Assembly: GCF_000972385.1 (NCBI RefSeq)
Contig: NZ_JXTE01000078.1
Location: 1 to 35,017 of the forward strand
Direction of reading: 5' to 3'
DNA from: Streptomyces sp. WM6386
Lineage (GTDB): Bacteria > Actinomycetota > Actinomycetes > Streptomycetales > Streptomycetaceae
Length of the DNA stretch: 35,017 nt
In this document: one piece after another, positions 1-35,017 of the stretch
How positions within the stretch are numbered: the first letter of the stretch is position 1
Layout: every line of letters starts with the position of its first letter
Translations under genes and position numbers: made by a program
The notes under the pieces: model-generated
Databases searched by the model: none
Told to the model about the DNA's origin: nothing
The model's input: only the letters and a program-made list of their open reading frames with translations

Positions 1-99
1 CGTACCAAGCGGGCGGCTTTCGCCGACCAGACGTACTGGGGCCGGGCGGTGCCCGGCTTCGGGCCGCCCGACGCCCGGCTGCTGATCGTCGGCCTCGCG
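1..99. repeat. 99-bp direct repeat, copy 1
   Basis: Bases 1-99 are identical to 811-909 (offset 810) and diverge at 100/910. The copy encodes an internal piece of the uracil-DNA glycosylase ([14 protein letters not shown] to IVGLA) in the plus orientation. It is fused to the 3' part of the minus-strand S4 gene. The junction is the 9-mer GGCCTCGCG, which reads Gly-Leu-Ala in the glycosylase and, antisense, Arg-Glu-Ala in the S4 protein. The true left end lies outside the window. Confidence 0.95.
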
Positions 100-600
100 G
101 GGCGGGGGCGGGGGGCTGTTGTCGACGTAGCACTGGACGGCGACCGGGGCGCCGACCCGCTTGCGGATGAGGCGCTTGACGACGACGATCCGCTCGCGGC
201 CCTCGTGCACCAGGCGTACCTCGTCGCCGACGCGGAGGGAGTGGGCCGGCTTGACCCGGTCGCCGTTCACTCGTACATGGCCGCCCTTGCAGGCGGTGGC
301 GCCGGCGGAGCGGGTCTTGACCAGGCGTACGGACCAGATCCAGCTGTCGATGCGGACGGTCTCGCCGTGCTGCGGACCGGCGGCCTCGGCGGCGGCCACC
401 GCGGCGGCGACCTTCGGATCGACGGCCACGGCTGCTTTCGCGTCTGCGCCGGCCGCGTCCTCGCGATCGCCGGAGGCGCCCTCGGCGCCGACCGCGCGGC
501 CACCGTGCGCCTCGGACGCCGTTCCCGTCACGGCGGTCCGAGCCCGGCGGTTCGTGTCCGCAGCCTCACCCACACCGTCATCAGCACGTTCAGCAGCCAT
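1..600 (-). CDS. S4-domain RNA-binding protein, C-terminus altered and off the left edge
   Basis: The minus strand from ATG 600 encodes a disordered Ala/Glu-rich N-terminus (about 80 residues) and then an S4/Hsp15-like RNA-binding module: SWIWSVRLVKTRSAG, GGHVRVNGDRVKPAHSLRVGD, then VKRLIRKRVGAPVAVQCYVDN and a PPPPPR run. S4 domains of this kind bind structured RNA, such as rRNA or ribosome-bound peptidyl-tRNA for Hsp15. Codon 168 (CGC, 97-99) is the last residue I trust. Relatives that I remember continue REA plus a basic tail, whereas here the frame enters a 99-bp copy of the antisense of the neighbouring uracil-DNA glycosylase gene and stays open past base 1. The gene is divergent from that glycosylase gene. 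The fold call is good; whether the protein is intact is doubtful. Confidence 0.75.
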   Translation of the reverse strand, partial: MAAERADDGVGEAADTNRRARTAVTGTASEAHGGRAVGAEGASGDREDAAGADAKAAVAVDPKVAAAVAAAEAAGPQHGETVRIDSWIWSVRLVKTRSAGATACKGGHVRVNGDRVKPAHSLRVGDEVRLVHEGRERIVVVKRLIRKRVGAPVAVQCYVDNSPPPPPREADDQQPGVGRPEAGHRPAPVRLVGESRPLGT

Positions 601-726
601 GCCCCGACGATAGTCGCCGCGCACACCCGACCCGACGGGATTTCCCCAGGGAGCCTGCTTCCCGCGCGGTTCGTGCGGCCGCCGTCGGCACTCGGGGCGG
701 CCTGGACACAGTCGTACGGTTGAGGC

Positions 727-1381
727 GTGGACCCTCTCGCTGAGCTCGACCGGCGCATCGCGGACTGCCGTGCCTGCCCCCGGCTGGTCGACTGGCGTGA
801 GGAGGTGGCCCGTACCAAGCGGGCGGCTTTCGCCGACCAGACGTACTGGGGCCGGGCGGTGCCCGGCTTCGGGCCGCCCGACGCCCGGCTGCTGATCGTC
901 GGCCTCGCGCACCGGCCGTATGTTCACCGGCGACCGCTCCGGAGACGTGCTGTACCAGGCCCTTTACGACGTCGGCCTCGCCTCCCAGCCCACCGCGGTG
1001 AGCGTGGACGACGGCCTGGAACTGCACGGCGTCCGCGTCACCTCGCCCGTCCACTGCGCCCCGCCCGCCAACAAGCCCACGCCGGGGGAGCGGGACACCT
1101 GTCGCCCCTGGCTGGTCCAGGAGCTGAGGCTGCTGCGGCCGACCCTGCGGTCCGTGGTCGTGCTCGGTGCCTTCGGCTGGCAGGCCACGTTGCCCGCGCT
1201 GGCGGAGGCGGGGTGGGGTGTGCCCCGGCCGCGGCCCGTGTTCGGGCACGGGGTGCGGGTGCCGCTGGACGGGATCGACCTCTTCGGGTGCTTCCACGTC
1301 AGCCAGCGCAACACCTTCACCGGCAAGCTGACCCCGGAGATGCTGCGGGAGGTGCTGCGTTCGGCGGCGGGGATCAATTGA
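727..1381 (+). pseudogene. Family-5 uracil-DNA glycosylase (UdgB type), frameshifted by an internal deletion
   Basis: From GTG 727 the protein starts [20 protein letters not shown], with the first Fe-S CxxC, and reads in frame to IVGLA at 909. It resumes only in the next frame at about 920 ([13 protein letters not shown]) and runs to TGA 1379-1381. Later features fit Udg[20 protein letters not shown] (the other two Fe-S cysteines) and [14 protein letters not shown] (the H-x-S-x-x-N motif). Family members carry a G-L-A-P-A-A-H-G-x-N-R-T-G-R-M-F motif; here GLA is followed directly by a fragment encoding R-T-G-R. About 23 bp, encoding the catalytic motif-1 loop, are therefore missing. Such enzymes remove uracil from DNA. 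As read, this copy should be inactive unless the gap is a sequencing or assembly error. Confidence 0.85.
811..909. repeat. 99-bp direct repeat, copy 2
   Basis: This is the second copy of 1-99, inside the uracil-DNA glycosylase reading frame. It ends exactly where that gene loses its catalytic motif and changes frame. Confidence 0.95.
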
Positions 1382-1418
1382 GGGGACCGGGCGGTCGTAC
1401 GAGAGTTAGGGTCGCCGG

Positions 1419-2390
1419 ATGCCCCTCTACCCGGACATCGAACCGTACGACCACGGCATGCTCGACGTCGGTGACGGCAACCGCGTCCACTGGGAGACCT
1501 GTGGGAACCCGCGGGGCAAGCCCGCGGTGGTGCTGCACGGCGGGCCGGGGTCCGGCAGCGGGCCGTACTTCCGGCGGCTCTTCGACCCGGCCGCGTATCG
1601 GATCGTGCTGCTCGACCAGCGTGGCGCCGGGCGTTCGACGCCGCCCGCGAGCGCGTACGACACCGACATGAGCGTCAATACGATGCCGCACCTCATCGCC
1701 GATCTGGAGCTGCTGAGGCAGCACCTCGGGATCGAACGGTGGCTGGTGTGGGGCGTGTCGTTCGGGTCGGTGCTGGGGCTGCGGTACGCGCAGACGCATC
1801 CGGCGGCCGTGAGCGAGCTGGTGCTGACGGGGGTCGCGACTGGGTCGGACGCCGAAGTCGCCCTGCTGACCAGGGGACTTGGGCAGATCTTTCCGGACGC
1901 GTTCGAGCGGTTCGTCGGCGAGCTGCCCCTCCTCGAACGGTCCGGAAACCTCGCCGCCGCCTACAACCGGCTCGTCGAGTCGCCCGATCCCGAGGCGCGG
2001 ACGCGGGCGGCGCGGGCCTGGACCGACTGGGAGACGGCGACCATTCCGGCGCCGCCCAGGTCGGTCGAGCGCTTCGAGGACCCGGAGTTCCGGATGGGTT
2101 TCGCCCGGACGGTCACGCACTACTGGGGCAACGGTCACTTCCTGGGCGCGGACGAGGTCGTACTGCGCGACGCGCCTGTGCTGAAGGGCATCCCCGGCAC
2201 GCTGGTGCAGGGCAGCCTCGACTTCGGGAACCTCGCCGGGATCGTCTGGCGGCTCCATCACGCCTGGCCGGGCAGCGAGTTGATGGTGATCGACGAGGTC
2301 GGGCACAACGCCGGGGCGCCCGGGGTGGCCGAGGCGATGGTGGCGGCGACGGACAAGTACGCGCGTCAGTGGAAGAGTTCGGCTGGGTGA
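1419..2390 (+). CDS. pip: Proline iminopeptidase (alpha/beta hydrolase, peptidase family S33)
   Basis: The 323-aa protein starts at ATG 1419. The oxyanion segment HGGPG is at residues 40-44 and [12 protein letters not shown] follows. The nucleophile elbow G-V-S-F-G has Ser114 (family usually GGSWG). The acid is Asp268 in VQGSLD and the base His296 in EVGHNAG, so the full triad is present. The enzyme is cytosolic and removes N-terminal proline from small peptides. The usual metal-free S33 architecture and length are kept. The substitution of GVSFG for GGSWG and of GSLD for the commoner GRYD may change substrate preference. The stop codon TGA (2388-2390) lies in a 14-bp tandem repeat. Transcription converges on the minus-strand gntR gene 20 bp away. 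Confidence 0.9.
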
Positions 2391-2424
2391 GCTCGGCTGG
2401 GTGAGTTCGGCTAGGTGAGTTCGG
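2377..2424. repeat. 14-bp tandem repeat spanning both convergent stop codons
   Basis: Units GTTCGGCTGGGTGA (2377-2390), GCTCGGCTGGGTGA (2391-2404) and GTTCGGCTAGGTGA (2405-2418) are followed by a partial GTTCGG. The first unit contains the pip stop; the third contains the complement of the gntR stop (2411-2413). The unit is not a multiple of three, so gain or loss of units changes the reading frame. Confidence 0.95.
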
Positions 2425-3079
2425 CGTCCTCGCCGAACAGCTGGCGGACCGTCGACTCGTAGTTGGTCCGTACGTGGGCGAGCGCGTGCGCGCGGGCCCG
2501 CTCCGGGTCGCCGGACGAAATCGCCTCGTACAACTCCCGGTGCTCGACGAGGAGTTGGGGCCATTCCTCGTTGCGTCGGGTCATCCAGCGCAGCCGGCCC
2601 GCAACCGGTTCGAGCGCCTCTATCAGCAGGCTGTTCCCGGCCATCGCCACGATCCGGTCGTGCAGCCGGCTGTTGATGTCCGTGATCGTCTCCGCGTCGC
2701 CCGCCTCGGTCGCGATGGCCGCCTGGTCGAGGAGCTGCTCGACCTCGGCCAGATCCTGCGGAGTCGCGCGGGCCGCGGCCAGGGCGGCGGCGTACACCTC
2801 CAACGCCTCGCGCAGCTCGAAGAGTTCCTTGACGTCCTTCGGGGTCAGCCGTCGTACGACCGTACGGCGGGGCGTCTCGAAGTGGACGAAGCCCTCGGTC
2901 ACCAGTGCCCGGATCGCCTCGCGGACCGGCACCCGGGAGACTCCGAAGCGCTCCGCCAGCTCCCGCTCGACCAGTCTGTCGCCCGGCCGCAGATGCCCCT
3001 CGATGATCTCCTGCCGCAGTGTGACCAGGACACGCTCACGGACGGCGCCCAGGGGTTCGATCTTCGTCGTGGAGCTCAT
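2411..3079 (-). CDS. GntR-family regulator, FadR/FCD subfamily
   Basis: The 222-aa protein starts at ATG 3079. The N-terminal winged helix-turn-helix is clear: VERELAERFGVSRVPVREAI, then the wing PRRTVVRRL. The all-helical FCD ligand-binding domain follows, with the His/Asp residues that usually bind a metal (INSRLHDRI, LVEHRELYEAI, HALAHVRTNYE). Such proteins are usually repressors released by a small metabolite. The gene is divergent from the NCS1 permease gene, and a TGGTATACCA palindrome typical of FCD operators lies between them, so local control of the permease/racemase operon, and probably autoregulation, is the simplest reading. I see no strong Shine-Dalgarno sequence before the ATG. 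Confidence 0.9.
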   Translation of the reverse strand: MSSTTKIEPLGAVRERVLVTLRQEIIEGHLRPGDRLVERELAERFGVSRVPVREAIRALVTEGFVHFETPRRTVVRRLTPKDVKELFELREALEVYAAALAAARATPQDLAEVEQLLDQAAIATEAGDAETITDINSRLHDRIVAMAGNSLLIEALEPVAGRLRWMTRRNEEWPQLLVEHRELYEAISSGDPERARAHALAHVRTNYESTVRQLFGEDAELT

Positions 3080-3171
3080 GGAGCAATCTTCGCCGACTCC
3101 GGAGGTGTTTTACGGAGCGTTAACGAACACGACATCGGTCGGAACGCTTGACGGGAGGACTATGACCGCAG

Positions 3172-3185
3172 TTTGGTATACCAAA
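3172..3185. promoter_or_regulatory. Candidate GntR/FCD operator
   Basis: TTTGGTATACCAAA is a perfect 14-bp palindrome, flanked by GCAG on the left and, after one extra A, CTGC on the right. It lies between the divergent gntR and NCS1 permease genes, 52 bp before the permease start. The TGGTATACCA core fits the T-n-G-T-n-n-A-C-n-A pattern of FadR-subfamily operators. A possible -35 (TTGACG) is at 3148-3153, but I see no convincing -10. Confidence 0.75.
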
Positions 3186-3237
3186 ACTGCTGCCAGGCTA
3201 CCGCCGCCCCTCCTCCCTCCCCGTCCCTGGAGGCCAC

Positions 3238-4698
3238 GTGTCCCTCGCCGACCACGCCGAAGCCACCGGCGCGCCAGCGTTCGTCCCCGACCCCCGGCTC
3301 ACCAACGAAGACCTCGCGCCCGCCGGCAAGCGGAACTGGAAGGTCTTCGACCTCTTCGCCATGTGGATGTCCGACGTCCACAACCTGGGCAACTACACGT
3401 TCGCGGCGGGCCTGCTCGTCCTCGGCATGAACGTGTGGCAGGTCTTCACCTCCCTGCTCGTCGGCTTCGTGATCATCTACATCGGCATGAACTGGATGGG
3501 GAAGATCGGCCAGCGCCACGGCGTGCCCTTCCCCGTCATCAGCCGCATCAGCTTCGGCGTGTGGGGCGCGAACATCCCGGCGCTGATCAGGGCCGTCATC
3601 GCCATCATGTGGTACGGCATCCAGACCTACCTGGCCTCCGTCGCGGTCAACGTGATGCTGCTGGCCGCCTGGCCGGGCCTGGAGTCCTGGACGCACAGCT
3701 CCTTCCTCGGCCTGGACGCGCTCGGCTGGGTCTCCTTCCTCTCCCTGTGGCTCATCCAGGCGCTGATCATCAGCCAGGGCATGGAGTCGGTGCGCAAGTT
3801 CCAGGACTTCTGCGGACCGGCGATCTGGCTGGTGATGATCGCGCTGGCGATCTGGGTCCTGGCCAAGGCCGGCTGGAGCATCTCGCTCACCTCGACCCCG
3901 CACCCCGTCTCGGTCGGCGAGCAGTGGCGGCAGTGGTTCGGCGCGATCGGCCTGATCCTCGCCACGTACGGCACGCTGATGCTCAACTTCTGCGACTTCT
4001 CCCGCTTCGCGCCGGACTACCGCACGGTGCGGCGTGGCAACTTCTGGGGCCTGCCCATCAACTCCACCGCCTTCGTGGTGGTTTCCGTCATCGTCACCGC
4101 CGGCTCGCTGGAGGTGTGGGGCGAGGCCATCACCGACCCGGCGGAGCTGGTGGCCAAGGTCGGCAACACCTGGGTCATGATCCTCGGCGCGCTGACCTTC
4201 GCCATCGCCACCATGGGCGTCAACATCGTCGCCAACTTCGTCTCCCCGGCGTACGACCTCGCCAACGTCTGGCCGCAGAAGATCACCTTCAGGATCGGCG
4301 GCATGATCAGCACGGTGGCGGCGCTGCTCGTGACCCCCTGGAACCTCTTCTCCAACCCGACGGTCGTCAACTACTTCCTCGGCGGGCTCGGCGCCTTCCT
4401 CGGCCCGCTGTTCGGCGTGATCATGCTCGACTACTACTGGGTCAAGAAGGGCCGCGTGGACGTGAACGAACTGTTCGACGCCACACCCGGCTCCCGCTAC
4501 TACTACCGCAAGGGCGTCAACCTCAAGGCCCTGTGGGCGTTCCTGCCCGCGGCGGGCGTCGCGGCGGTCCTGGCCCTGGTGAAGACGTTCAGCGATGTGG
4601 CGCCGTACTCCTGGTTCATCGGCACCGCGCTGGCGGCGGGACTGTACGCGCTCCTGTGCCGGAGCGAGCGAACCTCTCCCGAGGCGGCGGAGGTCTGA
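3238..4698 (+). CDS. NCS1-family nucleobase/allantoin/hydantoin:cation symporter
   Basis: The 486-aa integral membrane protein starts at GTG 3238 with GGAGG at 3229-3233. About twelve hydrophobic helices run from LFAMWMSDVHNLGNYTFAAG to the end. NCS1 signatures include NWMGKIGQRHGVPFPVISR, FGVWGANIPALIRA, LMLNFCDFSRFAPD and NFVSPAYDLANVWP. Relatives import cytosine, uracil, allantoin or benzyl-hydantoin with Na+ or H+. The downstream gene (4704) begins 5 bp after the stop and encodes an Asp/Glu/hydantoin-racemase-fold enzyme, so a cyclic ureide such as hydantoin or allantoin is a reasonable but unproven substrate. Control by the divergent GntR protein is likely. Confidence 0.92.
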   Translation: MSLADHAEATGAPAFVPDPRLTNEDLAPAGKRNWKVFDLFAMWMSDVHNLGNYTFAAGLLVLGMNVWQVFTSLLVGFVIIYIGMNWMGKIGQRHGVPFPVISRISFGVWGANIPALIRAVIAIMWYGIQTYLASVAVNVMLLAAWPGLESWTHSSFLGLDALGWVSFLSLWLIQALIISQGMESVRKFQDFCGPAIWLVMIALAIWVLAKAGWSISLTSTPHPVSVGEQWRQWFGAIGLILATYGTLMLNFCDFSRFAPDYRTVRRGNFWGLPINSTAFVVVSVIVTAGSLEVWGEAITDPAELVAKVGNTWVMILGALTFAIATMGVNIVANFVSPAYDLANVWPQKITFRIGGMISTVAALLVTPWNLFSNPTVVNYFLGGLGAFLGPLFGVIMLDYYWVKKGRVDVNELFDATPGSRYYYRKGVNLKALWAFLPAAGVAAVLALVKTFSDVAPYSWFIGTALAAGLYALLCRSERTSPEAAEV

Positions 4699-4703
4699 GC
4701 GGA

Positions 4704-5423
4704 GTGCGGATCGTCGTCACCAACTGCAACACCACGCAGGAGATGACCGAGGAGATCGTACGAGGTGCCCGGGCCGCGGCAGGCCCGGGCACCGCCGTGA
4801 CCGGGCTGACGCCGCAGTGGGGGCCCGAGTCGGCCGAGGGCTGGCTCGACAGCTACCTCTCGGCGGCCGCGGTGATCGACCTCCTGCGGGCCTATGAGGG
4901 TCCCGCGTACGACGCCGTCGTCATGGCCGGCTTCGGCGAGCACGGGCGCGAAGGCGTCCGGGAGCTGGTGGACGTCCCGGTCGTCGACATCACGGAGGCG
5001 GCGGCTCATCTGGCCTGCCTCCTCGGCCGTCGGTACGGGGTCGTCACCACGCTGGAACGCTCCTGCGGCCAGATCGAGGACAGCCTGGAACTGGCGGGCG
5101 TGGGCCGCAACTGCGCCGCCGTGGTCGGCACGGGACTGAACGTGCTGGACCTCGGGGACGCCGCGCGTACCGAGGCGGCGTTCCTCGCCGCCGCCGAACG
5201 GGCCCGTCGGGCCGGCGCCGAGGTGCTGGTGCTGGGCTGCGCCGGGATGACGGGGCTCCAGCGGGTGGTCGGGGAGAAGCTGGGCCTGCCGGTGGTCGAC
5301 GGGGTGGGCGCGGCGGTGAAGCTGGCGGAGTCGCTGGTGGGCCTGGGCCTGCGGACCAGCAAGGCGGGAGGTTATGCGGGGCCGCTGCCCAAGGGCCGGG
5401 TCTGGGGGAGGGGGGCGGGATGA
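4704..5423 (+). CDS. Asp/Glu/hydantoin racemase-superfamily enzyme lacking the first catalytic Cys
   Basis: The 239-aa protein starts at GTG 4704, five bases after the permease stop, with a GGCGGAGG ribosome-binding region at 4686-4693. The N-terminus RIVVTNCNTTQEM matches the family's N-P-N/N-C-N-T-T strand. Racemases of this fold use two cysteines. The second is present (Cys179 in LVLGCAGM), but the first position is Gly76 in VMAGFGEHG. Arylmalonate decarboxylase, a member of the same superfamily, also has Gly first and Cys second, so a decarboxylase or other one-cysteine reaction is possible. The operon with an NCS1 permease points to turnover of an imported small molecule. The fold is certain; the reaction is not. 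Confidence 0.82.
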   Translation: MRIVVTNCNTTQEMTEEIVRGARAAAGPGTAVTGLTPQWGPESAEGWLDSYLSAAAVIDLLRAYEGPAYDAVVMAGFGEHGREGVRELVDVPVVDITEAAAHLACLLGRRYGVVTTLERSCGQIEDSLELAGVGRNCAAVVGTGLNVLDLGDAARTEAAFLAAAERARRAGAEVLVLGCAGMTGLQRVVGEKLGLPVVDGVGAAVKLAESLVGLGLRTSKAGGYAGPLPKGRVWGRGAG

Positions 5424-5501
5424 CCGGGGCGGCGAGGTGGCCTCCGCCCGGGTGATCCTGAGGTCGACCTGTCCGGTGCCGCGTCCGGTCGGGCAGGCGC
5501 G

Positions 5502-5526
5502 GCCCACCGGCGGGCCGCTGGTGGGC
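5502..5526. terminator. Possible hairpin terminator between convergent genes
   Basis: GCCCACC (5502-5508) and GGTGGGC (5520-5526) can form a 7-bp stem with an 11-nt loop. It lies in the 157-bp gap between the racemase-fold gene and the convergent GNAT gene. There is no T tract, so the call rests on position and stem only. Confidence 0.35.
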
Positions 5527-5580
5527 GGTCGTACGCAGGGGAGCCGGCCCACAACGGCGGCCACTGAAGCCACCCGTGTC

Positions 5581-6039
5581 CTACGGCTGCCAGACGTACC
5601 GCACGTCCGGCTCCCGCTCCTCGTTCCCGCTGCCGTCCGTGTGTTCGACGGCGACGAAGCCGTGCCGTTCGTAGAAGCGGTGGGCGGGGTTGTTGACCTG
5701 GAAGGTCCACAGGTGCAGGCCTCGCGGACTGCGCTCCTTGGCCAGCTCGACGAACCGGTCGCCGATGCCGCGCCCACGCCAGTCGGGGGCGATATAGAGC
5801 TGGGACAGGAGCTCGCCGTTCAGCACCATCACCCCCACGACCCCGTCCGAGTCCGCCACCCAGGTCTCCCGCAGCGGTACGACCACCTCCCGGAAGTAGT
5901 CCCGCACCTCGTCGTCGGACCGAGGCCGGACGACGGTCGGCAGCGCGGCGGCGAAGGAGCGCAGCCAGACGTCGGCTGCTGCTGCGGCGTCGGGGGCGGT
6001 CGCCCGCCGCAGGGTGATCGTGGAGTCGTATGAGGTCAC
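5581..6039 (-). CDS. GNAT-family N-acetyltransferase
   Basis: I chose GTG 6039 (about 152 aa), because the family fold begins at once (TITLRRATAPDA) and AGGA lies about 9 nt upstream. ATG 6093 would add 18 residues without an obvious ribosome-binding site. The acetyl-CoA binding motif A is LSQLYIAPDWRGRGIGDRFVELAKE, and the C-terminal part contains WTFQVNNPAHRFYERHGFV, the usual motif B. Such enzymes move an acetyl group from acetyl-CoA to an amine; the acceptor cannot be predicted. The gene lies 71 bp downstream of the RidA-like gene on the same strand and may be co-transcribed with it. Confidence 0.85.
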   Translation of the reverse strand: MTSYDSTITLRRATAPDAAAAADVWLRSFAAALPTVVRPRSDDEVRDYFREVVVPLRETWVADSDGVVGVMVLNGELLSQLYIAPDWRGRGIGDRFVELAKERSPRGLHLWTFQVNNPAHRFYERHGFVAVEHTDGSGNEEREPDVRYVWQP

Positions 6040-6110
6040 GCGACGGGATCCTGCCAGGGCGCCGGCAGCCACCGCACCGCATTTCCCGGTCATGACGTGC
6101 CGGACAGGCC

Positions 6111-6509
6111 TTACGGGACGACAGCTGTCGCCGTGATCTCCACCAGCTGTCCCGTGTACCCGAGGCAGGCCACCCCGAGCAGCGTCGATGAGTGGGGCCC
6201 GGTGCTGAGGCCGGACGCCTCCACGACCTCCCAGACGGCGGAGAGCACCGAGGTCTCCCCGCTCACGACATACACGTCGGTGTGCAGGACGTGCGCCAGG
6301 TCGCTGCCGATCGCCCGCAGTTGCTCCTGGAGGTTCGCCATCACCTGCTCGGCCTGCCGCACCGGGTCCCCTTCGCCGACGATGCTGCCCTCGGCGTCGA
6401 GCGGCACGGAACCGGCGAGAAACGCGAGCTTCGTGCCTGCCTCCACGACGGAGGCGTGGGAGTAGGTGGGCGGCGGGAAGAGAGCGGGGACGGTGACGCG
6501 ACGGATCAC
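6111..6509 (-). CDS. RidA/YjgF-family protein without the catalytic arginine
   Basis: I chose GTG 6509 (132 aa, the usual family length) because GGAG sits 5 nt upstream; ATG 6557 would add a poor N-terminus. The core matches Rid proteins: KLAFLAGSVPLDAEGSIVGEGD, VMANLQEQLRAIGSDLAHVLHTDVYV, and the C-terminal GVACLGYTGQLVEITATAVVP. Canonical RidA deaminates reactive 2-aminoacrylate with an Arg in an A-R-S-x-V-x-V-A segment. The matching segment here is SSTLLGVA, so the Arg is replaced by Ser. It belongs with Rid subfamilies not expected to have imine deaminase activity. Confidence 0.85.
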   Translation of the reverse strand: MIRRVTVPALFPPPTYSHASVVEAGTKLAFLAGSVPLDAEGSIVGEGDPVRQAEQVMANLQEQLRAIGSDLAHVLHTDVYVVSGETSVLSAVWEVVEASGLSTGPHSSTLLGVACLGYTGQLVEITATAVVP

Positions 6510-6590
6510 GAGGGCTCCAACAGTGGGCGGAGGACGGCCGACTTCGCGATCATCCAAGCCCTGTTCCAGGGCCGCATCCGAATTTCCGCC

Positions 6591-6887
6591 TCAGCAACCT
6601 CCCCTCTCTGCGATGCCCGCGAGCCCCTTCCCCCGGTCGGGCCCCGCTCTCCTCGCCAGGACGGACCGGAACTCATGGCGCTGCTCGGCCGCCTCGACGC
6701 GCTCGAGCCGGTGCAGACGTACCGGGAGCGCTGCCCGGACGCGCGGATCGACGCCCAGCCGGTCCGGCGGCCCGAGCTGCCGGTGCACCATGCCCCCGGC
6801 CGCCCATCTCCGCACCCGCAGGCCCAGGCCGATGAGCGAGACATACCGCCGCCCGCCCTCCTCGTGCTCCCCACGACCCATCACCAT
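6591..6887 (-). CDS. 98-aa truncated paralogue of the protein at 7535-8242
   Basis: ATG 6887 has a strong GGGGGAGG ribosome-binding site 5 nt upstream; an upstream ATG at 7079 would add an unconvincing extension. The protein contains RRWAAGGMVHRQLGPPDRL, then DPRVRAALPVRLHRLERVEAAEQRHEFRSV. This aligns with TARMVRQLLGEPDLLRANPYFRTAPQTRLYRVERVEAVEASEEFRAV in the larger neighbour. The C-terminal RWKVNYLRHRL region of that neighbour is missing. The shared block resembles the L-x-x-P-D-x-x-x-x-N-P-x-x-R-x-x-x-x-x-R-L-Y helix bundle of XPA-C-like DNA-binding regions, but I hold that comparison loosely. It is either a small regulator or a decaying copy. Confidence 0.6.
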   Translation of the reverse strand: MVMGRGEHEEGGRRYVSLIGLGLRVRRWAAGGMVHRQLGPPDRLGVDPRVRAALPVRLHRLERVEAAEQRHEFRSVLARRAGPDRGKGLAGIAERGGC

Positions 6888-7002
6888 CGCTGCCTCCCCC
6901 GCGACACACCACGGCCCCCGGCCGTGGCCACTAGTAACTCTCTGTGACGACATCTCCCATTGAAGCGCATCCCACTGACAACCGCCCGCGACGGACGCCG
7001 CC

Positions 7003-7011
7003 TGTGGATAA
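7003..7011 (-). promoter_or_regulatory. Isolated consensus DnaA box
   Basis: TGTGGATAA reads TTATCCACA on the minus strand, a perfect match to the classical DnaA box. It stands alone in the 248-bp gap upstream of the gene at 7136, so this is not an origin; at most it titrates DnaA or gives local control. Confidence 0.4.
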
Positions 7012-7098
7012 CCGCTCGACAGCGCGGCCCGCGAGTGCCAGGCTCCCGCCATGCGCGACAAGCACCTGGGACGTTTCACGGCGGCGGACTTCTAGCGC

Positions 7099-7119
7099 CC
7101 CACCGGACACTCCGGTGGG
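7099..7119 (+). promoter_or_regulatory. 5'-leader hairpin upstream of the gene at 7136
   Basis: CCCACCGG (7099-7106) and CCGGTGGG (7112-7119) form a perfect 8-bp stem with a 5-nt loop. It ends four bases before the GGAAGG ribosome-binding site of the gene at 7136. It could stabilise the leader or limit translation; a terminator for upstream transcription is the other option. Confidence 0.5.
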
Positions 7120-7135
7120 CCGCGGAAGGTCTGCC

Positions 7136-7519
7136 ATGTCACGCACCGTCCACCATGTCCCCAACCGTCACCGCACCCTGCCCGCACGCTGGCCGCTCGG
7201 CCTGCACGGCCCCTGGGCGGGCCATACCGTCACCGAACTCCGCTATTCCGGCGAGGAGTTGGTCCGTGCCGAGCGCGAGGGTCGCCGCCCTGTGCCGAGG
7301 CGCGCCAGACGGACCTTCACCTCGTACACGTACTCCCGCGCCGTGAACGAACGTCGGTACAGCCCCTACGAACGCCGGGCCAGGGCTGCCCTCCACGTCT
7401 TCCGTACCTCCGCCCGACGGCATCTGCGTGCGGCGCCTGAAGGTGCGCTGCTGCTGTGGGCCGAGGATCTGGATCATCCGCCGACCCGCCATCGGCATCG
7501 CGATCTGTGGGAGGCGTGA
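7136..7519 (+). CDS. Arg-rich conserved Streptomyces protein of unknown function
   Basis: ATG 7136 is preceded by GGAAGG seven bases upstream, which decides the start; the longer open frame from 6944 has no such signal. The 127-aa product is very basic: EELVRAEREGRRPVPRRARRTFTSYTYSRAV, RRYSPYERRARAALHVFRTSARRHL. It lacks transmembrane segments and known enzymatic motifs. The charge suggests nucleic-acid contact, but this is inference. The gene is divergent from the 98-aa gene at 6591-6887 and convergent with the gene at 7535-8242. I do not recognise the family. Confidence 0.6.
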   Translation: MSRTVHHVPNRHRTLPARWPLGLHGPWAGHTVTELRYSGEELVRAEREGRRPVPRRARRTFTSYTYSRAVNERRYSPYERRARAALHVFRTSARRHLRAAPEGALLLWAEDLDHPPTRHRHRDLWEA

Positions 7520-7534
7520 CGGATGCCTCGCGCG

Positions 7535-8242
7535 TCATACCTCAGGTGGGCCGAACTCCCGGTCGCGCAGCTGCCGTTCGCACTCCCGCGCAAGGTCCGG
7601 GTACGCCTCGGAGATGGCGGCGTAGACCCTCCGTCGTAGCAACTCCTCCGCTGCCGCCCGGCCGGTGCTTGCGTACAGTCCGTCGAGCAGCTCGTCGTAG
7701 CGTGTCAGCCGGTGACGCAGATAGTTGACCTTCCACCGGGCGAGCGCTTGGGGTTCGGCGCTCTCGACCGTGGCGGGACTGGGTGCGTGGCCCCAACGCT
7801 CGTACGACCGTTCTTCGTCACGGCTGTTTCGATGCGCGACGGCCACTGCCGAAAGCCGGTCGGGAGGCAGTCGCGGCACGTCGACGGGCTCCGCGGCGAT
7901 GCGCGCCAGCACTTCCCGCCGCCTGCGCTGCGCGGCGGCCTTCGCCGCGACGGATCGACGGACGGATGCCGCCGACACCGCCCTGAACTCCTCGCTCGCC
8001 TCCACCGCCTCGACCCGCTCGACGCGGTAGAGGCGGGTCTGCGGAGCCGTCCGGAAATACGGGTTGGCCCGGAGTAGATCGGGCTCGCCGAGCAGCTGTC
8101 GCACCATCCTGGCGGTCCAGCCGCGGGCGCGCAGGCCGGCCGTGGAGAGGTGGGTGTTGCGCGGTGGGGCGTCGGTGCCGTCCTGCGGGTTCTGCTGAGC
8201 GGGTGCCTGGTCGTCCTGTCGGCATGCCTCGTCGTGCGTCAT
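7535..8242 (-). CDS. Conserved actinobacterial protein of unknown function, possible XPA-C-like N-terminal region
   Basis: ATG 8242 is preferred over ATG 8281 because GGGGAAG lies six bases before it, giving 235 aa. The N-terminal part has TARMVRQLLGEPDLLRANPY and RTAPQTRLYRVERVEAVEAS, followed by a long basic helix (SVRRSVAAKAAAQRRRREVL), probably coiled coil. The C-terminal half has ARWKVNYLRHRLTRYDELLD and RVYAAISEAYPDLARECERQ, a block I associate with Streptomyces proteins of unknown function. The first block vaguely resembles XPA-type DNA-binding helices. A truncated copy lies at 6591-6887. Confidence 0.7.
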   Translation of the reverse strand: MTHDEACRQDDQAPAQQNPQDGTDAPPRNTHLSTAGLRARGWTARMVRQLLGEPDLLRANPYFRTAPQTRLYRVERVEAVEASEEFRAVSAASVRRSVAAKAAAQRRRREVLARIAAEPVDVPRLPPDRLSAVAVAHRNSRDEERSYERWGHAPSPATVESAEPQALARWKVNYLRHRLTRYDELLDGLYASTGRAAAEELLRRRVYAAISEAYPDLARECERQLRDREFGPPEV

Positions 8243-8353
8243 CGCAAACTTCCCCGTCGTTACGCTGAGTGACGAGTTCATTGATAACGCGTGCCACTGA
8301 CAATGGGCCGAGGACGACGGATAAGCCTGCCCTGCCGACGGGCTGGGCCCGCT

Positions 8354-8965
8354 TCAGCTCTGGGCGCCCTCCGGGCTCACCCGGCCCGCAGGTGCCGTGC
8401 TTCCCGGCGAGCGTGGTGTCGGCAGGTTGACCAGGTCGCTGACGTCCGCCACCTCCCGCAGGTTCTCCGCCAGCGAGGCGAGGGTCACGCGTACCTCGGC
8501 GATCCGTGCACGCAGCGCGTCCGCGTGTTCCCACTGCCGTTCCCACGCCACCGGGTCCACTCCTTCCGGGCGCTGGGACTCGTACGCCGTCAGGCGCGGA
8601 TGCCACGACGAGAGCAGGGGCCGCAGCACGCGGTTGAGAACCGTGACGGCGAGGACGCCGAAGCTGACGTGCCCGGGGGCCAGTGGAGGGGCGACCTCGG
8701 GGCCGTAGCGGCGCAGGATCTCGCGGGTGGTGTTGAAGAACGTGTACAGGGACGACAGCGCCTCCCGCAGGAAGCCCTCCTCGGGGTCGAGCTCCTCGAC
8801 CGACACGCGTGTGACGAGCTCCAGGTACAACTCCCAGGCCGCACTGCGCTCCGCGTCGGCCGGTTCCCACGTGCCCGTGATGTCGCCGACGAACGGGATC
8901 GCCAGCCTGGCCGTGATCTGCGACGGTCCGCTCGGTCGACGCCGCTTGCGCTGTCTGATTCCCAT
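8354..8965 (-). CDS. Conserved hypothetical protein, 203 aa, mostly helical
   Basis: ATG 8965 follows an excellent GGGGAGGG ribosome-binding site. The protein opens MGIRQRKRRRPSGPSQITAR and then has WELYLELVTRVSVEELDPEE, REALSSLYTFFNTTREILRR, HVSFGVLAVTVLNRVLRPLL and SSWHPRLTAYES, then a helical C-terminus. No catalytic motif, signal peptide or clear membrane helix is visible. The sequence looks like a recurrent actinobacterial family, but I cannot name it. It is divergent from the nucleotidyltransferase gene across a palindromic spacer. Confidence 0.7.
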   Translation of the reverse strand: MGIRQRKRRRPSGPSQITARLAIPFVGDITGTWEPADAERSAAWELYLELVTRVSVEELDPEEGFLREALSSLYTFFNTTREILRRYGPEVAPPLAPGHVSFGVLAVTVLNRVLRPLLSSWHPRLTAYESQRPEGVDPVAWERQWEHADALRARIAEVRVTLASLAENLREVADVSDLVNLPTPRSPGSTAPAGRVSPEGAQS

Positions 8966-9039
8966 GATCACCCTCCCCGCAACCACAGTAGGGCAAGTCG
9001 CAGTCGGGCAGGGCTGCTTCGGCCGTCTGTGTGAGGGTG

Positions 9040-9059
9040 CGCAATTGCGTGGAGCCACG
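9040..9059. promoter_or_regulatory. Overlapping palindromes in a divergent promoter region
   Basis: CGCAATTGCG (9040-9049) is a perfect 10-bp palindrome, overlapped by CGTGG-AG-CCACG (9048-9059). Both lie in the 120-bp region between the divergent genes at 8354-8965 and 9086-9907. They are candidate operators; no regulator gene is adjacent. Confidence 0.45.
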
Positions 9060-9085
9060 TCACCCGCCCACCTACGCTGCAATCC

Positions 9086-9907
9086 ATGCCCACTCTCCCC
9101 GACCCCGTCTTCCTCGACGCCACCGCCGACCGCCTCGCCGCCCTTCCCACCGTCCACGCCGTAGCTCTCGGCGGCTCGCGGGCCCAGGGCACGAACCGGC
9201 CGGACAGCGACTGGGACCTCGCCGTCTACTACCGCGGCCCCTTCGACCCCGCCGACCTCCGGGCCCTCGGCTGGGAGGGCGAGGTGTCGGAGGTGGGCGG
9301 CTGGGGTGGCGGCGTCTTCAACGGGGGCGCGTGGCTGACCGTCGACGGACGGCGGGTCGATGTGCACTACCGCGATCTCGACGTCGTGGAGTACGAGTTG
9401 GCGCAGGCGCAGGCCGGGCGCTTCCGGGTGGAGCCGCTGATGTTCCATCTCGCGGGGATTCCCAGTTACCTGGTGGTGGCGGAGCTGGCCATCAACCAGG
9501 TGCTGCGGGGTGAACTGCCGAAGCCCGTCTCGTATCCCGACAAACTGAGGGCCTCCGCCTCCGAGCGCTGGCACGGCACCGCCCGAGCCACCCTCGCCTA
9601 CGCCAAGTCCGCCCACGCCCCGTCCGGCCGCGTCACCGAACTCGCCGGCGCGATCGCCACGGCCGCCATGCAGGCGGCGCACGGGGTGTTGGCGGGGCGG
9701 GGGGAGTGGGTGACCAATGAGAAGCGGTTGTTGGAGCGGGCGGGGTTGCGGGCAGTGGACGGTGTCGTCGCTGCACTGTCCACGGGAAAGGATCCGGGCG
9801 CGCTGAACCAGGCGACCGATCACGCTCAGGCGCTCTTCGAGCAGGCCGGTGGGCAACGGCAAGCGGACGCCCAGGCGCCCGTTCCTGGCGACCCCGCCGA
9901 CGAATAA
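9086..9907 (+). CDS. Nucleotidyltransferase-fold protein (MNT/KNTase-like)
   Basis: The 273-aa protein starts at ATG 9086. The polymerase-beta-type nucleotidyltransferase motif is complete: ALGGSRAQGTNRPDSDWDLAV, with Gly30-Ser31 and the metal-binding Asp42/Asp44. A third Asp (Asp92 in RRVDVHYRD) is in the expected strand. The C-terminal part is helical (TARATLAYAKSAHAP, AIATAAMQAAHGVL) and resembles the substrate-binding half of aminoglycoside or toxin-antitoxin MNT nucleotidyltransferases. It should transfer NMP to a small molecule or macromolecule. No HEPN partner is visible. It lies 41 bp upstream of the gene at 9949 on the same strand. Confidence 0.85.
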   Translation: MPTLPDPVFLDATADRLAALPTVHAVALGGSRAQGTNRPDSDWDLAVYYRGPFDPADLRALGWEGEVSEVGGWGGGVFNGGAWLTVDGRRVDVHYRDLDVVEYELAQAQAGRFRVEPLMFHLAGIPSYLVVAELAINQVLRGELPKPVSYPDKLRASASERWHGTARATLAYAKSAHAPSGRVTELAGAIATAAMQAAHGVLAGRGEWVTNEKRLLERAGLRAVDGVVAALSTGKDPGALNQATDHAQALFEQAGGQRQADAQAPVPGDPADE

Positions 9908-9948
9908 CCTTTCGAAATACGGCCGTTGTCGCTGGTAACGTCCCTGAC

Positions 9949-10680
9949 GTGGCGAAACTCAATCAGATCATCGCAGTCGAGAAGGGCGTCAAGTCCAAGG
10001 CGCACCAGGACCTGACGGCAGCTCACCATGGGCTGCAGAAGCCCGCGTTGCTGGCCGGTATCTCGCGTACCTACCAGCCCAAGGACGAGGAGGGCGAGCA
10101 GTTGCCGCCCGAGTCGACCCGGGTGCAGGTGAAGGCGGAGGACGTGCTGCGGGAGACCGCGGCGACGCTGACGCGGCTGTTCGATGTGACCGCCACGAAG
10201 GACTGGGCCAACTGCGCCGCGCGCGCGGATGTGAAGGTGGACGGGCGAGTGCTCGTCGCCGATGTGCCGGTGTCGTATCTGCTGTTTCTGGAGAAGCAGC
10301 TCGTCGACCTCAACACGTTCGTCCGGAAGCTCCCCGTGCTCGACGCCTCCGAGGGGTGGGTGCAGGACCCGTCCACGGACTCCTGGAAGACCGAGCCGGT
10401 GAGGACCCTCCGTACGAAGAAAGTGCCCCGCAACCATGTGAAGGCCGAGGCGACCGAGAAGCATCCCGCTCAGGTCGAGGTCTATTACGAGGACATCCCG
10501 ATCGGATACTGGACCACCGTGAAGTTCTCCGGTGCGCTTCCGGCCCGGCGCGTCAATGAACTCCTCGACCGGGTCGAGAAGTTGCAGCAGGCCGTGAAGT
10601 TCGCCCGGGAAGAGGCGAACGGCGTGGACGTCGTCGACGAGCGGGTCGGGGACGCCGTGTTCGGTTACCTCTTCGGGTAA
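9949..10680 (+). CDS. Conserved actinobacterial protein of unknown function, 243 aa
   Basis: GTG 9949 gives MAKLNQIIAVEKGVKSKAHQ; there is no evident Shine-Dalgarno sequence, so the mRNA may be leaderless. The protein is soluble, charged and rich in Val/Lys, with VQVKAEDVLRETAATLTRLF, VLVADVPVSYLLFLEKQLVD, and a C-terminal DRVEKLQQAVKFAREEANGV. No catalytic motif is recognised. The sequence looks like a coherent, conserved fold rather than a spurious frame. It follows the nucleotidyltransferase gene and lies directly upstream of the permuted tRNA region; there is no evidence of a functional link. Confidence 0.7.
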   Translation: MAKLNQIIAVEKGVKSKAHQDLTAAHHGLQKPALLAGISRTYQPKDEEGEQLPPESTRVQVKAEDVLRETAATLTRLFDVTATKDWANCAARADVKVDGRVLVADVPVSYLLFLEKQLVDLNTFVRKLPVLDASEGWVQDPSTDSWKTEPVRTLRTKKVPRNHVKAEATEKHPAQVEVYYEDIPIGYWTTVKFSGALPARRVNELLDRVEKLQQAVKFAREEANGVDVVDERVGDAVFGYLFG

Positions 10681-10691
10681 TCTCAGAGAAT

Positions 10692-10713
10692 CCCCGGTCC
10701 TTTGCGGCCGGGG
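10692..10713 (+). terminator. Hairpin terminator after the gene at 9949
   Basis: CCCCGG (10692-10697) pairs with CCGGGG (10708-10713) around a 10-nt loop, eleven bases after the TAA stop. There is no T run, which is common in Streptomyces. It separates the protein gene from the tRNA-like transcription unit. Confidence 0.6.
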
Positions 10714-10726
10714 TGCGCGAGGAGCG

Positions 10727-10849
10727 CAAGCTGAAGCTGAAGCTTGTCGTGACTGAACGGTCGTATCCGCCAAAGAACGTAGGACCGACCGTCATCAATC
10801 TCAGACTCTTGCTCCAGACTCAGTATTCGCCGTCGATCGCCGGATCGAC
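10727..10849 (+). other. Structured leader upstream of the permuted tRNA
   Basis: Three hairpins stand in this non-coding stretch: CAAGCT/AGCTTG (10727-10732 with 10741-10746), ACGGTCG/CGACCGT (10757-10763 with 10786-10792), and GTCGATC-GCCG-GATCGAC (10832-10849), a 7-bp stem with a tetraloop. Together they suggest a structured RNA leader. I found no convincing promoter; TAGGAC at 10780-10785 is only a possible -10. Confidence 0.45.
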
Positions 10850-10850
10850 C

Positions 10851-10957
10851 GGGCCCAGGCTTAGGGCGTCGAGATGCTGGTTCAAGTCCAGTCCGCACAG
10901 CTCGATGTGCGGTGGTCCAAAGGCAGGACGCGACGACATTACGACTGATCTGGGCTC
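10851..10957 (+). other. Leader/trailer helix enclosing the permuted tRNA
   Basis: GGGCCCAG (10851-10858) is complementary to CTGGGCTC (10950-10957) over 8 bp with one G-U. In the precursor this helix stacks beyond the anticodon stem, across an internal loop of 8 nt (10859-10866) and 14 nt (10936-10949), and would hold the two ends to be cleaved and joined close together. In algal permuted pre-tRNAs a bulge-helix-bulge does this job; the loop here is not a canonical one. Confidence 0.6.
10860..10935 (+). tRNA. Circularly permuted tRNA gene: 3' half precedes 5' half
   Basis: The 3' half comes first: possible anticodon loop CTTAGGG (10860-10866), anticodon 3' stem CGTCG (10867-10871), variable loop AGAT, T arm GCTGG-TTCAAGT-CCAGT (10876-10892), acceptor 3' strand CCGCACA (10893-10899) and G73 (10900), with no encoded CCA. 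After CTCGA comes the 5' half: acceptor TGTGCGG (10906-10912), T8 G9, D arm GTCC-AAAGGCA-GGAC (10915-10929), G26, anticodon 5' stem CGACG (10931-10935). The acceptor (7 bp), D (4 bp) and anticodon (5 bp) stems pair perfectly by Watson-Crick; the T stem has one G-U pair. U8, A14, G18G19, A21, A15-U48, G53-C61 and TTCAA are all in place, so a chance match is very unlikely. The joining point is uncertain; if the loop comes from the 3' half the anticodon is UAG. U1-A72 with G73 and a short variable loop resemble tRNA-Asn/Gln rather than tRNA-Leu. Confidence 0.88.
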
Positions 10958-10994
10958 TCAAGTGTGCCGGCGTGCGAAATGGACGGCATTCCCA

Positions 10995-11039
10995 GGGCCC
11001 GGGGGCAGGCTACGCCCTCGGGCCCGCTCCTCTTTCTGG
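10995..11039 (+). terminator. Strong intrinsic terminator of the permuted tRNA unit
   Basis: A continuous 12-bp stem (10995-11006 with 11014-11025, one G-U) with a 7-nt loop is followed by the pyrimidine-rich GCTCCTCTTTCT tail (11026-11037). A terminator this good, 60 bp past the tRNA and with no protein gene just before it, implies that the tRNA region is a dedicated transcription unit. Confidence 0.75.
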
Positions 11040-11199
11040 GAGTTGCGTTCATAAAGAACTCGCCTCTCCGGCCAACCGTCACATCCCCGAAATACGACGG
11101 CCCCATCCTCTCCAAGAACGCGATCTACCGTGGACACCGACAGCCCGGCCACCGTCGCCCGAAGGCAGCCCCCGCCCTCGACCAGCCGACAGGAGCCCT

Positions 11200-13080
11200 G
11201 TGTCCCGCGCCACCCTGCGATCCCTTCCGCCCTGGCTCGACCACACCCTGCGCGCCCAGCGCGGCCCCGTGCCCTGGAGTGCCGTCACGCGGGGCGCGCT
11301 GTCCGCCGGGCCGCTCCTCCTCGCCGCCGTGCTCGCCGGCCGTACCTCGCTCGGTGTCGTCGCCGCCATCGCCGCCATGCTCGCCGGCATCAACGACCGC
11401 CCCGGCAGCCGACGGACCTCCGTCAAGCGGCTCGGTATGCCGGCCCTGGCCGGAGCGGTCGGGCTGTTCGCCGGGACGTACGCCGGTGATCATCTCGGGG
11501 CCGTGGCGCTCAGCCTGCTCCTCACCGGCGTCGGGCTCGTCGCGGGCGGTGTGAGCGCCATCGGACCCGTCGCCTCCGGAGCGGGTACGCAGTTGCTCGT
11601 CGCGTGCGCCATCGGCGCCGGGATGCCGTTGCCGGAAGAGGGGTGGCAGCGCGCCCTCGCCTATCTCGTGGGGGCCGGCTGGCTGCTCGGGCTGCGGCTC
11701 GCGCTGCCGACGCCCGGTTCCCTCGCCGGGGACTTCCGGTTCGACGGCGAGCGGGAGGCCGTGGCGGCGGTCTACGACGCCGTCGCAGAGCTGCTCGACG
11801 CCGTCGGAACCTCGCACGCCACCACCCGGCGCGTCGCGCTCACCGCCGCTCTCGACCATGCGCAGGACGCCTTCGCCGGACCGCGGCTGCGCCGGTACGC
11901 CAGTTCCTCCGCCGAGCGGCGGCTGCACGCGCAGTACGCCGCCGCGCTGCCGCTCGCCGAGGCCGCGACCGCGCTCGCGTGGGCGGGGGAGGCCGGCTCC
12001 GGGCGGGCGTCCGCGGGACCCCGACGGCTCGCCACCGCCGTACGCGAGAACACGCACACCGGGCCGCTGCCCGCGCCCACCCGTTCCGCGCCCGCCCTGC
12101 GGGCCCTCGACGACGCCCTCCTGCGCGCCGCCGAGGCCTTCGACCAGGCCGAGGGGAGCGACCTGCCCACCCGTCGGCGTACCGGAAAGGACCTGCTGAG
12201 GGCCGTCTTCGGGGCCGGTGGGCGCGAGTACGGGCTGCGGGTCGCCCTGTGCTTCGGGGCCAGCGCGGCCGTCGCGCAGGCCCTGCACCACGCCCGGTGG
12301 TACGGGCAGCACGAGCACTGGTACTGGCTGCCCGCCACCGCGGTCTTCCTCGTCAAGCCCGACCTCGGACCGCTCGCGTCCCGGGTGCTGTGCAGGGCCG
12401 CGGGGACCGTGCTCGGTGCGCTCGTCTTCGCCGGGTTCGCCGCGGTGCTGCCCAGGCCGGAGGGGCTCATCGCGCTCGTCGCCGTCAGCGGAGCCCTCAT
12501 CCCGGTCGCCACCCGCCACTTCGCCGCCCAGACCGCCGTCGTCACCGTCCTCGTCCTGGCCCTGGTCATGGTCGGCGGCGAACCGCAGGCCTCCGCGGGG
12601 CGGATCGGCGAGACCCTGCTGGCCTGCGCGATCGTCCTCCTCGTCGGCCACCTCCCGATGCCGGGACAGCGCGGTGGGACGGTGCGCGCCCGACTCACGG
12701 CGGCGAGCGGCGCGGCCCAGGCGTACCTCGACCACGTGCTGCGCGAGGCCGACATCGACCCGCGGGGCGACTCCGACCCCCGCGCCCTGCGCTGGACTCT
12801 CCGCCGAGAGGCCTACCGCACGCTCGCCGAGGCCCGTACCGCCATAGCCCTCGCCGCCGCCGAACTCCCTGCCCTCGCCCGGCACTCGGAAGGCGCGGAC
12901 GGCATCGTGGCCACCCTCGAACGCCTCGTCGACACGACCACCGCCTGCGCCGTCCACCTCGACGACTCGGGCCGCCTCACCCCGCACCACACCGAACGCC
13001 TCACCGAACTGCTGGGCGAACTGGCCGAGGACGGCGAACGGGTGGGACTTCGCCTGCCCGAACTGCCCCTGGCCGTATAG
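11200..13080 (+). CDS. FUSC-family (aromatic acid exporter-like) membrane protein
   Basis: GTG 11200 follows AGGAG at 11191-11195, giving 626 aa. Two hydrophobic blocks, each of several short helices, are separated by a long helical cytoplasmic region: the first is about residues 28-170 (GALSAGPLLLAAVLAGRTSL, GVVAAIAAMLAGINDRPG), the second lies around YGLRVALCFGASAAVAQ, HWYWLPATAVFLVKPD and VLGALVFAGFAAVLP. This duplicated layout and the W-x-P-x-T/x-F-L-x-K-P motif mark the FUSC/YccS/AaeB superfamily, thought to export aromatic acids or similar compounds. Neighbours give no substrate clue. Its promoter must lie in 11026-11199. Confidence 0.85.
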   Translation: MSRATLRSLPPWLDHTLRAQRGPVPWSAVTRGALSAGPLLLAAVLAGRTSLGVVAAIAAMLAGINDRPGSRRTSVKRLGMPALAGAVGLFAGTYAGDHLGAVALSLLLTGVGLVAGGVSAIGPVASGAGTQLLVACAIGAGMPLPEEGWQRALAYLVGAGWLLGLRLALPTPGSLAGDFRFDGEREAVAAVYDAVAELLDAVGTSHATTRRVALTAALDHAQDAFAGPRLRRYASSSAERRLHAQYAAALPLAEAATALAWAGEAGSGRASAGPRRLATAVRENTHTGPLPAPTRSAPALRALDDALLRAAEAFDQAEGSDLPTRRRTGKDLLRAVFGAGGREYGLRVALCFGASAAVAQALHHARWYGQHEHWYWLPATAVFLVKPDLGPLASRVLCRAAGTVLGALVFAGFAAVLPRPEGLIALVAVSGALIPVATRHFAAQTAVVTVLVLALVMVGGEPQASAGRIGETLLACAIVLLVGHLPMPGQRGGTVRARLTAASGAAQAYLDHVLREADIDPRGDSDPRALRWTLRREAYRTLAEARTAIALAAAELPALARHSEGADGIVATLERLVDTTTACAVHLDDSGRLTPHHTERLTELLGELAEDGERVGLRLPELPLAV

Positions 13081-13232
13081 CGCCGGGCCGGGCGACCCGC
13101 ACCCGCCGACGTCGAACCCGCCCCACGACGACCATGCGCCAGGGTGCTCCTCCGGCCGACCTCACGACAGCGTCGGAACAGGATGCGCGGTTCGGCTCAC
13201 GCGGCGCGAGGACCCCGTCGTACGTTGGCGTG

Positions 13233-14579
13233 ATGACCGACTCTCCCGCCGACCTCGTCATCACCGGATGCACCGTTCTCGTGCACGACGCTCAGGAGCG
13301 CATCGGCTTCGAGGAGAACGCCACGATCGTCGTACGAGACGGAGTCATCGAGTCCGTCACGACGTCCCCCGAGAGCCCGCCCGCCGCCGAACACCTCGAT
13401 GCCCGTGGACAAGTCGCCCTCCCCGGACTCGTCAACTGCCACACCCACGCCCCGATGGTCGCCCTGCGCGGCGTCGCCGAGGACCTGCCCACGGAGGAGT
13501 GGTTCAACGACGTCGTCTGGCCGATCGAGTCCAACCTCACGGCGAAGGACGTGGAGTTGGGTGCGCGGCTCGCCTGCGCCGAGATGATCCGTGCCGGTGT
13601 CACCTGCTTCGCCGACCACTACTTCTCGATGGACGCCGTCGCGTCCGTCGTCGAGGAGTGCGGGATGCGCGCTCATCTCGGCGAGGCCTACTTCTCCTCC
13701 CAAGGTCCCCAAGGGCGGGAGAAGTCACTGGAGTTCGCGCTGCGGCACCGAGGCGCCGCCGGTGGCCGCATCACCACCGCCCTCGCCCCGCACGCCCCCT
13801 ACACCGTCGACGACGACGACCTCACCGCCACCGCCGAACTCGCCCGCGAGCACGGACTGCCCGTCCACCTCCACGCCTCCGAGAACCGCGATCAGGCGGA
13901 GACCAGCCTCGAACGCCATGGTGTCACCCCCATCGAGGTCCTGGCGCGCACCGGCATCCTCGACGCCGACGTCCTGATCGCCCACGGCACCGGCATCCTC
14001 GACCGCGACCTGCCCGTTCTCGCCGGCGCCTCCGGCCGCGTCGCCGTCGCCACCGCACCCCGCGGCTACCTCAAGTTCGCCTGGCCCACCACCACCCCGG
14101 TACGCGCCCTGCACGACCTCGGTATCCCCGTCGGACTCGCCACGGACGGCGCCGCCTCCAACAACTCCCTCGACGTATGGGAGTCGATGGCGCTCACCGC
14201 CCTCATCCAGAAGTCCACGACCGGCGACCCGCGGTGGCTGACCTCCCGCCAGGCCCTGCACCACGCCACGCTCCAGAGCGCCCGCGCGGTCGGACTCGGC
14301 GACACGCTCGGCACCCTCGCCCCCGGCCGCCGCGCCGACATCGTCCTCGTCGACCTCACCGGCCCGCACACCCAGCCCGTCCACGACCTCGCCGCCACCC
14401 TCGTGCACAGCGCCCGCTCCCACGACGTCCGCACGACGATCGTCGACGGCCGGATCCTGATGCGCGACCGCGAGCTGCTGACCGTCGATGTGGCCGAAGT
14501 CGTCCGGGAGCTGGGGCAGCGGATGCCCGCCCTCCTCGACCGCAGCCACGGAAAGCGCATCCAGGACTACGACACGTAG
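13233..14579 (+). CDS. Amidohydrolase, SAH/MTA deaminase-like (TRZ/ATZ family)
   Basis: The 448-aa protein starts at ATG 13233; a weak or absent Shine-Dalgarno sequence and TACGTT about 12 nt upstream hint at a leaderless mRNA. Metal ligands are visible: H70-T-H72 (NCHTHAP), H212-L-H214-A-S-E217, H251 (IAHGTG) and D305 (ATDGAASNN). The last motif, DGAASNNSLD, is characteristic of S-adenosylhomocysteine / methylthioadenosine deaminases. The C-terminal GDTLGTLAPGRRADIVLVDL strand is the usual composite beta domain. Hydrolytic deamination of an adenosine derivative is likely; a broader aminohydrolase role is the alternative. Confidence 0.88.
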   Translation: MTDSPADLVITGCTVLVHDAQERIGFEENATIVVRDGVIESVTTSPESPPAAEHLDARGQVALPGLVNCHTHAPMVALRGVAEDLPTEEWFNDVVWPIESNLTAKDVELGARLACAEMIRAGVTCFADHYFSMDAVASVVEECGMRAHLGEAYFSSQGPQGREKSLEFALRHRGAAGGRITTALAPHAPYTVDDDDLTATAELAREHGLPVHLHASENRDQAETSLERHGVTPIEVLARTGILDADVLIAHGTGILDRDLPVLAGASGRVAVATAPRGYLKFAWPTTTPVRALHDLGIPVGLATDGAASNNSLDVWESMALTALIQKSTTGDPRWLTSRQALHHATLQSARAVGLGDTLGTLAPGRRADIVLVDLTGPHTQPVHDLAATLVHSARSHDVRTTIVDGRILMRDRELLTVDVAEVVRELGQRMPALLDRSHGKRIQDYDT

Positions 14580-14667
14580 AAGACACGGAGAAAACTTCCG
14601 ATACGGCGATGAGTTCCGCCTCCGCCTCCGGCAGCACTCGGAACGGACCGTCGCAGCAGGAGGAGCC

Positions 14668-14875
14668 ATGTCGCTTCCGGAGACCGTCTCGCGTGAGCAG
14701 TGGCGCGCGGCGCGCAGGGAATTGCTGGTCAAGGAGAAGGCGGCCACGCGCGCGTGACGCTCTCAACGCCGAGCGGCGCGGGCTGCCGATGGTGGAGATC
14801 GACGCGGAGTACGTCTTCGAGGGTGGTGACGGGAAGGCCACGCTGCTCGATCTGTTCGAGGGCCGGGACCAACTG
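14668..14875 (+). pseudogene. DUF899 (thioredoxin-like) gene relic, frameshifted and 3'-truncated
   Basis: ATG 14668 follows a good GGAGGAG ribosome-binding site and encodes SLPETVSREQWRAARRELLV, the typical start of DUF899 proteins, but stops at TGA 14755-14757. The rest of the domain start (RDALNAERRGLPMVEIDAEY, FEGGDGKATLLDLFEGRDQL) continues in another frame. The shift lies in ACGCGCGCGTGAC, where two bases fewer than expected break the frame. After GRDQL (14875) homology ends, although intact family members are about 230 residues long. This is a dead fragment. Confidence 0.8.
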
Positions 14876-15065
14876 AGCGCATTCGGTATCACGATGAGTA
14901 CGAGGATTGACACGAACGGTAGTGGAAGTGACCGTTCGGTAACCGGATTCTCACGCTGCGCGGTGAACGCGTGTCAGCTACGTCTCAGTCCCGCAACTCA
15001 CCGAGCCGTTCCAGCCCTCCAGAGCGTTAACTCCTACAGGAACGACGCTTTATCGGAGGTGCAGG

Positions 15066-15248
15066 ATGGTGAACGGGCGGACCGTGCTCGAGTGCTTTCC
15101 CGCAGGTGGGCCGCGAGGCTCGTGGCCGGCGGAGGAGTTCGCGCACGCGCGACGACTTGAGGGACTGCCCGCCGAGGTCGTGATGGACCTCGCGACGGAC
15201 GCGTTCCTGGTGATCGTGCGGGGCGGCGAGGCCACCGCCGTGGCATGA
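15066..15248 (+). CDS. Conserved 60-aa Streptomyces protein
   Basis: ATG 15066 lies six bases after GGAGG. The peptide starts MVNGRTVLECFPAGGPRGSW and goes on AEEFAHARRLEGLPAEVVMD and DAFLVIVRG. The codon bias, strong ribosome-binding site and compact conserved-looking sequence argue for a real gene. I believe similar small proteins are widespread in Streptomyces, but no function is known to me. It is convergent with the ABC exporter gene, whose stop lies only 3 bp away. The 190 bp upstream (14876-15065) contain TTGACA at 14907 but no clear -10. Confidence 0.7.
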   Translation: MVNGRTVLECFPAGGPRGSWPAEEFAHARRLEGLPAEVVMDLATDAFLVIVRGGEATAVA

Positions 15249-15251
15249 GCG

Positions 15252-17183
15252 TCAGCTTGCCCTCGGCGCGGTGAACTGGTCCGCCTGGAGCGAGTACAGC
15301 TCCGCGTAGACCCCGCCCGTGGCCAGTAGTTCCTCCGGTGTGCCGGACTCCACGAGCCGGCCCTGCTCCAGGACGTGCACCAGGTCCGCGTGGCGCACGG
15401 ACGCCAGCCGGTGGGTGATCAGGACCACCGTCTGTCCCGTGCCCGCCAGAGCGCGGATCTTCTCGAAGACCTCCAGCTCGGCCCGGGCGTCCAGGGCCGC
15501 CGTCGGCTCGTCCACGATCAGGATGCGGCCGCGGCGGTACGCGGCCCGGGCGATGCCGAGGCGCTGCCACTGCCCGCCCGACAGCTCGTGCCCGCCGCTG
15601 AAGTGGCGGGCCAGCAGCGTGTCCAGGCCGCGCGGCAGATCGGCCACCACCTCCTGGGCCCCGGCCTCGGCGACCGCGTCGGCCAGCCGCTCCTCGGTCA
15701 GCGGCGCGGCCGAGCGGCCCACCGCCACATTGACCCTGGCCGTGAACGGCCACCTCTTGAAGTCCTGCGCCACCATCGCGATCCGCTCGGCGAGCAGTCG
15801 CCGGTCCGCACCGGCCGCGTCCACGCCGTCCCACAGGATCCGGCCCCGTTCGGGTGTGTAGAGACCGGAGAGCAGCTTCACGAGGGTCGTCTTGCCGGAG
15901 CCGTTCTCTCCGACGAGCGCGACGATCCGGCCGAGGGGGAGAGTGAGGGTGACGTCGTCGAGGGCGGGCCGGGTGGACTCGCCCGGATAGCTGAAGGTGA
16001 CGTTCTCGAAGCGGATCTCCTGAGGATCCTCGGGCAGCTCCTCCCCACCGACCGGGATCGCCCGCTTCTCCGCCTCGACGTACAGCCGCTGAAGATCGCC
16101 CACGAACAGGGCCTCCTGGTGGAGCTGGTTCAACTCCAGTACGAGACTGTCTAGGCTGGACGAGCCGGAGCGGATCGCGATGACGGCCGTGCCCGCGACG
16201 GAGAGTGCCATGGCCCCGGCGAGCAGCAGACCGCCGAGTGTCGCGTACGTCGCCACCGTCGCGATCCCGGTCCAGGACGCCGCGATGAGTCCCGTACGGG
16301 CCGCGAGCCGGGCCAGTCGGGCCTGCTCCGCCTCCGCGACCTCCGACATCGCACGGTAGTGGTGGAGCAGGAAGGGTCCGACGCCGTGCAGACGGATCTC
16401 CGGCGCGGACTCCGGCTCGGTGAGCAGACCGCTGAGGAGGTGGCCGGCCCGGGCGTGCTGCACCCAGGTGTGGAAGGACTCGTACCGGCGGCGCGCGACG
16501 GTCAGGGCGCTCCAGGCGCTGGGCAGGGTCATCGTCACGAGCAGCGGGAGCAGGGCGGGGTGCAGCACCGTCAGGACGCCGGCGGCCGCGATCAGGGAGA
16601 TCGCCGCGTTCATGACCCGGGTGGCGTAGGCGATCATGCGGCGGGCGGAGGTGGCGCCGTACTGGGCGGTGTCCAGCAGCTTGTGGAAGGCGTGGTCCTC
16701 GATGGCGGCGAGCTCCACGGCCGCGGCCCGCTCCAGATAGCGCTCGGTGGCGACCCGCTCGACCTTGGGCTCAAGGCGGCCGGTGGCATACGTGGACGCG
16801 GCCCGCAGCAGCGCGGAGACCAGCATGACGCAGGCCATGGCGACGAGGGCGGGAACGGCACCGTGCAGCCGCTCCTCGATCGATCCGCCGCCCATCAGCC
16901 GGCCCAGCACGCTGTTCACGGCCAGCAGACTCACCGCCTGCGCCAGACCCCGGCCCGCCTCGGCGCCGAGCACGACCCGCGCGGCCTTGCGGTCCGCCTG
17001 CCGGGCCAGCCGGAAACTGAGCGCGAGCAGCGCCGGCAGCTGGCGCACCATGGCCCGGAAGCTCAGCTGCAGCCGTGCGTCGGAGTGACTGTTCCAGCCC
17101 GTGTCGTACCGCAGGGGCCCGCCGAAGAGCAGCCGCTCCGACTCGGACAGCTCAGGCTCCCTGACGTCCCGTTTCTTCCTCAC
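15252..17183 (-). CDS. ABC exporter, fused permease and ATPase
   Basis: GTG 17183 follows GGGGGAGG, giving 643 aa. Residues 60-345 hold the transmembrane domain with about six helices. The nucleotide-binding domain has Walker A GENGSGKT (425 onward, Lys431), signature LSGGQ (534-538), Walker B ILIVDEP (554-560) and H-loop His591 (ITHRL). This half-transporter would act as a homodimer exporting lipids, peptides or drugs. The Q-loop segment reads VAQDFKRWPFTARVNV. The substrate is unknown; no biosynthetic cluster is next to it. Convergent with the 60-aa gene. Confidence 0.92.
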   Translation of the reverse strand: MRKKRDVREPELSESERLLFGGPLRYDTGWNSHSDARLQLSFRAMVRQLPALLALSFRLARQADRKAARVVLGAEAGRGLAQAVSLLAVNSVLGRLMGGGSIEERLHGAVPALVAMACVMLVSALLRAASTYATGRLEPKVERVATERYLERAAAVELAAIEDHAFHKLLDTAQYGATSARRMIAYATRVMNAAISLIAAAGVLTVLHPALLPLLVTMTLPSAWSALTVARRRYESFHTWVQHARAGHLLSGLLTEPESAPEIRLHGVGPFLLHHYRAMSEVAEAEQARLARLAARTGLIAASWTGIATVATYATLGGLLLAGAMALSVAGTAVIAIRSGSSSLDSLVLELNQLHQEALFVGDLQRLYVEAEKRAIPVGGEELPEDPQEIRFENVTFSYPGESTRPALDDVTLTLPLGRIVALVGENGSGKTTLVKLLSGLYTPERGRILWDGVDAAGADRRLLAERIAMVAQDFKRWPFTARVNVAVGRSAAPLTEERLADAVAEAGAQEVVADLPRGLDTLLARHFSGGHELSGGQWQRLGIARAAYRRGRILIVDEPTAALDARAELEVFEKIRALAGTGQTVVLITHRLASVRHADLVHVLEQGRLVESGTPEELLATGGVYAELYSLQADQFTAPRAS

Positions 17184-17443
17184 CGTCGACCTCCCCCGCT
17201 CGTGGACGGAGGGCCACTATCGCGGGAGGGGAATGCCAGGGGCAGGGCGCAGACGAATGTGCGGAGACGCGCGGGCGTACGCCGTGGGGGCGGCCGGCCG
17301 GGGTTCGCGGCTAGGCCCGCTCAGGTGGGGCTTGCGCCTCGGATCCCCACCGCCGAGGTCCGCGCCCCGATGTACGGTCGCGCCTCGCGGCGGACCCGGC
17401 GCAGGAATACGGAGATCACCGGCCCCGCCTGCCTCGGAGGCTC

Positions 17444-17476
17444 CTGAGGCCCGCGTCTCGGGACACGGGCCCTCAG
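17444..17476. terminator. Hairpin in the 317-bp gap 17184-17500
   Basis: CCTGAGGCCCG (17444 onward) pairs with CGGGCCCTCAG (to 17476) with one bulged base. It lies just past the stop of the minus-strand gene at 17501 and would terminate it. The rest of the gap contains no open frame I can support and no clear promoter for the ABC exporter. Confidence 0.45.
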
Positions 17477-17500
17477 CCCCCTCGGCCAGCCGTCGCAGAC

Positions 17501-17941
17501 CTACGCGCTGATCGGCCGCGACCAGGTCGGCGTGGTCCCCGTGACCCGGCACAGCGCCAGATACAGCGGGATCGGCGGCGTGTACGGAAGCTTGCCCTCG
17601 GGGCGGTGGATCAGGTCGGGGACCACCGGCGCGTCCGGAACGATCGCGCCGGTGGCGTACTGGGCGGGAGCGGGCCACTCCAGGGCGTAGTCGGAGTCCG
17701 ACGGGACGAGCCACCACCAGTGCGTCTCATCGGCGTAGACGCACCCCGCACGGGGCAGCCGGGGCATGAGCAGCGGGCCGAAGCGGGCGGGTATCGCCAC
17801 CGCGTCGCAGCCCAGGGGGGTGGTCATCCCGTCGGGGACAGGGAGTCGGCGGGGTGCGGCCGGGGTGTGCAGGCCGCGCCGGAGGCGGACCAGCGTGTCC
17901 AGGGTCAGTACCTTGCCGCCGGTCGCGGGCCTCACAGCCAT
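17501..17941 (-). CDS. Small protein of a WhiJ-like cluster, unknown function
   Basis: The 146-aa protein starts at ATG 17941 and overlaps the end of the upstream ATPase gene by 10 bp, so translation is coupled. It contains CDAVAIPARFGPLLMPRLPR, GCVYADETHWWWLVPSDSDY and APAQYATGAIVPDAP. I do not know the family by name; proteins like this accompany ATP-binding anti-sigma-like proteins in Streptomyces. No membrane segment or catalytic motif is seen. Its role is probably regulatory by context. Confidence 0.75.
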   Translation of the reverse strand: MAVRPATGGKVLTLDTLVRLRRGLHTPAAPRRLPVPDGMTTPLGCDAVAIPARFGPLLMPRLPRAGCVYADETHWWWLVPSDSDYALEWPAPAQYATGAIVPDAPVVPDLIHRPEGKLPYTPPIPLYLALCRVTGTTPTWSRPISA

Positions 17942-18642
17942 GGACCCCCCGTCCCGTGATGCCGCGCCGTGCCGTCGTGTCTTGCCGTTCTGTCGTGCCG
18001 CGCTGTTCCGTCGTGTCGCGCGTCCGCCTCATCGTGCTCGCCGCCCGAGCCGTCGGCGGGGCCGGGCTTGGGGCGGGCTCCCCAGCCCAGATCGTTGCAG
18101 GGGCCGCAGTCGTGACGCGGGGTGTCGGCCTTGCGCGGGAGCTCCGCCCAGACCAGCAGACCGGGGCCGTGCTCATGGGCTCCCCAGGCGTGACAGAGGG
18201 CGTCGACGAGAAGCAGTCCCCTCCCGTGCTCCTCCTCGCCCCGCTGCGCCACGGACGGATGGACCTCACCCGGCGCGCAGCCCTCGTCACGCACGGCTAT
18301 TCGCACCAGCTCGTCGCCGTCGTGCAGCTCGCACACGATGTGGCTGCTCGCCGTGTGCACGATCGCGTTGGTGACCAGCTCGGTGACCACCAGGGCCGCC
18401 GAGTCGCAGGTGTCCTCGCAGACCGACCAGCCGTTCAGCCGAGCCCGCGTCAACCGTCTCGCCTGGGCCGGCGAACCCGGATGTGCGGCCAGCTCGAACC
18501 GGAACCGGCGTTCGGCAGCGGCCCCACCAGGGGTTACCCCCTCGGCGGCACCGAGGCTGTGGGGGCCTGCGGCGGCGTCTGTTCCTAAGGGCGCGGACGG
18601 AATCACGCTTGCCACTATCGCCCCGCCGTGAACACTTGGCAA
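17932..18642 (-). CDS. Anti-sigma-factor-like ATP-binding protein (HATPase_c_2) with a repeat tail
   Basis: The 236-aa protein has a GHKL/RsbW-like ATPase core: ALVVTELVTNAIVHT (N box, Asn that binds Mg-ATP), VRDEGCAPGEVHPS (G1 box) and HGRGLLLVDALCHAWG (G2 box). Such small kinases bind or phosphorylate sigma-factor regulators. The last 40 residues are a low-complexity tail with repeats of the type ARHDGT, encoded by degenerate 18-bp units. ATG 18642 is used; the upstream 30 residues are poorly conserved-looking, so a later start is possible. Divergent from the XRE regulator. Confidence 0.85.
   Translation of the reverse strand: MPSVHGGAIVASVIPSAPLGTDAAAGPHSLGAAEGVTPGGAAAERRFRFELAAHPGSPAQARRLTRARLNGWSVCEDTCDSAALVVTELVTNAIVHTASSHIVCELHDGDELVRIAVRDEGCAPGEVHPSVAQRGEEEHGRGLLLVDALCHAWGAHEHGPGLLVWAELPRKADTPRHDCGPCNDLGWGARPKPGPADGSGGEHDEADARHDGTARHDRTARHDGTARHHGTGGPWL
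17951..18022. repeat. Degenerate 18-bp tandem repeat encoding the ATPase tail
   Basis: About four 18-bp units (starting 17951, 17969, 17987, 18005) of the form GTbCyGTCGTGbCGCGCy encode alternating A-R-H-D-G/R-T on the minus strand. The repeat is in frame, so unit number can vary without breaking the gene. Confidence 0.8.
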
Positions 18643-18667
18643 GTGTCACTCTGAAAATTGCAGAGTG
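18632..18667. promoter_or_regulatory. Paired dyads, candidate operator of the XRE regulator
   Basis: ACACTT-GGC-AAGTGT (18632-18646) is followed directly by CACTCTG-AAAATTG-CAGAGTG (18647-18667). Two adjacent inverted repeats with CACT arms lie between the divergent ATPase and XRE genes. The first overlaps the ATPase gene's start codon region. Binding by the adjacent XRE protein is the natural hypothesis. Confidence 0.6.
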
Positions 18668-18720
18668 CTGTGTGACGGTCTGGAAGGCCGTGGCACACTG
18701 CTCGCAACAAGCATGTCGAG

Positions 18721-18783
18721 CGGCGCCAGTTGAGATCATCGGAGATCCGACCAGGTCTTCGAATAGGTCTTCGAATGGCGCCG
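18721..18783. repeat. Inverted repeat enclosing a 12-bp tandem duplication
   Basis: CGGCGCCA (18721-18728) and TGGCGCCG (18776-18783) are perfect inverted repeats 47 bp apart. Inside them AGGTCTTCGAAT occurs twice in tandem (18753-18764, 18765-18776). The element sits about 70 bp upstream of the XRE gene start. Confidence 0.8.
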
Positions 18784-18854
18784 TCCGGCTGCCAGGATTC
18801 TTTTGCACAGGTTTTTACGGGTCCCCGGGCCCCGGAACGTCCAGGAGGTGGAGG

Positions 18855-19715
18855 GTGAGCGAGCCGCGGTCCGCGCCGACGGTCGGCCAGGTCGTTCTCG
18901 GCCGACGCCTGCTGGACCTGCGCGAACGTGCCGGTCTCAAGCGCGAGGAGGCCGCCAAGGTCCTGCGCGTCGCCCCCGCCACGGTCCGCCGGATGGAGAT
19001 GGCCGAGGTCGGCCTCAAGATCCCGTATCTCCAGCTGCTCCTGAAGTCCTACGGCGTCTCCGAGGAGGAGGCCGACGCCTTCGTGGAACTGGCCGAGGAG
19101 GCCAATAAACCCGGCTGGTGGCAGCGGTTCCACGACATCCTGCCGGGCTGGTTCTCGATGTACGTCAGCCTCGAGGGCGCCGCCGGCCTCATCCGGTCCT
19201 ACGACCCCCACTTCCTGCCCGGACTGCTGCAGACCGAGGAGTACGCCCGTGGCGTCCTGAAGTCGGGGGCCATCGGCCAGACCAGCCCGGACGACATCGA
19301 ACGGCACGTCGCACTGCGAGTACAACGCCAGGAACTGCTCACCCGTCCCGACGCGCCGCGGTTCTGGGCCGTGGTGGACGAGACCGCGCTGCGCCGCCCC
19401 GTCGGCGGCCCGGAGGTGATGCGTGCCCAGATCGACAAACTGCTCGAGGCCACGAAGCTGCCCAACGTGACCCTGCAGGTCGCCCCGTTCGCCAACGGGC
19501 CGCACCCCGGCACGTACGGGCCCTTCGTGCTGTTCCGATTCGCCGTGCCGGAGCTTCCGGACATGGTTTACAGCGAGTACCTGACCGGCGCCGTCTATCT
19601 CGACGCGCGCCCCGAGGTGGCGACCCATCTCGAGGTCATGGACCGCATGGCGGCGCAGGCCGCTACGGCACATCGCACGAAGGAGATCCTCCGGGATCTC
19701 CGCAAGGAGCTGTGA
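18855..19715 (+). CDS. WhiJ-like XRE regulator with DUF5753 domain
   Basis: GTG 18855 lies six bases after AGGAGG, giving 286 aa. An XRE helix-turn-helix occupies residues 10-65 (LDLRERAGLKREEAAKVLRV, then APATVRRMEMAEVGLKIPY). The DUF5753 domain follows: LEGAAGLIRSYDPHFLPGLL, QTEEYARGV, then the C-terminal FAVPELPDMVYSEYL. Proteins of this type in Streptomyces (WhiJ, Scr1) control differentiation or antibiotic production, usually with a DUF397 partner. Here that partner begins on the very next base after the stop, and an ATPase gene is divergent, which reproduces the standard WhiJ-type cluster. Confidence 0.92.
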   Translation: MSEPRSAPTVGQVVLGRRLLDLRERAGLKREEAAKVLRVAPATVRRMEMAEVGLKIPYLQLLLKSYGVSEEEADAFVELAEEANKPGWWQRFHDILPGWFSMYVSLEGAAGLIRSYDPHFLPGLLQTEEYARGVLKSGAIGQTSPDDIERHVALRVQRQELLTRPDAPRFWAVVDETALRRPVGGPEVMRAQIDKLLEATKLPNVTLQVAPFANGPHPGTYGPFVLFRFAVPELPDMVYSEYLTGAVYLDARPEVATHLEVMDRMAAQAATAHRTKEILRDLRKEL

Positions 19716-19970
19716 ATGGATCGCATCAAGCCGCGCATACCGGTCTACAACGGCATGCCCGCGCGGGAGTTGGGCAGCGAGGGCTGGCACAAGCCCTGGA
19801 GCGGCGGCAACGGCGGCAACTGCCTGGAGGCGATGAAGCTGGCCGACGGACGGATCGCCGTCCGTCAGTCGACGGACCCGGACGGTCCGGCGCTGATCTA
19901 CACCAGCGACGAGATGACGGCCTTCATCAAGGGTGCCAAGGCGGGGGAGGCGGACTTCCTGCTGTCGTGA
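19716..19970 (+). CDS. DUF397 small protein, partner of the XRE regulator
   Basis: The 84-aa protein starts at ATG 19716, directly abutting the TGA of the regulator. The signature is clear: WHKPWSGGNGGNCLEAMKL, GRIAVRQSTDPDGPALIYTS, DEMTAFIKGAKAGE. DUF397 proteins interact with DUF5753-XRE regulators and modulate their DNA binding; a toxin-antitoxin-like relationship has been proposed for some pairs. The N-terminal extension MDRIKPRIPVYNGMPARELG is longer than in many members. Confidence 0.92.
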   Translation: MDRIKPRIPVYNGMPARELGSEGWHKPWSGGNGGNCLEAMKLADGRIAVRQSTDPDGPALIYTSDEMTAFIKGAKAGEADFLLS

Positions 19971-20017
19971 CGTGTTGGTCCGACGGCGGTTCGAACTTGC
20001 ATGGTGTGGTGCTTAAT

Positions 20018-20030
20018 TGATGGACCATCA
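20018..20030. promoter_or_regulatory. TGATGG-A-CCATCA dyad
   Basis: A 6+1+6 perfect inverted repeat lies in AT-rich sequence (CTTAATTGATGG) 47 bp after the DUF397 stop. No promoter-bearing gene start is near. It may be a protein-binding site or a remnant of a mobile element end. Confidence 0.35.
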
Positions 20031-20043
20031 GATAGCCCGGGAG

Positions 20044-20068
20044 ATCGCCCCCGCACTGGGGGAGCGAT
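20044..20068. terminator. Bidirectional hairpin between convergent genes
   Basis: ATCGC-CCCC (20044-20052) pairs with GGGG-a-GCGAT (20059-20068) with one bulge and a 6-nt loop. It lies between the ends of the DUF397 gene and the phosphatase gene, 14 bp from the latter's stop. Confidence 0.6.
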
Positions 20069-20081
20069 GCCGTGAGGTGAA

Positions 20082-20786
20082 CTAGAACCAGGACGCGACG
20101 CGCCGGGGCGCGTCCACCAGCCGGCTGACCGCCACCACCGGCAGCGGCGGCTGTGCCGCCTCGTTCCGGCTGAGGCTCAGCCCGTAGTAGATCTGCTCGA
20201 TCGACGGCGGTCCGACCGCGAGATTGCGCCGGACCGCCGCAGCGGACGACTCCTCGCCGGTCTGTACGAGATAGGCCGCCGCCATCGTGCCCGTACGGCC
20301 GACTCCCGCGCCGCAGTGCACGAACACGGTCCCTGACGACTTGGCGACGATGTCCAGGAGGCGCTGCACCTGCTCGGGCCTCGGCGTCTGACCGTCACGG
20401 ATCGGCAGTCGTACGACGTCCAGACCGGCGTCGGTCGGCTCGGCGAGCTGGTGCGCGCTGAGGTCCTCGGCGCGCAGGTCGACGACCGTGGTGAAGCCCA
20501 TGGCCGCCAGCGTCCGGTACCCGGCCGGGGAGGGGGCGGCGCCGCGCCACAGGTGGCCCGACGTGTCGACCGGCTGGAAGTTGTGGACGCCCTGCACGGT
20601 GGAGGTCCCCGCCGGGGCCGGGGTCTCCTGGCGCGTCCAGTACGACAGGGCCAGGATGCCCCCGGCGCCGGCCGCCCACAGGACGACGTAACCGAGGACG
20701 AGGGTCAGCAGGATCCGCATGGTGCGTCGCCGGAGCGGACGCCGAGGGGCGGCAGGGCGGGGGAGAGCAGTGGTGAGGACAGCCAT
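20082..20786 (-). CDS. Membrane-anchored dual-specificity-type protein phosphatase
   Basis: The 234-aa protein has one N-terminal transmembrane helix (about residues 24-48, ILLTLVLGYVVLWAAGAGG) and an outside or periplasm-like C-terminal domain with the cysteine-phosphatase loop HCGAGVGRTG: nucleophile Cys158 and Arg164 (C-x5-R). A plausible general acid is Asp131 in PIRDGQTP. The family dephosphorylates Ser/Thr/Tyr or phosphoinositides; DSP-like bacterial members vary. ATG 20786 is used; ATG 20720 just before the helix is an alternative and neither has a strong ribosome-binding site. Confidence 0.85.
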   Translation of the reverse strand: MAVLTTALPRPAAPRRPLRRRTMRILLTLVLGYVVLWAAGAGGILALSYWTRQETPAPAGTSTVQGVHNFQPVDTSGHLWRGAAPSPAGYRTLAAMGFTTVVDLRAEDLSAHQLAEPTDAGLDVVRLPIRDGQTPRPEQVQRLLDIVAKSSGTVFVHCGAGVGRTGTMAAAYLVQTGEESSAAAVRRNLAVGPPSIEQIYYGLSLSRNEAAQPPLPVVAVSRLVDAPRRVASWF

Positions 20787-20891
20787 GAGCGACCAGGGGG
20801 ACTAGGGGACGTAGGCGCTTTGGCAGGGTAACCCGAGGTCCTCTTGGCCGTCTTGTCCGTGTACACAGGCAAATGTGTCCTTCGTGTCCGA

Positions 20892-21809
20892 TCAGTCGTC
20901 GTCGGCGTCCGCGTCCCCGATGCCCACCACCGTGAGGTGGGCGCGTTCCAGGGTCGCGTCCTCCAGGCAGCCCCGCAGCCGCATACGGTCGTGCTCGGTG
21001 AGAGCGGGGTGGACGACGCCCGCGAAGAGGCCGTCCCCCAGGTCGCCGAGGGTGGCGCGCCGCAACGGTACGGACGTGGAGTCCCGGCAGCGCTCCCAGA
21101 CCTGCTGTGCGGCCAGCGACCGGCGTGCGGCCGTCGTGTCAGGGCCGCGCAGGTCGACCTGGACGAGCACCGATGTGGCCTCGCTCTCGTTCGCCTTCTC
21201 CTCCCTGGTCTGGGTGAAGTCGGCGAGACCCGCGACCAGCGCGCCGAGCAGGGCGGCACCGACGACCCCGACGGTGACGAGACGCGCGGTACGGCCCCGC
21301 GAGCGGCGGGCGGCCGGCGACGGCAGGTCCTCCAGATCGTCCGGCGAGGCCGGATCGGGTGCGGTGAGGACGGCCAGCCGCCCGGCGAGCCGCCGCTCGG
21401 CGGGACGGGCCGTGGCCGAGGCGACGCGCTGCACCACCCAGGCGAGCCCGGACAGCAGCACACCGGTGACCATGAGGACCGGCACGAAGACATACGCCCG
21501 GTCCGCCGGCTCCTCCAGCCACCGGAACCGGGTCTCCTCCCGTTCCACGGCCGGCTGCCTCAGCCGGGCGAGCGTGTCCTCCTGCCGTGCCGCCAGCTCC
21601 CGCTGCCGCTGGTCGGACGCGCTCAGCCGCTCCTCGATACGGGTCAGCCGCCCCAGCATCACGATGCCGAGCAGCAGTACCTCGACGACCAGCAGCAGAA
21701 CGCCCATCAGCATGGCCCGCTGCCATTGCCACCGGTACAGATAGACGACGAGGTACGTCCCGGCACCGGCCGCGGCCAGGCCCGCGAAGACGTACGCGAT
21801 CCTCCTCAT
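20892..21809 (-). CDS. Membrane protein with coiled coil, coupled to the PEP-synthase-like gene
   Basis: The 305-aa protein starts at ATG 21809, inside the stop codon of the upstream gene (ATGA, 4-bp overlap), so it is translationally coupled. Transmembrane helices are at about residues 4-24, 32-52, 108-130 and near 185-205. A charged heptad-like segment LTRIEERLSASDQRQRELAA follows the second helix. The C-terminal domain (VLVQVDLRGPDTTAARRSLA, LRGCLEDATLERAHLTVVGI) may lie outside. I do not recognise the family. The coupling suggests that it works with the ATP-grasp protein. Confidence 0.75.
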   Translation of the reverse strand: MRRIAYVFAGLAAAGAGTYLVVYLYRWQWQRAMLMGVLLLVVEVLLLGIVMLGRLTRIEERLSASDQRQRELAARQEDTLARLRQPAVEREETRFRWLEEPADRAYVFVPVLMVTGVLLSGLAWVVQRVASATARPAERRLAGRLAVLTAPDPASPDDLEDLPSPAARRSRGRTARLVTVGVVGAALLGALVAGLADFTQTREEKANESEATSVLVQVDLRGPDTTAARRSLAAQQVWERCRDSTSVPLRRATLGDLGDGLFAGVVHPALTEHDRMRLRGCLEDATLERAHLTVVGIGDADADDD

Positions 21810-23950
21810 GGCGTGTCTCCCGGCCGTACGTCCCCGGCGGTCCCGTCGACGGTGAGGCGGGAACCGACAGGGAAGCGGTGCACCGCGTCCGTCGCCCCCA
21901 CGACGGCGGGGAGCTCGAACTCCCGTGCCAGCACCGCGAGATGGGACAAGGGGCTGCCGGTCTGCGCGACCAGCCCCGTGAGACCGGGCAGCAGCGGGGC
22001 GAGCGCGGGATCCAGGGTCCGTACGACGAGCACGGCGTCCTCGGGCTGCGGCCCCGTCCCGTCCCACACGGTCCCGATGGCCCGCCCACCGGACACCCCG
22101 CGCATACCGTCGCGGTTCCCGCCGCCCCGCTCGGCGACGACACCTCCGGTCTCCGTCAGCCGGAACGCGTCCGGCAACGGCGCCGACTCGTCCTGCGGCA
22201 CCCGTGCCCCGAGATCGGCGGGCAGCGGCGCGCCGTGCAGCCCCGCGGCCAGCTCCCGCCACCGCAACAGCCCGACCCGCTCCGCATCGAGCCCGAGCCG
22301 CCGCGCCGCCTCCCTTACGAGCCGCACCTGGAGCTCCTGCACCCAGCGGATGCGCAGGCGGAGGGATTCGCGGGGCGGGAGGGCGGTGGTGGGGGAGTGG
22401 TGGGCGCCGTGGCGGGGTTCCGGCGGGACATTCTCGGCGGCCTCCGACACCCGGGACCTCGGCACGGCCTGCTCCTCGTCGCCGGCCACGTCCGCCGGCG
22501 CCGGGAGCCGCGCCCGCTTCCGCAGACTCGGTGAGGTGAGCGCCAGGACCACCGGGTGCTCGCCGATCACCCGCTCGTCGGGCACGCCACGCGCGCGTGC
22601 CGTCTCCAGGGCGGCCAGAGCCGTCCCCGCCGCCGTGCGGCTCTTCGGGGGCTCCTTGAGGAGCGTTCCCGCGAGGGCCTCCTGGGCGTGCAGGGAGACC
22701 AGGGTCCTGCGGGTCCAGCGGACCTCCGCGACCAGGGCGGACGAGGGGAGCGCGGACAGCCGCGGTATCTCGGCGAGGCGGCGGTCGACGTCCGCCACGA
22801 GGTCCGTCGCCAGACCCGGCAGCGCCGCGGCGAGGCGGCCCACCTGCCAGGCGGCGCCCAGCCTGCGGGCGCCCGGCGCCGGGTTGAGCAGCGCCAGCCA
22901 CCGGTGCCGCGGCCCCGTGGTGCCGAGCAGCCGCAGGTCTGCGGCGGCCCGACCGCCTACCGTCGTGACCACCGGCACCGTCCGCAGCAGCCGACGCGGC
23001 GTGCTCCCGCCGATGTCGAGCGCGGCGGCGAGCCCGCGGGCCATCGGCGCCACCCACAGGTCCTCCTCCAGCGGCGCCAGCTGCTCGGGCAGCGTCTCCG
23101 CCACCGGACCGGGCCCGAGCAGCCGTGCCCCGCGCGGCGGCCGCGCCGCCATCGCCGTGATCGGACGGCTCTGGAACAGCCACAGCCGCCCGTCCCCGTC
23201 GAACCCGAACTCGATGTCCTGAGGGCCGCCGAAGATCCGCCGGGCCCGCCGCGCGAGCCGTGCGAGGCGGGCCAGCTCGGAGCGGGTGAGCAGCGAACCG
23301 GCCTCGGAAGGCTCCGTCCGCAGCAGCCGACCCCGCCCGCTCAGCCAGTAGTTGGTGCCCGCCTGTTCCCCGCTGACCAGCGTGTCCGGACCACCCCGCA
23401 CCGCGCTCACCAGCATCCGGTCGGTCCGCCCCTCCACGGGATCGGCACCGAACATGACTCCGCCGACCCGCGCCGCGAGCATCGGCTGCACGAGCACCGC
23501 CATCGGTGCCGTGGCCCCGTCGGGCCGTACCGCGGAATCGAGCACGGTCCGCACCGCGGTACGGAAGTCCTGCCATCCCCGCACGTCCAGGACGGAGGCG
23601 AACTGGCCCGCCAGGGACGACTCCTCCGTGTCCTCCTGGGGCGAGGAGGACCGTACGACGAGCGGGCGTGCGCCGCCGTCGGAGAGCTCCTGCCAGGCCC
23701 GCCGCAGGGCGTCCGGGTCGGCGCCCCCTTCGTACGGGATCACGAAGCCGGGGAGCACCGGCAGCCCCGCGCCGGCCGCGCGCGCGAGGTTCGCGGCCTT
23801 GGACCCCGCGTCGGCGGGCACCGCGGCGCCGGGACGGTCGAGCGGGACGGTGACCGGGGCATGGGCGTCGACCAGACCGAGGGCCGCCTCGCCCCGAGGC
23901 CTGTCCCCGTCGCGTGCACCTTCTCCGTGACGTTCGTCGAGCGTCGTCAT
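21806..23950 (-). CDS. PEP synthase / PPDK-like protein with ATP-grasp and phosphohistidine domains
   Basis: ATG 23950 follows GGAGGG, giving 714 aa. The N-terminal half is a PPDK_N ATP-grasp domain: GSKAANLARAAGAGLPVLPG, PLVVRSSSPQEDTEESSLAG, VLVQPMLAARVGGVMFGADP and DIEFGFDGDGRLWLFQSRPI. The C-terminal mobile domain carries the catalytic His670 in AQTGSPLSHLAVLAREFELP. No TIM-barrel PEP-binding domain is present, so this is not a standard PEP synthase. The layout (ATP-grasp, middle domain, swivelling His) is that of rifampin-phosphotransferase-like enzymes, but the middle region is shorter. An ATP-dependent dikinase for an unknown substrate is the best reading. Confidence 0.82.
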   Translation of the reverse strand: MTTLDERHGEGARDGDRPRGEAALGLVDAHAPVTVPLDRPGAAVPADAGSKAANLARAAGAGLPVLPGFVIPYEGGADPDALRRAWQELSDGGARPLVVRSSSPQEDTEESSLAGQFASVLDVRGWQDFRTAVRTVLDSAVRPDGATAPMAVLVQPMLAARVGGVMFGADPVEGRTDRMLVSAVRGGPDTLVSGEQAGTNYWLSGRGRLLRTEPSEAGSLLTRSELARLARLARRARRIFGGPQDIEFGFDGDGRLWLFQSRPITAMAARPPRGARLLGPGPVAETLPEQLAPLEEDLWVAPMARGLAAALDIGGSTPRRLLRTVPVVTTVGGRAAADLRLLGTTGPRHRWLALLNPAPGARRLGAAWQVGRLAAALPGLATDLVADVDRRLAEIPRLSALPSSALVAEVRWTRRTLVSLHAQEALAGTLLKEPPKSRTAAGTALAALETARARGVPDERVIGEHPVVLALTSPSLRKRARLPAPADVAGDEEQAVPRSRVSEAAENVPPEPRHGAHHSPTTALPPRESLRLRIRWVQELQVRLVREAARRLGLDAERVGLLRWRELAAGLHGAPLPADLGARVPQDESAPLPDAFRLTETGGVVAERGGGNRDGMRGVSGGRAIGTVWDGTGPQPEDAVLVVRTLDPALAPLLPGLTGLVAQTGSPLSHLAVLAREFELPAVVGATDAVHRFPVGSRLTVDGTAGDVRPGDTP

Positions 23951-24160
23951 CGCTCACCCTCCAGGACCGGCCGCCAACAGGGGGGACGCGCGGGGGTGGC
24001 CCTGCGCCTGACGGCGGAACGAAGGATGGGGCGAGCCGCTGCCGATCCGCCGGGGTCCGACGGCAGCACACCTCCTGCTGCAATGATCCCACCGCTGTTG
24101 GTTTCCATCTCGGTCGGAAGCCACTTTTCGGACGTACGGCGAGGAATCAGGAGCACCGGA

Positions 24161-24183
24161 GGAGAGCGCCCGGGGCGCGCTCC
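24161..24183. terminator. Hairpin downstream of the MocR gene
   Basis: GGAGAGCGCC (24161-24170) and GGCGCGCTCC (24174-24183) pair over 10 positions with one mismatch and a 3-nt loop. It lies about 45 bp past the MocR stop on the minus strand. Confidence 0.45.
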
Positions 24184-24227
24184 TTCGCAGGCAGTACGCC
24201 GCGCCTCCGCCGGGGGAAGGAGACCCC

Positions 24228-25718
24228 TCAGCCGGCCTCGGGGGGCAGCACCCGGCACAGGGCGTCCAGCGCCGCGCCGTACGCGTGCTCCGACGGCGTC
24301 GCGTATCCCACGACGAGCCCGTCGTACGCCGGTACGGCGGCCTCGGACGGCTCCGGTGCCTTTGGTGTCCCTGGTGTCCCTGGTGTCCCTGGTGTCCGCG
24401 GTGCCTGCGGGTGCTGGAACTCGGCGAGGCCGTCCAGCGCGATGCCCGCCCACGTGGCCGCCTTCAGCACGGACCGCTCGGTGCCGGGCGGCAGCCGCAG
24501 CACCGCGTGCAGCCCGGCCGCGACCCCGGTCACCTCGATGTGCGGCGCGTGCTCGGCCAGCGCCGCGACCAGGCGGTCACGGCGGCTCCGGTACCTCTGC
24601 CGCATGCGCCGCACATGACGGTCGTACGATCCCGACGACAGGAAGTCGGCGAGGCTGAGCTGGTCGAGGACGCTCACCCAGGCCTCCCGCTCGCCCTTGG
24701 CCGCGAGCACGTCGGCGACGTGGCGCTCCGGCAGCACCATCCACCCCAGCCGCAGCGCGGGCGACAGGCTCTTGCTGACCGAGCCGACGAAGATCACCCG
24801 CTCCGGGTCGAGGCCCTGGACCGCGCCGACGGGTCTGCGGTCGTAGCGGAACTCCCCGTCGTAGTCGTCCTCCAGCACCACCCCGCCACGCGCGCGTGCC
24901 CAGTCGACGACGGCCGCCCGCCGCTCGGCGTGCAGCGGTCCGCCGGTCGGGAACTGGTGGGCGGGCGTGAGCAGTACGGCCCGCTCCCGCGCCAACCGGC
25001 TCACGTCGGCGCCGTGTTCGTCCAGGGGGAGCGGTACGGTCCGGACGCCCGCGTCGGCGAGGAGCTCGCGGTGGAAGGGCAGACCGTACGCCTCGACGGC
25101 CAGGGTGCCGCGCAGGACCGGCGTCCGGGACAGCAGCCGCAGCGCGTGCGCGAAGCCGGAGCAGATCACGATCCGGCCGGGCTCGGTGCGCACGCCACGC
25201 GCGCGTGCCAGGTACTCCGTGAGCGCCTCCCGCAGCTCGACGCGGCCCGCGGGGTCACCGGGGCCGAACACCTCGTTGGGCGCCTCCTGAAGAGCCCGGC
25301 GGTAGGAGGCCAGCCAGGCGGCGCGCGGGAACGTCGACGCGTCCGGGGTGCCCTGGCGCAGGTCGTGCCGGGGGCCACGCGCGCGTGGAGGCGTTTTCAC
25401 GGGTACGCGCACGTGCTTCCGCTGGGGACGCAGCGGCTCGGCCCGCTCGGCGACCTGTGTCCCCGAGCCCTGGCGGGCGGTGAGCCAGCCCTCCGCGACG
25501 AGCTCGGCGTAGGCGTCGGCCACCGTGTTGCGGGCCACGCCCAGGTCGGCGGCGAGTGAGCGGTACGGCGGCAGCCGGGTGCCGGGGGTGAGCCGGCCAC
25601 TGCGTACCGCCTCCCGCAGGGCATCGATGAGAGCGGCCCGTGTGCTGCCCGGGCCGGAGAGCTCCAGGTGCAGGTCGGAGCCGATCCGCTCCGCGGAATT
25701 GACCCACGATTTCGCCAT
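24228..25718 (-). CDS. MocR-type regulator: GntR HTH fused to PLP aminotransferase fold
   Basis: The 496-aa protein starts at ATG 25718. The N-terminal winged helix reads LREAVRSGRLTPGTRLPPYR and LGVARNTVADAYAELVAEGW. The aminotransferase-I domain has RHDLRQGTPDASTFPRAAWL, VVLEDDYDGEFRYDRRPVG and the PLP lysine in FVGSVSKSLSPALRLGWMVL. Such regulators sense PLP or an amino compound and usually control a divergent gene; here that is the AhpD-like gene 47 bp away. The region near the C-terminus holds an R/PGT tripeptide repeat from a 9-bp tandem repeat. Three copies of the CACGCGCGCGTG palindrome lie in this gene. Confidence 0.92.
   Translation of the reverse strand: MAKSWVNSAERIGSDLHLELSGPGSTRAALIDALREAVRSGRLTPGTRLPPYRSLAADLGVARNTVADAYAELVAEGWLTARQGSGTQVAERAEPLRPQRKHVRVPVKTPPRARGPRHDLRQGTPDASTFPRAAWLASYRRALQEAPNEVFGPGDPAGRVELREALTEYLARARGVRTEPGRIVICSGFAHALRLLSRTPVLRGTLAVEAYGLPFHRELLADAGVRTVPLPLDEHGADVSRLARERAVLLTPAHQFPTGGPLHAERRAAVVDWARARGGVVLEDDYDGEFRYDRRPVGAVQGLDPERVIFVGSVSKSLSPALRLGWMVLPERHVADVLAAKGEREAWVSVLDQLSLADFLSSGSYDRHVRRMRQRYRSRRDRLVAALAEHAPHIEVTGVAAGLHAVLRLPPGTERSVLKAATWAGIALDGLAEFQHPQAPRTPGTPGTPGTPKAPEPSEAAVPAYDGLVVGYATPSEHAYGAALDALCRVLPPEAG
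24364..24399. repeat. 9-bp tandem repeat in the MocR gene
   Basis: GGTGTCCCT occurs at 24364, 24373 and 24382, with a diverged fourth copy at 24391. On the minus strand it encodes T-P-G units in a proline-rich linker. The unit is in frame, so copy-number change would only lengthen or shorten the linker. Confidence 0.9.
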
Positions 25719-25728
25719 GGAAATGCAC

Positions 25729-25756
25729 CCTACAGCGGGTCTATCGGCCCCGTAGG
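25729..25756. promoter_or_regulatory. Candidate MocR operator between divergent genes
   Basis: CCTAC (25729-25733) and GTAGG (25752-25756) form an inverted repeat around GGGTCTATCGGCCCC. This fills most of the 47-bp space between the MocR and AhpD-like start codons, so both promoters must overlap it. Confidence 0.45.
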
Positions 25757-25765
25757 TTGAGGGAC

Positions 25766-26242
25766 ATGACGACGAACACGAACACCGCCGCCGCTCCTCG
25801 CCTCAACTTCGCCAAGTCCGCCCCGAAGGTCTTCCGCGCCCTCATCGGCTTCGACGCCGCCGCCCGCGCGGGACTGGACCCGGCCCTGGTGGAACTGATC
25901 CAGATCCGCGCCTCGCACCTCAACCACTGCGCCTACTGTCTCCACATGCACACCAACGACGCCCGCAAGGCCGGCGAGAGCGAGGACCGGCTCCACATGG
26001 TCTCCGTCTGGCGCGAGGCCCGGCACTTCTTCACGGAGAAGGAGCAGGCGGCCCTGGCCCTGACCGAGGCGGTCACGCTGGTGGCCGACGGCGGCATCCC
26101 GGACGAGGTGTACGCGCAGGCCGCGGCCCGGTTCGAGGAGGAGGAGCTGGCGCAGGTGCTCGGGCTGATCTTCGCCATCAACACCTGGAACAGGGTGGCC
26201 CTGGCGACGAAGAAGGTGGCGGGGACGGACGAGCGGGTCTGA
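25766..26242 (+). CDS. AhpD-like / carboxymuconolactone decarboxylase-family protein
   Basis: ATG 25766 gives 158 aa. The AhpD-type redox motif is H54-C55-A-Y-C58-L-H60-M-H62, with RASHLNHCAYCLHMHTNDAR as its context, and the following helical segments (VWREARHFFTEKEQAALAL, LAQVLGLIFAINTWNRVAL) match the family. Members act as alkylhydroperoxidases or thiol-disulphide enzymes. The divergent MocR gene probably controls it; this pairing is common in actinomycetes. A weak GAGGG lies just before the ATG. Confidence 0.9.
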   Translation: MTTNTNTAAAPRLNFAKSAPKVFRALIGFDAAARAGLDPALVELIQIRASHLNHCAYCLHMHTNDARKAGESEDRLHMVSVWREARHFFTEKEQAALALTEAVTLVADGGIPDEVYAQAAARFEEEELAQVLGLIFAINTWNRVALATKKVAGTDERV

Positions 26243-26324
26243 ACGACGTGGAGAGGCGGATCCGAACGAGGGAGGGGCCCGGCGGGCCGTGGCGCCCGCC
26301 GTCGCCGGCTTCGGCTGGGCCCGG

Positions 26325-27812
26325 CTACACCGTCATCGGCCGGTCGTACGGTCCGATCGGCGCCGGCAGTCGCGAACTCCCCGTCAGATGGCGGTCGACC
26401 GCCGCCGCCACCGCGCGTCCCTCCGCGATCGCCCACACGATGAGCGACTGCCCCCGGGCGGCATCCCCCGCGGCGAACACCCCGGGAGCGCTCGTCGCGA
26501 AGCCGGCGTCCCGGGTGATCGTGCCGCGCGGCTCCATCGCCAGCCCCAGCTGATCGACGAGCCCGTCCTTTCGGTCCGGCCCGGAGAAGCCGAGGGCGAG
26601 CAGGACGAGGTCGGCGGGGAGCGCCCGCCCGGTACCCGACACCGGCCGCCGCTCAGCGTCGACCTCGACCAGATGCAGCGACCGCACCTGCCCGTCCGCG
26701 TCGCCGGTGAAGCGGAGCGTGGACGCCGCGAACAGCCGCGCGTCCGCGTCGGCCGCCGGCGCGGTCCGGAGGTCGCCGGCCTCCTCGTGCGCGGCCGACA
26801 GCCGGTAGATCTTCGGATACGTCGGCCAGGGCTCGGCATCCTCGTCGCGCTCGGCACCCGGCTGGGCGTAGATGTCCAACTGGCTGACGGAGGCGGCCCC
26901 TTCACGCACCGCCGTGCCCAGACAGTCGGCCCCGGTGTCCCCACCGCCGACGATGACGACATGCTTGCCGGCGGCGGACATCGGGGAGCTCTCCAAGTCC
27001 CCCTCGCACACCCGGTTGGCCAGCGGCAGATACTCCATCGCCTGGTGGATGCCCGCCAACTCCCGCCCGGGCACGGACAGTTCACGCCACGCCGTGGCCC
27101 CGGTCGCGATCACCACCGCGTCGTACCGGGCCCGCAACTCCGCCGCCCCGATGTCCTGCCCGACCGCCGTCGACGTACGGAACTTCGTGCCCTCGGCCCG
27201 CATCTGCTCGATCCGCCGCTGAAGATGGTGCTTCTCCATCTTGAACTCGGGGATGCCGTACCGCATCAGCCCGCCGAGGCGGTCGTCCTTCTCGTACACC
27301 GCGACCGTGTGCCCCGCCCGGGTCAGCTGCTGTGCCGCCGCGAGTCCGGTCGGCCCCGACCCGATCACCGCGACCGTGCGCCCGGACAGCCGGTCCGGCG
27401 GCCGCGGTGGCGCGAAGCCCAGCTCCCAGGCCCGGTCGGCGATGGCGACCTCGACGTTCTTGATGGTGACCGCGGGCTGGTTGATGGCGAGCACACACCC
27501 CGCCTCGCAGGGCGCCGGGCACAACCGACCCGTGAACTCGGGGAAGTTGTTCGTGGCGTGCAGCCGGTCGGCGGCCTGCCGCCAGTCGTCCCGGCTGACC
27601 AGGTCGTTCCACTCGGGGATCAGATTCCCGAGCGGACAGGCCTCGTGGCAGAACGGGACGCCGCAGTCCATACAGCGGTCTGCCTGCTTGTTGATGATGG
27701 GCAGCAACGCCCCGGGGACGTACACCTCGTCCCAGTCCCCGACCCGTTCCCCGACGGGCCTGCGGGGCCACTCCTGGCGAGGGGTGGTCATGAATCCCTT
27801 GGGATCGGCCAT
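26325..27812 (-). CDS. gltD: Glutamate synthase small subunit (GltD), no GltB next to it
   Basis: ATG 27812 follows AAGGAAG and gives 495 aa starting MADPKGFM, the usual GltD N-terminus. N-terminal Fe-S cysteines: C47, C50, C55, C59 (CMDCGVPFCHEAC) and C98, C102, C106 (CPAPCEAGC). The FAD Rossmann motif is VIGSGPTGLAAA near residue 150; the NADPH motif is VIVGGGDTGADC. The protein passes electrons from NADPH to the large subunit, which makes glutamate from glutamine and 2-oxoglutarate. No gltB is adjacent (27813-27971 is non-coding), so either GltB is elsewhere or this is a stand-alone GltD-like reductase. Confidence 0.9.
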   Translation of the reverse strand: MADPKGFMTTPRQEWPRRPVGERVGDWDEVYVPGALLPIINKQADRCMDCGVPFCHEACPLGNLIPEWNDLVSRDDWRQAADRLHATNNFPEFTGRLCPAPCEAGCVLAINQPAVTIKNVEVAIADRAWELGFAPPRPPDRLSGRTVAVIGSGPTGLAAAQQLTRAGHTVAVYEKDDRLGGLMRYGIPEFKMEKHHLQRRIEQMRAEGTKFRTSTAVGQDIGAAELRARYDAVVIATGATAWRELSVPGRELAGIHQAMEYLPLANRVCEGDLESSPMSAAGKHVVIVGGGDTGADCLGTAVREGAASVSQLDIYAQPGAERDEDAEPWPTYPKIYRLSAAHEEAGDLRTAPAADADARLFAASTLRFTGDADGQVRSLHLVEVDAERRPVSGTGRALPADLVLLALGFSGPDRKDGLVDQLGLAMEPRGTITRDAGFATSAPGVFAAGDAARGQSLIVWAIAEGRAVAAAVDRHLTGSSRLPAPIGPYDRPMTV

Positions 27813-27971
27813 GGCCGTCTTCCTTGCGTGGGCGTCGACGGGCCGTGCGTCATCGGGCGGCACCCTTTCGGCCACGATACGTCCCGTCGGCCACTCGCGC
27901 AGGGGGGAAGACAGGGTGAGGGGACAGCGCTTTCCGGCGGCCCCTCGGGCTTTCCCCGTGCCCGTGCGCGG

Positions 27972-28451
27972 CTACGTGAGGGCCAGCACGTACGACACCG
28001 CCGCGGCGCCCGAAGCGACCATGCGGACGTGGTTCCAGACCGTCCACTCGCGCACATACTCCGGCCAGTACGCGGCCGCTTCGGCCGTCCCCGCGTCCAG
28101 CCTCATCAACGTGTCGTTGCGCGGCACGTTCGCGACCATCGTCACCCCGAACGAGCCGAACAGATACAGCGCGCTGCCCAGCAGCAGCTCCACCGTCCCC
28201 TCGTCCGGCCACAGCACGAACGTCACCACCGCGATCACCGCGCACAGCACCGCCGACCCGGCGAACACGAGCATGAACGCGGGCCGCAGTGCGGTCACGT
28301 TGATCGCCTTCATCGCGGCGACGCCCTGCGCCGGCGGAAGCGCGGCCAGCCCCTTCATCACGAAGGTCGAGAAGGCGCAGAAGACGCCGGCCACCAGACC
28401 GGTCCCGAGCACACCCAGCACCGTCAGTACGAAGTACGGTCCCTCGATCAT
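27972..28451 (-). CDS. DUF1772 (anthrone oxygenase-like) membrane protein
   Basis: ATG 28451 follows GGGAG, giving 159 aa with four transmembrane helices (FVLTVLGVLGTGLVAGVFCA, AFMLVFAGSAVLCAVIAVV, LLGSALYLFGSFGVTMVAN and a C-terminal one). The motif VPRNDTL after helix 3 and YVREWTVWNHVRMVAS before helix 4 are typical of DUF1772. Related anthrone oxygenases act on polyketides, but most bacterial members have no assigned reaction. Confidence 0.85.
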   Translation of the reverse strand: MIEGPYFVLTVLGVLGTGLVAGVFCAFSTFVMKGLAALPPAQGVAAMKAINVTALRPAFMLVFAGSAVLCAVIAVVTFVLWPDEGTVELLLGSALYLFGSFGVTMVANVPRNDTLMRLDAGTAEAAAYWPEYVREWTVWNHVRMVASGAAAVSYVLALT

Positions 28452-28678
28452 GTCGTCAACTCCCGCATCGAGCCGAGATCCTGCCCGGCGCCCAACCGTC
28501 ACCACAAGTGAATTCCCGTACGGGCAGGGTCACCATGGCCGAAGGCCGCGCGGGCATACGCGAGCGTCCAAAGAGGAGAACCTCCCCCTGCCGCCCTCCT
28601 CCGAACCACCGGTCCCCTCCCGGTCACGGCGGCACGGCGGCACGGCCCGGCGGCGCCGTCGACCGCGGCATCGCCCTC

Positions 28679-29374
28679 TCAACCGGCCTCGGCCTCCGTC
28701 GCCCGCCATCCGCCCAGCACCGTCTCCACGGCCGCCGTGATCCGCCTGCGCGCCTCGTGCCGCGGCACCCCGCTCATCAGCAACTGGTCGTACGGCGTGT
28801 CCAGATGCCGTACGGACGCCGCGACCGCCGAAACCACCGCCCCCTCGGACAACGCCCGCCCCGCCGCACTCCGCCCCACCCGCCCACTGCCCCGCACCGA
28901 GGCATGCGCCGCGATCCCCCGCGCCCGCTCCGTCGGGCAGCCGGGAAACAGCCGCCGTATCTCCGCCGCGAACGCGTCCGTGAACCGCACGTCCTCCGCC
29001 GCCCGCCGCCGCGCGTCCCGCGACCGGCGCCGCCGCCGCGCCTCGGCGTCCGCGAGGCACCGCACCTCCGCCCGTGTGAGCGCCTCCTCCTCGACGAGCA
29101 CGCCCTGCCGCTCGTATCTCGCCCTGCGCCGGTTGAACCGGACGACCACCGCCGACAGCGCGCTCTCCTCCCGTGCCCGGCGCGTCAGCGCGGTGTCGCC
29201 GCGCGGCAGGAACACCAGATGCCCGAGGTCGGCGCAGTCCAGACACCGCGGCGCCCCCTCCTCCAGCACCAGCAACGACAACGGCCCGCCCCGGCACTCG
29301 GCGCACTGCTTCCGCCTGAGAGGCTGGACGACGAGAAGCCCGGTGCGGCGCGGGGGAGTCGCGAGGCGAGACAT
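28679..29374 (-). CDS. DUF2293 domain protein with a zinc-finger-like N-terminus
   Basis: The 231-aa protein starts at ATG 29374. N-terminal cysteines CAECRGG and CLDCADLGHLVFLPRGDTAL look like a treble-clef or zinc-ribbon site. A very basic helical stretch (ARRRRRSRDARRRAAEDVRF) follows and then the DUF2293 core (FAAEIRRLFPGCPTERARGI, VRHLDTPYDQLLMSGVPRHE). Nucleic-acid binding is plausible from charge and zinc ligands; function is unknown. The 227 bp between it and the DUF1772 gene (28452-28678) show nothing supportable. Confidence 0.8.
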   Translation of the reverse strand: MSRLATPPRRTGLLVVQPLRRKQCAECRGGPLSLLVLEEGAPRCLDCADLGHLVFLPRGDTALTRRAREESALSAVVVRFNRRRARYERQGVLVEEEALTRAEVRCLADAEARRRRRSRDARRRAAEDVRFTDAFAAEIRRLFPGCPTERARGIAAHASVRGSGRVGRSAAGRALSEGAVVSAVAASVRHLDTPYDQLLMSGVPRHEARRRITAAVETVLGGWRATEAEAG

Positions 29375-29418
29375 ACCGGGTTCATTCCCGCGAGGGGGCC
29401 ATGAACCACGGCCTTGTC

Positions 29419-30132
29419 CTACTCGGTGTCCTGTTCGGCGTCCGATTCGGTGTCCTGTTCGGCGTCGACCACCGACGCCCGCGTCCGATGCGCCGTGGGC
29501 CGCTCGATCTCGTCGACCACCGCCACGGCGAGGTCCGCGTACGACAGGACACGCGTCCCGTCGGGCATCCGCTCCCCGCCGAGCACATAGCGCCCGGTGC
29601 GCGGAGCGTTCTCCTCCAGTCCTCCTCCCGGTGTGAGCATCGCCCAGTCGACGAGGCCGCCGTCACCCTCCGCCCGCAGCCGGCTCAGCCCCGCCGTGTG
29701 CGCCAGCGCGAACGGCCGGATGGCCGGCGGGAACACCGCGGGGTCGTCCATCACCGGCCGCCCGTCCGCCCCGAGCAGATTCGCGCCCAGCCCCACGGCG
29801 ACCAGTCGCCGCACGCCCGCCGCGGTGAGCCCGCCGAGCAGCGCGTCCGCCGCCTTCACGAAGAAGTCGGGGTCGAGCGTGTCGAAGCCCTGCTCCGGCC
29901 CGCTGAACGGCGACACCGCGTGCACGGCGGCCAGGTGTCCGCCCGCCACGGAACCGACCGAACCGGGATCCGTCACATCACCCCGGACCACTGCCACCCC
30001 GTCCGCCCCGAGCTCCGTGTACCGCGCCGGATCCCGCACCACGGCCGTCACCTCGTACCCACGCCGCCGGGCCTCCGCCGTGACGGCCCGCCCTGCCCGC
30101 CCGCCTGCTCCGAAGACGACGATCCCACTCAT
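29419..30132 (-). CDS. NmrA-like NAD(P)-binding protein
   Basis: ATG 30132 follows AAGGAGG, giving 237 aa. The Rossmann start is IVVFGAGGRAGRAVTAEARR (G-x-G-G-x-A-G), then VTAVVRDPARYTELGADGVA and GDVTDPGSV. The usual extended-SDR YxxxK is not evident, so this is an atypical SDR of the NmrA/YwnB sort that may sense redox or act as a reductase. The C-terminus ends with duplicated DAEQDTE, coded by a 24-bp repeat. The divergent HxlR gene starts 99 bp away and probably controls it; HxlR regulators often pair with such genes. Confidence 0.88.
   Translation of the reverse strand: MSGIVVFGAGGRAGRAVTAEARRRGYEVTAVVRDPARYTELGADGVAVVRGDVTDPGSVGSVAGGHLAAVHAVSPFSGPEQGFDTLDPDFFVKAADALLGGLTAAGVRRLVAVGLGANLLGADGRPVMDDPAVFPPAIRPFALAHTAGLSRLRAEGDGGLVDWAMLTPGGGLEENAPRTGRYVLGGERMPDGTRVLSYADLAVAVVDEIERPTAHRTRASVVDAEQDTESDAEQDTE
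29420..29468. repeat. 24-bp duplication at the 3' end of the NmrA-like gene
   Basis: A 24-bp segment containing CGGTGTCCTGTTCGGCGTC is repeated twice in tandem and encodes the last residues, DAEQDTE-S-DAEQDTE. The second protein copy runs into the stop codon. Confidence 0.9.
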
Positions 30133-30196
30133 GCCCGACCTCCTTGCCACGCACCGCGGTTCGGTGCCTGACCTGGACGTTAGAGACACAAGGGCC

Positions 30197-30225
30197 GGTT
30201 ACTTCAACGGTATCGGCGCTAACCT
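30197..30225. promoter_or_regulatory. Possible HxlR operator and leaderless promoter
   Basis: GGTTA (30197-30201) and TAACC (30220-30224) form an inverted repeat in the 99-bp divergent region. TAACCT at 30220-30225 lies seven bases before the HxlR ATG, the position of a -10 for a leaderless transcript. Confidence 0.4.
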
Positions 30226-30231
30226 CGACCG

Positions 30232-30627
30232 ATGACCGACTCCCCGGACGGCATCCCATCGGCTCCGCTGGACCCCGACATGTTCGACCCTGTCTGCCCT
30301 TCCTCGGTGATGCCCTTCCGGGTGGGGGACAAGTGGACCGGCATGGTCATCCGCTGTCTTGAAGGGGGCCCGCGCCGGTTCACGGAACTCCGGGTCCCGC
30401 TCAGGGCCGTCACCCCCAAGGTCCTCGCCGAGACCCTGCGCGCGATGGAACGCGACGGCCTCCTCACCCGGACCGCGTACGAAGAGAACCCGCCCCGCGT
30501 CGAATACGCCCTCACCCCTCTCGGCCGCACCCTGATCCCGCTGCTCGACGCCGCCCGCGCCTGGAGCGAGACCCACCTCCCGCACCTGCTCGCCGCCCGG
30601 CGGGTCCATGAGCGGGACGCGTCCTGA
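30232..30627 (+). CDS. HxlR-family winged-helix regulator
   Basis: The 131-aa protein starts at ATG 30232. HxlR features: CPSSVMPFRVGDKWTGMVIR, LEGGPRRFTELRVPL, VTPKVLAETLRAMERDGLLT, RVEYALTPLGRTLIPLLDA. A single Cys near residue 22 is in the place used by redox- or aldehyde-sensing HxlR proteins. Target: most likely the divergent NmrA-like gene. Confidence 0.9.
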   Translation: MTDSPDGIPSAPLDPDMFDPVCPSSVMPFRVGDKWTGMVIRCLEGGPRRFTELRVPLRAVTPKVLAETLRAMERDGLLTRTAYEENPPRVEYALTPLGRTLIPLLDAARAWSETHLPHLLAARRVHERDAS

Positions 30628-30644
30628 CCGTCGGCTGACGCATC

Positions 30645-31286
30645 ATGGGCCGTGTGCGACTCGAAGCGATCACCTGGGAGCGGCTCGGCGACGTGCTGGC
30701 CGACCGTCTGCTCGACCTGAAGCCGGCCGACGACAGCCCCTGGCCGCGTGTCGCCTTCGACGGCGCCCCCGCGGCCCGCCCGCAGGATCTCGCCGAGCGC
30801 GTCTCCGAAGCCCTGCGGATACGCGGCCGTCCTTCGCTCGTCGTCGGCACCCAGGGCTTTCTGCGTCCCGCCTCGCTCCGCCTGGAGTACGGCCGCCAGG
30901 ACGTGGAGGCGTACTACGACGGCTGGTTCGACACCGGCGCCCTGTGGCGCGAGGTCTTCGGCCCCCTCGAACCGGGCGGCGACGGCCGGGTCCTGCCCGA
31001 CCTGTGGGACCCCGACACCGATCGCGCCACCCGCAGCGTCTATGTCCACCTCCCGCCTGGCGGCGTCCTGTTGCTGCACGGCCCCCTCCTGCTGCGGCAC
31101 TGGTTCCCCTTCGACCTGTCCGTCCACGTCCTCCTCTCCCCGGGCGCTCTGCGCCGCCGCACCCCCGAAGCCGACCAGTGGACCCTGGAGGCCTTCGAGC
31201 GCTACGCGGACGAGACCGACCCTGCCGGCACCGCCGACGTCCTGGTGAGGGCCGACGACCCCCGGCACCCGGCATGGGGTGGATGA
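30645..31286 (+). CDS. Uridine-kinase-like protein with degenerate Walker A
   Basis: The 213-aa protein starts at ATG 30645 (GTG 30654 is an alternative, and homologues tend to begin near RLEAITWERL). The layout recalls the nucleoside kinases that actinomycete annotations call uridine kinase: VAFDGAPAARPQDLAERVSE in place of the P-loop, YGRQDVEAYYDGWFDTGAL and PGGVLLLHGPLLLRHWFPFD. The P-loop G-x-x-G-x-G-K-S/T is absent (G-A-P-A-A-R-P), so ATP binding and catalysis are doubtful. The gene follows the HxlR gene by 17 bp on the same strand. Confidence 0.75.
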   Translation: MGRVRLEAITWERLGDVLADRLLDLKPADDSPWPRVAFDGAPAARPQDLAERVSEALRIRGRPSLVVGTQGFLRPASLRLEYGRQDVEAYYDGWFDTGALWREVFGPLEPGGDGRVLPDLWDPDTDRATRSVYVHLPPGGVLLLHGPLLLRHWFPFDLSVHVLLSPGALRRRTPEADQWTLEAFERYADETDPAGTADVLVRADDPRHPAWGG

Positions 31287-31336
31287 GCCGGTACTTCCGG
31301 CCGTTCTCCAGAGAACATCCACCCAACCGCTTTTAT

Positions 31337-31348
31337 ATGCGCGCGCAT
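31337..31348. promoter_or_regulatory. ATGCGCGCGCAT palindrome in the promoter of the PPOX-fold gene
   Basis: A perfect 12-bp palindrome sits in an AT-rich context (TTTTATATGCGC to GCGCATCTAACTAG) 18 bp before the ATG at 31367. It probably overlaps the -10 region and would be an effective operator for a repressor; no regulator gene adjoins it on this side. Confidence 0.55.
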
Positions 31349-31366
31349 CTAACTAGGGTGGGTCTC

Positions 31367-31780
31367 ATGACGACTTCCTTGGGTGATCACCTCTCCTTCG
31401 ACGACTCCGTCCGCGCCCTCCTCGACGGCAAGAACTTCGCCAGCGTCGCCACCCTCGGCCCCGACGGCTCCCCGCAGAACTCGGTGGTCTGGATCAAACG
31501 CGAGGGCGACACCGTCCTCTTCTCCTCCACCGACCGTCGTCAGAAGGTCCGCAACCTCCGCCACGACCCCCGGATCAGCGTCTCGGTCTACGACCTCGCC
31601 AACCCCTACACCTCGGTCGAGATCCGCGGCACCGCCGAGATCCTCCCGGACCCGGACAAGCGGCTCCCGCACGACCTCTCGCACAAGTACCTCGGCATCG
31701 ACCCGCCCGCCGAGAAGGAGGACGAGGCCCGCGTGATCATCCGCGTCGTGCCGCGGAAGATCGTCGGATTCTCGGCCTGA
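31367..31780 (+). CDS. PPOX-class F420- or FMN-dependent oxidoreductase
   Basis: The 137-aa protein starts at ATG 31367 with GGGTGG upstream. The split-barrel flavin-binding fold shows as FASVATLGPDGSPQNSVVWI, DTVLFSSTDRRQKVRNLRHD, PRISVSVYDLANPYTSVEIR and GTAEILPDPD. This matches the Rv1155-like family, which uses F420 in actinomycetes. It should reduce or bind a small substrate; no specific reaction is indicated by neighbours. Confidence 0.88.
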   Translation: MTTSLGDHLSFDDSVRALLDGKNFASVATLGPDGSPQNSVVWIKREGDTVLFSSTDRRQKVRNLRHDPRISVSVYDLANPYTSVEIRGTAEILPDPDKRLPHDLSHKYLGIDPPAEKEDEARVIIRVVPRKIVGFSA

Positions 31781-31892
31781 GCGGCTCCCCGGTTCCGGGT
31801 GCGGGGGCCCGGCGGCGCGGCGAGAATGTAGGGCGCCGGGACCAGCGGCGCGCCCCGCGCCGCGCCGGCCGTCCGGCACCGGGAGGTACTTC

Positions 31893-32321
31893 ATGACCAC
31901 CGCCGGAGACATCATGCACCGCGGCGCCCAGTGGATCCCCGCCCACGAGACCCTGGACCGCGCCGCCCAGCTGATGCGTGAGCTCAATGTCGGAGCCCTG
32001 CCCATCAGCGACGAGAACGAACGGCTCTGCGGCATCCTCACCGACCGCGACATCGTGATCGGCTGTGTGGCCATGGGACACGACCCCGCCAAGGTCACGG
32101 CGGGTGAGATGGCCCAGGGCACCCCGCGCTGGATCGAGGCGGACGCCGACGTCGGCGATGTGCTCCGCGAGATGCAGGACCACCAGATCCGCCGGCTTCC
32201 CGTCATCGAGAACAAGCGCCTGGTCGGCATGATCAGCGAGGCCGACCTGGCCCAGCATCTGACGGACGACCAGATCCACACCTGGGCGGAGAGCGTCTAC
32301 GCGAAGAGCTCGATGCGCTGA
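31893..32321 (+). CDS. Tandem CBS-domain protein
   Basis: ATG 31893 follows GGGAGG, giving 142 aa. Two CBS motifs are clear: residues about 5-60 (AGDIMHRGAQWIPAHETLDR, LCGILTDRDIVIGCVAMGHD) and 70-130 (PRWIEADADVGDVLREMQDH, RLVGMISEADLAQHL). Such stand-alone proteins bind adenine nucleotides and are often stress-induced. The stop codon lies inside the first unit of a 15-bp tandem repeat. Confidence 0.9.
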   Translation: MTTAGDIMHRGAQWIPAHETLDRAAQLMRELNVGALPISDENERLCGILTDRDIVIGCVAMGHDPAKVTAGEMAQGTPRWIEADADVGDVLREMQDHQIRRLPVIENKRLVGMISEADLAQHLTDDQIHTWAESVYAKSSMR

Positions 32322-32420
32322 TCCGCGATGCGCTGATCCGTGATGCGCTGATCCGCGAGGCGTTGTCGGGGTGGGCTCGGTAGGGGTGGGCCGGGGTGGG
32401 CTCGGTCGGGGGTGGGCGAG
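32312..32420. repeat. 15-bp tandem repeat over the CBS gene stop codon, then G-rich repeats
   Basis: GATGCGCTGATCCGC and one variant occur three times in tandem (32312, 32327, 32342). The unit is 15 bp, so each copy carries an in-frame ATG-CGC-TGA. A second array of GGTGGGCTCGGT-type units runs from about 32368 to 32420. No gene is present between the CBS stop and the CorA stop (32492). Confidence 0.9.
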
Positions 32421-32491
32421 AATCCGCCCGCCTATGACGGGTGGAGTCCACCCCGTCCGCCCTCGGTCCCTCCTCGGTCCCTCCTCGGGGT

Positions 32492-33619
32492 TCAGAGCCA
32501 GCCGCTTCGCCGGAAGCCGCGGTACAGCGTCAGACACGCGACGGCTATCACGCTGAGGACCAGGGGATAGCCGAACGTCCAGCGCAGTTCCGGCATGTGC
32601 TCGAAGTTCATGCCGTACACCCCGCAGACCATCGTCGGCACGGCGACGATCGCGGCCCAGGCCGTGATCTTCCGCATGTCCTCGTTCTGTGCGACCGAGA
32701 CCTGGGCGAGGTGTGCCTGCAGAATCGAGTTGAGCAGTTCGTCGAAGGCGGCGATCTGCTCCTTGGCGCGCAGCAGATGGTCGGACACGTCGCGGAAGTA
32801 GGCCTGTATCTCCGGGGCGACCGCCCGTATGGGCCGGGTGGAGAGCTCCTCGATGGGCCGGGTCAGCGGGACCACGGCCCGCTTGAGCTCCAGGAGTTCG
32901 CGTTTGAGCTGGTAGATACGTCCCGGGTCGAGCCGGGCGCCGTTCTCGGAGAAGACGTCCGACTCGACCTGGTCGATGTCGGCCTGCACCAGGTCGGTGA
33001 CGTGCAGATAGTCGTCGACCACATGGTCCGCGACCGCGTGCAGCACCGCGGCCGGCCCCTTGGCGAGCTGCCGCGGGTCGGCCTCCAGCTCCTCGCGCAG
33101 CGGGCCCAGCGAGCCGTGCATGCCGTGCCGGACCGTGATCACGAAGTCCTCGCCGACGAACACCATGATCTCGCCGGTGTTCACCACCTCGCTCGTTGCC
33201 GTGAGCTCCTCGTGCTCGACATAGCAGACCGTCTTGAAGACCGCGAACAGCACGTCGTCGTACCGCTCCAGCTTCGGCCGCTGATGTGCCTCGATCGCGT
33301 CCTCCACCGCCAGCGGATGGAGTTCGAAGAGTTCCGCGATGCCCGCGAACTCCTGGTCCGTCGGTTCATGGAGACCGAGCCAGACGAAACCGTCGCCGTG
33401 CTTGCGCACCCGCTCCACGGCGTCGACCAGATCGCTGCCGCCCAGGACACGTCCGCCGTCCCGGTACGTCACGCAGTTCACCACGGAGGAACCCAGGGGG
33501 GATCGGGCCGGGTGGCTCAGGTCGACGCGCCGGCGCCGCCGCGCCAGCCTCGCCACCTTGCGGAGGCCACCGACCCTGCTGAGGCTCGTGACCTTCCGCA
33601 GATTCCCTGCCATGGACAT
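32492..33619 (-). CDS. corA: CorA-family magnesium/cobalt transporter
   Basis: ATG 33619 is chosen because AAGGAG lies 6 nt upstream, giving 375 aa (ATG 33613 is next). The long N-terminal cytoplasmic domain ends with helical ALVVPLTRPIEELS-type and ILQAHLAQVSVAQNEDMRKI segments; two C-terminal transmembrane helices follow, with the defining GMN motif in YGMNFEHMPEL between them. It forms a pentameric Mg2+ channel. The basic N-terminus (RKVARLARRRRRVDL) is longer than in E. coli CorA. Confidence 0.93.
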   Translation of the reverse strand: MSMAGNLRKVTSLSRVGGLRKVARLARRRRRVDLSHPARSPLGSSVVNCVTYRDGGRVLGGSDLVDAVERVRKHGDGFVWLGLHEPTDQEFAGIAELFELHPLAVEDAIEAHQRPKLERYDDVLFAVFKTVCYVEHEELTATSEVVNTGEIMVFVGEDFVITVRHGMHGSLGPLREELEADPRQLAKGPAAVLHAVADHVVDDYLHVTDLVQADIDQVESDVFSENGARLDPGRIYQLKRELLELKRAVVPLTRPIEELSTRPIRAVAPEIQAYFRDVSDHLLRAKEQIAAFDELLNSILQAHLAQVSVAQNEDMRKITAWAAIVAVPTMVCGVYGMNFEHMPELRWTFGYPLVLSVIAVACLTLYRGFRRSGWL

Positions 33620-33875
33620 CTGGATCTCCTTGCGTGGATCCCCGCTCACCGCATCTCTGCGCCCTGGCCGGCCAGTCTGCCAGCTCGAGGTGAAAGGCGT
33701 GCAAGCCTGTGGGAACAGGATGTTCCGCTTTGTTCCCGCCCGTGGATAACGGACTTCGGCCGCTGTGACGGCGGGGCGACTGCCGTTGGTTCCGGTGTAC
33801 GCCGTCGTACGGTGGCGTCGGGGCGCCGGAGCGTCGACCCGTATGGACAAGACAGGCAAATGGGATGATCGCGGC

Positions 33876-34670
33876 ATGATGCGAACCGACGGGTATCTCC
33901 TCGACAACCAACAGGCCGAGGCCGCAGAGCGCTTCGACGCCTTCGCCGCCCTCTTCGACCCCACGACGTTCCGGCACCTCGAGTCGTTCGGCATCGGACC
34001 CGGCTGGCGCTGCTGGGAGGTCGGCGCCGGCGGCACGTCCGTGGTGTCCTGGCTGGCCAAGAAGGTCGGCCCGACCGGACGGGTCGTCGCGACCGACATC
34101 GACACCTCGCGGCTCGCCCCGGCCGCCCGCCCGCCGGTCGAGGTCCGGGTCCACGACGTGGGCGCGGAAGAGGCACCGGGGGAGGGCTTCGACCTCGTCC
34201 ACGCCCGCCTCGTCCTCGTCCATGTGCCCGACCGGGAACGGGCGTTGCGGTCGATGGCCGAGTCCCTGCGCCCCGGCGGCCGCCTCCTGATCGAGGACGC
34301 CGACCCCGCCCTCCAGCCCCTGACCTGCCCCGACGACCACGGCCCCGCCGAGCAGTTGGCGAACCGTCTGCGCCAGGGCTTCCGCCGGCTGCTCGCCGAC
34401 CGCGGCGCCGACCTCTCCTACGGCCGCCGCCTGCCGCGCCTGCTCCGCGAGGCGGGCCTGCAGCGCGTGGAGGCCGATGCCTACTTCCCGCTCAGCTCAC
34501 CCGCCTGCGCGGCCCTGGAGTCCGCCACGATCCGCCAGATCCGCGACCAACTCGTCACCGCGGGCCTCGCCACCGACGACGACATCGACCAGCACCTGGC
34601 GAACGTCGTGGCGGGCGGCATGGACCTGGCCACGGCGCCGATGATCTCGGCGTGGGGGCGCAAGGCGTAG
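33876..34670 (+). CDS. SAM-dependent methyltransferase
   Basis: The 264-aa protein starts at ATG 33876 with no Shine-Dalgarno sequence; GGATGATC lies just upstream, so a leaderless mRNA is likely. Class-I motifs: CWEVGAGGTSVVSWLAKKVG (SAM-binding E/D-x-G-x-G), GRVVATDIDTSRL, VHDVGAEEAPGEGFDLVHAR, then SLRPGGRLLIEDADPAL. The C-terminal half is helical and probably binds the substrate, which is unknown. The 256-bp region to the divergent CorA gene contains GTGGATAA near 33741, one base short of a DnaA box. Confidence 0.88.
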   Translation: MMRTDGYLLDNQQAEAAERFDAFAALFDPTTFRHLESFGIGPGWRCWEVGAGGTSVVSWLAKKVGPTGRVVATDIDTSRLAPAARPPVEVRVHDVGAEEAPGEGFDLVHARLVLVHVPDRERALRSMAESLRPGGRLLIEDADPALQPLTCPDDHGPAEQLANRLRQGFRRLLADRGADLSYGRRLPRLLREAGLQRVEADAYFPLSSPACAALESATIRQIRDQLVTAGLATDDDIDQHLANVVAGGMDLATAPMISAWGRKA

Positions 34671-34915
34671 GGCGGGGTTCGGCGTGCGGGAGGGGCCGGG
34701 AGTCGCGGTCCCCTTGGCTGACGGCGGTCGGGAATGGTCGGCGACAGGCAGGTGGCAGGCCGGACGCTGACAGGGGTGTGTGTGACGGGCAGTGGGGCGG
34801 CGCCGCTCGGGTCCGGCAGCCGGCGCGGAGCGGCCCTCGGCGCCGGTCCACCGCCCGGCACCCTGAGGGGGTCGGCGGTCCACTCCCCACGAACCGCCGC
34901 CCCGGTGGCCGAACG

Positions 34916-35017
34916 TCAGCCGCCCACGGCCGGCGGTCTGCCGCCCACGGCCGGCGGTCTGCCGCCCACGGCCGGCGGTCTGCCGCCCACGCGCTCGACC
35001 GCCATCGCCCCCGCCCG
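34916..35017 (-). CDS. C-terminus of a gene running off the right edge, repeat-bearing
   Basis: Read from the right edge, the minus strand gives RAGAMAVERV, then G-G-R-P-P-A-V three times, then GG and TGA (34918-34916). Only this tail is visible, so the protein is not identifiable. The other frames here are no better, and the frame ends cleanly after the repeat. The 245 bp from 34671 to 34915 contain nothing I can support. Confidence 0.4.
   Translation of the reverse strand, partial: RAGAMAVERVGGRPPAVGGRPPAVGGRPPAVGG
34920..34991. repeat. 21-bp tandem repeat at the right edge
   Basis: A 21-bp unit beginning CCGCCCACGGCCGG is repeated exactly three times (34920, 34941, 34962), followed by a 9-bp partial copy. 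It is in frame with the partial minus-strand gene and ends two bases before its stop codon. Confidence 0.9.

Follow-up and report, generated by a model that had tools for sequence, protein, structure and literature searches.

The stretch immediately downstream of a DUF7873 gene in Streptomyces sp. WM6386 probably encodes a structured noncoding RNA, namely a tRNA mimic of the YrlA kind that remains unspliced and in which DUF7873 takes the place of Ro60. A conserved predicted fold, covariation within that fold, linkage to DUF7873 in both Streptomyces and phages with hosts from several phyla, and a likeness to YrlA were all observed in the analysis of a single sequence of 35,017 nucleotides (the window) and its relatives. 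A preliminary description had interpreted the locus as a circularly permuted tRNA gene; this interpretation is replaced here by that of a Y-RNA-kind tRNA mimic with a new protein neighbor, a role predicted from sequence.

All features of the element are located on the forward (+) strand. The DUF7873 gene (9949..10680, 243 aa, Pfam PF25283, E 7.9e-121) directly precedes the predicted RNA, whose 5′ hairpin, CCCCGGTC/GGCCGGGG (10692..10713), was paired by RNAalifold with several pairs changed on both sides (columns 20-27/47-54). It is followed by a short hairpin, ACGGTCG/CGACCGT (10757..10792, from the oriented alignment of 16 loci); a conserved strand, TCAATCTCAGACTCTTGCTCCAGACTCAG (10795..10823, from the alignments of 16 and 20 loci); and a conserved short inverted repeat, TCGATC/GATCGA (10833..10848, from sequence and alignment), which is paired otherwise in the whole-element folds. 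The short hairpin occupies the site of unit B, a second permuted tRNA-like unit that is carried by 52 of 80 loci, has been lost in the window strain, and is retained in a near-identical relative (L078). Farther downstream, the permuted tRNA-like domain itself, unit A (10867..10935; identified by ARAGORN on the re-joined halves, alignment, covariation and fold), is flanked by the 5′ side (10851..10864) and 3′ side (10945..10957) of a basal stem found in both the minimum-energy and consensus folds. The predicted RNA end is a terminator-like GC hairpin with a T-rich tail (10995..11025), identified by a consensus scan and by conservation, being kept in the 17 rows of the 20-locus alignment that come from named genomes; the terminator scan alone is no evidence, because it found one candidate compared to an average of 1.0 in shuffled sequences. 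Unit A lies between the DUF7873 gene and this hairpin.

From its 5′ end, unit A consists of the anticodon-stem 3′ strand (10867-10871), the T arm (10876-10892), the acceptor 3′ strand (10893-10899), a six-base loop between the acceptor strands (10900-10905), the acceptor 5′ strand (10906-10912), the D arm (10915-10929), and the anticodon-stem 5′ strand (10931-10935), such that 10867-10935 spans a complete tRNA cloverleaf with its halves swapped. The preliminary description of 10860-10935 agrees with the letters of the window: the acceptor (7/7), D (4/4), anticodon (5/5), and T (5/5, including one G-U) stems pair as it had claimed, and the tertiary bases it named are all present, as read by eye. 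The rearrangement it had proposed as a check, 10906-10935 followed by 10860-10900, was called by ARAGORN as a tRNA-Leu(UAG), confirming that re-joining gives a complete cloverleaf; no tRNA was called by ARAGORN on the window as written. The same four arms form without re-joining in the minimum-energy fold of 10849-10958 as a single strand (-46.5 kcal/mol, z -2.6), with equally good folds in 3 of 200 shuffles. A descriptor of the permuted shape had one match in the window, at its maximum score of 21, and no match in 200 dinucleotide shuffles of the window (both strands, spacer up to 40). No match for the RNA of the window was found in Rfam at the gathering score.

Conservation of this region was assessed in 100 genomes, of which 14 (counting the window's own) match a 110-base stretch at E 0.001; all 14 are among the 61 same-genus genomes, with none among the 39 others. 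The compensatory changes that the preliminary description had suggested seeking by aligning relatives were found: 13 of 21 pairs of unit A changed on both sides, a level of covariation reached in 0 of 500 shuffles. This alignment has 53 rows, the window among them, of which 52 are distinct; pairing holds in every cell where both positions carry a letter (1085/1085) and falls to 29-44% when the partner strands are slid. The rows were preselected by the descriptor, which asks for pairing of the T arm, acceptor and D arm and for some tRNA bases; the resulting bias is small, because 79 of 80 loci passed (the exception being L132). When RNAalifold was applied to 20 whole elements with no imposed structure, unit A, the 5′ hairpin and the basal stem were recovered, and 45 of the 85 pairs in the consensus fold showed compensatory changes. 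For unit B, the same consensus fold shows the T, acceptor and D arms and lacks the anticodon stem. A wider alignment includes phage rows, which were admitted only with a 7/7 acceptor and four or more anticodon pairs, and its pairing figures are weak evidence for that reason. This alignment, in which the window is represented along with five named phages by a single unit apiece, served to build the covariance model R1.

The units are tightly linked to DUF7873. In the best 80 of 538 loci, units adjoin the gene in all 80, on the same strand and 80-281 bases 3′ of it, with two units in 52 loci and one in 28; away from DUF7873, only 2 descriptor matches occur in the 1,902 kb of the same 80 loci (both strands). 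These loci represent close relatives, as their proteins share 87-99% identity with that of the window, and 79 of them are labelled Streptomyces. A unit also follows DUF7873 in 10 of 10 further loci (the best 10 of 45), 3 of which were already among the matches to the 110-base stretch. DUF7873 itself occurs in 44 of the 100 relatives, including 32 of 61 from the genus, 12 of 15 from the order, and 0 of 24 from further out; among the DUF7873 candidates scored, 7,346 of 7,999 are matches. Deinobacterium chartae provided the sole match for DUF7873, as well as the sole match for TROVE, among 14 control genomes. A search of the available literature found no paper mentioning DUF7873. The upstream neighbor of DUF7873 in the window encodes a small protein with a nucleotidyltransferase domain (PF01909, 9086-9907).

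DUF7873 is also found in 73 named phage records and in IMG/VR contigs, with hosts including Gordonia, Arthrobacter, Rhodococcus, cyanobacteria, Rhizobium, Vibrio and Klebsiella. In all nine phage records inspected it is annotated as hypothetical, and in at least four of the nine (Mimi, GodonK, NiceHouse and RHph_TM21B) it is located inside a tRNA array. For 89 phage loci, the 700 bases that follow DUF7873 (61 kb in total) contain 120 descriptor matches, compared to 11 elsewhere (2,020 kb, both strands), with matches over ordinary tRNAs removed and near-duplicate loci kept. A counted unit lies within 700 bases after the gene in 74 of these loci; in six of the remaining 15 (L180, L195, L197, L216, L236 and L237), R1 finds a unit within that distance. 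Among the nine named phages, eight have a unit just 3′ of the gene; Microcoleus phage My-WqHQDG shows none at this position. Of 119 descriptor matches in phage loci, 47 have an encoded NCCA after the acceptor strand and 70 have a U before the 5′ strand; these counts include matches distant from DUF7873 or overlapping tandem tRNAs. Given these frequencies, some of the phage copies could be opened by RNase P. Permuted-looking units also occur away from this position. Phage contig L234 carries two (7984-8217) on the strand opposite to DUF7873, >1 kb from the end of the gene. Others lie away from DUF7873 in phage tRNA arrays (L228, 8131-8569; L029, 7145), some of which may be tandem tRNAs; the one at L029 7145 has no 5′ half just upstream.

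Tandem tRNA genes are a general trap for scans of this type, since the descriptor and R1 also fire on adjacent ordinary tRNA genes, such as a tRNA-Asn pair in the window's own genome (G000:C268). Tandem tRNA-Asn genes that mimic a permuted tRNA in same-genus genomes (L257-L260; G000:C268, G031, G036 and G015) were set aside, and one more strong match, in G088, lies inside a tRNA array. This artifact is not the cause of the signal in the window, because the window has no ordinary tRNA.

The closest known class is the YrlA Y RNA. According to the part of the literature available, the ends of YrlA form a stem that carries a tRNA-like domain composed of D, T and acceptor arms (PMC8394870). The RNA is a substrate of DusA and TruB and serves as a tether between Rsr (Ro60) and PNPase (PMC8394870, PMC6181284); abundant transcripts near an Rsr homolog in a Listeria phage have likewise been proposed, in the portion of that report available, as Y RNAs of the Ro60 kind (PMC12282133). 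The Rfam model of YrlA matches permuted units, indicating that YrlA has the permuted order. Of 14 phage loci scanned, 7 have a match to this model (RF02553) no more than about 800 bases past DUF7873, in each case below the gathering score (E 1.3e-5 to 0.08, at most 41 of 69 bits); the other 7 have none, nor does the window, even at E 10. The model also matches 11 of 12 TROVE loci (the 12 comprised 11 from the same genus and 1 from the same order), again below gathering and at most at 58 bits, while R1, derived from DUF7873 units, matches 21 of 30 TROVE loci. By these cross-matches, the RNA classes of DUF7873 and Ro60 share a permuted tRNA domain. Likeness alone is not proof of descent, and the R1 matches at TROVE loci may instead stem from a tRNA-like shape, given that R1 fires on tandem tRNAs and that tmRNA models match some TROVE-linked RNAs. 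Of the features that define YrlA membership, the element has both the tRNA-like D/T/acceptor domain and flanks paired as a basal stem.

No Ro60 (TROVE) gene lies beside the element, the only TROVE match of the genome being on another contig (C790). Two permuted tRNA-like units are located just upstream of the likely start of this host Ro60 gene (L262, G000:C790:14000-19500). A dependence of the element on Ro60 was considered and rejected, as DUF7873 and TROVE are independent in 37 same-genus genomes (Fisher p 0.74): 13 have both, 7 have DUF7873 only, 10 have TROVE only, and 7 have neither, such that a Ro60 match is absent from 7 of the 20 DUF7873-bearing genomes. Both systems co-occur in Rhizobium phage RHph_TM21B (L245), which has a DUF7873 unit and, just before its TROVE gene, three permuted units (9736-10575), two of which match the YrlA model (E 1e-4 and 3e-4). 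Among the matches listed for permuted tRNAs, Y RNAs and tRNA mimics, the portions of the papers available do not appear to describe the present element.

In the mechanism proposed here, the RNA would be produced together with the DUF7873 message or after it, and would end at the hairpin near 11025. Its halves would stay joined through the acceptor loop, giving a closed, hairpin-capped tRNA shape on the basal stem that would never act as a decoding tRNA. DUF7873 may bind the shared stem region of this RNA, a guess based on gene linkage: the predicted structure of DUF7873 is confident and no structural relative was recognized, so that its fold does not support RNA binding. By analogy with YrlA and its partners DusA, TruB and PNPase, the tRNA-shaped end may recruit or decoy tRNA-handling enzymes. 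In phages, where the pair can sit in tRNA arrays, it would help to manage or protect the tRNA pool.

A more elaborate joint reading, considered unlikely, holds that DUF7873 and a twin-domain RNA form a Ro60-free ribonucleoprotein, borne by phages in their tRNA arrays, in which RNase P opens the acceptor ends bearing NCCA to yield chargeable two-piece mimics, and which Streptomyces has domesticated. As part of this reading, mimics that have no anticodon loop would decoy host tRNA enzymes, including anticodon nucleases, while remaining uncut.

That the element gives rise to a two-piece tRNA-like RNA, in which the acceptor loop would be opened by RNase P together with 3′ trimming, leaving two base-paired pieces with a free, possibly charged 3′ end, appears quite unlikely as an explanation in its own right. 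It is favored by the frequencies of NCCA and U given above for phage loci, with far and tandem-tRNA matches kept in, and by matches of the beta_tmRNA model (RF01850) to units in three phages (E 5e-4, 8e-4 and 0.25). In contrast, the 54 distinct copies of unit A from named genomes all lack NCCA, and in 53 of them the base before the 5′ strand is A or G; NCCA is also not specific to the two-piece class, because it occurs in 6 of 28 TROVE-linked matches. The alanine identity pair of tmRNA is G3-U70, and the third acceptor pair in the window is U-A rather than this G-U. No tmRNA model matches in the window. A processing route of this type has been proposed for permuted tmRNA, with RNase P and tRNase Z as the likely enzymes, according to the available part of the source (PMC3985003).

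It is improbable that the element is a purely cis-acting 3′ UTR, whose tRNA shapes would stabilize or regulate the DUF7873 mRNA, for example by autogenous binding, with no separate role. The constant arrangement would fit such a function: in all 80 loci (the best 80 of 538) the units share the strand of the gene and lie 80-281 bases past it, and a terminator-like hairpin closes the element. However, the tRNA-like tertiary bases and the presence of two domains in 52 of the 80 loci exceed the needs of a 3′ stabilizer, and the units of phage contig L234 lie on the opposite strand, >1 kb from the end of DUF7873.

Very improbable is a true circularly permuted tRNA gene, in which the anticodon loop of the precursor would be the site of cutting and ligation and the acceptor end would then be opened to release a decoding tRNA. 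The part of the preliminary description that holds is the swapped-halves cloverleaf with covarying stems, a full cloverleaf called as tRNA-Leu(UAG) once re-joined; the part that does not is a tRNA cut and rejoined at the anticodon, as the loops are variable and no splicing endonuclease was found in 37 genomes. Across 79 copies, the would-be anticodon loop takes 38 different 7-mers, such that orthologs share no conserved anticodon loop; none of the seven-base sequences before the anticodon stem equals the CTTAGGG of the window, T is at the second place in 9, and the commonest would-be anticodon, CCG, occurs in 20. In both consensus and minimum-energy folds, the anticodon helix runs on into the conserved basal stem, with asymmetric internal loops between the two stems. 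Predicted folds inspected by eye show no bulge-helix-bulge at the junction in its strict 3-4-3 form (two 3-base bulges and a 4-bp helix); relaxed forms are known, as stated in the available part of a review (PMC3978253). The tRNA-splicing endonuclease (PF01974) was found in 0 of 37 genomes by a search that was positive in 4 archaeal controls. The NCCA in 47 of 119 phage-locus matches (far and tandem-tRNA matches kept in) would suit a tRNA gene, against which stands its absence from all 54 distinct unit A copies of named genomes. The RtcB ligase, a further point in favor, is present in 36 of 37 genomes, so that a missing ligase is no argument against splicing; its presence neither supports nor excludes ligation. 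Thus, a permuted tRNA gene is not supported, with the would-be anticodon bases predicted to enter internal loops and a further stem. The premise of the preliminary description that permutation would be novel to bacteria also passes over YrlA Y RNAs and two-piece tmRNA.

Other candidates were rejected: a chance palindrome (0/200 shuffles and covariation in relatives), tandem ordinary tRNAs or an intron-split tRNA (no ARAGORN tRNA in the window, and anticodon strands that pair inside the unit), a permuted group I intron, an idea that the conserved flanking sequence had prompted (Rfam group I models gave no match in the window), and the remnant of an integration site (the 331-base query had no match among phage records, and the position of the element after DUF7873 is fixed).

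The preferred reading, an unspliced YrlA-kind tRNA mimic partnered by DUF7873, describes a widespread candidate RNA-protein pair, neither half of which has been named, the protein having no assigned function. If the pair is a ribonucleoprotein, Y-RNA-like tRNA mimicry is not tied to Ro60, and thousands of DUF7873 proteins would gain a testable function. Furthermore, the location in phage tRNA arrays allows a part in tRNA supply, or in a phage-host arms race over tRNAs, to be tested directly.

Among known systems, the permuted tRNA genes of algae and Thermofilum (34 in six algae and one archaeon, by the count given in the available part of a 2014 review, PMC3978253) resemble the element in having the 3′ half before the 5′ half and in forming a cloverleaf once the halves are joined, whereas the element has no visible bulge-helix-bulge, splicing endonuclease or shared anticodon. 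Two-piece tmRNA likewise has its acceptor 3′ strand upstream of the 5′ strand, and the likeness extends to NCCA in part of the phage copies and to weak RF01850 matches, which occur in phages and not in the window; in contrast to tmRNA, the window has no alanine G-U pair, and its anticodon helix leads to another stem. YrlA, as described in the available part of its literature, shares with the element the T, acceptor and D arms, a closed acceptor end, and a basal stem formed by paired flanks. The element differs from YrlA in that it adjoins DUF7873 rather than Ro60/Rsr, gives no RF02553 match in the window, occurs in a genus where 7 of 20 DUF7873-bearing genomes show no Ro60 match, and has two tRNA-like domains in 52 of 80 loci.
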